Positions 1-64,000 of a stretch of DNA of 64,000 nt are shown piece by piece. The notes below the pieces were generated by a model that searched no databases, was not told the DNA's origin, and saw only the letters and a program-made list of their open reading frames with translations. Source of the DNA: Prochlorococcus sp. MIT 1314. GTDB lineage: Bacteria; Cyanobacteriota; Cyanobacteriia; PCC-6307; Cyanobiaceae. The number at the start of each line of letters is the position of its first letter. Within the stretch, counting starts at the first letter, position 1. The stretch covers positions 682,001 to 746,000 of the forward strand of contig NZ_CP139300.1 in NCBI RefSeq assembly GCF_034093315.1, given 5' to 3'. The translations under genes and the position numbers were made by a program.

Positions 1-265
1 GACAAAATTCTTTCCAGGCATCAACTTCAGATGAATTATCACCACAATTATTCTTATTTCTTAAAAAAATATTTATAAAGTTTGATCTTCCTATATTTAA
101 TATTCTTTCATCATCGCTACAAACAAAAATTTCCTCACATACTTTACTTGCTTTTAGATGATCTATTGCAATTTGTACTAAACTTTTTCCATTAATTTTT
201 TGTAAATTTTTATCAGGGATTCCTTTTGATCCCCCTCTTGCAAAAATTGCTCCTATTGTAACCAC
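1..265 (-). CDS. neuA: CMP-nonulosonate (sialic acid) cytidylyltransferase, 3' part cut by window edge
   Basis: The first 88 codons are present; the rest lies beyond the left edge. The N-terminus reads VTIGAIFARGGSKGIPDKN, the CTP-binding signature of acylneuraminate cytidylyltransferases, which activate a nonulosonic acid as its CMP-sugar. A later segment, EEIFVCSDDERI, fits the same Rossmann-like fold. I place the start at a GTG at 265, overlapping the end of the oxidoreductase gene by 13 bases, so translation is probably coupled. It is the fifth gene of a leftward operon with NeuB and NeuC homologues, which supports the sialic/legionaminic-type assignment over KdsB. The exact sugar cannot be told from sequence. 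Confidence 0.85.
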   Translation of the reverse strand, partial: MVTIGAIFARGGSKGIPDKNLQKINGKSLVQIAIDHLKASKVCEEIFVCSDDERILNIGRSNFINIFLRNKNNCGDNSSEVDAWKEFC

Positions 266-1197
266 AAAATTTCTTTACTTAATACTGCATAGTATAAACC
301 TCTTTCATAATTACAAAAATATTTATATTTAACTCCATATTCTAATGCAGCTTTTATTTGCCTTTTAAAACTTTTGTTTCTTTCTTCAAGAAATAAGTCT
401 GAAGATTTGAGGGAGCCTTTATAGAAGCGTTTTAATTTTTGACTTAAATGATCATAAATTAAATTTGTTCCGTTTTTAAATCTAATTTCAGATACTCTTG
501 ATTCAAGAGATGATGCAAAAGAGATGAAAACTGAACTTATAAAATTTTTCTCAGTTTGTTTATTAATTAATAAAGCACTATCTTCCACATCAAAATTTTT
601 AAATTTTTGCTTCCATTTATAACCAATCTGTTCTTGTATTTTACCACCTAAAAATTCGCATAAATCGATTTCATGACTTAATTCATTTAGCACACCACCA
701 CCCTTTCTTAATTGTAGAGAAGTCGATTCACTTAATTTCCTTAAATCTTTTCTTCTCCAATTATTCAAATCACTCAAGCATTTCATAGTTATAGAGTCAA
801 TTTCCGAGTTTTCCAGGATAGATATTTTTTTCATCTCTTGTATGCCACTTTCAAATCTTTTATTAAATCCAACAATAATTTTTTCTGAATGTATGCAAGA
901 AATTTTTTTGTAGATTAATTGATATGGGAAAAGAGGTTTTTCAACAATAATTAACTTCGCAATGTTTCCTAACAAATTTATATCAACAAGATGTCTAGAG
1001 GCACTAGAACAAACTATTCCAATTTCACAAGTAACTTCCTCAGGATGACTAACTCTGAATTGATTTTCTTCTAGCCATTCTTTTCTATTTTTAGAAGGAG
1101 AAAAAATATGAACATTTAATGACATCTCTTCACATATTCTGTAATGTCTAAGAGCAATACTTCCACTTCCAATAATAAAAATATCTACATGCTTCAT
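253..1197 (-). CDS. Gfo/Idh/MocA-family oxidoreductase of the nonulosonic acid operon
   Basis: NAD(P)-dependent sugar oxidoreductase of 314 residues. A dinucleotide-binding IIGSGSIALRH lies at residues 8-18, the family EKP motif at 86-88, and GGGVLNELSHEIDL at 166-179, matching the substrate-domain helix that carries the usual catalytic His. I chose the ATG at 1197 because it overlaps the neuC stop as ATGA; a GTG two codons upstream is also open. Members of this family occur in sialic and legionaminic clusters (the PtmA/NeuA-adjacent type), where their exact step is often unproven. It probably alters the sugar or its precursor before CMP activation. Confidence 0.8.
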   Translation of the reverse strand: MKHVDIFIIGSGSIALRHYRICEEMSLNVHIFSPSKNRKEWLEENQFRVSHPEEVTCEIGIVCSSASRHLVDINLLGNIAKLIIVEKPLFPYQLIYKKISCIHSEKIIVGFNKRFESGIQEMKKISILENSEIDSITMKCLSDLNNWRRKDLRKLSESTSLQLRKGGGVLNELSHEIDLCEFLGGKIQEQIGYKWKQKFKNFDVEDSALLINKQTEKNFISSVFISFASSLESRVSEIRFKNGTNLIYDHLSQKLKRFYKGSLKSSDLFLEERNKSFKRQIKAALEYGVKYKYFCNYERGLYYAVLSKEILWLQ

Positions 1198-2357
1198 GCC
1201 CACTTTTTGAATAGAATTTCATTCCTACTTTTACTATTAAGTATTCCATCAACATGTTCATATAATAAATTGCAGGAATTTTTATTACTATAGGGATTTA
1301 CAACTTCTTTTGGCATAAACTTAGATAGTGCAAGCAAATTTTTATAAATTTCATTTGCATCTGCCTTTATATCTATTTGTGTGGAGGCTTTTTCTCTTCC
1401 AGTTTGTCTAATACCTATATTTAACCCATTTGCTTTAAAAAAAGGAGCTTCCTTGATTATAGAGCTGGAATTACCACATAAAGTAACACTTTTTTTTCTG
1501 GCAAGGCCCAATAAAGAATGGTATCTATAACCTCCTAAGCTCTCAATATATTGACAATTATGAATGTTTGATATTTTTTGCTGAATTTTCCGAAATATTA
1601 TTTGGTTCCCTTTATCAGGATTTGGGGAGGTTATTATTATGTCAGCTTGAACTTCTTTTGAGAAAATTTCTAATCCCTTTAATACCTCTTCAATTTCATA
1701 TTCAGTAATTTGTTCAGACCTAGGAATAGGATGCATAGTACAAATCACAAGAGGTCTATCATCTTTTAATTTCAATTGATGAGCCACTATTTTCGATTCC
1801 TTTAATGGAATTATTTTCATATCACCATAACTCAATAAACCTATTTGTTTGATTCTCCACTTCTCCTCTCCAAAATTTTGTAGGACCTCCGTACCTTTAT
1901 AAGTTGAACAAGCGTGGATATGTGAAATTTTCGAAATACAATGCCTTAGTTGATCGTCATAAGTTCCCCCTTCGGTGATATCTCCAGCTTCAACATGAAA
2001 ATTTATCAAATCGGCATGGAATGTTGCCAAAGCAAATGCAAAACTTTCATATCTATCAGCATATACCAAAGCTAAATCTGGTTTAATAGATTTTATAATT
2101 TTATCGACCTTACACGAAATATTCGATATTTCTTCGATGTGATTTTTATTTTCAAATTTCAGACTTTTTATTTTCCCACAAATATTTATATTATCGTTGA
2201 TTATATCCTCTAAAGTTTTGCCTTCTTTTTCCTCAAGAATTCCGCCAGTAACAATAAGATTTAGTTTGTATTTATTACTGTTGCAAAATTTCTTAAATGC
2301 AGGCCTTTGCAAATAATAATCAGCTCTGCTGCCTGATAACGCTAAGATACTCTTCAT
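1194..2357 (-). CDS. neuC: UDP-GlcNAc 2-epimerase (hydrolysing), NeuC/LegG type
   Basis: The 387-residue product matches hydrolysing UDP-N-acetylhexosamine 2-epimerases, which release the free mannosamine-type sugar that NeuB condenses. The N-terminal GSRADY (residues 9-14) is the hallmark of the NeuC/LegG branch. HVEAGDITEGGTYDDQLRHC (121-140) is the conserved epimerase core, followed by KISHIH. Length is normal. It lies 24 bases downstream of neuB and overlaps the next gene by 4 bases (ATGA). Next to a LegB-type 4,6-dehydratase it more likely acts on a 2,4-diacetamido-trideoxy UDP-sugar (LegG) than on plain UDP-GlcNAc; that choice is inference. Confidence 0.87.
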   Translation of the reverse strand: MKSILALSGSRADYYLQRPAFKKFCNSNKYKLNLIVTGGILEEKEGKTLEDIINDNINICGKIKSLKFENKNHIEEISNISCKVDKIIKSIKPDLALVYADRYESFAFALATFHADLINFHVEAGDITEGGTYDDQLRHCISKISHIHACSTYKGTEVLQNFGEEKWRIKQIGLLSYGDMKIIPLKESKIVAHQLKLKDDRPLVICTMHPIPRSEQITEYEIEEVLKGLEIFSKEVQADIIITSPNPDKGNQIIFRKIQQKISNIHNCQYIESLGGYRYHSLLGLARKKSVTLCGNSSSIIKEAPFFKANGLNIGIRQTGREKASTQIDIKADANEIYKNLLALSKFMPKEVVNPYSNKNSCNLLYEHVDGILNSKSRNEILFKKWA

Positions 2358-2381
2358 AATTAAGGACCAAACTTATTTAAT

Positions 2382-3416
2382 CTAATTAATCCATTTTTTT
2401 AGAATATGGGATCCATTTTTTATTTTTTGATTTGAAACTCTGCCAAGATATTCGTAATATTCACTAGCAAAGATATCACCCTTAGATGGTCTTTTAGGCA
2501 CGCAATTTTCTTCTGTCAATTTTTCTCCAATATTTATATCTCTTATAGCGACTAAAGTGGCAAATGCAAAATCTCTTGTATTCTGCTCTTCTATAAGGGA
2601 TTTTTCTTTAGTACCCCCTCTCATTTGAAACATTAATTCGCTTTCTTCTCTTAATGAAGACAATTGCCCTGGATCCATGGAATTGATAATATCAGGTCCT
2701 TCTCGATCAAAGGAGTCAGTAAAGTGTCTTTCTAAAATTACAGCTCCAAGGGCAGTAGCTCCTAAGCATGCCAGATTTGAAACTGTATGATCTGATAATC
2801 CAACATTATCGTAACCTGCTAGCTCTTGAAGTTCTTTTAAGCCTCCAAGCCTAACCAATTCATATGGAGTGGGATATAAATTTGTTGTATGCATTAATAT
2901 AACTTCTGTTTTAAGACTTCCTTTGACAAAAGAATATGTCTTTTTACAGCTCTCATAAGTATTCATCCCAGTACTAATTATCATTGGTTTTTGATAATTA
3001 GCAATCGTCTTTAAGACATGAAAATTATTACATTCTCCAGAGCCAACTTTAAAAGCTTTTACTCCAAATTCTCCAAGAAATTCTGCAGCTTTGGCTGAAA
3101 AAGGAGTGCATAAATACTCGACATTTAATTTCTCAATAAAATTCTTTAGTTCATATTCTTCGTCAATTGTGAGAGAACAGTCTTCCATTATATGAAAGAT
3201 AGACTTATCACAATGTGAAGGGATAACTTTTGTTGCCTCTTCTGACATCTCAGCATTAGGTATGTGTAATTGACTCTTTATAATATCTGCTCCATTGATA
3301 GCAGCTAACTCAGCAAGTTTTTTGGCTTCATCTAATGATCCATTATGATTTATTCCAAGCTCAGCTATAATTTTTGGTCTAAAACTAATGCCAATATCAA
3401 GTTTGCCTATTTTCAT
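2382..3416 (-). CDS. neuB: Nonulosonic acid synthase, NeuB/LegI family
   Basis: Condenses phosphoenolpyruvate with a mannosamine-type hexose to give a nine-carbon sialic/legionaminic-type acid. The 344 residues form a TIM barrel with AELGINHNG at 18-26, a KVGSGE loop at 123-128, SDHT at 208-211 and ERHFTDSFDREGPD at 229-242, all typical of NeuB active sites. An antifreeze-like SAF domain follows from about residue 280, with RDINIGEKLTEENC. Length is normal. Its start overlaps the stop of the LegB-like gene by 4 bases. A second, more divergent NeuB-like protein lies at 5.8 kb. Confidence 0.9.
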   Translation of the reverse strand: MKIGKLDIGISFRPKIIAELGINHNGSLDEAKKLAELAAINGADIIKSQLHIPNAEMSEEATKVIPSHCDKSIFHIMEDCSLTIDEEYELKNFIEKLNVEYLCTPFSAKAAEFLGEFGVKAFKVGSGECNNFHVLKTIANYQKPMIISTGMNTYESCKKTYSFVKGSLKTEVILMHTTNLYPTPYELVRLGGLKELQELAGYDNVGLSDHTVSNLACLGATALGAVILERHFTDSFDREGPDIINSMDPGQLSSLREESELMFQMRGGTKEKSLIEEQNTRDFAFATLVAIRDINIGEKLTEENCVPKRPSKGDIFASEYYEYLGRVSNQKIKNGSHILKKWIN

Positions 3417-4399
3417 ATTATGTAATAACCACTTGGTTCTTTGTTAGATTTATAGAATTCTACTGTCTTTTCCAAACCTCTCTTAAATCCGTCTAATCCA
3501 CCATATTCAGGCTGCCAGCCTGTAATTGATTTTATTAAAGAATTATCTCCAAAAAGTCTTTCTACCTCAGAAGCCTTAGGTCTTAAACGATTGTTATCCT
3601 GTTTTATAGGTTTGTTTATACCTAAAATCTCCTGGATTATTATTACTACCTGATTAATACTAACCTCAAAATTACTCGCAGAATTTAGAACTTTACCTTT
3701 ACATTTATTAGAAGCAAGTATTGATGAGAATGCCCTACAAGTATCCTCTACATAATTAAAATCTCTCGTAGTTTCTAAGCTACCTAATTCAATATATTCT
3801 CTTTTATCATCAAGAAGTTGATTTATTATTGTTGGAATAACTGCTCTTTGAGATTGTCTTGGGCCATATGTATTAAAAGGTCTTAGTATTCTTACATCTG
3901 TATCAAATGACTTTTCATAGCTTAAAGCCAATTCATCACAGGCAATTTTGGTAGCTGAATACGGCGATTGTCCTACTTTTGGATGAGATTCATCTATAGG
4001 AATATATTGTGCAGAACCATAAACTTCACTTGTGGAAGTTTGAATCAAGATTTTTTTGGTGGATTTAATTTCTTCCAAAATATTCATAGTTCCAATTATA
4101 TTAGTGTTTACGTAGGATCCAGGAGATTTATAACTATAAGGTATACCAATTAAAGCTGCCAAATTAAAAATAGCCTCCACATCTATTAAAGCTTCTTTTA
4201 TAAAACTTCTATCCGATATATCGCCTATAATTATCTTATTCTTATCTAAATTACCTAATTTAATAGATTCTTCTAAATTACCATAGTTAACTTTAGAAGA
4301 ATATTTAATCATAGGAATAACATCAAAACCCTTTTTAACTAATTCTGCAACCAGATGAGATCCTATAAACCCTCCTGCACCTGTCACTAAAACTTTCAT
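3413..4399 (-). CDS. legB: LegB-like NAD-dependent nucleotide-sugar 4,6-dehydratase (extended SDR)
   Basis: Extended short-chain dehydrogenase of 328 residues from the ATG at 4399; a TTG two codons upstream is less likely. It has the NAD motif TGAGGFIG (6-13), TSTSEVYG (121-128) and the catalytic YSATK (Y147, K151). SPYSATK followed by RPFNTYGPRQ closely resembles LegB-type dehydratases that start legionaminic acid synthesis by 4,6-dehydration and 5-epimerisation of a UDP-/GDP-GlcNAc. It is the promoter-proximal gene of the neuB-neuC-neuA operon. The partner aminotransferase (LegC) and acetyltransferase (LegH) are not in the window. A dTDP-glucose or UDP-glucuronate epimerase is a less likely alternative. 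Confidence 0.75.
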   Translation of the reverse strand: MKVLVTGAGGFIGSHLVAELVKKGFDVIPMIKYSSKVNYGNLEESIKLGNLDKNKIIIGDISDRSFIKEALIDVEAIFNLAALIGIPYSYKSPGSYVNTNIIGTMNILEEIKSTKKILIQTSTSEVYGSAQYIPIDESHPKVGQSPYSATKIACDELALSYEKSFDTDVRILRPFNTYGPRQSQRAVIPTIINQLLDDKREYIELGSLETTRDFNYVEDTCRAFSSILASNKCKGKVLNSASNFEVSINQVVIIIQEILGINKPIKQDNNRLRPKASEVERLFGDNSLIKSITGWQPEYGGLDGFKRGLEKTVEFYKSNKEPSGYYII

Positions 4400-4480
4400 T
4401 ATCAAATTAATCCTAATTAAATATTAGTATTTTTGAAGCTATAAAGAAAACTTTGAAAATTTAATTTCATAAAGATATTT

Positions 4481-5638
4481 TCAATTTTTGCTAATAAGAG
4501 AAATAAGCTTCTTAGTTCTTATATCCCAAGTATATTTAGAGATCAAATCTTTAAAAGCGTTATTAGCTATTTCGCTTCCTAATTTATTATCTTCTTTCAA
4601 TCTCTTAATAGATTTAACCCACATTTCTGTATTTTCTGCTGAGCATAAAATACAATTAATTTCATTGCTGAGAACTTCTTTAATCACATTAAGATCAGAA
4701 CTAATAATAGGAACATTTGTCGACATATACTCGAACATTTTTAGAGGTGACATCCATCTAGCAGTATCTAAACCTCTGGAACCAACTTTAACTATTTTCT
4801 GATAAGGCATCAAAAGTACATTGCATTTTCTTTGAAAATGACGGGATACATCACAAGGTAAACATCCAAGGTATATTAAATTCTTGAATTTTTTGTTTTT
4901 TAAATATTTAGAGGCTTCTCCGGAACCTGCAATTATAAAGAAATTATTCTTGTCTTTTTGAGAAATATCAATAATCCTTTCAACGCCTTTACCCATATTT
5001 AAAGTTCCAAAATAACCACATATGAAAAATCCTCTAGATTTCATATCATCTATTAAAGAGTCAAAATGTAAATATTCAGGGAACAAAGCTTTATTACTTT
5101 GAATATCAGAGGCATCAGGGAGGACAATTTGAAAACTAGATAATTTCTTTTTTCTAATCTTTTTGGACATAAAAGTTCTAAGTGCATCTGATATGTAAAC
5201 AACTTTTGTATCTTTACCAGAGATAGCAAAAATCTGTAAAAACCTTTTCATAAAGTTTTCTTCCACATGATGAACCTCAAATATATGCTTTTTCTTGAGT
5301 AAGGTTAGTAAAAATGAAACATAAAAATTTCTAGTCAGGATTGTGCCTAAATTTTTTTTCGATATGAGAGATAAGCAAAAATTTATTAATATAAAAAAGT
5401 TATTTGTGATTCCTAAATATGTTTTTGTTGGATTTAAAATAAAATTAACATGGCTCAATCCATACTTTTTTTTAATCTCTTTTTTTAGAAATTTCTTTTC
5501 AATTTTCGTTGAAAAATAAATATCAATCTCATAACCTAATTTAGATAATTCAAAACATTGTCTTATTACTTGAATTGAATTTGCAGAATTACTAGGGATT
5601 TCACTTGAACTAACATATGTAATTTTTTTTAATTCCAT
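4481..5638 (-). CDS. Glycosyltransferase, GT4-like
   Basis: Retaining GT-B glycosyltransferase of 385 residues from the ATG at 5638; a TTG eight codons upstream is open but has no better ribosome site. The C-terminal half shows FGTLNMGKGVERII followed by KMFEYMSTNVPIISSDL, the group 1 (GT4) donor-binding layout. The N-terminus (ITYVSSSEIPSNSANSIQVI) is the usual GT-B opening strand and loop, as in FucNAc/ManNAc-type transferases. It would add one sugar to a lipid-linked glycan on the cytoplasmic face. It lies upstream of the nonulosonic operon on the same strand; donor and acceptor cannot be inferred. Confidence 0.8.
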   Translation of the reverse strand: MELKKITYVSSSEIPSNSANSIQVIRQCFELSKLGYEIDIYFSTKIEKKFLKKEIKKKYGLSHVNFILNPTKTYLGITNNFFILINFCLSLISKKNLGTILTRNFYVSFLLTLLKKKHIFEVHHVEENFMKRFLQIFAISGKDTKVVYISDALRTFMSKKIRKKKLSSFQIVLPDASDIQSNKALFPEYLHFDSLIDDMKSRGFFICGYFGTLNMGKGVERIIDISQKDKNNFFIIAGSGEASKYLKNKKFKNLIYLGCLPCDVSRHFQRKCNVLLMPYQKIVKVGSRGLDTARWMSPLKMFEYMSTNVPIISSDLNVIKEVLSNEINCILCSAENTEMWVKSIKRLKEDNKLGSEIANNAFKDLISKYTWDIRTKKLISLISKN

Positions 5639-5740
5639 CGCCCTAAGAGATAAATATACCAAGTTTTAAAGTATTTGTTTACATAAAATTAGTAGAACAT
5701 TTGTAAAATATAAGATCAATATACTTAAAAAATAAATTGA

Positions 5741-5774
5741 AACTTAACTTAATTTTCCTATGAGATGTTAAGTT
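5741..5774. promoter_or_regulatory. Inverted repeat in a divergent promoter region
   Basis: AACTTAAC at 5741-5748 is repeated exactly inverted as GTTAAGTT at 5767-5774, with 18 bases between. It lies in the 159-base gap between the leftward GT4 gene and the rightward NeuB-cupin gene, 24 bases upstream of the latter. It could be an operator or a weak hairpin in the leader. In such AT-rich DNA an 8-bp match can also be chance. Confidence 0.3.
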
Positions 5775-5797
5775 AAACAAATAATTATTTTGAATCA

Positions 5798-7318
5798 TTG
5801 ACTTACAGAATTATTTTTGAAATAGCCAACAATCATCAAGGTAGATTAAGTCATTTTGAGGGGATTCTGAAGGATATTACATCATCAATCAATTCTTATT
5901 GTGATTATTTTGATTTCATTGTGAAGTTTCAATTCAGAGATATTCCATCATTTATTGACAAAACGATTGATCCCAACTCTAACAAACATATCCCAAGATT
6001 TCTTGAAACCCAATTAAGTGATGAGGATTGGAAAAGTATTTTTGAATTAGTACACAAAAACAATCTAAAAGTAATGGTTACTCCATTTGATGAAGCTTCT
6101 GTAGCCAAAGCTATAAATTATGGAGTTGACGAGCTTAAGATAGCATCATGCTCTTCAACTGAATGGAGCTTAATAGAAGCCTGCACTTTAACAAAAAAAC
6201 CTTTAACCATATCAACCGCTGGAAGAAACTTAAATGAGATTGATAATATTTATTCTTATTTATCCAGAAAAATGCCAAATAAATTCACTATCATGCATTG
6301 TTGCGGGATTTATCCAGCTCCATTAAAGAATCTTAACTTGAGTTTTATTCCTAAAATGATAAAAAGATATCCTTTGGCATCTATAGGTTATTCAGGCCAT
6401 GAAGATCCTCATAATCACAATATCTCCTCATTAGCTATAGCATTAGGAGCAATTTCTCTAGAAAGACATGTTGGGAAAGTAAATGAAGAAAAAAATATCA
6501 AAATAAATGCCTACAGTGTAGATAGTAAAGAAATATCAAATTGGCTTGAATCTCTTAAACAAACTATTGATTCTTTAGGATCTCTTAAAACAGATAACTA
6601 CTACTGTGAAAATGAAGCTAGTGCATTGGAATCTCTTCAAAGGGGTGTTTTTACACGAAAAAAAATAAGAAAAGGAGAAGTACTAAACCTTAGCAATTGT
6701 GAATTTAAGTTCCCTATTCAAAAAGGCCAAATTTCGGCCGCTGAATTAACTTCAATTGATAATAAATTTATAGCAAAACAAGACTTAAATGAAGGCTTAA
6801 GACTAAATAGAGATCTAACTTTAAATTCAGTTTCTGAAAATGTTTTTTTAAAAAACTATATTCATAAAATCAGGGGACTTATTAATGAATATTGTGAATA
6901 TATACCAAATGAAGTAGAAGTAGAAATATCACATCATTATGGTATTGATAAAATTTTTGATTACGGTTGTTGCATCATCAATATTATTAATAGGAGTTAT
7001 TGTAAAAAGCTAATATTAATGACTAAAGGACAAAATCACCCTACTCAATATCACCTAGTAAAAGAAGAGACCTTCAGGATACTTCATGGAGAAATTGAAT
7101 TAATTTTAGATGGCAATTCAAGAATTCTCAAGAAAGGCGACGAGGCTTTAGTTAGATCAAGTATAAAACATTCATTTAATGCTATTTCTGATTGCATAAT
7201 CGAAGAATTATCCACAACAAGCATTAAAGAAGATTCATACTACTCAGATAAAAAGATTAGTGATCTTCCCAGGGAGCATAGAAAAAGTATTCATAGCCTT
7301 AACCATGGTAAATATTAA
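5798..7318 (+). CDS. NeuB/SpsE-like synthase fused to a C-terminal cupin domain
   Basis: The 506-residue product has three parts. A NeuB-like TIM barrel (about 1-270) has EIANNHQG at 8-15 and SGHE, then LERHVG, where NeuB usually has SDHT and ERHFT. A SAF/antifreeze-like segment (about 280-330) includes RGVFTRKKIRKGE. A cupin (about 395-470) has NHPTQYHLVKEETF and ILHGEIEL, with the spaced His and Glu residues that bind metal. The barrel should condense PEP with a sugar; the cupin could isomerise, epimerise or bind it. The start is a TTG at 5798. It stands alone facing right and ends with a 4-base overlap of the convergent methyltransferase gene. The true product is unknown. Confidence 0.75.
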   Translation: MTYRIIFEIANNHQGRLSHFEGILKDITSSINSYCDYFDFIVKFQFRDIPSFIDKTIDPNSNKHIPRFLETQLSDEDWKSIFELVHKNNLKVMVTPFDEASVAKAINYGVDELKIASCSSTEWSLIEACTLTKKPLTISTAGRNLNEIDNIYSYLSRKMPNKFTIMHCCGIYPAPLKNLNLSFIPKMIKRYPLASIGYSGHEDPHNHNISSLAIALGAISLERHVGKVNEEKNIKINAYSVDSKEISNWLESLKQTIDSLGSLKTDNYYCENEASALESLQRGVFTRKKIRKGEVLNLSNCEFKFPIQKGQISAAELTSIDNKFIAKQDLNEGLRLNRDLTLNSVSENVFLKNYIHKIRGLINEYCEYIPNEVEVEISHHYGIDKIFDYGCCIINIINRSYCKKLILMTKGQNHPTQYHLVKEETFRILHGEIELILDGNSRILKKGDEALVRSSIKHSFNAISDCIIEELSTTSIKEDSYYSDKKISDLPREHRKSIHSLNHGKY

Positions 7319-7887
7319 ATGTGACTTTCATTTTTGAATATAAAATAACGACAATGCTGTTTGAGTATAAAAGTTAATTTAGAAATAGGTAAAGGTGCAT
7401 AAAATCTTTTAGATAAATTGAATCCAAATTTTGCCAACTTATTAATTAATTCATTGTCTGAATAATTTACCTTATGATCGTTATCACCCAAGAAACCCTT
7501 TATTCCTGGAACCCCTATTAGTAAGATCCCATTTTTTTTCAATATTCTTTTAATTTCAAGTATTAATTTATCTGGATTTTCTATATGCTCCATAACATTG
7601 TCAAGTAAACAGCTATCAAAACTATTTTCCTCAAAAGGCAGCTTATCTTGTTTTATTAATTTAGCATTTAAATTTTTTTTCAAACAAATTTCTACTGTAT
7701 ATGGGTTGATATCAACCCCAATAGCTTCTATGTTATCTTCTAAAAAATTACCAATTCCACATCCAATATCCAATATTTTTCCTTTCAAGTTACGAGATAA
7801 AATTTTATGAAGCCAAAATTTTTTATAAAGCCTACCTTTAAAACTTTTTTTTGATAGGTATTTTGCATAGTCTTCGTAGCTAATCAT
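7315..7887 (-). CDS. SAM-dependent methyltransferase, class I
   Basis: The 190-residue product has the SAM-binding motif ILDIGCGIGNF at 38-48, the acidic motif GVDINPYTVEI, and FDSCLLDNVMEHIENP, typical of Methyltransf_11 enzymes. It probably methylates a sugar or lipid-linked glycan. The gene overlaps the upstream GT4 gene by 4 bases, so the two are likely co-translated and may act on the same glycan residue. The substrate is not evident. Confidence 0.75.
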   Translation of the reverse strand: MISYEDYAKYLSKKSFKGRLYKKFWLHKILSRNLKGKILDIGCGIGNFLEDNIEAIGVDINPYTVEICLKKNLNAKLIKQDKLPFEENSFDSCLLDNVMEHIENPDKLILEIKRILKKNGILLIGVPGIKGFLGDNDHKVNYSDNELINKLAKFGFNLSKRFYAPLPISKLTFILKQHCRYFIFKNESHI

Positions 7888-8948
7888 TTTATACCATTTA
7901 TAAGATTTAAATATTTATTACCACAGTAGTTCTGGGAAAAATTTGATGGCAATAAATTATTATAAACTTTTCTATTAATGGATTTTTGAGCCAAATTTAT
8001 CATTGCTATCGATAACTCATTATCATTATCAAACAAAACTACATTATTACTATCATTATTAATAATATCCTTATTACTATCCACATTCCTAAGTACACAA
8101 GGTATCCCCATATACAAACTTTCTAATACAGCTCGAGAAGTGCCTTCAGAAAAAGATGGTAACACCATAACATGAGTCTCAGACATGTATTTATAAGGAT
8201 AAGTTTTATGTCCAATAAATTTAATTTTATTCTCTAAATGAAGATTCCTGACTTTATTTTGCATTCTTTTTAATAATGGTCCGGTACCTATAATAATTAT
8301 TTCATAGTTTATATTCTTTATTTTATGTGCGGCATCAATTAAAGACTCTATACCTTTTCTTTTTGTAAGTAACCCAACAAAGCAAAACTTGTATACACCA
8401 TTATATTGCATAGGTCTGTTGAGATATTTCTTTATAACATCCTCATCAATAAAATTATTAATTATTTCAACATCTTTTTTACTAAAAAATTTTACTTGAG
8501 AAAACATTGTTCTATTCATTGCGATTCTTAAACTATGAAATCTCATCATAGATAAATGAATACATGCCAAGAAAAAACCAAAAATCTTGTAGTTGTAAAG
8601 ATAATTTTTAATCAGATTTCCTCTTATACTAGTAATAGTGATTGAAAAATTATTCATAAATATATTTACTAAATCAGCGGAAAAGCACATCGATAATGAA
8701 ATATTATTTTCCTTAATACCATTTTTAAAATAAATAGATTGAATCTTCTTTACCTTGGAAAAAAAGTTTACTTTATTTAAATAGATAACTTTGACTTTAT
8801 TATTTAAGGGTATATTTAGACCTCTAGCTTTTCTTAAAAATATTATTGTTGTAGGTATAAAGTTAACTAAAAAATTAGCTAGAGCGACAGCACCTTTTAT
8901 TGGTCCTGATAAGTTATCTTGAGGTAAAATTATAAAAAATTTCTTCAT
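7884..8948 (-). CDS. Glycosyltransferase, GT4 family
   Basis: GT-B enzyme of 354 residues. The N-terminus FIILPQDNLSGPIKGAVALANFL is a typical acceptor-side opening. The C-terminal half contains FVGLLTKRKGIESLIDA, IIIGTGPLLKRM and the GT4 donor loop LPSFSEGTSRAVLESLYMGIP with its E-x7-E pattern. It should transfer a nucleotide-activated sugar during repeat-unit assembly. It shares a 4-base overlap with the methyltransferase downstream. The 241 bases upstream (8949-9189) are AT-rich and I see no gene or clear site in them. Confidence 0.85.
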   Translation of the reverse strand: MKKFFIILPQDNLSGPIKGAVALANFLVNFIPTTIIFLRKARGLNIPLNNKVKVIYLNKVNFFSKVKKIQSIYFKNGIKENNISLSMCFSADLVNIFMNNFSITITSIRGNLIKNYLYNYKIFGFFLACIHLSMMRFHSLRIAMNRTMFSQVKFFSKKDVEIINNFIDEDVIKKYLNRPMQYNGVYKFCFVGLLTKRKGIESLIDAAHKIKNINYEIIIIGTGPLLKRMQNKVRNLHLENKIKFIGHKTYPYKYMSETHVMVLPSFSEGTSRAVLESLYMGIPCVLRNVDSNKDIINNDSNNVVLFDNDNELSIAMINLAQKSINRKVYNNLLPSNFSQNYCGNKYLNLINGIK

Positions 8949-9189
8949 ATACTAATTTTTAATAAATTAAGAAATCGCTTTTGCAAAAGAGAGGCTAATT
9001 ATTTTTGTTCTTTCCATATAGTTAGACTGAATCAAAGCATAATAATATTATTATAAATTATATGAATTATTTATCATTGCATTTTTTTCTGGTTAATAAA
9101 AAAAATAGTTATGAATTTTCATGAATTAAAAAATCTTTAAAAACTTCTTCTTTTAAATTTATTTCTATCTAAGTAATAGGACTTAAAAA

Positions 9190-10476
9190 CTATAAATTAA
9201 ATAGAAGTATTTCCCTTTTTTTATTATGAGTTGAGTCTACTGAAATTAAATTATCTGATTTTATAAGTCTTGGATGTAAGTCACATCTGAATTCTTTTGT
9301 ATATCTCATTGGTGAAGACAAATTTGCTATTGTTTTAATCTTCCTATTATTAAAGCTATATAATTTCTGAATTCTAAAAATGTCAGGATAAGTATCGGAT
9401 ATTATATCGAATTTATCTAAATGAGTTTGATGACCATCCTTATACAAAAGTTTATTTGATCTATTAGCATCTAATAAAATTTCCGAATCTCTTTCTATAT
9501 CAAATATATGGTAAGTAAATAATTTAGATATTTTACCCAAACAAAATATTGATATATATCTATCGTCAATCCATGAAAAATGAGACGCAGTTGGAGTCTT
9601 AGTAATTTTCTTTATTACATTCCCAGATTTACTAATAATGTACAAATCATTAGATCTAATATTATTGATCTCTGATAAATGATAGAAACTTATCCATTTT
9701 CCAGTTTTTGAGGATCCTATATGGTTAATATAATCTTTTTCACTAATTTCCCTTTTTATAAAACCCAACCTTCTTAGATCTGATAATGAAATCAATATCC
9801 TTAACTTTCTTGTATCTATATCGTATTCATAAATATTTTGGCAACCATCGCCAACAAGAGGGTCTTTAATTTCTTCAATATTTTTTGAATGACCATATCC
9901 ATATCCAGGTCTCTTTTTTTCTAATTCTGTAAATGATAAAGTATAAATTTTTTTAGAATCAGGGGAAATCTCAAAAAATGGATAAGGATAAAATATCTTT
10001 TCTTTGCTATCAATATTGATAATACATGTTGATAATATATTTTCATTATTCAAAGAATTAAAAACTAAATTAAACTTCTCCTGAGGATGCCATCTTAATC
10101 TTGATCCCTGCTGCCAAGACCAACAGGAGGAAGATGCTATTTTAAAAAATTCTTTTTTATTTTTTAAATCGAAATAACCAATATCTAAAACTAAACTTTC
10201 TGGAGAGTTTTTAGTGGCTAGCCTTCTTTTATGTGCTAAGTGTAATTTTCTTTCAGTATTAAATGGATCATAATCAAAATAACCAAAAAACACATCTTCT
10301 GATTTTGAGCATAATTTTATTGCTTTTTTGTAAGAAGAATTTGAGTATAGCCTTCCTATAAAATAATATATTTTTCTCATAAAAAAGTTTGCCAAAAAGG
10401 GTCTAAGAAATTCTTTAAAAATATTATGATTGCTATGTATCATTTTCATAACAAGTATCCTGATTAAACTCATCAA
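9190..10476 (-). CDS. Unknown protein, possibly beta-propeller-like, of the polysaccharide island
   Basis: I do not recognise this 428-residue product. It is rich in aromatic and basic residues and shows repeating short strands of the kind seen in beta-propellers: SSCWSWQQGSRLRWHP, FFEISPDSKKIYTLSF, ASHFSWIDDRYISIF and DGHQTHLDKFDIISDTYPDIF. The last resembles the HxxxDxF loops of TolB/oligogalacturonate-lyase-like propellers. No signal peptide is clear; the N-terminus has several in-frame Met residues (2, 10, 12), so the start is uncertain. Its place between glycosyltransferases and the export block suggests a role in glycan assembly or turnover. Confidence 0.6.
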   Translation of the reverse strand: MMSLIRILVMKMIHSNHNIFKEFLRPFLANFFMRKIYYFIGRLYSNSSYKKAIKLCSKSEDVFFGYFDYDPFNTERKLHLAHKRRLATKNSPESLVLDIGYFDLKNKKEFFKIASSSCWSWQQGSRLRWHPQEKFNLVFNSLNNENILSTCIINIDSKEKIFYPYPFFEISPDSKKIYTLSFTELEKKRPGYGYGHSKNIEEIKDPLVGDGCQNIYEYDIDTRKLRILISLSDLRRLGFIKREISEKDYINHIGSSKTGKWISFYHLSEINNIRSNDLYIISKSGNVIKKITKTPTASHFSWIDDRYISIFCLGKISKLFTYHIFDIERDSEILLDANRSNKLLYKDGHQTHLDKFDIISDTYPDIFRIQKLYSFNNRKIKTIANLSSPMRYTKEFRCDLHPRLIKSDNLISVDSTHNKKREILLFNL

Positions 10477-10564
10477 ACAATATTATTATTTTAATTACTT
10501 AATAATTTATAAGCAATTTATTTTCATCGTTTAGGAATTGTGAGTCAATTCTTTTTAAAATTTC

Positions 10565-11788
10565 ATGTCAAATAAAATATTAAATTCGATTAGAAAAACT
10601 ATAACTATTAATGTTTTAGTATTCACTACTTTAATATTTGCTATAGAAATTTTGTTAGGCATATGCATACTTATAAGAAACTATAATAAAGAAAGAAATA
10701 TTATTCCAGGGAAGCTTCAATTTCAAATAAGCGGTACTACTGGACACAAAAGGATACTAGATAACAAATCAAAATTATTGCTATCAAAATACAAAATATA
10801 TGACGAAATAAATGATCAAAGATCAATTAAATCTTTTAAGAAAAGCAACTCTAAAAAGAATATAAAGTTATTAACTCTTGGTGGTTCAACTTCGGATCCT
10901 CTAGGATTTATGTATTCAGGAATAGATGGTAACTGGACTCTACAACTAGGAAAACTTTTTTTAAAAAAAAATATATCTAGTGAAATTCATAACTATGCTC
11001 AAGGTGGTTTTAATTCATCTCAAGAATTAATAAGCTTTATTAAAAGCAGTAAAATTGTTAACCCAGATATCATTCTGAGTTTAAGTGGAATAAATGAATA
11101 CTATTTTATTAGAAATAATTATCTTAAAGATGATAAAAATATATATCAATCAGATATTTATACGAAGGGTGAAAACGGCTACAGAGGAAACAAAATAATA
11201 TTTGGTAATAATAAATTTTTAAAATGCAATTTTATTTGCTTTGACGTTAACTATAAATCAAATATTAGAAGATTTATAAATTATATTCAGGCAAAAAAGA
11301 TAATAAACTCAAATTCTAAAATCACTCATCTAAAAATCAATGAAGAAGATTTTATTAAATATAAAAATGCAAATATCACTAGTATAAAAAGAGCGAGTAA
11401 TATTTTTATTTCCAATCATGAAAGTATTAACCTTTTAGCAAAAAAAATGAATCGAAATTATTACTTATTTCTTCAACCAACAATATATGTTGAGAATATA
11501 AATGATTTAATATTTTCTGAAAAATCTATTTACGAATACCTCAAGAAAAACTTCCCATATGAAGATCCAAAAGTGATTGCACAAATTTCAAAAAAAGAAA
11601 AATATATTTTTAGCATGAACCTGCTTTATAAAGAATTACGAAAGGAATGTGCAGAGAGAGATTTTTGTTTTGATATAAGTAATATCCTTGTTGGTAATTC
11701 TACAAAAGTTTATAAAGATGCTAGGCATCCAAATGCTATAGGTAATCGAATTATCTCAAAAGAAATATTATCTAAAATAGAACTGTAA
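10565..11788 (+). CDS. Membrane-anchored SGNH/GDSL-type hydrolase or acyltransferase
   Basis: The 407-residue product has one N-terminal membrane segment (about 14-37) and an extracytoplasmic SGNH domain. Block I is LTLGGSTSD (103-111) with the nucleophile Ser108; block II is YAQGGFNS (144-151); block III is SGINEYY (174-180); block V is DARH (385-388), giving the catalytic Asp and His. Such proteins add or remove O-acyl groups on surface glycans. It converges on the WecA-like gene with one base between. Two further SGNH domains lie at 29.9-31.9 and 32.6-33.7 kb. Confidence 0.75.
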   Translation: MSNKILNSIRKTITINVLVFTTLIFAIEILLGICILIRNYNKERNIIPGKLQFQISGTTGHKRILDNKSKLLLSKYKIYDEINDQRSIKSFKKSNSKKNIKLLTLGGSTSDPLGFMYSGIDGNWTLQLGKLFLKKNISSEIHNYAQGGFNSSQELISFIKSSKIVNPDIILSLSGINEYYFIRNNYLKDDKNIYQSDIYTKGENGYRGNKIIFGNNKFLKCNFICFDVNYKSNIRRFINYIQAKKIINSNSKITHLKINEEDFIKYKNANITSIKRASNIFISNHESINLLAKKMNRNYYLFLQPTIYVENINDLIFSEKSIYEYLKKNFPYEDPKVIAQISKKEKYIFSMNLLYKELRKECAERDFCFDISNILVGNSTKVYKDARHPNAIGNRIISKEILSKIEL

Positions 11789-11789
11789 A

Positions 11790-12740
11790 TTAAATCATAA
11801 AGATAAAAAGAGAAACACTTAAAATAGTTATTGCGTAAACAAATAAAACTGTTTTTTTATGAGAAAAACCTAAATCATTTAATCTGTAGTGTAAATGAGA
11901 CCTATCAGGGAGCAAAAGCGAATTTCCTTTGCTTAATCTTGAAATTAAAACCGAAACCATATCAGCTATCGGATATAAATAAAATAAAATGGGCAAATTC
12001 AATGAAGTTTTGTCTACATTATTACCAAAAACAATTAAGGATGATAATCCTAAAAATGATCCTAATAAAAATGAGCCCGAGTCACCCATAAGCATTTTTG
12101 CTGGGTAGAAATTATACCGAAGGAATCCAATACATGAACCTATTAAAGAAAGGGAAATAAAACTTAAAAACAAATTCACATCTTTATTGAGAAATATTAA
12201 AGCCAAACAATATATTATGGTTATGCCTGATAGTAAGCCATCTAAGCCATCAAGCCAATTAAATGCATTTGTAATCCCTACTATCCATATTAGTGTAATT
12301 ATAAAGCTTAATATCACGCCAAAATCAATAGTGTTTGAAGTTAAACCTAAGAAAGAAATATCAATATTATGTATTCTTATTCCATTAAAAAAAGAATACA
12401 TCGCAATTAAAATTTGAAAAATAAGCTTTACTAAAGGCTTTAATACATAAATATCTTCAACAATACCTAAGCAAAAAAAAGCACTTATAGATACAATAAA
12501 AGGCAACAAGAATTTTTCATTCTGAAAATCAATAATATCAATATCCAAAATATATTTAATAATTAATGGTAAAAACAATCCAAAAAATATAGAGATTCCA
12601 CCAAATCTAGTGAGCTTAATTTTGTGTTGCTTCCTTTTGTTTGGTATATCAATAATATTTAAATCGTGACCAATACTTTTTACAAATGGCAAAGATATAA
12701 ATGAACTTATAAATGATAAAGCGAAAAAATAGATATACAT
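11790..12740 (-). CDS. Polyprenyl-phosphate sugar-1-phosphate transferase, WecA/MraY family
   Basis: Multispanning membrane enzyme of 316 residues that starts glycan synthesis by moving a HexNAc-1-phosphate onto undecaprenyl phosphate. Diagnostic motifs: VEDIY with its Asp pair (94-98), NAFNWLDGLDG (159-169), MGDSGS (218-223) and the C-terminal DRSHLHYRL (279-287), the HIHH-like loop of the WecA/TagO branch. Length and about ten hydrophobic segments fit. It is 6 bases downstream of the Wza-type gene, so initiation and export appear co-transcribed. MraY itself is less likely because of the RSHLHYRL loop and context. Confidence 0.87.
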   Translation of the reverse strand: MYIYFFALSFISSFISLPFVKSIGHDLNIIDIPNKRKQHKIKLTRFGGISIFFGLFLPLIIKYILDIDIIDFQNEKFLLPFIVSISAFFCLGIVEDIYVLKPLVKLIFQILIAMYSFFNGIRIHNIDISFLGLTSNTIDFGVILSFIITLIWIVGITNAFNWLDGLDGLLSGITIIYCLALIFLNKDVNLFLSFISLSLIGSCIGFLRYNFYPAKMLMGDSGSFLLGSFLGLSSLIVFGNNVDKTSLNLPILFYLYPIADMVSVLISRLSKGNSLLLPDRSHLHYRLNDLGFSHKKTVLFVYAITILSVSLFIFMI

Positions 12741-12746
12741 AATTTT

Positions 12747-13862
12747 TTAGTCACCAAAAAGTTTATAAAGTGTCATTACATCAATAAGAGGTTTAACTGG
12801 AGCGGTAATACTATTTAGACCTGCAGCAAATGATGAAGACTTACTTTTTTTGACTTTAATAATATCTCCATTTTTTAGTAGAGGGTTCTTCCCTTTAGAA
12901 ATATTGCCTTTTCTATTTACATTATAATTATCTCTAGTTATAGATCCGTTTCTATTAATCCTAATTAGTTCTACATTTGACCTATTTGCAATAAAATCTT
13001 TTGCATCTCCTGCAATCATAACAGCTTGAATTAATGGAGTATTGGGGGGTATTTTAATTAGACCCGGGTTATTAACCTCTCCGACAACTGTAATTTTAAT
13101 AAATGATGGCGAAAGATTTAAAGCTACAGCGTCAAAAGTATTCTTAGAATAATCTTCTTCAGCCTTTTCGAGCTTTATTATATCCCCATCAAATAAATAA
13201 GGATTTTGAGATTGATCTCCTTTTTTGATTAAGTCGATAAAATTTAATTTAGCTTTTTTTAATTCTTTTTTTTCTCCAGGTATTTTTCTTATTAATGTTA
13301 TTTCTTTGAGATTAGTATTATTTGTTATACCACCAGCCAATTGTATTGCATCAACAAGATTCGGGAAGTAATTTATTTCTTTTTCTTTTTTATTTTCCAT
13401 GATATACAACCCAGGTGTATTAACTTCTCCAATTATTGAAACCTTTATTGGGCGAGGTTGTTTAACTGTTAAAAATATTTCTGGTCTTAATAATTCATTT
13501 GCAAATAATTTTGATAATTTTTCCGTAGCTTGTATTAATGATAAATTTGTTAAATCAACATTTCCTATAAAAGGCATTTGAGCCTTTCCATCATTAAAAA
13601 TCGGATAAGTCCCAGATAATTCAGGCATATCAAAAATAGTTAGGAATAATATATCGCCAGGACCTAAAATGTAATAGTCATCAAATTTATTATTGATATT
13701 TTCTTGTATTAATGAATTGTTTGAAATTTCTAGGTTTTGATTTATAATGGGCTGTTTATTTTTAACGATAATTTGCGCATTTAAAGGTATTAAAGCTAAG
13801 TTATTAGACGCACTTAAAAATAAAGCAAGATTAAATAAAAACCCTCTAAGTTTAATAGCCAA
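12747..13862 (-). CDS. Polysaccharide export protein, Wza-like (Poly_export plus two SLBB domains)
   Basis: Outer-membrane polysaccharide exporter of 371 residues. A hydrophobic signal segment (about 6-28) is followed by the Poly_export domain (about 62-140), starting YILGPGDILFLTIFD. Two SLBB repeats open with VSIIGEVNTPGLY and ITVVGEVNNPGLI. No lipobox Cys is visible, so it is probably not a classic lipoprotein. It forms the periplasmic/outer-membrane channel that works with the Wzc-type copolymerase encoded divergently 152 bases away. That gap should hold promoters for both directions. Confidence 0.87.
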   Translation of the reverse strand: MAIKLRGFLFNLALFLSASNNLALIPLNAQIIVKNKQPIINQNLEISNNSLIQENINNKFDDYYILGPGDILFLTIFDMPELSGTYPIFNDGKAQMPFIGNVDLTNLSLIQATEKLSKLFANELLRPEIFLTVKQPRPIKVSIIGEVNTPGLYIMENKKEKEINYFPNLVDAIQLAGGITNNTNLKEITLIRKIPGEKKELKKAKLNFIDLIKKGDQSQNPYLFDGDIIKLEKAEEDYSKNTFDAVALNLSPSFIKITVVGEVNNPGLIKIPPNTPLIQAVMIAGDAKDFIANRSNVELIRINRNGSITRDNYNVNRKGNISKGKNPLLKNGDIIKVKKSKSSSFAAGLNSITAPVKPLIDVMTLYKLFGD

Positions 13863-14014
13863 AAAATTAATATGATTCTTAATAATGATATAATAAAATA
13901 AGAAATTATACTTTTCTTTTACAAATCACCAATCGGTAAAAATAATTTCTATAAAATATTTATTATTAGTTTTGAATTTGAAAAAAAAGTAACAGAAGAA
14001 AACAAAGCTTAAAA

Positions 14015-16303
14015 ATGAATAACAATAATAATCAAGAAAACTATGTTGATCTTTCAGAACTGGGGAGGAGTATTTTAAGAAGAAAAAGATTAATTATATA
14101 CATATCAGGTTTTTTATTTTTCTGGGTTTGCTTATATACATTTCAAAAACGAATCACCAATCCAACTTATAAAGGAACTTTCAGCTTGCTTATAAGCGAC
14201 CCAATTGATGATGCAAAATCTAGTAATGGCTTAAATCAATTAGCTATTATTGCAACGGGAAAATCAGAAAATGACATCCCAACACTAATAGGATACTTAA
14301 AAAGTCCTTCAGTATTACAAAGTATCGCACTTGAATTTAATAAAAAAGTTGATGATATTCAGGATAATATAAAGATTGAGAGAAAAAAAGTTGGATCAAG
14401 ACTAACTGATGGGGTATTAGATATAACTTTCTTTTCTAAAGATCCTAAAAAAGGAGAGCTTATACTGCAAGCAATCAGTAAAAAATACCTTAATATAGCT
14501 TTACAAGAAAGGCAAAGAAAATTTACTGATGGTTTGTTATTCCTTAATGAAGAATATAAAAAAGCAGAGCAAATACTAAATTCTTCCCAAAATAAGCTAT
14601 CCCTTTTCATGGAAGAAAAGTCCGTTATTGAACCTCTCAAAGAGGCTGCCATCCTTAAAGAAAAAGAACTTAAATTAATTAATCTTATAGATAATCTTAA
14701 TATTGAAAAGAAAAGTCTAGAAAACTCAAAAAAGGCTATAGCGGAAGGCAAACTTTTTGCTAAGGGTTTAATTAAAACTAATCAATTCTCAAAAGATAAT
14801 TCTTTTATTTTAGGGGATGGGAACCAATCTTTATTAGATGAAATGATCAAATTAGAAAATGAACTAGCTCGAGCAAAAACGAAATTCACTTCTTCATCTA
14901 AAATCATTAAAGGAATAAAAAAAAGAATAGATAATTTAAGCCCCCTTCTTAAAGAAAAACAATTAGAATCAATGGATATTGCGATTAACTCTAATAAAGA
15001 AGAGATTTTAAATACAAATAAGACATTAGATTTATTGCAAAAAAAACTTCTAAATCTTCCAGAAGTAATTACTAAATATAATGATTTATTGGCAAAAGTT
15101 GAAGTTGCGGGAGAAAATCTTGCTGGGATTCAGAGAACTATTGAAGCGTTCCAATTAGGTGTTGCTCAAAATAGTGTTCCTTGGAGAATAATTAAAGCTC
15201 CAGAAATTAGCAAAACACCTTTTAAACCCTCCATTATAAAATATCTTTTCTTTGGAGGATTTTTATCTTTAATTTCAGGAGTATTATTAGGATTATTACG
15301 TGACCAACAAGATGCCACCATTAAAAAACTTGAAGAATTAAATCAATATTTGAATAATATACCTTTACTAGCTCAACTACCTTATCTATATCAATATAAA
15401 GATGTTAGAAGCGATAAGAAAATTTTTCTAAAAGAAGTAATAAAAGAAAGCTCAGATAAAGGGGAGGAACTAAGAAGGTTTTTCGCGCAGGAAGCATTTA
15501 GAAGTCTTTCTACTTCAATAAGGTTTCTAAATACTGATAAAAAAATAAATTCCTTTTTAATAACAAGTTCTATTCCAGGAGAGGGGAAATCACTTACAAA
15601 TATACTTCTCGCAAAAACAATTGCAGAGATGGGCAAAAAAGTTTTACTGATCGATGCAGATTTAAGAAAACCTCAATTACACCAGAGATTAGATATAAAT
15701 AATTTAAGAGGGCTTTCAAATCTTATTACAGACGCCAATATTGAGTTAAAAGATGTTATTCAAAATATTCAAATTGAAACCACCAAAATTGATGTTATAA
15801 CATCAGGAGTTAAGCCACCCGACCCATTAAGGATATTAGGATCTGAAAAAATGAAATCCATAATAAAAGAAATTAAAGAAAGTAATAATTATGATTTTGT
15901 TCTTTATGACTCTACTCCAATTCTTGGATTATCTGATTCAGCAATTTTTGCAAATTATTTAGATGGAATTATTCTTCTTGTAAGTTTGGGTTATGTAAGT
16001 AGAAAATTACCTCCAGAAAGTATTAAGTTAATAAATTCTTATAATTTAAATTTATTAGGAGTAATTTCTAATGTGCTTGATCCCAAAATAGATATCGAGA
16101 ATTCCATTAGTGGATATAAAGGTGGATATGAAAGTTATTCAAGCTATGCAGAATTGAATGAGGAAAAGAATATTAGTCCAAAAGAAAAATCAAAGAAAAT
16201 AAAAGTTAATTTTAAAAATAAAATGTTTAAAAAAGTTTTACAAGATAGTTTTCAAATATTAAAACATTATGTCTTAAAAGCTTTAGAATGGCTGGATAAA
16301 TAA
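14015..16303 (+). CDS. Wzc-like polysaccharide copolymerase with BY-kinase domain
   Basis: The 762-residue inner-membrane protein joins a Wzz-type chain-length domain to a bacterial tyrosine kinase. Membrane segments are near 34-52 and 409-428, with a long coiled-coil periplasmic part between. The kinase has Walker A SSIPGEGKS (K525), Walker A' VLLIDAD (543-549) and Walker B FVLYDSTP. A C-terminal tyrosine cluster (Y701, Y705, Y708, Y711) is the expected autophosphorylation site. It controls polymerisation and export together with Wza. The next gene, 24 bases downstream, encodes a small phosphatase that may reverse the phosphorylation. Confidence 0.9.
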   Translation: MNNNNNQENYVDLSELGRSILRRKRLIIYISGFLFFWVCLYTFQKRITNPTYKGTFSLLISDPIDDAKSSNGLNQLAIIATGKSENDIPTLIGYLKSPSVLQSIALEFNKKVDDIQDNIKIERKKVGSRLTDGVLDITFFSKDPKKGELILQAISKKYLNIALQERQRKFTDGLLFLNEEYKKAEQILNSSQNKLSLFMEEKSVIEPLKEAAILKEKELKLINLIDNLNIEKKSLENSKKAIAEGKLFAKGLIKTNQFSKDNSFILGDGNQSLLDEMIKLENELARAKTKFTSSSKIIKGIKKRIDNLSPLLKEKQLESMDIAINSNKEEILNTNKTLDLLQKKLLNLPEVITKYNDLLAKVEVAGENLAGIQRTIEAFQLGVAQNSVPWRIIKAPEISKTPFKPSIIKYLFFGGFLSLISGVLLGLLRDQQDATIKKLEELNQYLNNIPLLAQLPYLYQYKDVRSDKKIFLKEVIKESSDKGEELRRFFAQEAFRSLSTSIRFLNTDKKINSFLITSSIPGEGKSLTNILLAKTIAEMGKKVLLIDADLRKPQLHQRLDINNLRGLSNLITDANIELKDVIQNIQIETTKIDVITSGVKPPDPLRILGSEKMKSIIKEIKESNNYDFVLYDSTPILGLSDSAIFANYLDGIILLVSLGYVSRKLPPESIKLINSYNLNLLGVISNVLDPKIDIENSISGYKGGYESYSSYAELNEEKNISPKEKSKKIKVNFKNKMFKKVLQDSFQILKHYVLKALEWLDK

Positions 16304-16326
16304 TTATCTAGTTCAAACTAAATTTC

Positions 16327-16773
16327 ATGAGTTCTTTTAAAGTAGATTGGGTATTAGTTAATGAATTGGCTATTGGAAAAGCTCCTACAAAGGAATCACA
16401 TATTCAATTATTAAAAAACGAAGGTATTATTGCTATTTTAAGTTTATGTAGTATTAAAGAATCATTAACTAAATTAGATTTAAATAGGTTTTTCATAGCG
16501 AAAAGATATGTCCTACCTGATCATAGAAGTGGAAGATTGCCAAAAATCGATGAAATAAATGAAACCCTACTATATCTTGAAGAACTTATTCAAAAAGGTC
16601 CGGTTTTTGTTCATTGTGTAGCCGCAATGGAGAGATCGCCTTTAATTTGCATGTCTTGGTTAGTAAAAAAGCATAAATTAAGTCCAGTGGAGGCCTTGGA
16701 TTATATGATGCAGGTTCATAAAGGGACTTCCCCTTTGGCTGGACAACTATCATTATTGAATAAAATTAATTAA
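16327..16773 (+). CDS. Dual-specificity-type protein phosphatase next to the tyrosine kinase
   Basis: Cysteine-based phosphatase of 148 residues with the HCx5R signature in FVHCVAAMERSP (C97, R103) and a likely general-acid Asp65 in VLPDHRSG. It is closer to dual-specificity phosphatases than to the low-molecular-weight Wzb phosphatases usually paired with Wzc. It starts 24 bases after the kinase gene on the same strand, so it probably dephosphorylates that kinase or its targets; that is inference from context. Length is normal for a minimal DSP domain, with no signal peptide or membrane segment, so it is cytoplasmic. Confidence 0.8.
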   Translation: MSSFKVDWVLVNELAIGKAPTKESHIQLLKNEGIIAILSLCSIKESLTKLDLNRFFIAKRYVLPDHRSGRLPKIDEINETLLYLEELIQKGPVFVHCVAAMERSPLICMSWLVKKHKLSPVEALDYMMQVHKGTSPLAGQLSLLNKIN

Positions 16774-16861
16774 TTTTGTAACTAATTAACCCAATTTAGG
16801 AAAAAAGAAATTATATGTAATGTCTATTGAGTTATTTTATAATGTTAAATAAAGTATTTAA

Positions 16862-17626
16862 ATGAAGAATTTAATTCGTAATTTAAAAAATAAATTTTTC
16901 CCTAGTTTTAGGATAAATACTACTTTATTTGGCAAAATTTACTGTACTTGGACCAGTAAAAAACTATCTCTATCAGAAAAAAATGTTAGCCACATTATCA
17001 ACAGATTTTATCCCGCTTATATATTAAGCGCAAAAATTCCAGGATGTTTTGTTGAATGCGGTGTGGGATATGGAAGATCTGCTCTAATAATGGAATCAAT
17101 ATTGCGAATGCATAATGATAATCGAGATTTCCTTTTATTCGATAGTTTCGAGGGTTTTCCTACCCCCTCTGGAGAAGATCTGAGTGGATCTGAAAAAGCA
17201 CGGAAAAGTCAATGGAACTACATAGATCCTGATCATCTAATAGAAGTATTATCTGCTTCTAGCACAAAAAGAATTGACATAAAAAAATATAAAAAGAATA
17301 TATCAAAAAGAATTCATATTGAAAAAGGCTTTTTTGAAAAAACTTTTAATAAAGAGATATATAATAAAATCAAAAGTTTTAAAGGAATTAGTTATCTTCA
17401 TTTAGATGTAGATCTATATAATTCTTACCTAACGTGTCTTAATTTCCTATATCCATTAGTAAACTCAGGAGGTTTAATTCTATTTGACGAATATGATAAT
17501 GAAACATTAAAAAAGTTTCCTGGTAGCAAAAAAGCCATTGATAAATTTTTATTATCTCAAAATTTAGATCCCGCAAAAGTTTTAGAATATGATCATTCAG
17601 GTAAATGTTTTATGGTTAAGAAATAA
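16862..17626 (+). CDS. TylF-like (macrocin O-methyltransferase family) methyltransferase
   Basis: Class I SAM methyltransferase of 254 residues. It has GCFVECGVGYGRSALIM (61-77) as the SAM loop, then FDSFEGFP (93-100), the signature of the TylF/MycE family of metal-dependent sugar O-methyltransferases. LHLDVDLY (179-186) and LFDEYD (207-212) carry the metal-binding acidic residues. TylF-type enzymes methylate hydroxyls of deoxysugars, so a role in capping or decorating the glycan is likely. It follows the phosphatase gene by 88 bases on the same strand. The sugar is unknown. Confidence 0.85.
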   Translation: MKNLIRNLKNKFFPSFRINTTLFGKIYCTWTSKKLSLSEKNVSHIINRFYPAYILSAKIPGCFVECGVGYGRSALIMESILRMHNDNRDFLLFDSFEGFPTPSGEDLSGSEKARKSQWNYIDPDHLIEVLSASSTKRIDIKKYKKNISKRIHIEKGFFEKTFNKEIYNKIKSFKGISYLHLDVDLYNSYLTCLNFLYPLVNSGGLILFDEYDNETLKKFPGSKKAIDKFLLSQNLDPAKVLEYDHSGKCFMVKK

Positions 17627-17733
17627 AATTAATAAATGTTTAGCCTTCAATAATAAATCAATTAAACTAATTCCGTAGTATATTAATCAAATTCTTTTTT
17701 TAAATCTAAATAAGAAAAAATATTCAATTTATT

Positions 17734-18615
17734 ATGAAAAAAGGATGTCCAATTTGCAGCCATAATGAATATGAAACTGTAATCAAACTAGATGAATCAA
17801 ATCAAGGAAGATTTATAAATCTCTCAAATAAAAAATATAAAGGATATTTAGAAGAAATAACACCTGATTTTTCTAAAGTAAAGATCTTAAGATGCAGTAA
17901 TTGTTCCCACCATTGGTATGCATGGAAACCTAATGATAGAGAATTAATTAATATGTATGATAAACATGTTCCAGAAAGGAAGAAACTTTTAAAAACACAA
18001 AAAAGTAAAGCATCAAAATATATTAAAAGAGAACTAATTGACCTAAAAAAATTTATAAAAAAGATTAATCCAACGCTATTGGACTATGGATCAGGATTTG
18101 GGCTTTGGACTAGCATTGCCAAAGATATTAATTTCATAGTTTTTGCCTATGAACCTTCATCAAATAGATTAGCGAAATCAAAAGAAATCAATAATCATGA
18201 TATAAACTTTATTAATAATTTAAAAGATATTGCTCAGAAACAAATTGATTTAATAAACATAGAGCAAGTTTTGGAACATCTCCCAAATCCTTTGGGAGTT
18301 TTAAAAGAGTTAAACTATTTATCTAATACCAAAACGGTTGTTAGAATAAGAGTCCCAAATTTAGCTAAGTGCAAAGAAGGTAAAACTTTATATAAATCAT
18401 GGCCTTTTAATGATAAATCTATGCATACCCTTACTCCCTACGCTCATCTAAATGGATTTACGCAATCTTCCCTAAGGATCTCTTATTCTAGGGCAGGTTT
18501 TAAACCAGCTTATAAATTTATGTTTTTTTATAAACCAATAAATTTAATTAGGATAGTGCTAGGAGAATATATAAAAATACTTGAGACAACTACAATTTAT
18601 TTAATAAAAAAGTAA
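17734..18615 (+). CDS. SAM methyltransferase with N-terminal zinc ribbon
   Basis: The 293-residue product starts with a Cys4 zinc-binding module: CPIC (C5, C8) and CSNC (C54, C57). A class I methyltransferase domain follows, with LLDYGSGFGLW at 115-125 and IEQVLEHLPNP as the post-motif helix. This layout is common in NDP-sugar C-methyltransferases and other polysaccharide-cluster methyltransferases. The gene at 27.6 kb has the same layout. It is separated from the TylF-like gene by 107 bases with no visible terminator. The substrate is unknown. Confidence 0.75.
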   Translation: MKKGCPICSHNEYETVIKLDESNQGRFINLSNKKYKGYLEEITPDFSKVKILRCSNCSHHWYAWKPNDRELINMYDKHVPERKKLLKTQKSKASKYIKRELIDLKKFIKKINPTLLDYGSGFGLWTSIAKDINFIVFAYEPSSNRLAKSKEINNHDINFINNLKDIAQKQIDLINIEQVLEHLPNPLGVLKELNYLSNTKTVVRIRVPNLAKCKEGKTLYKSWPFNDKSMHTLTPYAHLNGFTQSSLRISYSRAGFKPAYKFMFFYKPINLIRIVLGEYIKILETTTIYLIKK

Positions 18616-19021
18616 CTTAAAGAATGGTAAATTATCCTTTAACATAATCCTTTAAAGAAATAATAATTTTTAATTTAGTTTAAAAAATCAAAATCCTGAT
18701 AAATTAAAATATCAGAAATTGTTGAATTATTTTGATTATTGACTATTTATGATAGTTTTATTAATTTAGCGTAGAATAAAAACCATATATAAAACCATTC
18801 TAAAAGTTTAAATAAATAACTAATTTTTCAAATTTAGAATTAAAAACTTTAAAAAATTTTGAATGTCAAGCTTAACCTAAAGCTTAAAGAAAGATGAAAA
18901 ATGTATAATTGATTATTTAAAAATTTCCGGTATTTATCATTAAGTACAAAAATATTTAATTTAAAGTTTTTAGACTGAGAAATATATTAAATATATATAA
19001 AATAAACTATAACTTATTTTC
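18616..19021. other. Gene-free AT-rich spacer (406 bases)
   Basis: This stretch lies between two convergent methyltransferase genes. It is almost entirely A and T with short homopolymer runs. I see no ORF of convincing codon use, no tRNA and no strong hairpin. Such long spacers are unusual in this compact genome and occur here only in the island. Confidence 0.5.
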
Positions 19022-19711
19022 CTATTTTTTTGCTTTTAAGTAGTATCCAGTGGTGATTAGCTTTGGAAGACAATTATCTAAAATATTTATTAAAGGAATT
19101 AAAGTATAAAAAATTAGACTAAAAAAACAGCCTATCATCTTATGAAAGGGATTTTTGCAGATAATTAATCTCGCCAATAAAGTAGATATAGTTAATAAAA
19201 AGCCACTTCGTTCTTGAATAATTAATTCATCAAACCTATCAAAAAGTTTCATCAATCCATATTTAGTAAACCTCCAGAAATCATAAGGAGCATCATGTAT
19301 CCCAAAGGTGAAAGGAGTACTCAATAATAAAATACCTTCTGGTTTCAAAACTCTAAAAATCTCAGAGGATGCATTAAAAGGTTGGTCGACGTGTTCTAAA
19401 ACCTCAAGCATAAAAACCAAGTCAAATTCATTATCTTTAAACTCCAAATTTGATATTGACATCACAAAATCGGGATTACGTTTAATATCAACATCTATTG
19501 TTATCAAATTAAAATGAAAATATTTTCTAATAAATTCTTCTAAATCCCCACCTGCTCCGACAAACAAGACCTTTAGGTTTCTTTTTTTTTTAGATATTCT
19601 ATTTAAATCTGTTAATAAAAAAGATATAAGATTATTTCTAGATAGTCTTTTAGAAGCTCTTAAATTTATTAAAAAAAGTTTTCTTAGCAAAACTCTTAAT
19701 ATCTTTCTCAA
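19022..19711 (-). CDS. SAM-dependent methyltransferase with hydrophobic C-terminus
   Basis: The 229-residue product has a class I methyltransferase core: VLFVGAGGD at 48-56, then ITIDVDIK, then FDLVFMLEVLEHVDQP, then FRVLKPEGILLLSTPF, all typical of Methyltransf_11. A basic, amphipathic N-terminus and a hydrophobic segment near the C-terminus (FFSLIFYTLIPLINIL) suggest peripheral or anchored membrane association, as expected for an enzyme acting on lipid-linked glycan. It is isolated, with 406 and 628 gene-free bases on either side. This looks like an independently acquired or rearranged gene. Confidence 0.75.
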   Translation of the reverse strand: MRKILRVLLRKLFLINLRASKRLSRNNLISFLLTDLNRISKKKRNLKVLFVGAGGDLEEFIRKYFHFNLITIDVDIKRNPDFVMSISNLEFKDNEFDLVFMLEVLEHVDQPFNASSEIFRVLKPEGILLLSTPFTFGIHDAPYDFWRFTKYGLMKLFDRFDELIIQERSGFLLTISTLLARLIICKNPFHKMIGCFFSLIFYTLIPLINILDNCLPKLITTGYYLKAKK

Positions 19712-20339
19712 TAAATCAATTAAACCTATGAATAAAATACCATAAATTTTCTAAAAGTTAGCTTAGGCATGAAAATTAAATATTAATAGTATTTTTGAGT
19801 CATAATAAATTTCTTGGAGTTAAATAAAATTTTTAACTATGATTTGTTATTTATTTAGAATAAATTAATACTTAATCTAAGTTTAAAAAGTCAAATAATG
19901 CATATTTTCTAATAAAAAGAATTAAAAACAGTTTTTGATAGTTTTAAGGAAAGAAAAATCTAGGCAATTATTTCTCAGATAGATCATTATTAATTGATTC
20001 AACCAAAATATTATTCATAATTATCATATTTCCCTAATTGTTATATTTACAAAATTATTTTTCAAAATATTTATCGATATAAATTAAATAAATATCTTAT
20101 AGAAGAAAATATAATTTTTAAACTTATTTTTTTGCTTTGTTAAATAAGCAATTTGTATTAGTAATTAAATGGTCTAATACCTTTTACGTTTTTTTACCTA
20201 ATTCCATATTAAATTATTATATTATTATTGAGTTTATTTATAATTTTTTGTAATCTAAAAGAAGTTTTGCTTGTTATTTTTAGAAAATTAAAAAAATCAA
20301 ACTTGTGAATTTCTAAAAATAAATTCTTGGTATCAAAAA
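19712..20339. other. Gene-free AT-rich spacer (628 bases)
   Basis: This is the largest gene-free stretch of the window without any RNA gene. It separates a leftward methyltransferase from the rightward ABC exporter and must hold both promoters. I see no convincing ORF on either strand, no tRNA and no clean inverted repeat. Small RNAs or decayed genes cannot be excluded by eye. Confidence 0.5.
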
Positions 20340-22076
20340 ATGAAACCCAATCAGGATATTTCCAAAATTATTCTAATTAAAAGTATCTGGAAACATTTAA
20401 CTTCAAGAAGAAAAAAACAATTAATATTGCTATTTGGACTAATACTTCTTAGTGGAATTGCAGAAATTTATTCTATAGCTTCATTAATACCTTTTTTAAA
20501 TGCTTTTTCTAATGCAGAAAGTAATTATTCAATTGCAATAATTGAGCCTCTTTATGAAATATTTTCTCCATTAAAATCATTAAATCCAATTTTATTTTCT
20601 ACTATAATTTTTTTATTTTGTATATCAATAGCAGCTTTTCTAAGACTAATAAATCTTTATGCTGCCAACTTTATTTCAGCGGCTATTGGGAGCGAATTTA
20701 GTTCTAAGGCTTATAATCTTACACTTAATCAACCTTATAGACGTCATATAGAAATAAATAGCAGTGAGATTATATCTTCTATAGTGACTCAAACTGATGT
20801 AACTGTTAGTGTTATTAAGACAATAATATTATTTATAACTTCAATAATAATTTCAACAGGTTTAATTTATAGTTTATTTATAATTAATTGGTTTCTTTCA
20901 ATATCAATATCATTAATATTGATCTCTCTTTATTTGATACTAGGAGCCTACTTTAAAATAAGACTCAACAAAGTTAGTGAATCTAGAGCAATATTAATTA
21001 ATCAGCAAACCAAATCCTTACAAGAGGGACTTGGTTCAATAAAAGATATAATTCTAGATAATAGCCAAGAATTTTATTCTAAATTATTTAGCAAAAGTGA
21101 TCAACCAATAAGATTTCTAGCTGCAAAAAGTGAATTTATAGCAGGATCTCCAAAGTACATATTTGAAGTAATAAGCTTATTTATTATCATTCTTATAGCC
21201 TTAATCTATAAAGTATTTATCGATTTTAATGCAAATATAATTCCTTTACTAGGAACTATGGCATTAGGGATACAAAGATTACTTCCTTCTTTCCAACAAG
21301 CATATAATTCTTGGGTAATTATTACAACAAGTACAAATTCAGTCCTTAATTTATTAAAACTCCTTGATCAAAATCCATATTTAGAAAAAAAGAAATCAAA
21401 AGACTTTTTATTTAAAAACAAAATTACTCTTAAAAATATTTCTTTCTCTTATAAGAAAAATTCAAGAAAAATAATAAAAAGCTTTAATTTAGAAATTTTC
21501 AAAGGAGATAGAATTGGAATTATTGGGCCATCGGGAGGAGGTAAAAGCACCTTAGCAGATTTATTAATGGGTCTTTTAAAACCAACGCAAGGAATTATTG
21601 AAATAGATGGAATAGACCTTCATAGAAATAATAAATATTTCAAGAAAGATTGGTATAGAAATATTTCACATGTTCCCCAAGATATATTTTTAATAGACTC
21701 AAGCATTGCAGAAAATATTGCATTTGGTGTGCCATTTGAGAAAATTGATAAGAAAAAATTAATGTTAGTAATTCATTTATCAAGATTATCAAATTTCATA
21801 AAAAACATTGATGATGCATTTTCAACAAATGTTGGAGAGAGAGGATTAAAACTAAGTGGAGGCCAGAGACAAAGAATTGGAATAGCAAGGGCATTATACA
21901 AGGGTGGAAATATACTAATTCTTGATGAGGCAACTAGCGCACTTGATCAAGATACAGAAGCTTCAATAATGCAAACAATTGATAATTTAAATTCATCAAT
22001 TACAGTTATTGTAATAACACATAGATTGAGTACACTAAAAAAATGTGATCGCATAATAGATTTAGGAAAAAATTAA
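20340..22076 (+). CDS. ABC exporter with fused membrane and ATPase domains (MsbA/PglK-like)
   Basis: The 578-residue half-transporter has about six membrane helices (roughly 30-320), then an ATPase with Walker A GPSGGGKST (396-404), signature LSGGQ (505-509) and Walker B ILILDEATSALD. Dimers of this type flip lipid-linked sugars or lipids; PglK flips an undecaprenyl-pyrophosphate oligosaccharide. In this island, which shows no Wzx-type flippase, it is a good candidate for moving the lipid-linked glycan across the inner membrane. An unrelated lipid or peptide substrate remains possible. The next gene starts about 40 bases downstream on the same strand. Confidence 0.85.
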   Translation: MKPNQDISKIILIKSIWKHLTSRRKKQLILLFGLILLSGIAEIYSIASLIPFLNAFSNAESNYSIAIIEPLYEIFSPLKSLNPILFSTIIFLFCISIAAFLRLINLYAANFISAAIGSEFSSKAYNLTLNQPYRRHIEINSSEIISSIVTQTDVTVSVIKTIILFITSIIISTGLIYSLFIINWFLSISISLILISLYLILGAYFKIRLNKVSESRAILINQQTKSLQEGLGSIKDIILDNSQEFYSKLFSKSDQPIRFLAAKSEFIAGSPKYIFEVISLFIIILIALIYKVFIDFNANIIPLLGTMALGIQRLLPSFQQAYNSWVIITTSTNSVLNLLKLLDQNPYLEKKKSKDFLFKNKITLKNISFSYKKNSRKIIKSFNLEIFKGDRIGIIGPSGGGKSTLADLLMGLLKPTQGIIEIDGIDLHRNNKYFKKDWYRNISHVPQDIFLIDSSIAENIAFGVPFEKIDKKKLMLVIHLSRLSNFIKNIDDAFSTNVGERGLKLSGGQRQRIGIARALYKGGNILILDEATSALDQDTEASIMQTIDNLNSSITVIVITHRLSTLKKCDRIIDLGKN

Positions 22077-22116
22077 AAAAATGCTATAAATAGTAATAAA
22101 TATATTGTCTTTATTG

Positions 22117-23049
22117 ATGAATGAAAACAAGTCAAAGATTGCTTTATTAGATCCAAAATCAGTAGAAGTTTTAATTATTACAAGTGCCTCAAAAAAAATA
22201 CCTGAAATAGACCCTAATATAAAAGCTTTATCTGAAGCCGTTAAGAATATAAACTTTATTGAAGAGACAATTGAAAATATTTGTTCAAACACAAGCATTA
22301 AAAAATTCATTATTGCTCATGACTTAAAAATAGATTGTAATTTTTCTCTTAATCATCACAAGAATCTTTTACGTTTAAAGAAAAAATATAATTTCAAATT
22401 AATTACTTCTGCTTCAAGTTCTGAAATGCCTTCACAATTATCTGCGTCAATTACATTTAAACTTGGTTTAAAAAATATCAGTAGTAAATGGTTTTTATTA
22501 TGGGAACATGATTTCATGTTTCATAAAAAATTAGATTGGCAATTAGTAAATGAATGCATAGAGAATGGAGGAAAAATGATACGTTTAAATAAAAGTTATG
22601 GATATTACTCTAATAAAATTAATTTAGAAACTATTTTGAAAAGTAAAAAAATGGAAAGAATATTTAATTCAAAAATAAGTAAAAATTTTATAAATACTAA
22701 TCACTACAGTAATACTCCATTTATATCAGAATTACAATTTTGCAAGACTTTATGGGAAGAAGTTAATTTCGAATATACAGATTGGAATGGTCACTTTGGG
22801 GGTTTCATTGAAGGTCCAGTTAATCAAGCAATGTTAACTAATGAGTTAAATTTAAGTACGGATCAGTTTCTAAAAAAATACCCAATATATAGCTATGTAG
22901 ATAACGAAATAGATAACTTGGTTTATCATAGAGGAACTTATGAACCAATATATTTATTAAATTTTTCAAATTTCTTTAATATTATACTTTTATTAAAAGT
23001 ATTCAAAAAATTTTTCAAATCTAAAATACTTAAACTAGTTGTTAAGTGA
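22117..23049 (+). CDS. Unknown protein, possible GT-A glycosyltransferase
   Basis: I cannot assign this 310-residue product to a family. It opens with a beta-strand and turn (VEVLIITSASKKIP). WFLLWEHDFMFHKKLDW is followed by NGGKMIRLNKSYG, which recalls the strand-DxD-strand core of GT-A glycosyltransferases, with EHD in place of DxD. A C-terminal GHFGGFIEGPVNQ and VYHRGTYEP add further possible active-site positions. I use the ATG at 22117; a TTG at 22105 is also open. It probably shares a transcript with the ABC exporter and may elongate the glycan that the exporter moves. Confidence 0.55.
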   Translation: MNENKSKIALLDPKSVEVLIITSASKKIPEIDPNIKALSEAVKNINFIEETIENICSNTSIKKFIIAHDLKIDCNFSLNHHKNLLRLKKKYNFKLITSASSSEMPSQLSASITFKLGLKNISSKWFLLWEHDFMFHKKLDWQLVNECIENGGKMIRLNKSYGYYSNKINLETILKSKKMERIFNSKISKNFINTNHYSNTPFISELQFCKTLWEEVNFEYTDWNGHFGGFIEGPVNQAMLTNELNLSTDQFLKKYPIYSYVDNEIDNLVYHRGTYEPIYLLNFSNFFNIILLLKVFKKFFKSKILKLVVK

Positions 23050-23101
23050 AAATAGATTTTTAAGAAAAAAAAATTTAAAAAAATTATCGTTTATTTTCAA
23101 A

Positions 23102-23270
23102 TTTAAATAAGCTCACTTTAACCGTAAATCTAATTCTATTAAATAAATTCTTAGGGAACTTTGCCCACAAAAAGTATTAATTTGATTTTCATCTATTACC
23201 ATGTAACCAAATTGAATTAATTCATTAGTCAATGTATCTAGATTCGAGGAAAAACTATGATCTAATGCAA
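23102..23270 (-). pseudogene. Frameshifted C-terminal relic of a methyltransferase gene
   Basis: On the minus strand, the reading frame from about 23270 gives SSNLDTLTNELIQFGY. After one lost base near 23172 it continues in another frame as FLWAKFPKNLFNRIRF and then SLFK. This matches the C-terminus of the intact methyltransferase at 29012-29728 (RDTLTKKLTQFGFKV, then WWAKFPKNLFNRWRY, then GSLFV). The nucleotides are also close: about 31 of 34 bases agree around 23133-23166. The 5' part is missing and the fragment abuts the 3' end of the nucleosidase gene, so it is a deletion remnant. Confidence 0.8.
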
Positions 23271-23272
23271 AT

Positions 23273-24037
23273 TTAATGATTCGGCAATGTTGGGATATCT
23301 TGCAAAATACAATCTAATAATTTCCAAGAACTTAAAACATAATCTTTAAGAAATTGATCAAAATCAATCTCCGAATTAGAATCGGCGCTATCTGAAATCA
23401 CTCTTACAATTACCCAAGGAACTCCTTCTTGTTCGGCGACTTGAGCAACTGCACCACCTTCCATTTCTATAGCTTCTAAATTCGGTAGTTCATCCTTAAG
23501 TCTTTTTATTACCCTCTCCTCAGAAATAAATGAATCTCCTGTAGCAATTAAACCCTTTTTTATATGACCAAATCTAGATAAATTTCCATTATTAAGACTC
23601 TTTTTTAATGAACTAAAAATCCAATTTTTAAAAAAGTTATCGGATTCTAATTTTGCCTTTTTTAGTGGTGGTAAAACAAATTTATCGAAAATTGGTCGAG
23701 CATCCATATCATGTTGAATTACTTCGTTCGCGATGACAATATCCCATTGACTTAGACTTTTATTAGCTGCTCCAGCAACACCTGTAAAAACAATTAAATC
23801 TATTTTATTTGTTCCAGATAATATTCTTGTTATTGCTCTAGCAGCACTTACTTTCCCCCATCCGCTCCAAGCTAAAGTTATATATACAGCTTCGTAGTTT
23901 GGAACTTTTTTCTTTAATTTTCCATAATAAATCTTTAAATCTCCATATTTATTTAAGGTTACATTTTCCAGATTATCAATTGTAGTACCAATTTCCTCTG
24001 GCATTGCGCTAAGCAAGCCTATATTTATTGATTTCAT
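23273..24037 (-). CDS. mtnN: 5'-methylthioadenosine/S-adenosylhomocysteine nucleosidase
   Basis: Hydrolyses MTA and SAH to adenine plus a thio-ribose, relieving product inhibition of methyltransferases. The 254-residue product has GLLSAMPEE at the N-terminus (likely catalytic acid at E14/E15), VFTGVAGA (83-90), EMEGGAVAQVA (191-201, with E193 as the ribose-binding Glu) and VISDSAD (213-219, with the catalytic Asp216). Length is slightly above the usual 230. It is divergent from apt, 45 bases away, so one short promoter region serves adenine release and adenine reuse. It sits amid many methyltransferase genes, its natural suppliers of SAH. Confidence 0.9.
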   Translation of the reverse strand: MKSINIGLLSAMPEEIGTTIDNLENVTLNKYGDLKIYYGKLKKKVPNYEAVYITLAWSGWGKVSAARAITRILSGTNKIDLIVFTGVAGAANKSLSQWDIVIANEVIQHDMDARPIFDKFVLPPLKKAKLESDNFFKNWIFSSLKKSLNNGNLSRFGHIKKGLIATGDSFISEERVIKRLKDELPNLEAIEMEGGAVAQVAEQEGVPWVIVRVISDSADSNSEIDFDQFLKDYVLSSWKLLDCILQDIPTLPNH

Positions 24038-24082
24038 CTTTTTAGGTACAATGCTTTTAAATATAGAATAATTTCATCACTA

Positions 24083-24601
24083 ATGGAAAATAATAATTTG
24101 AAATTAGCCATTGATTCATACAGAGACTTTCCTCAAGAAGGAATAATTTTTAGAGATGTACTACCAATCCTAAGAAATCCCGAGATTTTTTCGAATTTAA
24201 TCAAAGATATGTCCTCTAGTAATCTCCTTAGAAATTCCGATGCAATAATTGCTATAGATGCAAGAGGTTTTATTTTTGGCGCTGCTATATCATTCCACCT
24301 ATCCAAGCCTCTGGTTGTCGCTCGTAAGCCTGGAAAATTACCAGGAGAAATCATAAGTAAATCATATAATTTGGAGTATGGTTCAAACTCATTATCAATT
24401 CAAGAGAAATCACTTTCTCAGCATCAAACATTTTTTATTATTGATGATTTGTTAGCAACAGGTGGAACAGTAAATTGTGTTGCAGATATTTTAAATTCCA
24501 AAGGAAAAATAATAACTGGATTATCAGTAGTTATAGAACTTAAAGATTTAAATGCAAAATCTAAGTTTAACTTCCCTGTCGAATCACAAGTGATTTACTA
24601 A
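24083..24601 (+). CDS. apt: Adenine phosphoribosyltransferase
   Basis: Converts adenine and PRPP to AMP in the cytoplasm. The 172-residue product is of standard length. It has DSYRDFPQEGIIFRDVLP (11-28), the adenine-side loop VARKPGKLPGE (79-89) and the PRPP-binding motif FIIDDLLATGGT (118-129). It starts 45 bases from the divergent nucleosidase gene, suggesting joint control of adenine salvage. No other purine gene is nearby. Confidence 0.92.
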   Translation: MENNNLKLAIDSYRDFPQEGIIFRDVLPILRNPEIFSNLIKDMSSSNLLRNSDAIIAIDARGFIFGAAISFHLSKPLVVARKPGKLPGEIISKSYNLEYGSNSLSIQEKSLSQHQTFFIIDDLLATGGTVNCVADILNSKGKIITGLSVVIELKDLNAKSKFNFPVESQVIY

Positions 24602-24910
24602 ATTAAAAATTTTATTAATTTATTAAAATTAATAGCTCCTTTAAACCAGCATATATGATTCAAGAGGTTAATATTTTTTTGTTTAAAATTAGGAATAGAA
24701 TAAATAGCTCTTTAACTGCAATTTGGAAGGAAGAATTGTCTAAGAATATATAAGTAATATCTATTTTTTTAAAAAGCTCTCAGTATCTTTATGAATTAAA
24801 CTTCTTTATCCTTATATTAATAACTTAATTTTTTTCTTTTTAGTATTTTCTTAAAATGTGATTTATAAATTATGCAATATTAAATTAATGATGAAAATTA
24901 AAACTTAAAT
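24602..24910. other. Gene-free spacer (309 bases) between apt and asnB
   Basis: This convergent intergenic region is AT-rich. I found no ORF with convincing codon use, no tRNA and no clear U-tract terminator. A short AT-only inverted repeat close to the apt stop is too weak to call. Confidence 0.45.
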
Positions 24911-26746
24911 CTAATTTTTTAACCCCAAAGTTTCAGACTTTGGAAAATTAAGAGTATGCCATCTTGATACTAAGAAAGCCCTGAACCAAAAAGCCCCGTT
25001 TTTACCTAATGCTCTATCCCTTTTGAACTGTTCCACAGCATATTTTGAAAAAAGCTCATCACATTCCGAGATTACTTTTAATGCATCAGTGTATAAAACC
25101 TTGAATACAAGTCTTTGAGAATTACCTGGACGCTGAAGCTTTTGCTTTTGGGACTTAACATGATAAGGAAGTAATCTTGATGAAGCAATTCTTAATGTAG
25201 ATTTATTCATGCCATTTGCAAAAATTTTATCTATCGGCTCAGGTAATGCTCGTTCTACAAGTAAATGATCAAGATACGGGACTCTTGTTTCAAGGGAACA
25301 AGACATTGAGATTCCATCTTCAACTCTCAACCAGTAGGGAATTCCACTCACAAGCAATCTATAAATCATATGATTTTTAAGGCTTATGAAAGCATGTAAG
25401 GGAGCAGGTCGAACAAACTTCTCAAGTGAAGATGATAATAAGTATTTTTTTTGAGTATTGGACTTAAACAACCAGCGTGGAGTTAATTTGAATATAATTT
25501 GCCTGAGTGCGGCAAAGATTAGGCTAAGTTTACTTTTACCAGTGAATCTTTGAAGTCGATTAGCAAAGTCAAATGCTTGAAATAATTTAAAATTGACAAT
25601 TAACTCCGACAACAATGTAGGGACAAAAAATTTATAACCACCAAATACTTCATCAGCACCATCTCCTATCAGAAAGACTCTGACACCATCTTCTGCCGCT
25701 GCTTTTCTAATTGCATATTGGTAAATAGTTTGTGCTGCTTTAAATGGCTGATCGAGCTTTGAAAGAAGCAAATCAATTGTTTTCATAGATTCATACTTCA
25801 TGCAATCAACATATTTATGATCCAAGGACCACTGAGAAACTGTCATGTCGATTAAATTTGATTCATCAGCACTGTCTGGCGGAACGACACTATAAAACTT
25901 GACCGTATTATCATTCTTGGCAAGACTTGCGATTATAGACGAATCTATACCTCCGCTCAAAGCAATACCCATTTTCACATCTCGTCGAAAATGTATAGTT
26001 ATGGACTCTTCAAGCACTTCTTCTAAACTGCATATCGAAGCAGGGTTTTGAGGAGACTTTTTCTTAATTTCCCAAAAAGAATTAACTTTCCATTCACTTG
26101 TCCCCCCAGACCCAACAATTGATGCATATTTACCTTTGGGAAATGATTTAACACCATCGAAGAATGTACTTTCATTTTCATCTAAGATTCCATGCAATGT
26201 GTAATCCACAATTGTTCTCAGATTAGGGACTTTGAGTGATGGGGCTAAAAAGAGAATACTTTTTATTTCGCTTGATATTATGGATAAGTTTTTATAAGAG
26301 GCATACCACAATGGTTTAATTCCAAGCCGATCTCGACTAACAAAAGTTTCTTTGGTAGTTGAATTAAATGCAACGGCTCCCCACATACCTCTAGCTCTAC
26401 TAAAAGCTTGACCTGCTCCCCAAGCGTGGATACAAGCAGCTAATACTTCAGAATCACCTTTAGTATTAAGAAAGTATCCTTCATTATTTAATTGCTTAGC
26501 AAGTTCTAAATAGTTATAAATTTCACCATTAAAAACAAGAATAATATCTTTGTAAATTATTGGTTGATTACTTCTAGGATTTATATCTATAATCGACAGT
26601 CGACGAAAACCCATCAAACCTTCGTCAATAGAAATGACTTGAACATCATCGGGGCCTCGATGATGCTGGAGATTAAGAGCATTTGTGAATTTACCCTTAT
26701 CAGGGAGAACTTCAGGTGGACCAAGGCAAACTAAGAATCCACACAT
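24911..26746 (-). CDS. asnB: Glutamine-hydrolysing asparagine synthetase (AsnB family)
   Basis: The 611-residue product has an N-terminal glutaminase domain with the nucleophile Cys2 after Met removal (MCGFLV), HHRGPDD, and FNGEIYN. The C-terminal ATP-pyrophosphatase domain has LSGGIDSS with the SGGIDSS at 264-270, GDGADEVFGGY and a late RVPYLDH. It makes asparagine or, in surface-glycan islands, can amidate a sugar acid carboxylate, as proposed for related proteins in O-antigen loci. It is divergent from the CmoA-like gene. Whether it is the cell's only asparagine synthetase cannot be told here. Confidence 0.88.
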   Translation of the reverse strand: MCGFLVCLGPPEVLPDKGKFTNALNLQHHRGPDDVQVISIDEGLMGFRRLSIIDINPRSNQPIIYKDIILVFNGEIYNYLELAKQLNNEGYFLNTKGDSEVLAACIHAWGAGQAFSRARGMWGAVAFNSTTKETFVSRDRLGIKPLWYASYKNLSIISSEIKSILFLAPSLKVPNLRTIVDYTLHGILDENESTFFDGVKSFPKGKYASIVGSGGTSEWKVNSFWEIKKKSPQNPASICSLEEVLEESITIHFRRDVKMGIALSGGIDSSIIASLAKNDNTVKFYSVVPPDSADESNLIDMTVSQWSLDHKYVDCMKYESMKTIDLLLSKLDQPFKAAQTIYQYAIRKAAAEDGVRVFLIGDGADEVFGGYKFFVPTLLSELIVNFKLFQAFDFANRLQRFTGKSKLSLIFAALRQIIFKLTPRWLFKSNTQKKYLLSSSLEKFVRPAPLHAFISLKNHMIYRLLVSGIPYWLRVEDGISMSCSLETRVPYLDHLLVERALPEPIDKIFANGMNKSTLRIASSRLLPYHVKSQKQKLQRPGNSQRLVFKVLYTDALKVISECDELFSKYAVEQFKRDRALGKNGAFWFRAFLVSRWHTLNFPKSETLGLKN

Positions 26747-26864
26747 AAGTATTTACTGAACTTTTTAATAAAGTAACATTTCTTGAGCACTTCAGTTCAT
26801 TTTACTTTAAGAATTGATTAATCAAAAGCAATTACGTATTATAAAAATACTTGACCTAAATAGG

Positions 26865-27572
26865 ATGAGTGATACTGGACAAAAAATTTTTGCAAATAAT
26901 GCAAGCTGGTCGTTTTCTGGAAATGTACCCAAAACTTTTGGAGAGCACATTTTGAATTCTGTACCCTTATATTTAGAAGGACAACAACTAGTTGCAGAGT
27001 TTAGTGACTTCTTTGTGGGTGAAAATCAGAAAGTATACGATTTAGGTTGTTCAACAGGTTCTCTTACAAAACTAATTGCAGATAGACATAAATCTCGTAA
27101 TGTCGAAGTAATAGGTATAGACATAGAAGAAAAAATGATAGAAGAAGCAATTAAAATAAATTCATCTGAGAACATAAATTATTTAACAGAAGATATAGTT
27201 TCATATAATCTTGAGCCTACTAACTTCATAACTGCCTACTACACATTACAGTTTATATCACCTTCAATAAGGCAATTCTTATTTAATAAAATATTTAATT
27301 CATTAAATTGGGGCGGTGCTTTAGTTATTTTTGAAAAAGTCAGGGCATCAGATGCTAGATTTCAAGATTATTTTTCACAACTATATCAAGAATTTAAGTT
27401 AAAAAATAATTTTACAGCTGATGAAATAATATCAAAATCACAAAGTTTGAAACGAATATTGGAACCATTTTCTTCAGAAGCAAATTATGATTTAATGAAA
27501 CGTGCAGGATTTAAGGACATAATAACAATTCAAAAATATCTATGCTTTGAGGGATTTCTAGCAATTAAATAA
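26865..27572 (+). CDS. CmoA-like SAM-dependent enzyme (carboxy-SAM synthase family)
   Basis: The 235-residue product closely follows the CmoA pattern: YDLGCSTGSL (58-67), IDIEEKMIEEA, YTLQFISPSIRQ (126-137), GGALVIFEK (150-158) and a C-terminal AGFKDIITIQKYLCFEGFLAIK. CmoA turns SAM and prephenate into carboxy-S-adenosylmethionine for tRNA wobble uridine modification. No CmoB is in the window and the neighbours are surface-glycan genes. From memory of the E. coli protein, the carboxylate-binding Arg of the QKRS segment appears as Gln193 here, so it may be an ordinary methyltransferase. I use ATG 26865, which fits CmoA length, over a TTG at 26814. Confidence 0.75.
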   Translation: MSDTGQKIFANNASWSFSGNVPKTFGEHILNSVPLYLEGQQLVAEFSDFFVGENQKVYDLGCSTGSLTKLIADRHKSRNVEVIGIDIEEKMIEEAIKINSSENINYLTEDIVSYNLEPTNFITAYYTLQFISPSIRQFLFNKIFNSLNWGGALVIFEKVRASDARFQDYFSQLYQEFKLKNNFTADEIISKSQSLKRILEPFSSEANYDLMKRAGFKDIITIQKYLCFEGFLAIK

Positions 27573-27640
27573 TTTTTTGATAATTAAATTTTATAAAATT
27601 AGAAATATAATTTTAAAATTTTTTAACTATTATTTTCAAA

Positions 27641-28552
27641 TTATACAATTTTCTTGAATAGATTTTTTAATCTTATTTTAAGAATATTATACTCATCAAT
27701 TAATTTATATTTTCTTAAAGCTTTATTGATTAATTTCTTTTGTTTTAAATAATTTGAAACTTTTATGAATTTCTTTTCTTGAGATTCAAATAACCCCCAT
27801 ATCTCATTTTCAAAACCATTTGCTATAGGAGATAGACCGCACTTTGATAGTAAGGAAATAAACGTATCTGGGGAGAAGTAATGTAAATGAACTGGTCTAA
27901 AATAATCCGTTCTTATGGGCTTATCAATATTTTCAACATTAGGCACTACTATATAAGCTAAACCTCCTTTTGCTAAGCTTTTCTGAATTTGTTCAAGAAC
28001 AAATACTGGTCTTTTTACATGTTCTAAAGTATGTCTAAAAATTATTAAATCATATTTCTTATTAAGAAATTTATTCCAGTTTTCATCTATATCTTTATCT
28101 ATTACTTCAGCACCAAGTTTATTTTTTAAAAATTCTTGTGATGGCTTCCATTGTTCTATTGCAGTTGCTTCAATATTTTCAAACTTCTGCTGAAGGAATT
28201 CGGTGCCCCATCCTTGACCAGCCCCAATATCTAAAAGTCTCAATGATTTTCTTTGAAGAAAAAAGGGTTCTATTCTTTCCCACATCTTTCTCCATTTTTT
28301 AAATTTGTAGTTTTCATCTTTTAAATCTATAGGATCTTTTTGAAATTTTTTTGGATACCAAATCTCATTAACAGTTTTATAATCTTCATCAGATAGGCGA
28401 GGCCATACAGTTACATGTCCACATGTTTTGCAAATTGCAATTGGCATTGATAATTCGCCAATAAGAGAATGCCTCATATCTGTTACTTTTTCAAAATTCA
28501 AGGAATCACAAATTTCACATCTTACTTTTATTAGAGTTTTAGTTCTCTTCAT
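27641..28552 (-). CDS. SAM methyltransferase with N-terminal zinc ribbon
   Basis: The 303-residue product begins with a Cys4 module: CEIC (C12, C15) and CKTC (C41, C44). The methyltransferase core follows, with LLDIGAGQGWG at 107-117 and IIFRHTLEHVKRP. The C-terminal part is Lys-rich. The layout matches the gene at 17.7 kb, with clear sequence divergence. Genes of this kind sit in polysaccharide loci, and some act on NDP-sugars at carbon. It faces the CmoA-like gene and is probably a single-gene transcript. The substrate is unknown. Confidence 0.75.
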   Translation of the reverse strand: MKRTKTLIKVRCEICDSLNFEKVTDMRHSLIGELSMPIAICKTCGHVTVWPRLSDEDYKTVNEIWYPKKFQKDPIDLKDENYKFKKWRKMWERIEPFFLQRKSLRLLDIGAGQGWGTEFLQQKFENIEATAIEQWKPSQEFLKNKLGAEVIDKDIDENWNKFLNKKYDLIIFRHTLEHVKRPVFVLEQIQKSLAKGGLAYIVVPNVENIDKPIRTDYFRPVHLHYFSPDTFISLLSKCGLSPIANGFENEIWGLFESQEKKFIKVSNYLKQKKLINKALRKYKLIDEYNILKIRLKNLFKKIV

Positions 28553-29011
28553 GCTTATATACGTAATTTATTGAATACTCATTTTTAAAGTATATTTAAT
28601 TAATGATATGCATTAGTTTATTATGAAGATTAATAATGCCTTTGCGTGAACTTTTGCGAGATTTAGCTAAATCTTCAACTATAAAAAAATATCAATCTAA
28701 TAAATGGAGACGAGAGAATCTCACTAATTTATCACTATGAATAAGGGAAAAAGGGGAGCCAAGGAGATTGGAACTTCTCTACCAATGCTTGCCATGCAGA
28801 TCACTACAAAACTATAGCTGGATTTTTGCAATTGTCTTAGTTTATTAGCTCGCAGAGATAAAAATACCGTAATTATTTATTTTTTGAATTTTTTTATTTT
28901 TTACTATGCAATTAAAAGAAAACACTGCTTTAAAAGCTTTTTTTTGGATTAAATTAAATTCTAAAGATAGTCAATCTTAAATAATAAAAAGTAAGTTTAA
29001 TATCCTATATC
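28553..29011. other. 459-base spacer with possible decayed coding pieces
   Basis: No complete gene is recognisable. Around 28637-28740 on the plus strand a 34-codon ORF starts MPLRELLRDLAKSSTIKKYQ. Around 28754-28840 another frame, lacking a start, reads GSQGDWNFSTNACHADHYKT and continues to a stop. The base composition here is less AT-rich than the island spacers, which hints at once-coding DNA or a small RNA. Neither piece matches anything I know. Confidence 0.3.
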
Positions 29012-29728
29012 CTATTGTTTAGTTGCTAATACAAATAAACTTCCTTTATCTCTATACCTCCATCTGTTAAATAAATTTTTAGGAAACTTTGCCCACCACC
29101 ATGTATTAGTTTCATTTATATGTATTACCTTGAACCCGAATTGAGTTAATTTTTTAGTCAGCGTATCCCGATTCCACGAACGAACGTGTTGCCATCTATG
29201 GAATAGGGTCCCATTAATAGGGTTGCAAATAAGACCTTTAGTAAGATCTTCATTATTAGGTGTTGTAAAAAGTATTAAACCTTTCTCAGATAATAGATTC
29301 TTTGCAGATTTTAAAAGTTTTGATAAATTTTTATCATATAAATGTTCTATAACTTCGCAACAGAAAATAAAATCTACTTCATTTTGAATTTTCTTCATCT
29401 CTATTTTATTACTAGCCAAAACTGCTTTAGAAAAAAGAGGATGGTTTGTAAAAGTTTTATTTATTTTTTTAATTGATTTGTCAGAAGTATCTACGCCGTA
29501 TATTGAGGAGTTTTTAAAATTATTGTTGGCTACTTCAAGAATTGATTCAATCAATCCACCATCACCACATCCAAGATCTAAAATTATTTTTGCATCTTTT
29601 AAATATCTAGAATATTTTTTTATGAGATCTTTCCCAAAATTACGAGACCAATAATTTTCAGGAAATCTTGATTCATAATTCCAAAAAATTTTTATTTGTT
29701 CGTCGGTCCAAATATGTTTTTTGTACAA
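29012..29728 (-). CDS. SAM-dependent methyltransferase, class I
   Basis: The 238-residue product has IILDLGCGDGGLI at 48-60, then IYGVDTSDKSI, then FIFCCEVIEHLYDK and FTTPNNEDL, a standard Methyltransf_11/23 core. The C-terminal FGFKVIHINETNTWWWAKFP and NLFNRWRY are the parts repeated in decayed form at 23.1 kb. It is the intact paralogue or parent of that relic. It is probably a surface-glycan methyltransferase; substrate unknown. It stands apart from its neighbours by 459 and 182 bases. Confidence 0.78.
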   Translation of the reverse strand: MYKKHIWTDEQIKIFWNYESRFPENYWSRNFGKDLIKKYSRYLKDAKIILDLGCGDGGLIESILEVANNNFKNSSIYGVDTSDKSIKKINKTFTNHPLFSKAVLASNKIEMKKIQNEVDFIFCCEVIEHLYDKNLSKLLKSAKNLLSEKGLILFTTPNNEDLTKGLICNPINGTLFHRWQHVRSWNRDTLTKKLTQFGFKVIHINETNTWWWAKFPKNLFNRWRYRDKGSLFVLATKQ

Positions 29729-29910
29729 AGTTAATCACCTCTATTAATTAGCATTCTAATTCTATGGTTGTTAAATCAATCTTAAAAATTATGGTTAAAG
29801 AAATATTTTTAAATTTAACTTAATGCTATATCCTTTTGTAAATTTAAAATATTTTTTATATTAACCTAAATACTATACTTTTATCTTATAAAAAATTTTA
29901 AAGTCGTAAT

Positions 29911-31890
29911 TTATTTAAGTTTTTGAAAAAGATTTTTTATTATTAATGAGTATCCTTCCTTAGATAAGTGATTACTATCCATATAAATATTTTTTCCTAA
30001 TGATTGTACTTCACATTTTTTAAGCTTCTCATTACAAAAATCATTAAAACTATCATATACAAAAACGTTAGAAGTTAAATCTGAATATTTCATCAACTCC
30101 TTGTAAAAGAAATTTCTTGTCTTTTTTGCTTCTACCATAGATATACCCTCATAACAGAAGCTGGGAATTCTTGATCTAAACCATTCTTTTGTACAAATTG
30201 ATATGGGATTACTTTTAGTATTTATTTCTGGCGGTGGAAGTAAAATATAAATGTTATTTTTAGAATTTTCTTTTGCAAATTTAATTAATTTAGCTATCCA
30301 AGATGCGATAACCTCTTCGTTTTTTATGATCTTTGAATAATCTTCATTCCAAAAAACATTTGGAAATAATAGTCCATCCGCTGAATAACTTGGATAAAAA
30401 TAAATAGGGGTTCTCATTGAAATTATTATATTTTGCATTTTTGATTTATTTCTTGTTGAATTCAATTCTGAAAAAACCTTTTCAGTCAAAATATTATTAT
30501 TTCTGTTATTTTGCTCCTTACTGATTAGATAAGGATTTGAATAATTTACTCTTGGATAGGCAGTTCTATCTACATATGCCAAACGTATTTGTTTTCTGGA
30601 ATCACATTCTAATAAAGCTTTATACAACTTATATGCATGACTATCTCCCAGAATAATTAAATTACGAAATGATGAAGAAATTGAACTACAATAATTACTA
30701 ATTTTGCTTTCCGAATTAGCTTGTATGTTCTTCCCTAAATAAATCTTTTTCAAAAAATTTCTACCAAATACAAAGCTTATTCCTGCAGAAATTAACATTA
30801 AAATTATTCCAAGAAAGATAGATACTGTTTTTCTTAGTGTGATTTTTCTAAAAGGTAATTCAACAAATTTATGAGATAGTACACTAATTAAAATTATTAA
30901 AAGTAAAATTGGAAATATATTTTTACTTGAAACACCAATAGTCCACTTGCTTAAACTAAGAATTCCCCAATGCCAAAGGTATAAAGAGTATGAAATTAAT
31001 CCTATATACATTACCTTCTTATTTGTAAGTAATTTGTATAAATAGTTTTTCTCCTGTAAAGAAGCGATAAAAACTACCGTTAATAAAACCGCAGCAATGT
31101 TGGGTAAACCAGAATTTTGCGCTGGAATAAACATTATCAAAATAATAAGCAGGAATATTAATAAAGAAGGAATTCTCTTTAATATAATTTGAATGTGATT
31201 ATTATTTTTGGAACCTAAGAAAATTAGACAGCCCGCAGCAATTTCCCAGAAACGACTTGTTATAAGAAAATATGCCGCTGGCTGATTATTACCATAAAGA
31301 TAAATAAAGGACAAAAGTGAGAGGATTCCCATTGAAGATAATAAAATCATAAAGTTTCTATTACCTTTTTTTACATTTCTAGAAAATCCTGAAAACCAAG
31401 CTAAAAGTGGGTAAATAAAGTAAAATTGTTCTTCTATGCCAAGTGACCAAGTCTGAGTAAATGGATTCAACTCAGTTCCTGATGAAAAATAATCAGTTGC
31501 GTTTTGATAAAGATATATATTAGAAAGTCCAAATGAAGCACCTAAAGCAGTTTTCAAATAAACAGATGGTTGAGGACAAAATAAGCATACCCCTATTACG
31601 GCAACTACTAAAAATACTGTTAGTGCAGGAGTGATTCTTTTAAGTCTTCTTGAGTAAAAATCGCTCAAGAAATCGCCTATGTTTTTACTTAATTTCCCTG
31701 ATATTGAGGTTGTAATTACATATCCTGATATTACAAAAAATATATCAACTCCTAAATATCCGTTTGGGAGGAGATCTTTATTAAAGTGATTCAAAATAAC
31801 ACAAATGACTGCAAAAGCTCTAATACCTTCGATCTCTGGTCTATATTTTTTTTTACTGATTGTTATATTTTTTATATTAGAGTCTCTCAA
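29911..31890 (-). CDS. Acyltransferase-3/SGNH membrane O-acyltransferase (OafA-like)
   Basis: The 659-residue product has an N-terminal acyltransferase-3 domain with about ten membrane helices (about 20-385) and a C-terminal extracytoplasmic SGNH domain. YRPEIEGIRAFAVICVILNH (16-35) holds the conserved R and the catalytic His35; FFVISGYVIT is also typical. The SGNH part has GDSH (415-418) as block I and DSNH (638-641) as the catalytic Asp/His. OafA-type proteins O-acetylate surface polysaccharides, taking acetyl-CoA in the cytoplasm and acting on glycan outside. This is the last island gene before the tRNA. Confidence 0.88.
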   Translation of the reverse strand: MRDSNIKNITISKKKYRPEIEGIRAFAVICVILNHFNKDLLPNGYLGVDIFFVISGYVITTSISGKLSKNIGDFLSDFYSRRLKRITPALTVFLVVAVIGVCLFCPQPSVYLKTALGASFGLSNIYLYQNATDYFSSGTELNPFTQTWSLGIEEQFYFIYPLLAWFSGFSRNVKKGNRNFMILLSSMGILSLLSFIYLYGNNQPAAYFLITSRFWEIAAGCLIFLGSKNNNHIQIILKRIPSLLIFLLIILIMFIPAQNSGLPNIAAVLLTVVFIASLQEKNYLYKLLTNKKVMYIGLISYSLYLWHWGILSLSKWTIGVSSKNIFPILLLIILISVLSHKFVELPFRKITLRKTVSIFLGIILMLISAGISFVFGRNFLKKIYLGKNIQANSESKISNYCSSISSSFRNLIILGDSHAYKLYKALLECDSRKQIRLAYVDRTAYPRVNYSNPYLISKEQNNRNNNILTEKVFSELNSTRNKSKMQNIIISMRTPIYFYPSYSADGLLFPNVFWNEDYSKIIKNEEVIASWIAKLIKFAKENSKNNIYILLPPPEINTKSNPISICTKEWFRSRIPSFCYEGISMVEAKKTRNFFYKELMKYSDLTSNVFVYDSFNDFCNEKLKKCEVQSLGKNIYMDSNHLSKEGYSLIIKNLFQKLK

Positions 31891-32322
31891 TTAATTTAAA
31901 TAATCTTTAATAAATATACTATTCAAACTAGAAGTAAATATAACTGTAAAAAAATACTTCTTTCATTTCAAAATTCTTTTGGATTTGATAGTTTCAGTAT
32001 TTTGTTCAAAATCTACGCACCAAGTCAACACTACAAATATTAATGGATGAACCAGACTTAAGATATTTTGCAATCTATTTTGTATCAGCTACGTTCTTGA
32101 AGAAATCACAGTAAGTCATTAATTTTGATTCGGTTTCAACTTTAAGATTTAAATCATTAATTGCTTTAGAATAGCTCCAGAAACCATGCTACAACTTGTA
32201 AATCTCTAGGTGAATTTTAGGGTGCCTATTTCAATAATCAAACGATATAAAGTACTATAGGAATTAAGGACGTTACGAAAGGAATCTTTAGATTGATTGT
32301 TATGACTGACGTTTGGAGATTT
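31891..32322. other. Gene-free stretch upstream of tRNA-Ala
   Basis: This 432-base stretch separates the island's last large gene from the tRNA. It contains one possible ORF relic at 32075-32188 (listed separately). I see no integrase remnant and no repeat of the tRNA 3' end. The last roughly 50 bases should contain the tRNA promoter, but no clear -35/-10 pair stands out. Confidence 0.4.
32075..32188 (-). pseudogene. Possible relic of a small protein gene
   Basis: A 37-codon stop-to-stop frame on the minus strand starts HGFWSYSKAINDLNLKVE and ends MTYCDFFKNVADTK before TAG. Its composition looks coding, with a plausible amphipathic pattern, but there is no start codon at the open end and the upstream stop is immediate. 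I do not recognise the family. It may be the tail of a small secreted or stress protein whose 5' end was lost near the island edge. Chance is possible. Confidence 0.3.
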
Positions 32323-32395
32323 GGGGCCATAGCTCAGCTGGTAGAGCACCTGCATGGCATGCAGGGGGTCTGCGGTTCAAATCCGCATGGCTCCA
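32323..32395 (+). tRNA. trnA-GGC: tRNA-Ala (anticodon GGC)
   Basis: The sequence folds as a 73-base cloverleaf. The acceptor GGGGCCA pairs with TGGCTCC (one G-U). The anticodon stem CCTGC/GCAGG encloses ATGGCAT with anticodon GGC. The T arm contains GGTTCAAATCC, and the discriminator is A. The CCA end is not encoded. It lies at the junction between the polysaccharide island and core genes, a common integration-type position for Prochlorococcus islands. A second downstream copy of its 3' end was not seen. Confidence 0.97.
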
Positions 32396-32571
32396 CTTAA
32401 CTTTTTCTTTCATACCAAGAGTTTTCAGACGGCGTTTAGTAATAACATAACTTTTTTACGTAATTGTCCAAGATTGTTTAAATAATTCCTCATCCTAAAA
32501 TGCACTTACTATTTTTCTCTAATCCTTCGATTTCATTAGATAATGCTTTAAAAGATTAGAGGAATTTGCTA

Positions 32572-33729
32572 ATGAAAAATATGAAAGTGTTCTATTGGAA
32601 TATAGGCTTATTATTAGTATTAATTTATATTCCTCTATTCCTTTATAGTTTTCAGCAAAAATTACAAGCAATTTACCCTACTAACAATTTCAAAAAAGAA
32701 GTAGTTTTAAAAAAAATCTTAGCTGTAAAATCAGGATATTATCCTACTTATTACCCAACTAATTTATTATCTCTTAATAAAAGCATAGATATTTATCCAA
32801 TTGGAAGTTATCCATATACTTCTTCCTACATGTGTGACGAAGGTTATGGTTTGATTACATATAGATCTGATAGGTTTGGTCTTAGAAATTCTGATAAAAA
32901 ATGGTCAAAGATTAATCAAAATAAGAACATTTTCATAATTGGTGATTCTCTTGTTCAAGGGCAATGCGTACCAAAAAATTCAACAATAACATCTAACATA
33001 GAAAACTTAACGGGAGAAAATACTTTAAATCTTGGTATGGGAGGTAATACTCCCTATGAATATATGGCTTCTCTCAAATCTATAGTCAAACCTATTATTA
33101 AAAATTCAACCCATCAAAATATTGTAATTATTCTATTTTTTGCTAATGACAATATTTTAATAAACCGTAAGAAGGAATCATTACTTAATTCAGTTAATTC
33201 AATAGTAAAGTCCTCAATAACGTCAGGCATTAATCCTACTAATAAGTACAAAGATAGTTTTAAAAGCTTTATAAAAAATAATTACCCGCACGACTCTCAA
33301 GAGGCAATCATTTCAAGAATTCAAATCAAAAAAGAGAATCCAATGAGTAAATTATCATTATATTCATCAATTTTAACCTTATATCCTATTAGAATTACAA
33401 GGGCTGCTTTAAAAACAAATGTTGCCCAAGATAATCCTTCTATTAATACTATTAAATTATTAGCAGAAATTTGCAGTAATCCTTGTAAGCCTTTTGTTGG
33501 TTATATTCCCAATAATGATTTTTATGATCCACATCCTTTATCTATAAAATATAAAACAACATTAGAAGAAATTTCCAAAAACTTAGCTATCCCTTTTATT
33601 GATGGTACAACTGTTATAAATAAAGATAATCAATCTAACTTTGCACCTGAAGGAAGGCATTTGTCTATAGAGGGTTATAAGAAAATATCAGAATTGATAT
33701 ATCTCAAAATAGATAGTCTTGATTCTTAA
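32572..33729 (+). CDS. Membrane-anchored SGNH-hydrolase-like protein
   Basis: The 385-residue product has an N-terminal membrane anchor (about 8-26) and an extracytoplasmic domain with FIIGDSLVQGQ (block I, GDS at 124-126), NLGMGGNTPYEY (block II) and a C-terminal EGRHLSIEGY in which His363 is the likely catalytic base. The usual DxxH Asp is a Glu (E360). GAGGA lies about ten bases before the ATG at 32572, which is better placed than a TTG two codons upstream. It may modify surface glycan acyl groups, like the two other SGNH proteins of the island. Confidence 0.68.
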   Translation: MKNMKVFYWNIGLLLVLIYIPLFLYSFQQKLQAIYPTNNFKKEVVLKKILAVKSGYYPTYYPTNLLSLNKSIDIYPIGSYPYTSSYMCDEGYGLITYRSDRFGLRNSDKKWSKINQNKNIFIIGDSLVQGQCVPKNSTITSNIENLTGENTLNLGMGGNTPYEYMASLKSIVKPIIKNSTHQNIVIILFFANDNILINRKKESLLNSVNSIVKSSITSGINPTNKYKDSFKSFIKNNYPHDSQEAIISRIQIKKENPMSKLSLYSSILTLYPIRITRAALKTNVAQDNPSINTIKLLAEICSNPCKPFVGYIPNNDFYDPHPLSIKYKTTLEEISKNLAIPFIDGTTVINKDNQSNFAPEGRHLSIEGYKKISELIYLKIDSLDS

Positions 33730-33853
33730 TCCAATAATCTTTGTTTTGTGAGTCTTCTTTATTTTGCGCCTTAAATTTTGAAGAGAAATCATTTATTTCT
33801 TAATTTTCTTAGAAAAGTTAGAATTAGAAAATTAATTTTGAAAGCAATTTGCT

Positions 33854-35602
33854 GTGAACAATCATCTTACTCAAATCACAAATGTTCTTGTTATTGGTTG
33901 TGGAGGGGCTGGTTTAAGATCAGCTATTGAAATCAAAAAATCTGGTCTTGATGTATGTATTCTTGGGAAAAGACCAAAGACTGATGCTCATACCGTTTTA
34001 GCTGCAGGCGGCATTAATGCTGCTTTAGGTAATTTAGATAAAGCAGACTCATGGGAACAACATTTTATTGATACTTACTTAGAAGGTTATGGCATAGGGG
34101 ATCCTTTGAAGGTTCAAATAATGGCTAAAGAATCCCCTTGTTTAGTTAAAGAGATAGATAAATGGGGAGCAGATTTCGCAAAATTAAAAAACGGTGAACT
34201 TGATCAAAGATTTTTTGGAGCCCATAAATATCGTAGAACTTGTTATTCAGGTGATTTTACTGGATTATCGATTTTAAAAACACTTTTAAAAAAAGCGGAT
34301 GAGTTACATATCCCAATTTATGATAATCAATATGTCACAGAATTACTAATTAAAGAAAATACTTGTTTTGGAGCAATGTCCTTTAATATGTCTTCTTCAG
34401 AGAGAACTGTCCACTTGGCTGATGCAGTTATTTTATGTACAGGGGGACATACAAGATTATGGAAAAAAAGTTCATCTAGAAAAAATGAAAATACTGGGGA
34501 TGGATATTATTTAGCTCTTAAAGCAGGATGTCAATTAATAGATATGGAAATGGTACAGTTCCATCCCTCTGGGATGGTGTTACCTGAAGAAATTGAAGGC
34601 ACTTTAGTTACTGAAGCTGTAAGAGGTGAGGGTGGAATGTTAATTAATAATAAAGGGGAAAGATTTATGAAAAATTATGATCCCCAAAGAATGGAATTAT
34701 CTACTAGAGATAAAGTAGCAATTGCTAACTATACAGAAATAATTGAAGGCCGAGGAACAAAGAATGGAGCTGTTTTTCTTGATATTAGCCATAAAAGTAA
34801 AGATTTCATTATTGAGAAACTACCAAGTATATATAGACAATTTCTTGAAGCTCAAATGCTTGATATATCAAAATCTCCAATGGAAGTTGCTCCTACTGCG
34901 CACTATTCTATGGGTGGAATCTTAGTTAATCCTGAGGATTTATCTACTTCTGTAGATGGCCTTTTTGCCGCGGGAGAGGTAGCAGGAGGACTTCATGGAG
35001 CTAATCGTTTAGGTGGAAATTCTTTGGCAGAAATACTTATTTTTGGAAAACGTGCTGGTAACGCATCTTCAAAATATTCAAACAAAATAGATCGACAGTT
35101 AAGATCTAATGAAACTATTAGCCTTGCTCATGAAAACATTAATAAGTTTATTAAAAATGGAGATGAACTAGTCAGGCCTCTGCAACACGAATTACGGTTA
35201 ATAATGTGGAAGTATTGTGGTGTCATTAAAAGCGAAACTTCACTTTTAGAAGGGCTGTCAAAAATTGAAATAATCAAAAACAAATTAAATAATATTGATA
35301 TAAGAATAGATAAATATAATTGCGAAGATCTAAGTTTGATTTTTGATTTGCAATCTTCTTTATTAAGCGCAAAAGCGACAATAATTTCAGCACTCAAAAG
35401 AAATGAAAGTAGAGGAGCTCACCAAAGAAGTGATTTCCCAAAACTTGACCCTTTATGTCAATTTAATTGTTTAGTTAGTATGGATAAAAATAGTAATTTA
35501 AGAATTTCTAAATTACCTCTAAAAGAGTTAAAGGGGAACTTAAAAACAATTATTGTAAATGCAAAAAGAGATGAAGACATTAAGCATAAATTGCTTGAGT
35601 AA
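33854..35602 (+). CDS. sdhA: Succinate dehydrogenase/fumarate reductase flavoprotein-like (SdhA/NadB superfamily)
   Basis: FAD-dependent oxidoreductase of 582 residues. The N-terminal VLVIGCGGAGLRSA binds the ADP part of FAD. DAHTVLAAGG contains His46, the position where SdhA/FrdA carry covalent FAD; L-aspartate oxidase lacks this His. R257 (RGEGG), H350 (HYSMGGI) and R385 (NRLGGNS) match the dicarboxylate active site. MGGI rather than CGGV also favours SdhA over NadB. Length fits SdhA. It could oxidise succinate to fumarate at the thylakoid or plasma membrane; the iron-sulphur subunit is not adjacent. The start is a GTG at 33854. An L-aspartate oxidase role remains the main alternative. Confidence 0.72.
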   Translation: MNNHLTQITNVLVIGCGGAGLRSAIEIKKSGLDVCILGKRPKTDAHTVLAAGGINAALGNLDKADSWEQHFIDTYLEGYGIGDPLKVQIMAKESPCLVKEIDKWGADFAKLKNGELDQRFFGAHKYRRTCYSGDFTGLSILKTLLKKADELHIPIYDNQYVTELLIKENTCFGAMSFNMSSSERTVHLADAVILCTGGHTRLWKKSSSRKNENTGDGYYLALKAGCQLIDMEMVQFHPSGMVLPEEIEGTLVTEAVRGEGGMLINNKGERFMKNYDPQRMELSTRDKVAIANYTEIIEGRGTKNGAVFLDISHKSKDFIIEKLPSIYRQFLEAQMLDISKSPMEVAPTAHYSMGGILVNPEDLSTSVDGLFAAGEVAGGLHGANRLGGNSLAEILIFGKRAGNASSKYSNKIDRQLRSNETISLAHENINKFIKNGDELVRPLQHELRLIMWKYCGVIKSETSLLEGLSKIEIIKNKLNNIDIRIDKYNCEDLSLIFDLQSSLLSAKATIISALKRNESRGAHQRSDFPKLDPLCQFNCLVSMDKNSNLRISKLPLKELKGNLKTIIVNAKRDEDIKHKLLE

Positions 35603-36220
35603 TTAGACTTTTCTCCATACTGCTAATAATTTACCCTGAAACACAACTTCGTTTAAATTTAACTCTATGGGTTCATAAGCTGGATTAGCCGCTTCTAAGT
35701 AAATTTTTTGTCCTTTTTTTATAAAATATTTTAAGGTCGTACCAAGCCCTGGAACCATCGCACTGACAATCATCCCATTTCTAAGCGAATAAGAATCTTT
35801 GATAGGTTCCATCAAAACCATATCTCCATGAGCGATAAAAGCATCTATCATTGAATCTCCATTTACTGTTAAGGCGAAAACATCCTTTTTTTGTAGAACA
35901 TCAGATAAATCCAAATTTTCATTAATATCAGAATAAGTTTCAATTAAACCTCCTGCAGCAACGGAACCCATAATTGGAACTACCCCAGTGATTTCTTCTA
36001 CTATTTGCATAGTTCTAGCTTTACCTTCTTGCCATGATATGTATCCTTTTTCTTGTAAATGTTTTAAACGACTTTGTATTGGAGCAGGAGATTTAAGACC
36101 CATAGCTTGCATCATTTGCCTAATCGAAGGACTATGTTGAAAGTCCCTCATATAGTTCTTAATCCATGTATAAAGCTCATTCTGGGCATCAGTAAGATTA
36201 TTCCCTTCAAAAGTTGGCAT
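35603..36220 (-). CDS. lexA: LexA repressor, S24 self-cleaving family
   Basis: The 205-residue product has an N-terminal winged helix (about 8-70) with PSIRQMMQAMGLKSPAPIQS as the recognition part. The cleavage pair is Ala89-Gly90 in VAAGG; the dyad is Ser123 (GDSM) and Lys164 (TTLKYF). All self-cleavage residues are present, unlike the Synechocystis-type LexA, which lacks some, so it may act as a true SOS repressor. Two LexA-box-like sites lie directly upstream of its start, suggesting autoregulation. It abuts sdhA convergently with no gap and is 57 bases downstream of argF. Confidence 0.93.
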   Translation of the reverse strand: MPTFEGNNLTDAQNELYTWIKNYMRDFQHSPSIRQMMQAMGLKSPAPIQSRLKHLQEKGYISWQEGKARTMQIVEEITGVVPIMGSVAAGGLIETYSDINENLDLSDVLQKKDVFALTVNGDSMIDAFIAHGDMVLMEPIKDSYSLRNGMIVSAMVPGLGTTLKYFIKKGQKIYLEAANPAYEPIELNLNEVVFQGKLLAVWRKV

Positions 36221-36221
36221 A

Positions 36222-36251
36222 AAAACATTTGTACTCTAATACATTTGTACC
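36222..36251 (-). promoter_or_regulatory. Two tandem LexA-box-like sites upstream of lexA
   Basis: On the minus strand, GGTACAAATGTATT (36251-36238) and AGTACAAATGTTTT (36235-36222) both fit the cyanobacterial pattern RGTACNNNDGTWCB except for the C near the end. The two share GTACAAATGT and are spaced 16 bases start to start, between the argF stop and the lexA ATG. Such boxes autoregulate lexA in cyanobacteria. The downstream site reaches within two bases of the start codon, so it may also block translation initiation or the promoter. Confidence 0.65.
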
Positions 36252-36277
36252 TCTTTGAAAGGCAAATGGCAATCTTT

Positions 36278-37204
36278 TCATAAAAGAAGGCATGACAGAA
36301 GTGCTTGTTGAGCATGCATTCTATTTTCTGCTTGTTCAAAGATTCTACTTTTTTTACTTTCAATTACTTCATCAGTTATTTCTTTATCTCTATAGGCAGG
36401 CAGACAATGAAGAATAATTGCATCTTTGTCAGCATTTAGTACTAAATTCTTATCAATCGTAAATCCAAGAAAGTCTTTATCTTTCTCTTGTTGTTGATTT
36501 TCTTCCCCCATAGATGACCAAACATCTGTATATAACACATTTGCCCCTTGTACTGCAGTGACAGGATCATTAGTGATTTTTAATAAACTTTTATTCTTAT
36601 ATATTTTTAGGGCTCTATTGATTAGCAAATTATTTGGTTCATAACCTTTAGGGCATGCAATTCTAACTTCAATTCCTAATAAAGCTCCAAACAAAATGAG
36701 AGAGTTAGCTACGTTATTACCATCGCCTATAAACGTTAAAACAACATTTTCAAAATCAATAAATTCCTCTTTAATCGTCATGAAATCTGCCAATGCTTGG
36801 CAAGGATGCTCTAAATCTGTAAGGGCGTTGATAACTGGCTTGGAAGACCATTTCGCATACTCTTCCAAATCAGATTGTTTAAACGTTCTGATCGCAAGAA
36901 CATCGCAATATCTACTTAACACTCTTGCTGTATCCCTAATTGGCTCGCCCCTTCCAATTTGGGAAGTAGTTGGATTTAGATCAATTGTTGTGCCCCCAAG
37001 TCTTGACATTGCCACCTGAAAACTGACCCTCGTACGAGTAGAGGACTTATCAAAAATTAATCCTAGAACTTTATTTTTCAGCTCGATAGTGAAATCTTGA
37101 TTTTTAAAATTTTTAGCGATCTCTAAGATATGAAAAAGCTCTTCAACTGAAATATCCAAGCTTGATAAAAAATTTTTACTTGCAAGCTTGGTGGGATTTA
37201 GCAT
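36278..37204 (-). CDS. argF: Ornithine carbamoyltransferase
   Basis: Makes citrulline from ornithine and carbamoyl phosphate in arginine synthesis. The 308-residue product has the carbamoyl-phosphate motif SSTRTR (54-59), ALTDLEHPCQALADF, and HCLPAYR (266-272) with the catalytic Cys; a late ENRMHAQQALL completes the family pattern. It lies 27 bases downstream of ftsH on the same strand and 57 upstream of lexA; ftsH-argF-lexA may be partly one transcript. Confidence 0.95.
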   Translation of the reverse strand: MLNPTKLASKNFLSSLDISVEELFHILEIAKNFKNQDFTIELKNKVLGLIFDKSSTRTRVSFQVAMSRLGGTTIDLNPTTSQIGRGEPIRDTARVLSRYCDVLAIRTFKQSDLEEYAKWSSKPVINALTDLEHPCQALADFMTIKEEFIDFENVVLTFIGDGNNVANSLILFGALLGIEVRIACPKGYEPNNLLINRALKIYKNKSLLKITNDPVTAVQGANVLYTDVWSSMGEENQQQEKDKDFLGFTIDKNLVLNADKDAIILHCLPAYRDKEITDEVIESKKSRIFEQAENRMHAQQALLSCLLL

Positions 37205-37231
37205 CTGACTTTTATGAAAACCTAAATTGTA

Positions 37232-39094
37232 CTATGCAGGCATTTTACTTTCTGCCAAAAGAGTTTTAAGGTCCTCCCCTTCTATAACTTCTTCTTGGAG
37301 AATTTTTTGAGAAATAGATTCAAGAAGAGGTAAATTATTCCTCAAAATATTAAGTGCAGTTTCATGAGCATCATCAACTAAATCTCTAACCTCTTTGTCG
37401 ATTGCCTGAGCAGTAGCATCACTTACAGATCTTCTAGGATTATTTCCATTACCTAAAAACTGACCTCCACCTTGTTTATCGTATGCAAGTGGTCCAAGAA
37501 TATCACTCATCCCAAAGGTACCAACCATTTGTTCCGCTATGTCGGTTGCTCTTTGTAAATCATTTGAAGCTCCGGTAGTAATCTTGCCAAAGACAACCTC
37601 TTCTGCAGATCTTCCTCCAAGGAGTGTAGCAATTTGACCTTTTAATTCCTCTTTAGAGTTCAAAAATCTTTCTTCTGTTGGCAATTGAAGAGTATAACCA
37701 AGTGCACTCATACCTCTAGGTACAATTGAAATCTTTGCAACTTTTGAGCCGCCAGGCATAAGATGGCCAACTATTGCATGACCGACTTCGTGATAGGCGA
37801 CTACTTTCTTTTCATCATCTTGCAAAACACGACTTTTCTTTTCCAAACCAGCAACAACTCTTTCTATCGCTTCACTTAAGTCTTGTTGTTCAACACTTTT
37901 TCTTTTTGCTCTGGCCGCAAGTAAAGCAGCTTCATTTACCATGTTAGCCAAATCAGCACCTGCGAATCCACTAGTAGCTTGTGCAATAGTATCTAAGTCT
38001 ATTGAATCTGCAAGTTTTACTTTTTTTGTATAGATCTCTAATATAGTTTTCCTGCCTGATAAATCTGGTCTGTCGACTAATACTTGTCTATCAAATCTTC
38101 CTGGCCTTAAAAGTGCCGCGTCAAGAACTTCGGGCTGGTTAGTAGCAGCAAGCACTATAACTGGCTTATCAGTTGATGCGAATCCATCCATTTCGGTAAG
38201 GAGCTGATTTAAAGTTTGTTCTCTTTCATCATTACCACCAACTACTCCCATTGATCCTGAACGGCTTTTACCTATAGCATCTAATTCATCAATAAAAATA
38301 ATACAGGGAGCTTTTTTCTTGGCTTGTTCAAATAAATCCCTAACTCTTGCTGCTCCAGCACCAACAAAAAGTTCAACAAATTCAGAACCTGAAATAATGA
38401 AAAAAGGAACTTCTGCTTCACCCGCAACAGCCTTAGAAAGAAGAGTTTTTCCTGTCCCTGGCGGTCCTACAAGAAGAACACCTTTAGGTATTCGAGCTCC
38501 TATATCAGTATATCTTTCTGGTTTTTTTAAAAAATCAACTATTTCTGTCAGTTCGTCCTTAGCTTCATCAACTCCAGCTACATCCGCAAAGGTCACTTTT
38601 GATTCGTCATCGGGTACATAAACTTTAGCTTTACTTTTAGTAAAACTAAGAGCTCCTTGAGCACCTCCGCCTCCCATACTTCTTCTAGCAAAGAATTGTA
38701 AAACAAGAATGAAAATCAAAGGAGGAACTACCCAGCTCAAAATGGTTGAAAAGAAATTAGGCTTTTTAGGGGGAGCAGCAGCGAATTCAACCCCTTTACT
38801 TTCTAACCTTTGAGGAAGGTCCATATCAAAAATTGGGGTTGTAGCCAATACCGAAGGAGCTCCCTCTTCTGCACCGTTTAATTCATACCTTATTTGTTCT
38901 TGCGTAATATATGCTCTTTTTACTTCCCCATCATTTACTTGGTCAATAAAGAGTGAGTATGGCACCCTTGGTATCTGCATATTTTGATTTGGGAAAAGAC
39001 TACTAAATAGAAGCAATGATCCAACTCCTATCAAAATGATATTTACGATTCCAAATTTTCTATTGGGTTGATTATCGTCTTGTCTTATCGGCAT
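37232..39094 (-). CDS. ftsH: ATP-dependent zinc metalloprotease FtsH
   Basis: Thylakoid/plasma-membrane AAA+ protease of 620 residues. Two membrane segments lie near 15-33 and 113-133. The AAA domain has Walker A GPPGTGKT (210-217), Walker [12 protein letters not shown] and [16 protein letters not shown]; the peptidase has HEVGH (435-439). In cyanobacteria FtsH paralogues degrade damaged photosystem D1 or control other membrane proteins; which paralogue this is cannot be told here. The 114 bases upstream contain a palindromic site (listed separately). Confidence 0.96.
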
Positions 39095-39160
39095 AGTTAT
39101 GTTCGATTTGAATTCATTATAAACTAAACGAAATGATTCCGTATCTGTATTATTTTTTTT

Positions 39161-39188
39161 GGGTAAGAACCGTACGGTACTTTAACCC
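39161..39188. promoter_or_regulatory. Palindromic site upstream of ftsH
   Basis: A perfect 10-base palindrome ACCGTACGGT (39169-39178) sits inside a looser inverted repeat running from GGGTAAGAA to CTTTAACCC. It lies 66-94 bases before the ftsH start and next to the ribD stop. The GC-rich core stands out from the AT-rich background. It could be an operator for ftsH or the end hairpin of ribD; there is no U tract on the ribD side. Confidence 0.4.
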
Positions 39189-39208
39189 ATATACAGTATT
39201 AGTGAAAA

Positions 39209-40303
39209 TTAATTTTTTAAGGCACTTTTAACACATATATCATTGCCAATCAATCTAATCTGAGAATCGCTTAATTTAATAATTTCATTCATTTCTCTAA
39301 ACTCTAAATCTCCAAAGGGACTCATACTACTTTTTCCTCCTAAAATTTTTGGAGCAATAAAAGTAATAATTTCTTGAATACAATTTGATTTAATAGCGGC
39401 GGTGGCCAATCTAGGGCCACATTCCCACAAAACTTTATTACATCCTCTTTTAGCTAGTATTTTTGAAATCAACTCTGGATCATCTGATGATACCTTTTCA
39501 ATCTCCACGCATTTGGGAATCCTTTTGAGATAGTTTTCATTTGCTGTGGAAGAATCATAAATAACTATAGTTTTTGCCTGAGTACAATCCCAGAGATTAG
39601 ATTTTGAAGGGAGATCTAAACTTTTTGTAAAAATAACTCGCAAAGGCTCAGGATGCTTTAAACCTCTAGTAGTCAAAATAGGGTTATCTTTTCTTAATGT
39701 GTTTCCACCAATTATTATTGCATCAAATTCTGCTCTAAAAGAGTGTACTAAAGACCTTGATTCTTCACTAGTAATCCATTTACTTTTGCCATTTTCTAAA
39801 GCTATTCTTCCATCAATACTCATTGCCCATTTAAAAACACCAAAGGCCTTTTTAGTAATATTCCTATAAAAAAAAGCATTATTTAATTCTAGGGATTCTT
39901 TTTCACATAATCCTAAGTGAACTTGAATTCCAGCTTCTTTGAGCAGTTTAATACCTTTACCAGAGACTCTTTTATCAGGATCTTGAATAGAGATAAATAC
40001 CTCTCTTATTCCTGAGGATATTACCTTATCAACACATGGAGGTGTTTTACCTTGGTGACAGCAAGGTTCAAGATTTACATACATTGACCCACCTTGAGGA
40101 TCTTTTTTTAAATTATTAAAGGCCATTGCCTCGGCATGAGGCATCCCTGCCCTGTAATGAAATCCTTCTGAAATAAGGTTCCCATTTTTATCAAGTATTA
40201 CTGCTCCAACCTTAGGATTAGGACTCGTCGTATTTTTACCTAACGAAGCTAATAAAATCGCTCTTTTCATCCATTGTGTATGGGCGACATTCTTTTCAGG
40301 CAT
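39209..40303 (-). CDS. ribD: Riboflavin biosynthesis deaminase/reductase RibD
   Basis: Bifunctional enzyme of 364 residues for the second and third steps of riboflavin synthesis. The N-terminal deaminase (about 1-145) has the zinc site HAEAMA (56-61) and PCCHQGKTPPC (80-90). The C-terminal reductase has WAMSIDGRIA, SEESR and IIIGGNTLRKDNPIL. Length is normal and both domains look intact. It is 15 bases downstream of the DUF3122 gene. ribF, a later flavin step, lies about 6 kb away on the other strand. Confidence 0.94.
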   Translation of the reverse strand: MPEKNVAHTQWMKRAILLASLGKNTTSPNPKVGAVILDKNGNLISEGFHYRAGMPHAEAMAFNNLKKDPQGGSMYVNLEPCCHQGKTPPCVDKVISSGIREVFISIQDPDKRVSGKGIKLLKEAGIQVHLGLCEKESLELNNAFFYRNITKKAFGVFKWAMSIDGRIALENGKSKWITSEESRSLVHSFRAEFDAIIIGGNTLRKDNPILTTRGLKHPEPLRVIFTKSLDLPSKSNLWDCTQAKTIVIYDSSTANENYLKRIPKCVEIEKVSSDDPELISKILAKRGCNKVLWECGPRLATAAIKSNCIQEIITFIAPKILGGKSSMSPFGDLEFREMNEIIKLSDSQIRLIGNDICVKSALKN

Positions 40304-40318
40304 CTCGTTTATTAATAA

Positions 40319-40819
40319 TCAAATTAGTGATCTCCATTCTTTAACCACGAAAGGAGGAACAGGTAACTCTGAGAAAACACCTGGCAAAGATAATCTCAAT
40401 GGTCTATTTTTATCAATATTTTGGATAAGCTCATTAAGATCAAATTCTGCAGCAGCTTGTCTACCGTCGTTTGCTAATTCTAGATTAAGTAATGTTTTAT
40501 CTTCCAATAACCACTGTTTTCTTCCAGATTCAACCCTTAATCCAGCGGGGTGGTCAATCCTAAGATTCCCAGGATATCCTATTACCCTTAAAATTAATTT
40601 ATCTTCAAAAAGAGGAGATTTATAAGCGACTAACTGCCAAGTTTCAAAGTCCAAGTCCCTTAAAAACTCACCACTAGCATTTATCAATTCCCCATTAATT
40701 TCTGTATCTGCAATTTCTGCATAAACTTTTAATGGGCTAAAAATTAAAGATGTTAGTAACAGCAAAGGTAAGATAACTGTTAAAAAAATATTTTTATTTG
40801 ATTTTGTAATTTTCTTCAT
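40319..40819 (-). CDS. DUF3122 protein with signal peptide
   Basis: Cyanobacterial protein of unknown function, 166 residues from the ATG at 40819 (another ATG at 40840 gives 173). A signal segment (about 10-34, ending VYA) sends it to the periplasm or thylakoid lumen. The mature part has WQLVAYKSPLFEDKLILRVIGYPG and KQWLLEDKTLLNLE, patterns of the DUF3122 family. It overlaps the end of the small gene upstream and precedes ribD by 15 bases. Confidence 0.7.
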   Translation of the reverse strand: MKKITKSNKNIFLTVILPLLLLTSLIFSPLKVYAEIADTEINGELINASGEFLRDLDFETWQLVAYKSPLFEDKLILRVIGYPGNLRIDHPAGLRVESGRKQWLLEDKTLLNLELANDGRQAAAEFDLNELIQNIDKNRPLRLSLPGVFSELPVPPFVVKEWRSLI

Positions 40820-41045
40820 TTTCTGAATCCATAAGGGCATCTAAAGTTACTGCAGTTCTAACAATAGCTTGATATCTTCTAATTATTTTACGATTTTTTT
40901 CTATAACTCGAGATAAATTTAAAGTGTCTTTTGCAGAATAGCTAGATGTTAAATCGCTAGAATCTTCTTCAATCAACTCAAACTCACTATCTTTATTAAT
41001 TAGAGTTAACAATAAATCATGTAATCTCTTTCTCCTTTCTGACAA
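40794..41045 (-). CDS. Small conserved-type hypothetical protein
   Basis: An 83-residue product with a charged, helical pattern (SERRKRLHDLLLTLINKDSEFEL, then IRRYQAIVRTAVTLDALM). I do not recognise the family. The only start is a TTG at 41045; no clear ribosome site is visible. Its 3' end overlaps the DUF3122 start, so it may be translationally coupled to it. It is divergent from cobL. Confidence 0.55.
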   Translation of the reverse strand: MSERRKRLHDLLLTLINKDSEFELIEEDSSDLTSSYSAKDTLNLSRVIEKNRKIIRRYQAIVRTAVTLDALMDSENEENYKIK

Positions 41046-41133
41046 TTAATTTATTATGATAACTCGAACAATAATAGGATAATTTAATAAAACATTCAAA
41101 TAAATTAGTTAGGCTCTTCCCATTTAAATATCT

Positions 41134-42405
41134 ATGACTGAAATAAAAAGAATAATACATGTAATAGGGATTAATTCATTTGAATTTAAAGATTTACCTT
41201 TAAAATTACAAAATTTATTTATAGAAACAGTTAATATTGCAGCTCCTAATTCATATTTCGAAAAAATTAAATTATGGAGCAAAAATAATTCTGAACAAAA
41301 GAAATCATTCTTTGCAAGCAAAAGTAATAATGAACTAATTAACTGGCTTAGATTTCAAAAAACTGATGTAATTTTAATTTCAAGAGGAGATCCTCTTTGG
41401 TTTGGGATTGGGAGAATACTCCTAGAAAACTTTTCAAAAGATGAGCTAAGATTCTACCCCTCAATTACTTGCATACAATTGGCATTTAGTAAGTTAAAGA
41501 TCCCATGGCAAGACACTATTAATGTGAGTATTCACGGCAGAGATTCAACCAAGTTAATTGAGGCTCTTAAAACTAAGCCCTCAAATCTTGCCGTTATTAC
41601 AGATTCAAATAAAAAAAGTTTAGAAATAATCCAAAATAACTTGTCAGAATTAAATCTGATTGACTTTTATGATTTTTGGCTTTGTGAAGAAATAGGTTTT
41701 GACACTGAAAATATAAGGAAACTAAATCTTAAAAAGTCATTACCCACTAACATATCGAGTTTAAACATTGCTGTACTAACAAAAACAAAGAAAAAACCCA
41801 CTAATAATCTCCCCCTTTTCGGAATTAGTGACATTGTTTTTAAAACTTTTGAAGATAGACCAAATTTATTAACTAAAAGGGAGGTACGTGTTCAAATATT
41901 AGCTGATCTAGAGCTTCCAAATAATGGTGTTATTTGGGATGTAGGAGCAGGTTGTGGATCAATAGGTTTAGAGGCATTAAAACTAAGACCTAATTTAGAT
42001 TTATTTTGTATTGATAAAAGAATTGGATCAAAAGCATTAATACTAGAAAACTCAAAAAGACTGGGAGTTAAACCAAAATTTATTTTTGAGGAAGACATAA
42101 ATAATACCTTAAACACGAGGAATTTTAGTTCTTTTGAAAAACCTAATAGATTAGTAATTGGAGGATGTAATAAAAAAACTAAACTTCAAATTATTCATAA
42201 ACTATCCGATTATATGAGTATTGGAGATATTATCATCATTCCAATAATAGATATTCAAACGATAGAAGTATTGAAAGGAACGTTAGAAGATAATAATTTT
42301 AAAACATCTTTAAATTTAATTCAGACTTACAAAAGCTTAACTATCGCAGAGGGAATTAGATTAGAACCAAATAATCCTGTTTTTGTATTAAAAGGGAAAA
42401 AATAA
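41134..42405 (+). CDS. cobL: Precorrin-6Y C5,15-methyltransferase, decarboxylating (CbiE-CbiT fusion)
   Basis: Cobalamin-pathway enzyme of 423 residues that methylates C5 and C15 and decarboxylates the C12 side chain. The N-terminal CbiE part has LISRGDPLWFGIGR (81-94). The C-terminal CbiT part has GVIWDVGAGCGSIGLEA (265-281) as the SAM loop, then GGCNKKTKLQII. Length fits the fusion. It is divergent from the small hypothetical gene and converges on nadK with a 13-base gap. Prochlorococcus makes pseudocobalamin, so this step is expected in the organism. Confidence 0.92.
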   Translation: MTEIKRIIHVIGINSFEFKDLPLKLQNLFIETVNIAAPNSYFEKIKLWSKNNSEQKKSFFASKSNNELINWLRFQKTDVILISRGDPLWFGIGRILLENFSKDELRFYPSITCIQLAFSKLKIPWQDTINVSIHGRDSTKLIEALKTKPSNLAVITDSNKKSLEIIQNNLSELNLIDFYDFWLCEEIGFDTENIRKLNLKKSLPTNISSLNIAVLTKTKKKPTNNLPLFGISDIVFKTFEDRPNLLTKREVRVQILADLELPNNGVIWDVGAGCGSIGLEALKLRPNLDLFCIDKRIGSKALILENSKRLGVKPKFIFEEDINNTLNTRNFSSFEKPNRLVIGGCNKKTKLQIIHKLSDYMSIGDIIIIPIIDIQTIEVLKGTLEDNNFKTSLNLIQTYKSLTIAEGIRLEPNNPVFVLKGKK

Positions 42406-42418
42406 ATTTGAGTAGATG

Positions 42419-43327
42419 TTATTTGTTGGGTTTTGCCACGTGGGGTAATCCCCAACCAAGTTTATTTCTTAAAACCTGGAAAAATTCATGATCTTCAAGT
42501 CTTACAAACTTTACTGAGTGTTTACTTTTTCTTATCAAAACTCTATCTTCAGGCCAAATATAACAACCAGCATTTCCATCAACAACCATTACTAATCTTT
42601 CAGGAGTTGCTGGGAAAACAGTTACTGGCTCTGAATCATTAAAAACCAGTGCCCTCGATGCCAATGAGTGGGGAGCAATTGGAGTTAATTGCACAACTGG
42701 GCAATCTGGTGTAATAACTGGTCCTCCAGCACTTAGAGAATATGCAGTAGAGCCAGTTGGAGTAGATAAAATCACTCCATCAGCTGAAATATCAACAGGA
42801 GCATGACGCCCTATAGAAATTTCAAAATGACACATACTTGTGAGAGGTTCTCTATGTAGTGCCATCTCATTAAGACAAAGAGACTCCCATCTCCTCTGAT
42901 CATTCCTCATTACACTAACTATAAAGCAAGTTCTTTCCTCAATATCCCAATTTCCAATAATAAGTTTATCAATAGCTTCATTTAAGTTAGATAAATAAGC
43001 CTCTGCGAGAAATCCTAAATGCCCAGTATTTATTGTGAGGATTGGGATTTTTGCTGGTGCCGTTTGTCTTGCTGCAGAAAGCACAGTTCCATCTCCACCA
43101 AGAACAATTGCAAATTCCATTGATGAGTCAAACCCCTCAGGAACGCAATTCGAATATCCTAGTGGACGAACATGTTGATCAGGATTGGCAAATCCCACCA
43201 TCCCACCAGAGCTACTGACTCTTACGACCTCATAATTGGATTTTTCCAATTTTTCCTGTACAGAACTTGCAGTACAAACTGCCAGTTCTTTACCATCATT
43301 AACTATAAGTCCTGCTTTACGTACCAA
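42419..43327 (-). CDS. nadK: NAD kinase
   Basis: Phosphorylates NAD to NADP. The 302-residue product has GGDGT (77-81), CLNEMALHR (151-159) and [22 protein letters not shown] (182-203), the three family motifs. The only good start is a TTG at 43327. Cyanobacteria often have two NAD kinases; which this is cannot be judged. It is leftward, as is pheS, 70 bases upstream. Confidence 0.94.
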
Positions 43328-43397
43328 TCAAAAAATCAAAGCTATGACTATTTTAAACTAATTTGTTATACAAACCTAATTTAAAAATTCAATTCTA

Positions 43398-44405
43398 TTA
43401 GAACTGCTCTAAAAATCTAAGATCATTTGTATAAAATTTTCTGATATCATCAATTTGATGTCTAACCATACAAAATCTTTCAACTCCTAATCCAGCGGCG
43501 AACCCAGTCCATTTCTCAGAATCTATTCCTAATTTTTCTAAAACCTTAGGATCTACCATTCCGCATCCCATTACTTCTAGCCATTTACCTTTCCATTGAA
43601 CATCTACTTCTGCAGAAGGCTCCGTAAATGGGAAATAACTAGCTCTAAACCTTACAGGAATATCTCCGAAAAAGGTCTTTAGAAAAGTAAGAACCGTTCC
43701 TCTTAGGTGACTAAAATTAATATCTTGATCGATACATAAAACCTCAACCTGATTAAATACAGGCGAGTGTGTAGCATCTACAGCATCCCTCCTATAAACT
43801 CGACCTGGGGCAATAATTCTTACAGGGGGTGGATTATTTTCCAAGTATCTTATCTGAACAGGAGAAGTATGGGTCCTCAAAAGTCGATTTTCATCTAAAT
43901 AGAAAGTATCCTGCATATCTCTTGCAGGATGATTTTTAGGTATATTGAGAGACTCAAAATTATAAAAATCAGTTTCTATTTCAGGACCACTTTCAACTGA
44001 GTATCCCAATCCACAAAAAATATCTATGATCTCATCTTGGGTTGAAATTAAGGGATGTTTATTCCCAGGGGGGGTTCCAGTTGAAGGAATAGTTACATCA
44101 ATTTTTTCGTTTTTAATCTTTTGATCTAAGGCTTCACTATTTAACTGATTTTTTCTCTCAATGATTGAGTCTTGCAAATTTATCTTGATTACATTTGCCT
44201 TCTGGCCAACAACTGGTCTATCAGTAGCAGATAATTGACTCATTGTTTTCAAAATAATTGACAGATCGCCTTTTTTTCCTAGTAGGGAAACTCTCAATTG
44301 ATCCAGTTCTTGATGAGTATTAGCTTTATCTATATTATTTTTTGCTGTAAGAGAAAGATTATTTAATTTTTCCTCAATTTGACTTAATGATTCAATTTCA
44401 CTCAC
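43398..44405 (-). CDS. pheS: Phenylalanyl-tRNA synthetase alpha subunit
   Basis: Class II aminoacyl-tRNA synthetase subunit of 335 residues. An N-terminal coiled coil (about 1-85) precedes the catalytic core with [21 protein letters not shown] (motif 2 and its surroundings) and [11 protein letters not shown] (301-311, motif 3). Length is normal. pheT is not adjacent, as in other cyanobacteria. It is divergent from surE, with 68 bases between. Confidence 0.96.
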
Positions 44406-44473
44406 TGATATAGTAAAAATAAGTATTTCTTTATTTTACTTAAAGATCGTCCATAAATAAAATGTATTAATTA

Positions 44474-45283
44474 ATGGAACCTTTAAATATATTAATTAGT
44501 AATGATGATGGTGTTTTTGCAGAGGGGATAAGAGCTTTAGCAAAATCAGCACAAAAAAGAGGACATAAGGTAACAGTTGTATGTCCTGACCAAGAAAGAT
44601 CAGCGACTGGTCATGGTCTTACTTTGCAATCTCCACTAAGAGTGGAAAGAGCGGACGAATTATTTGGAGAAGGGATTGAAGCTTGGGGATGTTCTGGCAC
44701 CCCCGCTGATTGCGTCAAATTAGCACTTTCTGAATTATTAGAAAATAAACCTGACTTAATCCTCTCTGGGATAAATCACGGACCAAATTTAGGGACAGAT
44801 ATTTTTTGTTCAGGCACAGTTGCTGCAGCAATGGAAGGGACTTTAGAGAATGTACCCTCTATGGCAATAAGTGTTGCGAGTTTTAAATGGAAGAATTTTG
44901 AATTTGCTGGAGAAATTGCAATAAATATCGCCGAACAAGCAATTAAAGATAGTTGGCCGCCTTCACTACTCTTAAATCTTAATATCCCGCCCTGTGAGAA
45001 AACTAAAATAAAAGAATTAGCGTGGACAAGATTATCAATCAGAAAATATAAAAATCAATTTTCTAAACGTGAAGATCCAAGGGGCGATGTTTATTATTGG
45101 TTAGCAGGTGAGGTTGTTTTAGATCTTAAATCAAAAGGTTATGGTCCAAAGAATTGGCCAAGTGACGTATCTCAAATACAAGAAAATAAAATATCACTTA
45201 CACCTGTCGAACCAGATTTATTTTGGAGAGGTGGTTTAGAGTTTTTGCCTAAAATCAATAATTCATTTGTAAATCCTTCTTAA
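44474..45283 (+). CDS. surE: 5'-nucleotidase SurE
   Basis: Metal-dependent nucleoside monophosphatase of 269 residues. ISNDDGV (8-14) carries the acidic metal ligands, with [15 protein letters not shown], then [12 protein letters not shown] and [11 protein letters not shown] completing the family set. It overlaps the convergent DUF3611 gene by 21 bases (45263-45283), so the tail residues may be lineage-specific. Confidence 0.94.
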
Positions 45284-45796
45284 AAGCCATAAAGAAAAGC
45301 AAAGTCCAAAAAAGTGAGCAGCAATAACTTGTGTATTACTTAGCACCGATAAAATCTCAAGCCCAGTAATTGGGATATCAGATTTTGCTGTTATTAATTG
45401 TCCAGTTGTTTGAGAGGATGCCTGTATAAATAAGGCCCCCATCAGTGCTTGATATCCAATTAATCCAAACAAAATCCCCAACAAATCAACTACTAAACCC
45501 CTTTTTATTAATTTACTTGTTTGACCTCTTGAGGGTCTTGCATTGCTTGAAATCGCTCTACCAGTTCTAACTATTAACCAACCTTGCCAAAGGCTAAAAA
45601 GTAGTAAGATCAAGGATATTGTTGTAAGTGATAGTCCAGGCGTTAATCCAAGCTGACCTTCGCTATTATTTACAACATTTGAAAAAAGCAAAACAGCTGC
45701 TACAACAACACCTAAAATGGATTGAGTCCAAAAGCGTATCCATCCTATGCGCCGCATTCCAAATGAAAGCGACTGAAAATCAATTTTGTCAGACAT
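45263..45796 (-). CDS. DUF3611 membrane protein
   Basis: The 177-residue product has about four hydrophobic segments (near 20-40, 50-75, 105-125 and 155-172) and matches the cyanobacteria/plastid DUF3611 family, probably in the inner or thylakoid membrane. [18 protein letters not shown] near the start and [20 protein letters not shown] are characteristic. Its function is unknown. It overlaps surE by 21 bases and is divergent from ribF by 68 bases. Confidence 0.75.
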
Positions 45797-45864
45797 TCAT
45801 TTGATTGAATAAACTATAATCTATTCAAATTTGCCATCAAAATCATAAAATTGCACGTAATCTT

Positions 45865-46788
45865 TTGATCTCTTTAATATCGCCATCTGAAGTTAAGAAC
45901 CCTACTTCAATAGCTATTGGAAGTTTTGATGGCCTACATGCTGGCCACAGAAAATTAATAAAAAGTGTTGTAGAAGAAAATCAATACACCCCCACAATTG
46001 CTAGCTTCTGGCCTCACCCCAGAGAAGTTCTATATAAAGAAACACGCCTAAGACTTGATCTCCCGGATGAAAAACTACCTATTCTTGAAGATCTCGGGAT
46101 TGAACAATTAGTTCTGATTCCTTTTGATAAGGAACTATCTAAACTAAGCGCAGAAAGCTTTGTAGGTGATATTTTGATAAATCAATTACAAGCAAAAAAC
46201 ATTTTTGTTGGTGCTAATTTTAAATTTGGTTTCAGGAGAAGTGGAGATATAAATACTATAAAAAATATGATTAAAGGTACGGATATAAAACTAAAAGTCA
46301 CTCCAATTTTAGAAGACCAAGAAGGTAGAATCAGCAGCAGTAGAATAAGAGATTTATTACAAAAAAGTGATCTGAAAAATGCTTTCAAAATTCTTAATAG
46401 GCCATATAGTTTTAATGGAAAGGTTGTTAAAGGTAAAGGTATTGGTAAAAATATAGGATGGCCCACCGCCAATCTTGAAATAGATGGCAGAAAATTTTTA
46501 CCTGGAGAAGGAGTCTACGCAGCTTGGTCAACTATAGAAAATTCCAACCAAAAAATTGAATCTATTATGAATCTTGGAGCTCAACCAACAATAAATCCTT
46601 TATTGCCATCTGCGGTTGAAGTTCATTTAATTAATAAAGATATCGATCTATATGGTTTAAATCTATCTGTAGAACCAGTTGAAAAGCTTAGACCTCAAAT
46701 CCAGTTCAATAATATAGATCAACTTTCTAATCAAATTAAAAAAGATAGAGATAATGCCCTAAAAATTTTTAAAAACAACAAAAAATAA
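45865..46788 (+). CDS. ribF: Bifunctional riboflavin kinase/FMN adenylyltransferase
   Basis: Makes FMN then FAD. The 307-residue product has the FAD synthetase nucleotide site GSFDGLHAGHRK (19-30), then SSSRIRDLL, and the kinase domain with VVKGKGIGKNIGWPTANL. The start is a TTG at 45865; no ATG is suitably placed. It is followed 7 bases later by thiE on the same strand, so both cofactor genes are likely co-transcribed. Confidence 0.93.
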   Translation: MISLISPSEVKNPTSIAIGSFDGLHAGHRKLIKSVVEENQYTPTIASFWPHPREVLYKETRLRLDLPDEKLPILEDLGIEQLVLIPFDKELSKLSAESFVGDILINQLQAKNIFVGANFKFGFRRSGDINTIKNMIKGTDIKLKVTPILEDQEGRISSSRIRDLLQKSDLKNAFKILNRPYSFNGKVVKGKGIGKNIGWPTANLEIDGRKFLPGEGVYAAWSTIENSNQKIESIMNLGAQPTINPLLPSAVEVHLINKDIDLYGLNLSVEPVEKLRPQIQFNNIDQLSNQIKKDRDNALKIFKNNKK

Positions 46789-46795
46789 GTTACAA

Positions 46796-47851
46796 ATGCT
46801 AAATTCCAATACTACAAACGCTGAAGATTTAAGAATTTATCAAATTATTGATGCTAATTTAGACAGAGCTAGAGAAGGATTAAGAGTACTAGAGGATTGG
46901 GCTAGATTTGGTCTAGGCAAAGAAAAATATGTTGAAAAGATTAAAAATTTTAGACAAATTTTAGGAAAAAATCATTTAGAAGTTTATAAACAATCTAGAA
47001 ATCATGTTGAGGACAAATGCAAAGGATTGATTCATCAAGAGCAAATCAACAGAAAAACCTCCGAGCAAATTATAAGTTCTAATTCAGGCAGAGTTCAAGA
47101 AGCATTAAGAGTCATAGAAGAATTCTCAAGGCTAAATAATCATGAGCTTTCAAAAATCGCTTCGGAAATTAGATATGAAATTTATACTATAGAAATCGAC
47201 TTATTAAGTTTAAGCAAGTGTAAGAAGTCGGAGGAAATATTAAAAAAAAATGACTTATATGTAATAACAGATCAAAGGGAAAACTTATTAGAAATAATAG
47301 AAGAGATTTTAATCGCAGGAGTAAGAATTATTCAACATAGATTTAAAACGGGAACTGATAAAGACCATCTACAAGAGGCAATTCAGATTAAAAATTTATG
47401 TAAAAGATATAATTCATTGTTTATCGTTAACGACAGACTTGATATAGCTCTAGCATCAAACGCAGATGGTATTCATCTCGGGCAAGATGATTTAGACTTA
47501 AAAACCGCAAGAAAATTATTAGGATACTCAAAAATTATTGGTATAACCGCAAATAATGAAATTGATATTTCTAATGCTCTAAAGGGGGGGTGTGATTACA
47601 TAGGGATAGGACCAGTATTTGAAACTGCAACAAAAAAGGACAAAAAACCTATAGGTATTGACAATATCAAAACTTTAACAAAAGATTTACATATTCCTTG
47701 GTTTGCTATCGGAGGAATTAAGTCAAATAATATTTCATATTTAAAAAGAAATGGGTTAAAAAAAGTTGCCTTAGTTTCGCAATTAATGAATTCTGAAGAT
47801 CCTAAAGAAGACGCTATTATGATTCTAAAAGAATTGTCTCATGAAAATTAA
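46796..47851 (+). CDS. thiE: Thiamine-phosphate synthase with N-terminal ThiD2 domain
   Basis: The 351-residue product couples a ThiD2-family N-terminus (about 1-140; YQIIDANLDRAREGLRVLEDWARF) with a ThiE barrel (about 150-350; FIVNDRLDIALASNADGIHLGQDDL and GCDYIGIGPVF). ThiE joins the pyrimidine and thiazole units into thiamine phosphate. The usual QLR-K substrate loop reads IQHRFKTG here. The long cyanobacterial form is normal. It overlaps thiS by 11 bases and follows ribF by 7. Confidence 0.9.
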   Translation: MLNSNTTNAEDLRIYQIIDANLDRAREGLRVLEDWARFGLGKEKYVEKIKNFRQILGKNHLEVYKQSRNHVEDKCKGLIHQEQINRKTSEQIISSNSGRVQEALRVIEEFSRLNNHELSKIASEIRYEIYTIEIDLLSLSKCKKSEEILKKNDLYVITDQRENLLEIIEEILIAGVRIIQHRFKTGTDKDHLQEAIQIKNLCKRYNSLFIVNDRLDIALASNADGIHLGQDDLDLKTARKLLGYSKIIGITANNEIDISNALKGGCDYIGIGPVFETATKKDKKPIGIDNIKTLTKDLHIPWFAIGGIKSNNISYLKRNGLKKVALVSQLMNSEDPKEDAIMILKELSHEN

Positions 47852-48050
47852 AGTAAATGGAGAAGAAAAAAAAATAGAACTTGATCAAGAAAATGCTCTA
47901 CTATCTACAGCTCTAAATTTAATGGGATACAAACCCAACACAATTGTCGTAGAGTTAAATAATTTAATTATTAATTCAATTAAATGGGGAAAAGTGAAAC
48001 TTAAAGATGGTGATAATTTAGAAATCGTTTCAATAGTTGGTGGTGGTTAA
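47841..48050 (+). CDS. thiS: Sulphur carrier protein ThiS
   Basis: Ubiquitin-fold carrier of 69 residues that ends IVSIVGGG, giving the C-terminal glycine used for thiocarboxylation in thiazole synthesis. MKIKVNGEEKKIELD is the usual first hairpin. It overlaps the end of thiE, so both are coupled. Length is normal. Confidence 0.9.
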   Translation: MKIKVNGEEKKIELDQENALLSTALNLMGYKPNTIVVELNNLIINSIKWGKVKLKDGDNLEIVSIVGGG

Positions 48051-48162
48051 AAGATAAAATTTTTGCATATTAAAAATCTTCATAATTTTTTAAGTTTAGA
48101 CTTGAAACAATAACCAATTTTTTCCTGTTTTCGTTTTATATTTTTAGTACCTAAATAAAACA

Positions 48163-48330
48163 ATGAAAGAAAAAATCAATAATAACTCAAGGTCCCTAAA
48201 ATGGGAGCAAAATGGGGAGTTAGCACACAAGGATCTTTCTGAGTTAATTGAAAGATTAAAAAATGTAGAAAGTGAGCATACCTCATCTGAACTTTCTAGA
48301 TTAGGTACAAAATCAAACATAAAAGATTAA
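48163..48330 (+). CDS. Small hypothetical protein (55 residues)
   Basis: ORF from an ATG: MKEKINNNSRSLKWEQNGEL, then HKDLSELIERLKNV, then SSELSRLGTKSNIKD. It is hydrophilic with one predicted helix and codon use like its neighbours. I do not recognise it. It lies between thiS and a second small ORF in a stretch that otherwise holds no gene; no clear ribosome site is present. Confidence 0.5.
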   Translation: MKEKINNNSRSLKWEQNGELAHKDLSELIERLKNVESEHTSSELSRLGTKSNIKD

Positions 48331-48397
48331 ATTTGTTACTTAGATCTTGTCTTTATAAAAATTTGTACCAAATTAAAGTTACTGAATATAAAAATAA

Positions 48398-48529
48398 ATG
48401 CCGAAAAGATTTCCTGAGTGGGTAAATACAGAAGTTGTGATAAAGGCAATCAAAATGAGAGAAGAAGGAATGCTTCCAAAACAACTTAATTTATGGATAG
48501 AAAACTTATTAGAAATAGAAAAAAAATAA
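48398..48529 (+). CDS. Small hypothetical protein (43 residues)
   Basis: ORF from an ATG: MPKRFPEWVNTEVVIKAI, then KMREEGMLPKQLNLWIENLLEIEKK. The pattern is amphipathic and helical, with Trp and Pro residues unlikely in random AT-rich DNA. It ends 4 bases before the convergent larB stop. The family is unknown to me. Confidence 0.55.
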   Translation: MPKRFPEWVNTEVVIKAIKMREEGMLPKQLNLWIENLLEIEKK

Positions 48530-48533
48530 GTAT

Positions 48534-49190
48534 TTAGGAAATACTTTTAATAATCCTCAGAGCCGCCATTGCGGCTCCATATCCATTATCTATATTCATA
48601 ACTGAGATACCTGGAGAACAACTTGACAACATACTATTTAAAGCAGTTTGTCCATCCTTGCTAACGCCGTAGCCAACTGAGACAGGTACTGCGATTATTG
48701 GTTGTGCCAACAATCCTCCCACAACTGTTGCCAAAGCTCCTTCCATTCCAGCACATACTATTAATACATCATATTTATTAATTTCTTCTATCTGACTCAT
48801 TAATCGATGAAGTCCGGCTACTCCAACATCTATAAAAGATTGAAAATTCACTCCATAAATTTCAAGGGTTAATTGTGCTTCAAGTGTTACGGCCAAATCA
48901 CTTGAGCCTCCTGAAATTATGGCAACTTTTTTATTAGTATTTATTTTATTCAGATTTTTCCCGATTATTAAGCAATTTGCTTCTTCATAAAATCGTGCAT
49001 CATCATACAAATCTAAAAGATAATTTGCCTTTTCATTATTAATTCTAGTAATAAAAACAACCTCATTTTTACTTAATACAATTTCAGATAATCTCTTTAA
49101 TTGATCATTATTCTTATCTTGTCCCCAAATAGCCTCAATGAGTCCAAGCCTCTCTCTTCTTTGAAAATCAAACTTGATATCAAAATTCAT
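48534..49190 (-). CDS. larB: LarB-like pyridinium-3,5-bisdicarboxylate mononucleotide synthase (PurE-like)
   Basis: The 218-residue product has a C-terminal PurE/AIR-carboxylase-like domain with VAIISGGSSDLAVTLEA, then DVGVAGLHRL and CAGMEGALATVVGGL, then VPVSVGYGVS. This is the LarB pattern. LarB carboxylates and hydrolyses nicotinate adenine dinucleotide for the nickel-pincer cofactor of lactate racemase. No larC, larE or larA is near. The ATG overlaps the upstream stop by 4 bases. Its role in this organism is unproven. Confidence 0.82.
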   Translation of the reverse strand: MNFDIKFDFQRRERLGLIEAIWGQDKNNDQLKRLSEIVLSKNEVVFITRINNEKANYLLDLYDDARFYEEANCLIIGKNLNKINTNKKVAIISGGSSDLAVTLEAQLTLEIYGVNFQSFIDVGVAGLHRLMSQIEEINKYDVLIVCAGMEGALATVVGGLLAQPIIAVPVSVGYGVSKDGQTALNSMLSSCSPGISVMNIDNGYGAAMAALRIIKSIS

Positions 49191-49633
49191 CTTTGTTTAT
49201 CTAACTCTCCCTCATAAATTAATTCAAACGGATTTTCTCCTACATTTAGGGCAGCTTTAACATTATTTTCGAATTTTTGTTGGACTACATTTACTTCTGA
49301 CATCGGTATGCTTTTCCATAATTTCTTACTTTCCCAATTCACCAATATTAAAGCTTCTTCTTTTTCTTTATCCCAAAATAATTGTCTCCCCAAAAAACCA
49401 TCTTGAGAAGATAACCATGGCTCCCATATTTCTTTTTCAGCATTCAACCATGCTACTCTTACCTCGGCAGGAACTTTAAGTCTTAATTCCTCTATAACCA
49501 TTTCATCTTGATAATTGTCCATAGGAAGAGCCTGTAAATTAGGAAAATCAGATTGAAAATTTAAAACTACCAAGCAAATTAATACTAAACAAAATCTTTG
49601 AATTTTTTTTTTCAAATTTACATTTAATTTCAT
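49187..49633 (-). CDS. Conserved cyanobacterial protein, antibiotic-monooxygenase-like fold (TIGR03792-like)
   Basis: The 148-residue product begins with a signal-like hydrophobic stretch (about 10-33), then a small alpha/beta part with [30 protein letters not shown] interrupted by [13 protein letters not shown] and [17 protein letters not shown], resembling ferredoxin-like ABM barrels. I place the start at 49633 because that ATG overlaps the ispF stop as ATGA. Its stop also overlaps larB by 4 bases. The function is unknown; cytoplasmic, lumenal and periplasmic sites are possible. Confidence 0.65.
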
Positions 49634-50850
49634 TTTTTCTGAAGCAGCACTACTGAATGGCAACTTATACCCTCTTCTCTCCCTTCAGGACCCAATTTTT
49701 CATTAGTAGTTGCTTTAATACCAATTAAATTTTCATCAATATTTAATATCTCAGAAATGTTTTTTTTCATTAGTTTGATATGTGGCATGATTTTTGGCCT
49801 TTCAGCGACTAGAACACTATCAATATTATTTATTTCCCAACCATCTTGTCTTATCAAGTAAATTACTTTTGATAACAAAAACAAGCTATCAGCATTTTTC
49901 CATTTTTCATCAGATGGGGGGAAATGCTTTCCTATGTCGCCGAGCGAAAGTGCTCCCAATAATGCATCCATTATTGAGTGACTTAAAACATCAGCATCAC
50001 TATGACCATCCAACCCTAAATTTTTTGGGTGATGCAATTTTACACCTCCAATAATTAAATCTCTATCCTCTACTAGTCTGTGAATATCGTATCCATTACC
50101 TATTCTAAATTTCATGAATTGATTATATTCTTTTATTATTCTCTTACTTTGTGGGGATTTTTTGTAGTTTTCATTTGCAATTAAGTCACTTCTTCTCTCA
50201 AATGTTCTTTCAATACTTTTTCGTCTTCTCCAAGATTTAATCTCTTCATGATTGCCGCTCACTAAAATATCTGGCACTTTCATATCTTTAAAAGTTAACG
50301 GCCTCGTGTATTGTGGATATTCTAATAAAGAAGAATTATGACTCTCATCCACTAAGGAGTCTGGATCACCAAGAGTTCCTGGTAATAATCTAGTCAAACC
50401 GTTAATTATTGATATAGCTGGTATTTCACCTCCAGAAAGTACATAATCGCCTATCGATATCTCTTCATCAGCTAAACATCTAATCCTTTCATCAAACCCT
50501 TCATATTGACCACAAATAATTATTATTTGATCCATAGTGGACCATCTCGCAAGATCATTTTGCTTTAAGACTTTACCCTGTGGGGTCATCAACAAAGTTT
50601 TACTTTTAGGTGATTTTCTAATTGATTCATATGCCTTATAAATAGGTTCAGGTTTTAGTACCATACCTGCTCCCCCTCCATAAGGCTTATCGTCTACTTG
50701 TCTGTAAGAACCTTCTCCATATTCTCTTAAATCATGTAAATTTACATCAATCAAATTCTTATCTAGAGCTCTTGTTATGACCCCTAAATTATTTATTAAT
50801 TCAAAAGCTTTGGGGAACAATGTAATCACATCAAAATTAAAACTACTCAT
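49630..50850 (-). CDS. trmD-ispF: In-frame TrmD-IspF fusion
   Basis: One ORF of 406 codons joins two enzymes. Residues 1-245 are tRNA (guanine37-N1)-methyltransferase: [13 protein letters not shown] (52-64), [10 protein letters not shown] (113-122) and [11 protein letters not shown] (134-144). Residues 246-406 are 2-C-methyl-erythritol 2,4-cyclodiphosphate synthase, from [13 protein letters not shown], with metal ligands D255, H257 and H291. No stop lies between. An ATG at 50115 could allow separate IspF translation. The two act in unrelated pathways (tRNA modification and isoprenoids). It abuts era upstream and overlaps the next gene by 4 bases. Confidence 0.88.
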
Positions 50851-51762
50851 CTATAAATCTTCCTCATAACCAAACTCAATTAACCTTGATTCTTTTTTTC
50901 TCCAATTTGGAACAACTTTCACAAACAACTCCAGGTGAACTGGACCATCAATTAATTTTGACATATTTGATCTTGCTGACTGACCTATAATTTTTAACAT
51001 TGAACCTTTCTTTCCAATAAGAATTCCTTTTTGAGTTGATCTTTCAACAATAATGGTAGCCAAAATAGCTGTAAAACTTTTGCCATTTTTTCTTTTCATT
51101 TCCTCTATTTTTTCTATCTTTACTGCAACACTATGAGGTACTTCTTCTCTTGTATTTATTAATACCTGCTCTCTTACTAAATCAGATAATAAATTATCTA
51201 ATGGCTGGTCGCAAATCGTCTCTTCGCCATAAAGTTTTGGTCCCTCAGGAAGAAAATTAAGTGCCATATCTACTAGTTCAGAACATCCTTCTCCTTGAGA
51301 AGCACTTACAATTTGAAAATTTCTATTAATTCCAAAAAATTTTCTATATTGATCTAATCGTAAATCCCTAAATTCTTTATTAACCAAATCCCACTTATTT
51401 AATGCAACAATAAACTCAGTTTTATTTGCGATTAAAAAGTTCAATATATATTCATCACCTCTACCAGGTTCTTCACTTGAATCAATTACAAAAATTACAA
51501 TATCAACCCCATTAATTGCAGATTTTGCATTTTTTACTAATATCTCTCCAAGGCGATGATGAGGTTTATGCACTCCTGGTGTATCGACAAAAATTATTTG
51601 TCCATTGTTTGTTGTTAGTATTCCTTTTAATTTGTTTCTAGTAGTTTGCGCTATTGGAGAAGTAATTGTTATTTTTTTTCCAATCAATTTATTTATTAAA
51701 GTAGATTTACCCACATTTGGTCTTCCTAGTAAAGTTACAAACCCAGATCTATAATTGGTCAA
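50851..51762 (-). CDS. era: GTPase Era
   Basis: Ribosome-assembly GTPase of 303 residues. The G motifs are GRPNVGKS (13-20), DTPG (60-63) and NKWD (122-125). The C-terminal KH domain has ILIGKKGSMLKIIG. It binds 16S rRNA near its 3' end. Length is normal. It ends directly before the TrmD start, so the four leftward genes from era are likely one transcript. Confidence 0.95.
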   Translation of the reverse strand: MTNYRSGFVTLLGRPNVGKSTLINKLIGKKITITSPIAQTTRNKLKGILTTNNGQIIFVDTPGVHKPHHRLGEILVKNAKSAINGVDIVIFVIDSSEEPGRGDEYILNFLIANKTEFIVALNKWDLVNKEFRDLRLDQYRKFFGINRNFQIVSASQGEGCSELVDMALNFLPEGPKLYGEETICDQPLDNLLSDLVREQVLINTREEVPHSVAVKIEKIEEMKRKNGKSFTAILATIIVERSTQKGILIGKKGSMLKIIGQSARSNMSKLIDGPVHLELFVKVVPNWRKKESRLIEFGYEEDL

Positions 51763-51800
51763 AGACTTTTAATGTATCAATAATAAAATTCTGATCAAAA

Positions 51801-52328
51801 ATGAAAAAAAAAACCATAAATTTAAAAGAAGCTTCGTTTACTCAAGCAATAAACATATCCGTACAATGGTGTAAAGAGTGGGGTGAAGATTTACTCAGTG
51901 AAGAGGTTTTAGCAGATAGAATTGCAGAGTTAATTAAAACCAGAAATGGGCTCAGAGGATTTTTTGCATACGCCTTATCAGATAAAGATTGTTTGTTGTT
52001 AGATAAACTTCCTTTTTCACTAATATACAAACTAAACGAAGGTGGGGATGCTGTAGCAGACATAGTAGTAAAAAATTTAATAATGAGTTCTGCTCAAATT
52101 ATTATTCATCGAAGAAATAATAATTATGAATATGAGAGAACATCAGAGAATATTTCAGATAGATGTAAAGCTATTTTGAGACTACTAGAAACCAATTCAG
52201 TTACAAAGTTTGTCAATCAAGTCCTTAAAGACCTAGATACTATGGGGAATAGTTTTGATAATTCGATAAAATATGATTCAGAGCAAAAAGAATTTATAAA
52301 AAAACAAATTCTCGATATCGCCCAATAA
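51801..52328 (+). CDS. Conserved-type hypothetical protein
   Basis: The 175-residue product is mostly helical and hydrophilic (KEASFTQAINISVQWCKEWGEDLLSEEV, broken here as two segments in the protein, then ADRIAELIKTRNGLRGFFAYALSD). I do not recognise a domain. No signal peptide or membrane segment is visible. It starts 38 bases from the divergent era gene, ending just before the hairpin shared with the BI-1 gene. Confidence 0.65.
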   Translation: MKKKTINLKEASFTQAINISVQWCKEWGEDLLSEEVLADRIAELIKTRNGLRGFFAYALSDKDCLLLDKLPFSLIYKLNEGGDAVADIVVKNLIMSSAQIIIHRRNNNYEYERTSENISDRCKAILRLLETNSVTKFVNQVLKDLDTMGNSFDNSIKYDSEQKEFIKKQILDIAQ

Positions 52329-52329
52329 A

Positions 52330-52355
52330 AAAGCGTAGAAAGGATTCTACGCTTT
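52330..52355 (-). terminator. Rho-independent terminator hairpin
   Basis: A perfect 11-bp stem, AAAGCGTAGAA/TTCTACGCTTT, with loop AGGA. Reading on the minus strand it is followed by a T run, so it should terminate the BI-1-like gene. On the plus strand it sits directly after the hypothetical gene and may work both ways. Confidence 0.85.
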
Positions 52356-52379
52356 AAGTTGGAGATTCAAATAATTTGG

Positions 52380-53117
52380 TTAGTCTCTTCTTCCTCCTCC
52401 TTGAAGAGCAATCATCAATCTCAATATAAAGACGAATAGATTTATATAAGTTAAATACATACCTAAAGCTCCTGCGAGGTATTGATCATCGTTATATCTT
52501 CTTGGCATTGTATAGAAATCCACAAAAGACATTGCAACGAATAATACAGTTCCAAATCCTGCAATTATCAATTCAAGTCCTGAACCTCCAAAAACTCCGG
52601 GGGCAAAAAATCCACCAATTAATTGGACAAACATTGCTATAAGAAGGCCTATCAACCCAAGGCCAACAACTCCACTTAGTGCTTGACCAACACTATCACT
52701 CATTCTTTGGCCAGTGTAAGAGGCTATAACGAACGTTATTCCTGTAGCTAATGCGGCTGTTCCGACCGAACCAATCCCAATTGTTCCTATTGCTAAAGCT
52801 ACTATTCCGCTTAACGTAAATCCAGTAAGCAAACTAAATCCTGTCAGTAAAGGCAAGGCCTTTGCATTATTTGCATTATTTGCAGCGCTTGTTGCTACAA
52901 AAAATAAAATCAATTCTGCAATTAAAGCAACTATTGAGAGAGGCTGGAAAAGTCCTGGATTTGTTGCTATCAGTGAGACACCTGCTAAAACACCTAAAGA
53001 AGTTAGCACCATACCTCCACCCACGTAAGGTAGAGCTTTCTGAACAACATTAGGTCCAACAATTGAACTAGTTTGTGCTTCACGAATAGCTTGATTGAAA
53101 TTACTACTTGCTGGCAT
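52380..53117 (-). CDS. Bax inhibitor-1/YccA-family membrane protein
   Basis: The 245-residue product has seven hydrophobic segments and the family end FVDFYTMPRRYNDDQYLAGALGMYLTYINLFVF, with the conserved Asp residues of the TMBIM pore. BI-1/YccA proteins can leak Ca2+/H+ or modulate FtsH; ftsH lies 13 kb away, so any link is speculative. It is single-gene, ending at a strong terminator hairpin. Confidence 0.87.
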   Translation of the reverse strand: MPASSNFNQAIREAQTSSIVGPNVVQKALPYVGGGMVLTSLGVLAGVSLIATNPGLFQPLSIVALIAELILFFVATSAANNANNAKALPLLTGFSLLTGFTLSGIVALAIGTIGIGSVGTAALATGITFVIASYTGQRMSDSVGQALSGVVGLGLIGLLIAMFVQLIGGFFAPGVFGGSGLELIIAGFGTVLFVAMSFVDFYTMPRRYNDDQYLAGALGMYLTYINLFVFILRLMIALQGGGRRD

Positions 53118-53189
53118 TTTTTTTTTGAATATAAACCTATTCTACTTGATTTTTAAAATTTCAGGGTACGGATCTCCAGAGGTACAAAG

Positions 53190-54146
53190 TTATTGATAAG
53201 CCTCAATAATTTTCTGCACTAAAGGATTACGAACTACATCTTGAACAGTTAAATAACAAAATTTTATACCTTCAGTTTCAGAGAAAATTCTTGATGCTTC
53301 AATGAGACCGCTTTCCTGACCTTTTTTTAAATCAATTTGTGTAATATCTCCGTTTACTACCATTTTTGATCTCTCACCTAATCTCGTTAAAAACATTCTC
53401 ATTTGAGAGCAAGTTGTGTTTTGGGCTTCATCTAAGATAACCACAGATTTATCCAAGGTTCTACCTCTCATAAAAGCTAAAGGAGCCACTTCAATAATTC
53501 CTTTATCAATTAACGAATTTGTTCTATCAAACCCGAAAATACTATGTAAAGAGTCAAATAGGGGTCTTAAATATGGATCTACTTTTTGTTGCAAATCGCC
53601 AGGCAGAAATCCTAAACTTTCTCCAGCTTCTACCGCTGGTCTAGTTAGAACAATTTTTTCTATCTTTTTCTCATTCAATAATCTTGCTGCGCATACAGTT
53701 GCCAAAAATGTCTTACCAGTTCCAGCTGGACCAATTGCGAAAGTAAGATCAAAGTTTTCAATTGACTCAACATATTCTCTTTGCCTTATAGTTCTAGGTC
53801 TTAAATATCTTCCTTCTTTGGAACGCGCTAGAACTTTCTTCCCAAGTTCAGCATGTGAAGATGACTCTCCCATATTTAAAGAACTTAAAGCCGCTTTGAG
53901 ATCCACCTCTGGGACTTCTAACCCTTGTTCCCAAATTGGTCTTGTCAGTTCAACTAATGCTGACGCTCGCTCAATTTTAGATACAACTCCGTTCATCTCG
54001 AGTTGTAAGCCTCTTATAGTTAAAGAAACTCCAGTAAGAGACTCAAACTTTTTTAAGAAAGAATTACCAGGTCCTGACAATGCTGTAGCAGCATCAGAGC
54101 TTGGCAAATCTATTGTGAAGTGACCAATTTTGGAAACTTCCTTCAT
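53190..54146 (-). CDS. phoH: PhoH-like ATPase
   Basis: The 318-residue product has an N-terminal KH-like part (about 35-70) and a C-terminal P-loop domain: GPAGTGKT (139-146), SLGFLPGDLQQKVDPYLRPL and VVILDEAQNTT. The family is linked to RNA metabolism and, in some bacteria, phosphate limitation; there is no Pho box I can identify here. It is 37 bases downstream of rpsP on the same strand. Confidence 0.93.
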   Translation of the reverse strand: MKEVSKIGHFTIDLPSSDAATALSGPGNSFLKKFESLTGVSLTIRGLQLEMNGVVSKIERASALVELTRPIWEQGLEVPEVDLKAALSSLNMGESSSHAELGKKVLARSKEGRYLRPRTIRQREYVESIENFDLTFAIGPAGTGKTFLATVCAARLLNEKKIEKIVLTRPAVEAGESLGFLPGDLQQKVDPYLRPLFDSLHSIFGFDRTNSLIDKGIIEVAPLAFMRGRTLDKSVVILDEAQNTTCSQMRMFLTRLGERSKMVVNGDITQIDLKKGQESGLIEASRIFSETEGIKFCYLTVQDVVRNPLVQKIIEAYQ

Positions 54147-54183
54147 CTAGATTATTTTATAAGAATGAAAATTTATCAAACCA

Positions 54184-54549
54184 CTAGCTTTTAGCTTCAT
54201 TATTATCGCTTTCAGCTTTGCTACTATCATTTTCTTCATCTTTGGTTTTAGCTTTAGCTAATTTTTCCTTCTCTAACTTTGCCTTACCAATAGAAATAGA
54301 GGGTCTTTCTATTTTTTCTAATAACCCTCCCTTTTCTAATAAAGTCCTAACGACATCAGTTGGCTGAGCGCCCTGAGTAAGTCTTGTTCTTAAAGCTTCC
54401 GTGTCAAGTCTAGTTTCCTTAGTTCTTGGATTATAAAAACCTAGTTCTTGTAGAGGTCTACCATCTCTTCTGGAAGTACTATTGCATGCAACAATTCTGA
54501 AACTTGCTTCTTTTTTCTTCCCAAAGCGCTTAAGGCGCAGTTTAATCAT
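54184..54549 (-). CDS. rpsP: 30S ribosomal protein S16 with acidic/Lys-rich tail
   Basis: The 121-residue product begins [20 protein letters not shown], then [14 protein letters not shown], the S16 signature. The first 80 residues are the conserved protein; the last 40 ([20 protein letters not shown], then [13 protein letters not shown]) form a charged tail as in other picocyanobacteria. It lies 54 bases downstream of ffh, matching the common ffh-rpsP order. trmD, often linked to rpsP in other bacteria, is 4 kb away. Confidence 0.95.
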
Positions 54550-54603
54550 CTTAAATTAATGTGTTTTAAATAATAATATCATTTAAAGGTAAAAATTTAG
54601 AAA

Positions 54604-56064
54604 CTATAAATCAGCAAACCCTTTTTTCTTTTTATTATTTTTTTGTTTTTTCATTGGTTTATTACCACTCGTTCCTCCCATTCCTGGCATTCCTCCCATT
54701 CCTGGCATTCCTGGCATTCCTCCCATTCCTGGCATTCCTGGCATTCCTCCCATTCCTGGCATTCCTCCATTCGACATTTGTTTCATGAAGCCTCTCATTC
54801 TTTGAAAATCCGCTAATACTTTATCTACATCTTTTGCTTCATAACCACTGCCCTGAGCAATTCTTTTTCTCCTAGAGGGCTGAGCAGCAAGCACCTCAGG
54901 TTTTTGTTTCTCCTCAAGAGTCATTGAAGAGATCATAGATTCTATTTTCTTGAGTTGATCTTCACCATCTTTTATCATCCCATCATCGATTTTATTCATT
55001 CCAGGTATTAATTTTATCAATCCACCAAGTGATCCCATCCTTTTAATTAATCTCATTTGCTTAACAAAATCATTAAAATCAAAAGTTGCTTCTTGAAGTT
55101 TCTTTTGCATCGCTTCTGCATCAGCAAGTTCAACTTCTTTTTGAGCTTTTTCAACAAGTGTCAATACATCTCCCATGCCTAAAATTCTGCTAGCCATTCT
55201 CTCCGGATGAAATGGTTGCAGGGCCTCTATTTTTTCACCTACACCTATAAATTTGATCGGTTTACCACTTATTTTTCTTATTGATAAAGCAGCTCCTCCT
55301 CTTGAATCTCCATCCAACTTAGTTAGTATCGCTCCTGTAATTCCTACTTTTTCATGAAATGACTTTGTCAAGTCTGCAGCTTCTTGCCCAATCATAGAAT
55401 CAACAACAAGCAAAACTTCATCAGGATTAGAAACTTCTTTTATTCGAACCATTTCACTCATCATGGAATCATCAATTTGCAATCTTCCTGCGGTGTCAAT
55501 AATTATCGAATCAAAATCATTTTCACTAGCAAAACTCAATGCGTGCTTTGTTATCTCTTCTGGTTTACTATTTTTTTCTTTAGCTGAAAAAACTTCCAAT
55601 TCATATTGACTTCCCAATGTTTTAAGCTGTTCTACAGCTGCAGGTCGATAAATATCTGCGGCAACCAAAAGAACTTTTTTTTCTTTTCCCTTCAAATAAA
55701 GGCCTAATTTTCCTGTTGCAGTTGTTTTACCCGCTCCCTGAAGTCCAGCCATTAAAATGACTGTGGGACTATTTTCATTCTCGTTTAATGGAGAATTTTC
55801 ATTCCCCATAATATTAATCAATTCTTTATTTACTACATCTATAAATTTTTGACCTGGGTTTACACCCCTAACTACTTCTTCTCCAATAGCTTTATCTTTA
55901 ACATCTGATATAAACTCTTTGACTACAGACAAACTAACATCTGCATCAAGGAGTGCTCTTTTTACCTCCTTTAAAGCATCGTTAATATTATTTTCACTAA
56001 TTTTTGCTTCGCCTCTTAAACCCTTTACTGCGTCTTCAAAGCGTGAAGAGAGTTCATCAAACAT
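54604..56064 (-). CDS. ffh: Signal recognition particle protein Ffh (SRP54)
   Basis: GTPase of 486 residues that binds 4.5S RNA and signal sequences. It has the N domain (1-95), P-loop GLQGAGKTT (107-115), DTAGRLQIDD and TKLDGDSRGGAALS in the G domain, and a Met-rich M domain (about 325-430). The tail carries a Gly-Met-Pro repeat (about 425-463) and then a Lys-rich end. The usual length without repeat is 450 or so. It starts the ffh-rpsP-phoH transcript. Confidence 0.95.
   Translation of the reverse strand: MFDELSSRFEDAVKGLRGEAKISENNINDALKEVKRALLDADVSLSVVKEFISDVKDKAIGEEVVRGVNPGQKFIDVVNKELINIMGNENSPLNENENSPTVILMAGLQGAGKTTATGKLGLYLKGKEKKVLLVAADIYRPAAVEQLKTLGSQYELEVFSAKEKNSKPEEITKHALSFASENDFDSIIIDTAGRLQIDDSMMSEMVRIKEVSNPDEVLLVVDSMIGQEAADLTKSFHEKVGITGAILTKLDGDSRGGAALSIRKISGKPIKFIGVGEKIEALQPFHPERMASRILGMGDVLTLVEKAQKEVELADAEAMQKKLQEATFDFNDFVKQMRLIKRMGSLGGLIKLIPGMNKIDDGMIKDGEDQLKKIESMISSMTLEEKQKPEVLAAQPSRRKRIAQGSGYEAKDVDKVLADFQRMRGFMKQMSNGGMPGMGGMPGMPGMGGMPGMPGMGGMPGMGGTSGNKPMKKQKNNKKKKGFADL
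54674..54768. repeat. Short tandem repeat encoding the Ffh Gly-Met-Pro tail
   Basis: CCTCCCATTCCTGGCATT-type units of 9 and 18 bases repeat about five times, with single-unit CCTGGCATT inserts. All stay in frame with ffh, so length changes would only add or remove MPG/GG units. The region is likely to vary in copy number between strains. Confidence 0.8.
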
Positions 56065-56111
56065 TATTAAATAGTAATTTCAACTATTATAGATGATCTT
56101 GAAGTTTGTAA

Positions 56112-58217
56112 TTACAAGCCGCTCACGAAATCAACTAATTTCCATGATTTATTTGAAAAACCGAAAATATATTTAACTTTCAGAGGAGTCAATGTTGTTT
56201 CATTAACAAATTCCCCAGAACTTTTTACTATTCTCTCTAAATAATTTAATTCAACTAAAGCAACTATCCTAGATGAAGTTTGTGATTCCAAATCCATCTT
56301 ACGTATTTGGGAATAAATTTCTTTATAGATTCCCTTCTTGATATCTTTCTGTCTTTCTTCGATTGTTCTGTCAATCAAACCATTACTAACAAACTTGGAA
56401 AGATTAAGTTCACTCTTTCCAGCTAAGTAATTGCTTTTAATTCGAAGCCATTCATTAATTAAATTTCTTATATCTTCCAAAGAAGGCGAAGCTGTAGTAA
56501 TTTCTTTAAATGTAGAGGAATTAATTGCATTAGATTTTTCAGGAAGAGACTTCAATTTAATTAAAGTATCTTTTTTTATTTCTTGAATAATATCTTTCTC
56601 ACTAACCTTTTGATTTTCATCTATGGCTATTAAAGGTTTTTCAGAAACAACTTTTTCCTGAATTGATTTTTTAAAATTGTTTCTTAAAAATCCAATCCCA
56701 ATGCCAAAAGTAAATAAAATCAAAAACGCATATATATAAATTAAATAAGGTGAGCTCCTAATAATCTCTTTACCCTTCAAAAATTCTCCAAAACCAAACT
56801 TTAATTCAGCAAATTTTTCAATGAAATACTGGTAAAACTCTATCGATTTATTTTTAAAGATTTCCTCATTGAATTTTCTTTCTTGAATATCAAGTTTTTC
56901 ATATTCTTGTTTTATGCCACCTGGCCAAGGTAATCTCCTTTCATCAATATTGTCTATTGGGCTATTAAGATCTTCAGTAATTTTTGTCGAATAATCTTTT
57001 TTAAACTGTTGGTTCTGAAAATTTGATTTAATTATAGTTTTATTTGATTTCTTTTCCAATTTTTCAATAAATTCTTGGATTTCCCTATCTTCAAACCAAG
57101 CATCTAAATCTACCTCTTTAGAGTCAATATCTCTATAACCAACTAAAACATCATTCTCCAGCCAATTTTTACAGAAAATACATATGGCTTCTAACTTATT
57201 ACCTTGATAATTACCAAGCCAATCTCGTAAATTTTCATCAGAACTGCTAGAGAACCTTGCAGAGGCCTGATCTATATCTGCCAAAAGCAAGTCTAAACAA
57301 CCAATAAGTGGCATTGAATCTAGACCTGATAAATTTAGTTTCTTTAAAATTCTTCTCGCTTCAAATAATTTTTCTGGCTTTCTTCTTGAGAAACCAATTG
57401 CCGTTAAGGATAAAAAAGCTAAAAAACCTGCTTCTAATGATCCTCTTTTTTGTAATTCAAGAAACAAATCTATCTGTTCTTGTACAGTCAAATACGTCTT
57501 TATCTGTTGAAAAAAGGCTTCAAAATCTTGCTGATTTAAATAATCTCCATATTCAGATTTGTTACTACCTTCCAAACCACCTCTTTTAATTATTAAATTT
57601 TCCAACATGCTTAAACCTTTTTTATGAGACTCTTGATCATTTAAATCTCTACTAAGTAAATCTAGGATCCTGTAAGGAAGAAGAGCAACCAAGTCTTCTT
57701 CAAGTTCTTTCCTTCTTTCACCAAGCTTTCCCATTCTTTGGAGGAGTTGTATACCTTCCTGTAAAAAGTCTGCAGCATTTGAATAGGATCTAAGCTCTTG
57801 TTCTTGAAATGCAGAATCTCTAGCTGTTAAAGCCGCCAATAAAGTTAGATCGGCTTCTCTACTACTTCCTAAAGCTGGAGTTTGTGGGGGCTGCAAAGCT
57901 TTTCTTGTGATTTTAAAAGCTTCTTTTGAGGAACCGGATTCCCAAAGTAGTATTAATGCTGCAACTTCTCTATTTGAGGAAAACTCCAGTCCAGAAGTTC
58001 CATTGAGTAACAAATTTTCATACTCTCTTCTGCTCTCTGGATCTGTAAGTAAATCAGCGGTTAGGCGAAGCAACTCAGATCTCTGAGTTAAAACTTCATA
58101 AGTAAAACCTTCATCAGGCGTTTTATCCAAACGCAATTGAAACGCCCTTAATATTTCCTCAGATGTTGCAGAGGGGCTTACGCCAATTAAACGAAAATGG
58201 TCTAAAGGAAGTTCCAA
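56112..58217 (-). CDS. zipN: ARC6/ZipN (Ftn2) cell-division protein
   Basis: The 701-residue protein tethers FtsZ to the inner membrane in cyanobacteria and plastids. The N-terminal J-like domain (about 4-65) reads LDHFRLIGVSPSATSEEILRAF and lacks a strict HPD. One membrane span lies near 486-506 (SSPYLIYIYAFLILFTFGIGIGF, broken here). The C-terminal IMS (DUF4101) domain from about 575 has NEWLRIKSNYLAGKSEL. The gene precedes ffh by 47 bases on the same strand. Length fits marine cyanobacterial homologues. Confidence 0.85.
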   Translation of the reverse strand: MELPLDHFRLIGVSPSATSEEILRAFQLRLDKTPDEGFTYEVLTQRSELLRLTADLLTDPESRREYENLLLNGTSGLEFSSNREVAALILLWESGSSKEAFKITRKALQPPQTPALGSSREADLTLLAALTARDSAFQEQELRSYSNAADFLQEGIQLLQRMGKLGERRKELEEDLVALLPYRILDLLSRDLNDQESHKKGLSMLENLIIKRGGLEGSNKSEYGDYLNQQDFEAFFQQIKTYLTVQEQIDLFLELQKRGSLEAGFLAFLSLTAIGFSRRKPEKLFEARRILKKLNLSGLDSMPLIGCLDLLLADIDQASARFSSSSDENLRDWLGNYQGNKLEAICIFCKNWLENDVLVGYRDIDSKEVDLDAWFEDREIQEFIEKLEKKSNKTIIKSNFQNQQFKKDYSTKITEDLNSPIDNIDERRLPWPGGIKQEYEKLDIQERKFNEEIFKNKSIEFYQYFIEKFAELKFGFGEFLKGKEIIRSSPYLIYIYAFLILFTFGIGIGFLRNNFKKSIQEKVVSEKPLIAIDENQKVSEKDIIQEIKKDTLIKLKSLPEKSNAINSSTFKEITTASPSLEDIRNLINEWLRIKSNYLAGKSELNLSKFVSNGLIDRTIEERQKDIKKGIYKEIYSQIRKMDLESQTSSRIVALVELNYLERIVKSSGEFVNETTLTPLKVKYIFGFSNKSWKLVDFVSGL

Positions 58218-58364
58218 ACAAATATCCTATTAAAAATATTAGACAAATTTTATCAAGTATAAATTTTTTTTCATAAGGTCTTACAGAGTTTTTAAAAAAA
58301 ATCATGAAAATCGCACTTCACAGCTTAGAATGTTAACAAATCAAAACTTCATTAAGGTATTTTC

Positions 58365-59402
58365 TTGGAAACACACGTAGAGAGAATCTCAAATCTTCAA
58401 GACATAAAAAAAGCCAAATTAGATCGAGAAACAGGATTGTTTCTTTATGAAGACATGACACTTGGTCGAAGATTCGAAGATAAGTGCGCAGAAATGTACT
58501 ATAGAGGAAAAATGTTTGGATTTGTTCATTTATATAACGGTCAGGAAGCTATAAGCACTGGTGTAATTGGCGCCATGAGAAAGAAACATGATTGGTTTTG
58601 TAGTACCTACCGCGATCATGTTCATGCATTAAGTGCAGGTGTTCCCTCTTTTGAAGTAATGAGTGAACTTTTTGGTAAGGCTACAGGTTGCAGTAAAGGC
58701 CGAGGGGGGTCTATGCACTTATTTTCAAAAGAGCATCACTTACTCGGAGGATATGCATTCATTGGAGAAGGAATTCCAGTTGCTTTAGGAGCAGCCTTTT
58801 CAAGTAAATATAAAAAGGAAGTTACTGGTAATAATAATAGTGATGCAGTAACTGCAGCATTTTTTGGAGATGGGACTTGCAATAATGGACAATTTTTTGA
58901 ATGTTTAAATATGGCTCAATTATGGAAATTACCAATAATCTTTGTTGTTGAGAATAATAAATGGGCTATTGGTATGGCTCACGATAGAGCAACTAGCAAC
59001 CCTGAAATCTGGAGAAAAGCCTCTGCTTTTGGGATGCATGGAGAGGAAGTTGATGGAATGGATGTATTAGCAGTAAGAGGAGCAGCACAAAGAGCGATTG
59101 AGCGCGCCAGAGCAGGAGAAGGGCCCACACTCTTAGAATGCTTGACTTATAGATATAGAGGACATTCTCTCGCAGATCCAGATGAATTAAGGTCTGAAAA
59201 AGAGAAAGAGTTTTGGGGGAAAAGAGATCCAATTAAGAAATTAGCCAAAGAAATTATTGATAGTAAATTCGCAACGGAAGAAGAATTAAAAAGTATTGAA
59301 AAGAAAATAGATAAAGAAATATCAGAATCCGTTAAAAATGCTTTAGAAGCACCTGAACCACCTTCACAAGAATTAACTAAATATATTTGGGCCGAAGATT
59401 AG
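58365..59402 (+). CDS. pdhA: Pyruvate dehydrogenase E1 component, alpha subunit
   Basis: Decarboxylates pyruvate with thiamine diphosphate and hands acetyl to E2. The 345-residue product has GRGGSMH (112-118), the TPP motif [16 protein letters not shown] (168-183) ending in VVENN, and the phosphorylation-loop region [15 protein letters not shown]. The only suitable start is a TTG at 58365. The beta subunit is not adjacent, as in other cyanobacteria. It converges on the sigma factor gene with a 1-base gap. Confidence 0.95.
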
Positions 59403-59403
59403 A

Positions 59404-60345
59404 TTAAATACCGCTTGGTAATTTTCTGGTTAAGTTTCTTAATTTTCTTAAAGCCTTAAGTTCAACCTGTCTAACTCTTTCCCTAGAAACTTCTAATAGT
59501 CTTCCTATTTCAGCAAGTGTGTGTCTTTCATTTCCATCTAGTCCAAACCTTAATTTAAGAACATGTTGCTCTTGCTCGCTTAGATGACTTAACCACTTCC
59601 CAAGTTGCTCTTGATGCATTTTCTGTTCAACTTGATCTAGAGGCTCTTCATTATTACTATCTGCAATTAAATCACCTAAAAAGCTCCTCCCATCATCACC
59701 ATTAACTGGAGCATCTAAACTACTTGTTGATAAAGCTTGTCTTAAAACAGAATCTAATTCTTCAACATCAATTTCCATTGCTTCTGCAATTTCAATTCTG
59801 CTTGGCATCGCACCAAGTTTATGTGCCAAATCCCTACTAACTTTTCTTATAGATGCTAATCTTTCACTTAAATGAACTGGTAAACGAATCGTTCGTGATT
59901 GACAAGCAATTGCTCTTGTCATACTTTGTCGAATCCACCAGAAAGCATAAGTAGAAAACTTATATCCTCTTGTTGGATCAAATTTCTCAACAGCCCTCTC
60001 CAAGCCAAGAGAACCTTCTTGAACTAAATCAAGAAGTTCGAGTCCTTTTCCTTGGTATTTTTTTGCCACACTGACAACTAATCTTAAATTAGCTTTCATC
60101 ATTCTCTCTTTTGCTCTTCTGCCTATTTTTATTATTCTTTTTTGCTCTTTTGTAAATTCTTTAGTTTTTTCATTTAATTGGCCATCTTCCGTAAGAATCA
60201 TCATTTTCTGAACTTGATTTCCTAATTCAATTTCTTCAGCAGGTGTTAACAAGGGGACTCTACCAATGTTCTGCAAATACCAACTAATTGGATCGTTCCC
60301 TCTTCTTTTTTGTGGTTCTGCTTGTGCTGGTAGTGATGAAACCAT
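59404..60345 (-). CDS. RpoD-like group 2 sigma factor
   Basis: The 313-residue product has region 1.2 (DPISWYLQNIGRVPLLTPAEEIEL), region 2 (about 80-150; RLVVSVAKKYQGKGLELLDL and STYAFWWIRQSMTRAI) and region 4 with the HTH TLAEIGRLLEVSRERVRQVE. It lacks the long region 1.1 and nonconserved insert of the primary SigA, so it is a group 2 sigma that should read SigA-type promoters under stress or diel change. The exact paralogue cannot be named. Confidence 0.88.
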   Translation of the reverse strand: MVSSLPAQAEPQKRRGNDPISWYLQNIGRVPLLTPAEEIELGNQVQKMMILTEDGQLNEKTKEFTKEQKRIIKIGRRAKERMMKANLRLVVSVAKKYQGKGLELLDLVQEGSLGLERAVEKFDPTRGYKFSTYAFWWIRQSMTRAIACQSRTIRLPVHLSERLASIRKVSRDLAHKLGAMPSRIEIAEAMEIDVEELDSVLRQALSTSSLDAPVNGDDGRSFLGDLIADSNNEEPLDQVEQKMHQEQLGKWLSHLSEQEQHVLKLRFGLDGNERHTLAEIGRLLEVSRERVRQVELKALRKLRNLTRKLPSGI

Positions 60346-60485
60346 TATTTTGACCTAATAAGGTATTAAAACTCTCCTACACTTTTTTGGAAATAGCCAA
60401 ATATTTAATACGCGCTTCAGATTTCAAGTAATATTTGTACATTTTTGTGTTTAAAGCTAGAAATAACTCTCTTAAATTGTTTCTT

Positions 60486-62051
60486 TCAAGATATTTGTCT
60501 CGTTTTTCTATTTCTCATTAATTTTGATAATTCATCGCCAATAGCAAATGCATTTGACCCCCTTTTACACTTTGATGCAGCGAATGAATGTAAAAGTACG
60601 TATTTAGCAAGGAAGTCAGTTGTTATATTTCTGCATAAGTTTAAATCAATCGCAGAACTACCAGCTAAAAATCCAGTTAATAGATCACCCAATCCGGCTC
60701 TAGCCGTCATAGGATCTGTCCCAAATAGTTGCCATGCTTTTGTATGGTCAGCAACTATACTGTTAGCTCCCTTGAACAAGATACTAATATTAAATTCTTT
60801 TGCTGCATTAAGAGCTAGTCCAATATTAGTCTCACATTCAATATTAGGGAATAACCTTGAAAATTCTTTGCTATGAGGTGTAATCCATGTTTTAAATTTT
60901 CTCTCTAAAAAGAATTTAGAACCTAAATTAGATTCAGAAATCCTATTAAGCGCATCCGCATCCAAGATTAATAATCCTTTAAAACCTATAAGGTAATCCT
61001 TTGTTTTTTGCCAATCATCATTATCGATTCCTATTCCTGGGCCTACCGCTAACGAATCATATGCACGTAGATCAATATTCTTTAATGCACTGAATAAAGA
61101 TGCATTACCATTTTGATTACATTGCATAGTTCCTTTTAAAACTATTTCTGGGGCAACTTGCCAAATAGATCCAATAACAACCTCAGGCAAAACTGCAGCA
61201 ATAAAACCGGCTCCACTTGATATAGCCCCTCTTAATGCTAAGTATGCAGCTCCAGGATATTTTTCACTTCCAGCGATTAATAATGTTCTTCCTCTTTTAT
61301 ATTTGTTGGAATTTTTTGGTAAAGAAGGTAAATTAATATTTTTTAAATCTTTATAAGTAACCTTGAAAATCTTTTTCTCAAGGTTAGATAACTTATTATC
61401 AGGCACACCAATATCTATATGGTTTAATTCTCCAATAAAAGGTAATGCAGAATCTTGCGTTAACCCAATTTTATTAAGACCTATAGCTAAAGTATAGTCT
61501 GCCTTTACGGCATTATCTAAAAAAGGCTCTCCCTTATCAGGACATAATCCTGTAGGAATATCAATGCTTATTACCTTGCCATATTTGTTAAGAAATTTCT
61601 GATTAAATAATTTAATTAATTTATTATCAACTTTTCTTTTTTGATTGTTACCAAAAACGGCGTCAATCCAGAGTTCTTTCCCATTTACATCTGGAGGCTC
61701 TACTAATTTTGTTACCCCAATAGATGTAAGATAATTAACGTGCTCAATTGTTAGTGTTTTTTTTATTGGGAATGGACACCATACCTTAACTAAATAACCC
61801 TTCAAGAAAAGCTCTCTAGCTATTACGGCACCATCGCCACCATTATGTCCTGGACCAATTAAGACAGTTATTCCATGCTTTAGTAGAGGTTTCCTTTTTA
61901 AGAGCCATCTACTAATTTGGATACCAACTTTTTCCATCAAAGCTTCTTGGGGCATCCCGTCAGAAAACATCTCTTTCTCTAATGTCAACATTTGCTTTGA
62001 ATCAACAATTAAATGTTTTGAGTCAATTGATGGCCATACAATTTCGTTCAT
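60486..62051 (-). CDS. nnrD: Bifunctional NAD(P)H-hydrate epimerase/dehydratase
   Basis: Metabolite-repair enzyme of 521 residues. The epimerase domain (about 1-225) has GPGHNGGDG (66-74). The ADP/ATP-dependent dehydratase domain (about 240-515) has LLIAGSEKYPGAAYLALRGA and, near the end, RAGLGDLLTGFLAG. Both halves look intact. It is divergent from mnmA with 46 bases between and 140 bases from the sigma factor gene. Confidence 0.93.
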   Translation of the reverse strand: MNEIVWPSIDSKHLIVDSKQMLTLEKEMFSDGMPQEALMEKVGIQISRWLLKRKPLLKHGITVLIGPGHNGGDGAVIARELFLKGYLVKVWCPFPIKKTLTIEHVNYLTSIGVTKLVEPPDVNGKELWIDAVFGNNQKRKVDNKLIKLFNQKFLNKYGKVISIDIPTGLCPDKGEPFLDNAVKADYTLAIGLNKIGLTQDSALPFIGELNHIDIGVPDNKLSNLEKKIFKVTYKDLKNINLPSLPKNSNKYKRGRTLLIAGSEKYPGAAYLALRGAISSGAGFIAAVLPEVVIGSIWQVAPEIVLKGTMQCNQNGNASLFSALKNIDLRAYDSLAVGPGIGIDNDDWQKTKDYLIGFKGLLILDADALNRISESNLGSKFFLERKFKTWITPHSKEFSRLFPNIECETNIGLALNAAKEFNISILFKGANSIVADHTKAWQLFGTDPMTARAGLGDLLTGFLAGSSAIDLNLCRNITTDFLAKYVLLHSFAASKCKRGSNAFAIGDELSKLMRNRKTRQIS

Positions 62052-62097
62052 AATTAGTACAAAGCAATTTGAGTACTGTTCAAAAATTTAAACTTCC

Positions 62098-63255
62098 ATG
62101 TTAAAAACACAAAAGGATAAAAAATTAGAGAACTGTTTTTCTACTCATAATAAAACCAAGAAGCAGAAAAATATTATTGTAGGGCTTTCTGGAGGAGTAG
62201 ATAGTTCCCTTTCAGCTGCTCTTCTTGTAGAAAAAGGCTGGAATGTTGAAGGGCTAACTCTTTGGCTGATAAAAGGACAAGGTTCCTGTTGTTCTGAGGG
62301 ATTAGTAGATGCTGCTGGCCTGTGTGAAGATTTAGGAATTCATCATAAAATAATAGATTCAAGAGAAATTTTCGAAAGAGAGGTAATCAAAAAAACTACT
62401 AAAAGCTACGAGAAAGGATTCACTCCTCTTCCATGTTCGATGTGCAACAAGAATGTGAAGTTTGAAGAGATGCTGAATTACGCAATAAACAAAAAAGAAT
62501 TTACGCATATTGCGACAGGACATTACGCAAGGATAAAAAAATCATCTTATGTTGAAAAAATTGATTACAAGAGCTTTGTATTTAAGGACTTCCTTCTTCT
62601 CAGAGGTGCTGACGAGAACAAAGACCAAAGTTATTTTCTTTATTCTCTTTCACAAGAAGTACTAAGCAGATTAGAATTTCCTCTTGGTGAAATGAAAAAA
62701 GAAGAAACAAGAAAGGAAGCCCTGAGATTAGGCCTCAGAACTGCTCAAAAACCAGAAAGTCAAGATTTATGTTTAGTTGAGCATTATGGATCAATGCAGA
62801 GATTTATCGACAAACACATTGAACCCAAAGAAGGACTAATTATGCATGTAAATGGAAAAGTCCTAGGAAAGCACAATGGAATTCAGCACTTTACGGTAGG
62901 TCAAAGAAAAGGTTTGGGCATTGCTTGGCCTAAACCTTTATATGTAAAAAGTTTAGACAGTGTAAAAAACATAGTTTATGTAGCAGATAAAAGTGATCTA
63001 TTTAATAGAGAAGCAATAATTAGTAAGGTAAACTGGGTTTCAATCGAAGAACCTATGCAAGAGATAGAAGTAGAAGCACAAATCAGATATAGAAGTCATC
63101 CAGTAAAAGGAACTTTAATTCCTTTGAAAAATTCAGATAATCAAACTAAAACATTTAAATTAATTTTTGAAGAAAGTCAAAGTTCGATAACGCCCGGACA
63201 AGCTGCAGTTTTTTATAAAGGAGAAATTTTATTAGGTGGTGGATTAATTAATTAA
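62098..63255 (+). CDS. mnmA: tRNA-specific 2-thiouridylase MnmA
   Basis: Adds sulphur to U34 of tRNA Lys/Glu/Gln. The 385-residue product has the PP-loop SGGVDSS (31-37), the catalytic Cys116 ([11 protein letters not shown]) and Cys225 (SQDLCLV), and [13 protein letters not shown]. An N-terminal extension of about 25 residues precedes the core, so a later start is possible but none is better. It overlaps the convergent lnt gene by 8 bases. Confidence 0.94.
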
Positions 63256-64000
63256 TTTTCCAAAAGATATTTAATCCCATAAAAATTATAAACAAAAACA
63301 AAATAGGTTTATCTCCAAATTTTGTAAAAAAAGTCTTTTCGGATGAAAAATTAGGAAACACTATTTTATTTTGCTCAACATTTAAATTTAGCATTTGAAT
63401 TATTTTTCCATCATCCTGAACTAATCCCGAAGGGCCTGTGTTTGATACGAGTAAATTATCTTTCTTATTTTCAATACTTCTTAATCTAGCCAAAGATAGG
63501 AATTGATCATACAGCTTAATTGGATAGGGATCTAAATTTGCTGCAGTTATTATTAGTTTTGCACCGCTATTAATAGCCTTCCTTATTTTTACTCCATCAC
63601 TAATTTCATAACAGATAGCTACTGCTAATGGGGGTGTGAATTTAGGATCGAAAAATCTTGAATCAGAGCCTGGTTGAATTCCTCCTACTGCAGATAAGCC
63701 TCTTGAAAAACTATTTAGAAATCTTGGTATTTTTTCACCTAATGGAACAAGTCTATTTTTATCTATGAAAGAGGTAAAAGATTTATCTCCAATTTGAAAT
63801 CCGAGTAAAGAACTTCTTAACTCATTATCGTAATTTCTGAAACCTCCTGCCAAAGTATTAATCTTAATGCCTTTAGATAAATACAAATTATTAGAAAAAG
63901 TTCCTTCAGGAGCAACAAGAAGTTTTGCTTGATTGGCTAAAGCATATTCTTGAGCGATAGATTGTTTTTCTTTAATAAACTCATCATCTATTTTTAATTT
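63248..64000 (-). CDS. lnt: Apolipoprotein N-acyltransferase, N-terminal part cut by window edge
   Basis: The frame is open through the right edge, so 250 codons of the C-terminal part are visible. LVAPEGTF carries the catalytic Glu; a later AICYEI holds the catalytic Cys of the nitrilase-like domain; [10 protein letters not shown] and SNTGPSG resemble LITLTNDAWF and NTG. The end has one membrane span ([14 protein letters not shown]). The enzyme acylates the N-terminal Cys of lipoproteins at the outer face of the inner membrane. NLDPYP is unlike the usual NDAWF loop. Confidence 0.8.

Follow-up and report, generated by a model that had tools for sequence, protein, structure and literature searches.

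The window, as the term is used here, is the whole analysed stretch of 64,000 nt from Prochlorococcus sp. MIT 1314 (C1:682001-746000 of the 1.70-Mb genome; NZ_CP139300.1, GCF_034093315.1). On its plus strand an open reading frame at 5798-7318 codes for a protein of 506 amino acids in which a NeuB-type barrel, an antifreeze-like (SAF) domain and a cupin are joined; this NeuB-SAF-cupin fusion is called NBC in the following. The gene starts with a TTG which is aligned with the ATG of a homologue in another genome (G008). It is situated between glycosyltransferase and methyltransferase genes on the minus strand and has no operon of its own. The main operon of the region, also on the minus strand, extends beyond the window, where NeuA-, SDR- and CBS-nucleotidyltransferase-like genes follow. 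Its NeuC scores above the NCBIfam cut-off (TIGR03568, 270.8 bits against 235.9), LegB (TIGR04180, 403 against 475) and NeuB (TIGR03569, 308.6 against 399.65) score below, and it looks to us like a legionaminic-type set. There are two NeuB-family matches in the genome, C1:684610-685311 (minus) and C1:687921-688583 (plus), in agreement with the original prediction, which described NBC as a second NeuB-like protein lying outside the main operon. A promoter scan gave 8 hits against 11.8 in shuffled sequences, no more than chance, and an Rfam search of window positions 1-33000 returned tRNA alone. The features are:

253..4405, minus strand: main operon with Gfo/Idh-like, NeuC, NeuB and LegB-like genes (NCBIfam, open reading frames)
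5798..7318, plus strand: NBC, the NeuB-SAF-cupin fusion (open reading frame, Pfam, AF2 model)
5798..6637, plus strand: NeuB-type (beta/alpha)8 barrel, residues 1-280, PEP/metal site retained (Pfam, structure, conservation)
6392..6403, plus strand: SGHE motif, residues 199-202, family form S-[TGS]-H-E (family alignment)
6638..6826, plus strand: SAF domain, residues 281-343 (structure alignment over residues 1-342)
6833..7315, plus strand: C-terminal cupin, putatively of D-lyxose isomerase type, residues 346-506 (profile, Lyx_isomer, VIA)
7046..7069, plus strand: cupin motif 1, Gln417, His419, Lys422 and Glu424, aligned with H75, H77, K86 and E88 of the Thermofilum D-lyxose isomerase TsLI
7169..7207, plus strand: cupin motif 2, His458 plus Glu470, aligned with TsLI H143 and E156; both invariant (108/108)

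Pfam recognizes NeuB in residues 42-262 (E 2.7e-37, 129 bits against a cut-off of 22.1) and Cupin_2 in residues 407-465 (E 2.3e-7); Lyx_isomer reaches E 0.026 on the full protein, 14.1 bits against a cut-off of 20.8. The SAF domain has no Pfam match in NBC and is seen by structure alignment of residues 1-342. Neither Pfam nor NCBIfam returned a model of the whole fusion, and the NCBIfam equivalogs are far below their cut-offs (TIGR03569 for NeuB, 121.4 against 399.65 bits; TIGR03586 for PseI, 114.9 against 340.25). The AF2 model, made with 106 sequences in the input, has a pLDDT of 94.6 and a pTM of 0.87. Searched with Foldseek, it finds 3g8r on top (1.9e-34), followed by NeuB, PseI and SpsE structures and, ranked after these NeuB-type structures, D-lyxose isomerases matching the C-terminus (1.3e-11). 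VIA gives a Z of 38.6 to 3g8r and 31.4 to the Neisseria meningitidis enzyme NmNeuB. The entry 3g8r, a Chromobacterium violaceum "spore coat polysaccharide biosynthesis protein E", belongs to the same barrel-SAF subfamily (profile E 5.9e-143) and has an STHE motif; its solved chain of 350 residues is without a cupin, and its title gives the function as probable or putative.

Scans of genome contigs and viral contigs with the window protein alone found no relative, whereas alignments of three homologues succeeded; the seed combined the window NBC with two proteins of related genomes that share 38-40% identity with it. On genome contigs 430 stretches fit a pattern and 357 of them encode a relative, and viral contigs gave 50 and 24 loci. 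The family counts rest on the best 80 of the 357 genome relatives together with the viral-class loci, altogether 151 loci, some of which share a contig. These loci hold at least 139 fusion open reading frames; 25 matches are confined to the NeuB part and 4 to the cupin part, two of these 4 beginning at most 26 bases from the end of the locus. By the first-start rule 135 of 139 fusions are 453-569 amino acids long, and 4 are longer or at 576, 706 and 796. Dereplication of this sample at 95% left 107 fusions, 66 from genomes and 41 of viral class. The alignment used below has 108 rows: it omits two reading frames above 600 amino acids and includes the window protein and those of G008 and G041. 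Record titles include Alphaproteobacteria, Lachnospiraceae, Mycobacterium, Pseudomonas, Planctomycetota, Verrucomicrobia and others. NBC is a fusion family spread over many bacterial phyla and is not peculiar to Prochlorococcus sp. MIT 1314.

"Viral" is here a contig class label only. PHROGs, applied to ten neighbouring reading frames of four viral-class loci, found no phage structural family; the matches were glycosyltransferases, radical SAM families and unknowns, and 5 of the 10 had no match. Among the matches listed from plasmid and phage collections there were NeuB-part or cupin-part matches only, and 0 records covered 80% of the query. The cupin of phage S-CAM1 was considered as a relative and rejected, being a different, short cupin. 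In some Lachnospiraceae-type loci the fusion lies beside flagellin- and Maf-like genes, as named by sequence reading. In one open-licence library no activity was found reported for any family member, and no paper joins NeuB, cupin and SAF domain; among the matches listed there for sialic acid synthase and nonulosonic acids, a cupin is not mentioned.

The residues of NmNeuB (NeuB/SiaC; 1xuu, 4ipi), which like NBC has a barrel and a SAF domain and has PEP and Mn ligands in common with it at about 21% identity, were mapped onto the window protein by alignment, and family counts were taken from the 108 rows. We take K53, S132, S154, H236 and Glu134 of NmNeuB to be site residues, and the division of roles between PEP and metal is likewise our assumption. 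K53, Q55, T110, F112, K129 and S132 correspond to K43, Q45, T95, F97, K114 and S117, and S154, Y186, S213, H215, E234 and H236 to S139, Y172, S199, H201, E222 and H224; all are present in 108/108. Glu25 corresponds to E8, in a column with E in 83 rows and D in 25. The Asn184 column holds G (51), A (33) or S (24) and no Asn, Asn74 corresponds to N60 in a variable column (S 44, T 22, M 13), Phe288 to S279, also variable, and Glu134 to Ser119. Arg314 corresponds to Phe305 in the SAF domain, and its column has M in 62 rows, F in 20, I in 15, W in 9, P in 1, a gap in 1 and Arg in 0 of 108. The other residues mapped here are taken from the excerpts of PMC6795526, in which Q55, T110, K129, N184, S213 and H215 are active-site residues of NmNeuB, and Arg314 of sialic acid synthase contacts the N-acetyl group, the R314A mutant being inactive. 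When Neu, Leg and Pse synthases are compared, it is the PEP side that is conserved, and the sugar side varies (PMC7371886, in excerpts).

The PEP-binding residues, whose absence from the barrel would have spoken against the original prediction, are kept apart from Asn184. NBC lacks Arg314, Asn184, Phe288, Glu134 and the DREGPD region of NmNeuB and adds the cupin to the NmNeuB architecture. We read the NBC barrel as one in which the PEP half is mostly retained and the sugar half rebuilt. The 2-acetamido sugars proposed earlier are unlikely substrates because the N-acetyl-binding Arg314 is never present in the family. At the position that Arg314 recognizes in sialic acid synthase the substrate would carry no N-acetyl group, and this belongs to the whole isomerase-synthase reading given below and shares its probability.

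SGHE in the place of SDHT and the absence of DREGPD had been read correctly from the window protein; SGHE lies at residues 199-202. They are, however, not the marks of an odd protein that they were taken to be, since both are normal for the family across many phyla. S199, H201 and E202 are found in 108/108, residue 200 is T in 81 rows, G in 22 and S in 5, and the region where DREGPD would be expected holds N-x-Y-S (N237, Y239, S240), invariant in 108/108. The window protein keeps 55 of the 56 columns that are invariant in the other 107 rows; the exception is position 122, which is Glu here and Asp in all other rows of the 108, and is also Glu in the ortholog of genome G215. Among columns conserved to at least 90% across the 108 rows it matches 86 of 93.

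A profile made from 54 of 106 cupin parts finds the Bacillus subtilis D-lyxose isomerase 2y0o (E 2.1e-18) and TsLI (7nzo, E 4.5e-17), with quercetinases and others ranking below. The Pfam family Lyx_isomer matches 54 of 54 scanned members at E<=0.1 (best 3.4e-10); the isolated window cupin has 18.2 bits, below the cut-off of 20.8. The cupin modelled alone has a pLDDT of 94.3. VIA aligns it with D-lyxose isomerases at Z 16.5-19.3 (7nzo 19.3, with 1.8 A over 144 residues; 2y0o 18.8; 3kmh 16.8) and with L-ribose isomerases at 14.5-15.5, and the first cupin which is not an aldose isomerase is KdgF at 13.7. Judged from profile and model, the domain would specifically be a D-lyxose/D-mannose isomerase domain, homologous over its full length. 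An isomerase acting on the substrate sugar was one of two roles foreseen for the cupin, and it is the one to which the homology and the active-site residues point.

The TsLI residues were transferred after shifting the numbering by 24, a value that we chose so that the HxH/KxE motif coincides. In this way K62, H75, H77, K86, E88, H143, E156 and D163 correspond to K404, Q417, H419, K422, E424, H458, E470 and K477, which are invariant in 108/108 except for positions 417 and 477. Thus 6 of the 8 active-site residues are matched, the seventh is Gln, and the eighth, D163, is unaligned, with Lys477 in its column and an invariant D479 nearby. Of the metal site of three His and one Glu, compared by alignment and fold, His419, Glu424 and His458 are present. 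The metal-ligand spacing claimed earlier is real and the ligands align with the isomerase fold, but the first ligand is Gln417 and not His; across the family this position is His in 71 rows and Gln in 37. It should be noted that the equivalent TsLI H75 is the proposed ring-opening acid, which counts against the isomerase reading. D-lyxose isomerases are known to act on free sugars. The eight residues are those given for the TsLI active site in the excerpts of PMC8378251, where mutation of the residues of the E. coli enzyme matching K86, E156 and D163 abolished activity. TsLI (7nzo-7nzq) and 2y0o thus resemble the NBC cupin in fold and in most active-site residues and differ in being stand-alone enzymes; R175 of TsLI, which restricts hexoses, has no aligned Arg in NBC.

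Neighbours within six genes of the fusion were clustered by BLAST and labelled by sequence reading. Pfam confirmed the labels HAD, Gfo/Idh and ThDP on one homologue each and NeuA on two; RfbF, DegT, SDR, radical SAM and C-methyltransferase are labels from sequence reading alone. Among the 107 dereplicated loci sampled, 56 have a NeuA-type gene without ThDP, 35 ThDP without NeuA, 1 both, 7 Gfo/Idh or HAD13 only, and 8 none of these. The Fisher p for the single coincidence of NeuA and ThDP is 3e-15, uncorrected for relatedness, and overstates the evidence because the ThDP-linked rows are one branch with a single origin (36 labelled and 3 unlabelled rows, support 99.7). ThDP-linked loci have RfbF in 15/36, DegT in 19/36 and Gfo/Idh in 0/36. 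Position 417 is Gln in 33 of the 36 ThDP-linked rows and His in all 67 rows of three groups beyond this branch, which are mostly CMP-linked, some otherwise linked or unlabelled. A gene of the HAD cluster lies at most 2 genes from NBC in 38 of the 107 loci and at most 6 genes away in 48. Of 54 NeuA genes within three genes of NBC 12 are long (333-366 amino acids), and the motifs DIDG, TARG, KP and DD are found in 14/14 long NeuA proteins aligned (the 12 and two from cyanobacteria).

In a family sample of 400 genomes NBC is matched at E<=1e-40 in 6, and only the window genome (G000) and G215 form a close pair; a separate sample of 99 genomes has the NBC of G008 and a contig-end fragment in G058. 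By their neighbours the full-length cyanobacterial fusions of G008, G418 and G220 are ThDP-linked, and in G041 and G437 the gene order is Gfo/Idh-NBC-HAD, a NeuA gene being present in the same region. A search of the window genome for the HAD13-type phosphatase encoded in the G041 operon, run without a positive control, found no match. In G215, NBC is directly followed by a 354-residue NeuA with a C-terminal HAD-like domain, and the two genes overlap by 20 bases if the first start codon is used. The window genome has a NeuA-HAD at C1:1286011-1287057, 56% identical to the G215 copy and about 0.6 Mb from NBC; its cytidylyltransferase scores 57.1 bits, above the Pfam cut-off, and its HAD domain is recognized by motifs and a Pfam match below cut-off. 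A tblastn search of 19.9 kb around it found no NBC. Of 400 genomes, G000 and G215 are the two with a NeuA-HAD match at E<=1e-40, although the genome sets of the NBC and NeuA-HAD searches may differ. The two genes are adjacent in one genome only, and their co-occurrence rests on two related genomes. NeuA-HAD is the probable partner of the window NBC, and "self-contained", as the synthase had been called, is then too strong a word.

The protein tree places the window lineage less consistently. In one tree the window protein is weakly on the CMP side and in another it is unplaced; with G215 added, the pair becomes sister of the ThDP branch with support 90/79, and in an AU test on a 50-row subset without G215 a clade of the window protein and the ThDP branch was not rejected (p 0.278). 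Long NeuA genes elsewhere accompany fusions of a different branch than the window pair. We read the CMP partner as a better guide to the window lineage than the tree, though the tree points weakly toward ThDP.

We propose, with a probability of roughly 0.6, that NBC is a bifunctional isomerase-synthase which turns a ketose into an aldose and joins this with PEP to a 3-deoxy-2-ulosonic acid, to be CMP-activated by NeuA-HAD. We infer all catalytic steps of NBC, as well as its substrate and its product. The cupin, as a metal-dependent aldose-ketose isomerase, would convert a ketose or ketose phosphate to the matching aldose, and the SAF-capped NeuB barrel would condense the aldose with phosphoenolpyruvate. 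The unlinked NeuA-HAD would most likely dephosphorylate and CMP-activate the product, which would then be transferred to a surface glycan. Two genes would in this way supply four activities, isomerase, PEP synthase, phosphatase and CMP transferase, and with isomerase and PEP synthase in one chain an unfavourable equilibrium between ketose and aldose would be drawn toward the product. The presence of a HAD-NeuA partner points to a phosphorylated intermediate, as is found in the Kdn pathway, in contrast to the free sugars of D-lyxose isomerases. One possible route leads from fructose 6-P by way of mannose 6-P, Kdn-9-P and Kdn to CMP-Kdn; neither carbon number nor phosphate is fixed by it, and the product may equally have 7, 8 or 9 carbons. 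The Kdn-9-P pathway of Bacteroides thetaiotaomicron and Prymnesium parvum has the PEP condensation, phosphatase and CMP activation proposed here and lacks an N-acetyl group. Its enzymes are separate, the excerpts of PMC6200933 describe no isomerase domain on the Kdn-9-P synthase, and the algal synthase used Man-6-P and not mannose.

The cupin might instead act on the ulosonic acid product by ring opening, tautomerisation or epimerisation, or be structural or regulatory, with the aldose coming from other enzymes. KdgF, the closest cupin beyond the aldose isomerases, acts on uronates, and the altered ligand set with Gln417 would suit such a role; D-lyxose isomerases are nevertheless well above KdgF in Z, with L-ribose isomerases next, and K422, E424 and E470, the equivalents of isomerase-catalytic residues, are invariant in 108, so that we regard a product-acting cupin as doubtful. 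As a NeuB superfamily member encoded near a legionaminic-type operon, the main one of the region, NBC could also be thought to work for this operon, as an additional legionaminate or neuraminate synthase with a 2-acetamido sugar as substrate. This is at variance with the lack of an Arg314 equivalent in all 108 members and with the low NeuB and PseI equivalog scores; the operon has a NeuB of its own, itself below cut-off, and the nearest relative of NBC, in G215, is followed by its own CMP-synthetase. We find this possibility very unlikely.

The product of the window NBC could also be a 2-keto-acid donor for a YerE-like ThDP carboligase and not a sugar for CMP activation, and here both Gln417, common to the window protein and most ThDP-linked rows, and the tree with G215 together with the AU test speak in favour. 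Yet the window and the 6 kb preceding it show neither a recognizable ThDP gene nor a typical CDP-glucose set, the only ThDP match in the genome is remote (32% identical, perhaps an acetolactate synthase), and a NeuA-HAD partner is present, which makes the donor role for this particular NBC unlikely. Least probable is a horizontally acquired orphan that is decaying or without a role. The missing operon and the rarity of NBC (6 of 400 genomes, two in the close pair) fit an orphan, but the frame is intact and the conserved columns are kept as described above. Comparison with the G215 ortholog (62% identity) gives a pN of 0.26, well below the pS of 0.73, with dS near saturation, and the amino acid identity falls from 68% in the cupin to 59% in the barrel and 54% in the SAF domain; this substitution pattern fits purifying selection.

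The preferred reading of NBC as an isomerase-synthase can be extended to the ThDP branch. YerE-like carboligases, of which ErwE, MMAR_2332 and MygE are examples (PMC12247030, in excerpts), consume a 2-keto acid rather than make it; such genes adjoin one branch of NBC and are absent from the neighbourhood of the window gene. According to the same excerpts ErwE joins a hydroxylated 2-keto acid to CDP-4-keto-3,6-dideoxyglucose and favours 4-hydroxy-2-oxo acids, donors of a similar kind are preferred by MMAR_2332, which is linked with caryophyllose, and MygE of M. gastri takes C3-C8 donors, is tied to gastriose and had no in vitro activity with ketones; they do not name the source of the donor acid or mention NeuB. 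In the M. gastri locus L089 the NBC reading frame overlaps a ThDP reading frame identical to that of L085, which we infer to be the MygE gene. The product of a NeuB-type enzyme is chemically a 4-hydroxy-2-oxo acid, and NBC is therefore a natural donor source for ErwE-like enzymes.

We suggest tentatively, at somewhat less than even odds, that NBC generally serves to make 3-deoxy-2-ulosonic acids from ketoses and that its product has two fates, CMP activation or donation to a YerE-like ThDP enzyme, almost never found together. At the ThDP loci (35/107) the YerE-like enzyme would decarboxylate the acid and add it to C4 of a CDP-3,6-dideoxy-4-ketohexose, giving long-branched sugars. The M. gastri sugar has a heptyl branch. 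PEP and a pentose would give a C8 acid and a C7 branch as in this sugar, and PEP and a tetrose a C7 acid and a C6 branch as in a caryophyllose-like sugar; caryophyllose has a C6 chain at C4 (PMC7821131, in excerpts).

NeuB-type genes are easily taken for sialic acid synthases, and the NBC family should instead make ulosonic acids without N-acetyl groups, starting from ketoses. This offers a testable function for a fusion found across many phyla and on viral-classed contigs. NBC is also a candidate source of donor acids for bacterial sugars with long branches, of which caryophyllose and the M. gastri sugar are examples, and the two fates proposed for its product would, if true, account for the origin of the hydroxylated 2-keto acids that ErwE-like enzymes prefer.

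The NeuB-SAF-cupin fusion is probably the partner of a NeuA-HAD fusion which is encoded beyond the window. About 0.6 Mb separates the two in the source genome; in G215, the genome with the 62% ortholog, they are adjacent. The genes and ORFs referred to here are the following:

C1:1286011-1287057 (contig of the source genome; L199:10012-11058), NeuA-HAD fusion
Window 9190-10476, ORF adjoining sugar genes, no Pfam match at E<=0.01
Window 10565-11788, ORF adjoining sugar genes, no Pfam match at E<=0.01; NCBIfam gives a sub-cut-off match only
L023:8950-9303 (Synechococcus phage S-CAM1), short stand-alone cupin

Viral-class contigs (L114-L184) hold 41 of the 107 non-redundant fusions. Ten ORFs from these loci matched no phage structural families. 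NeuA, NeuB, ThDP or glycosyltransferase-like genes are carried there. The S-CAM1 cupin sits within a heptose-like gene set, and one record annotates it as 'cysteine dioxygenase'. A NeuB of related type without the cupin is found in L029 (genome G034) next to HAD-, sugar kinase-, dehydroquinate synthase-, SDR- and ThDP-like genes; this gene set is an unusual sugar pathway.

In the ThDP-linked loci (L061, L078, L085, L089 and others) the fusion ORF overlaps or precedes a YerE-like ThDP ORF, and CDP-glucose-type genes often adjoin the pair. The fusion of these loci is a candidate origin for the donor acid of long-branched sugars.

In Lachnospiraceae and relatives (L098, L102, L108, L076, L090) the fusion adjoins flagellin-like and/or Maf-like genes, most of the loci also having a NeuA gene, which suggests that its product is used for flagellin glycosylation in loci of this type.
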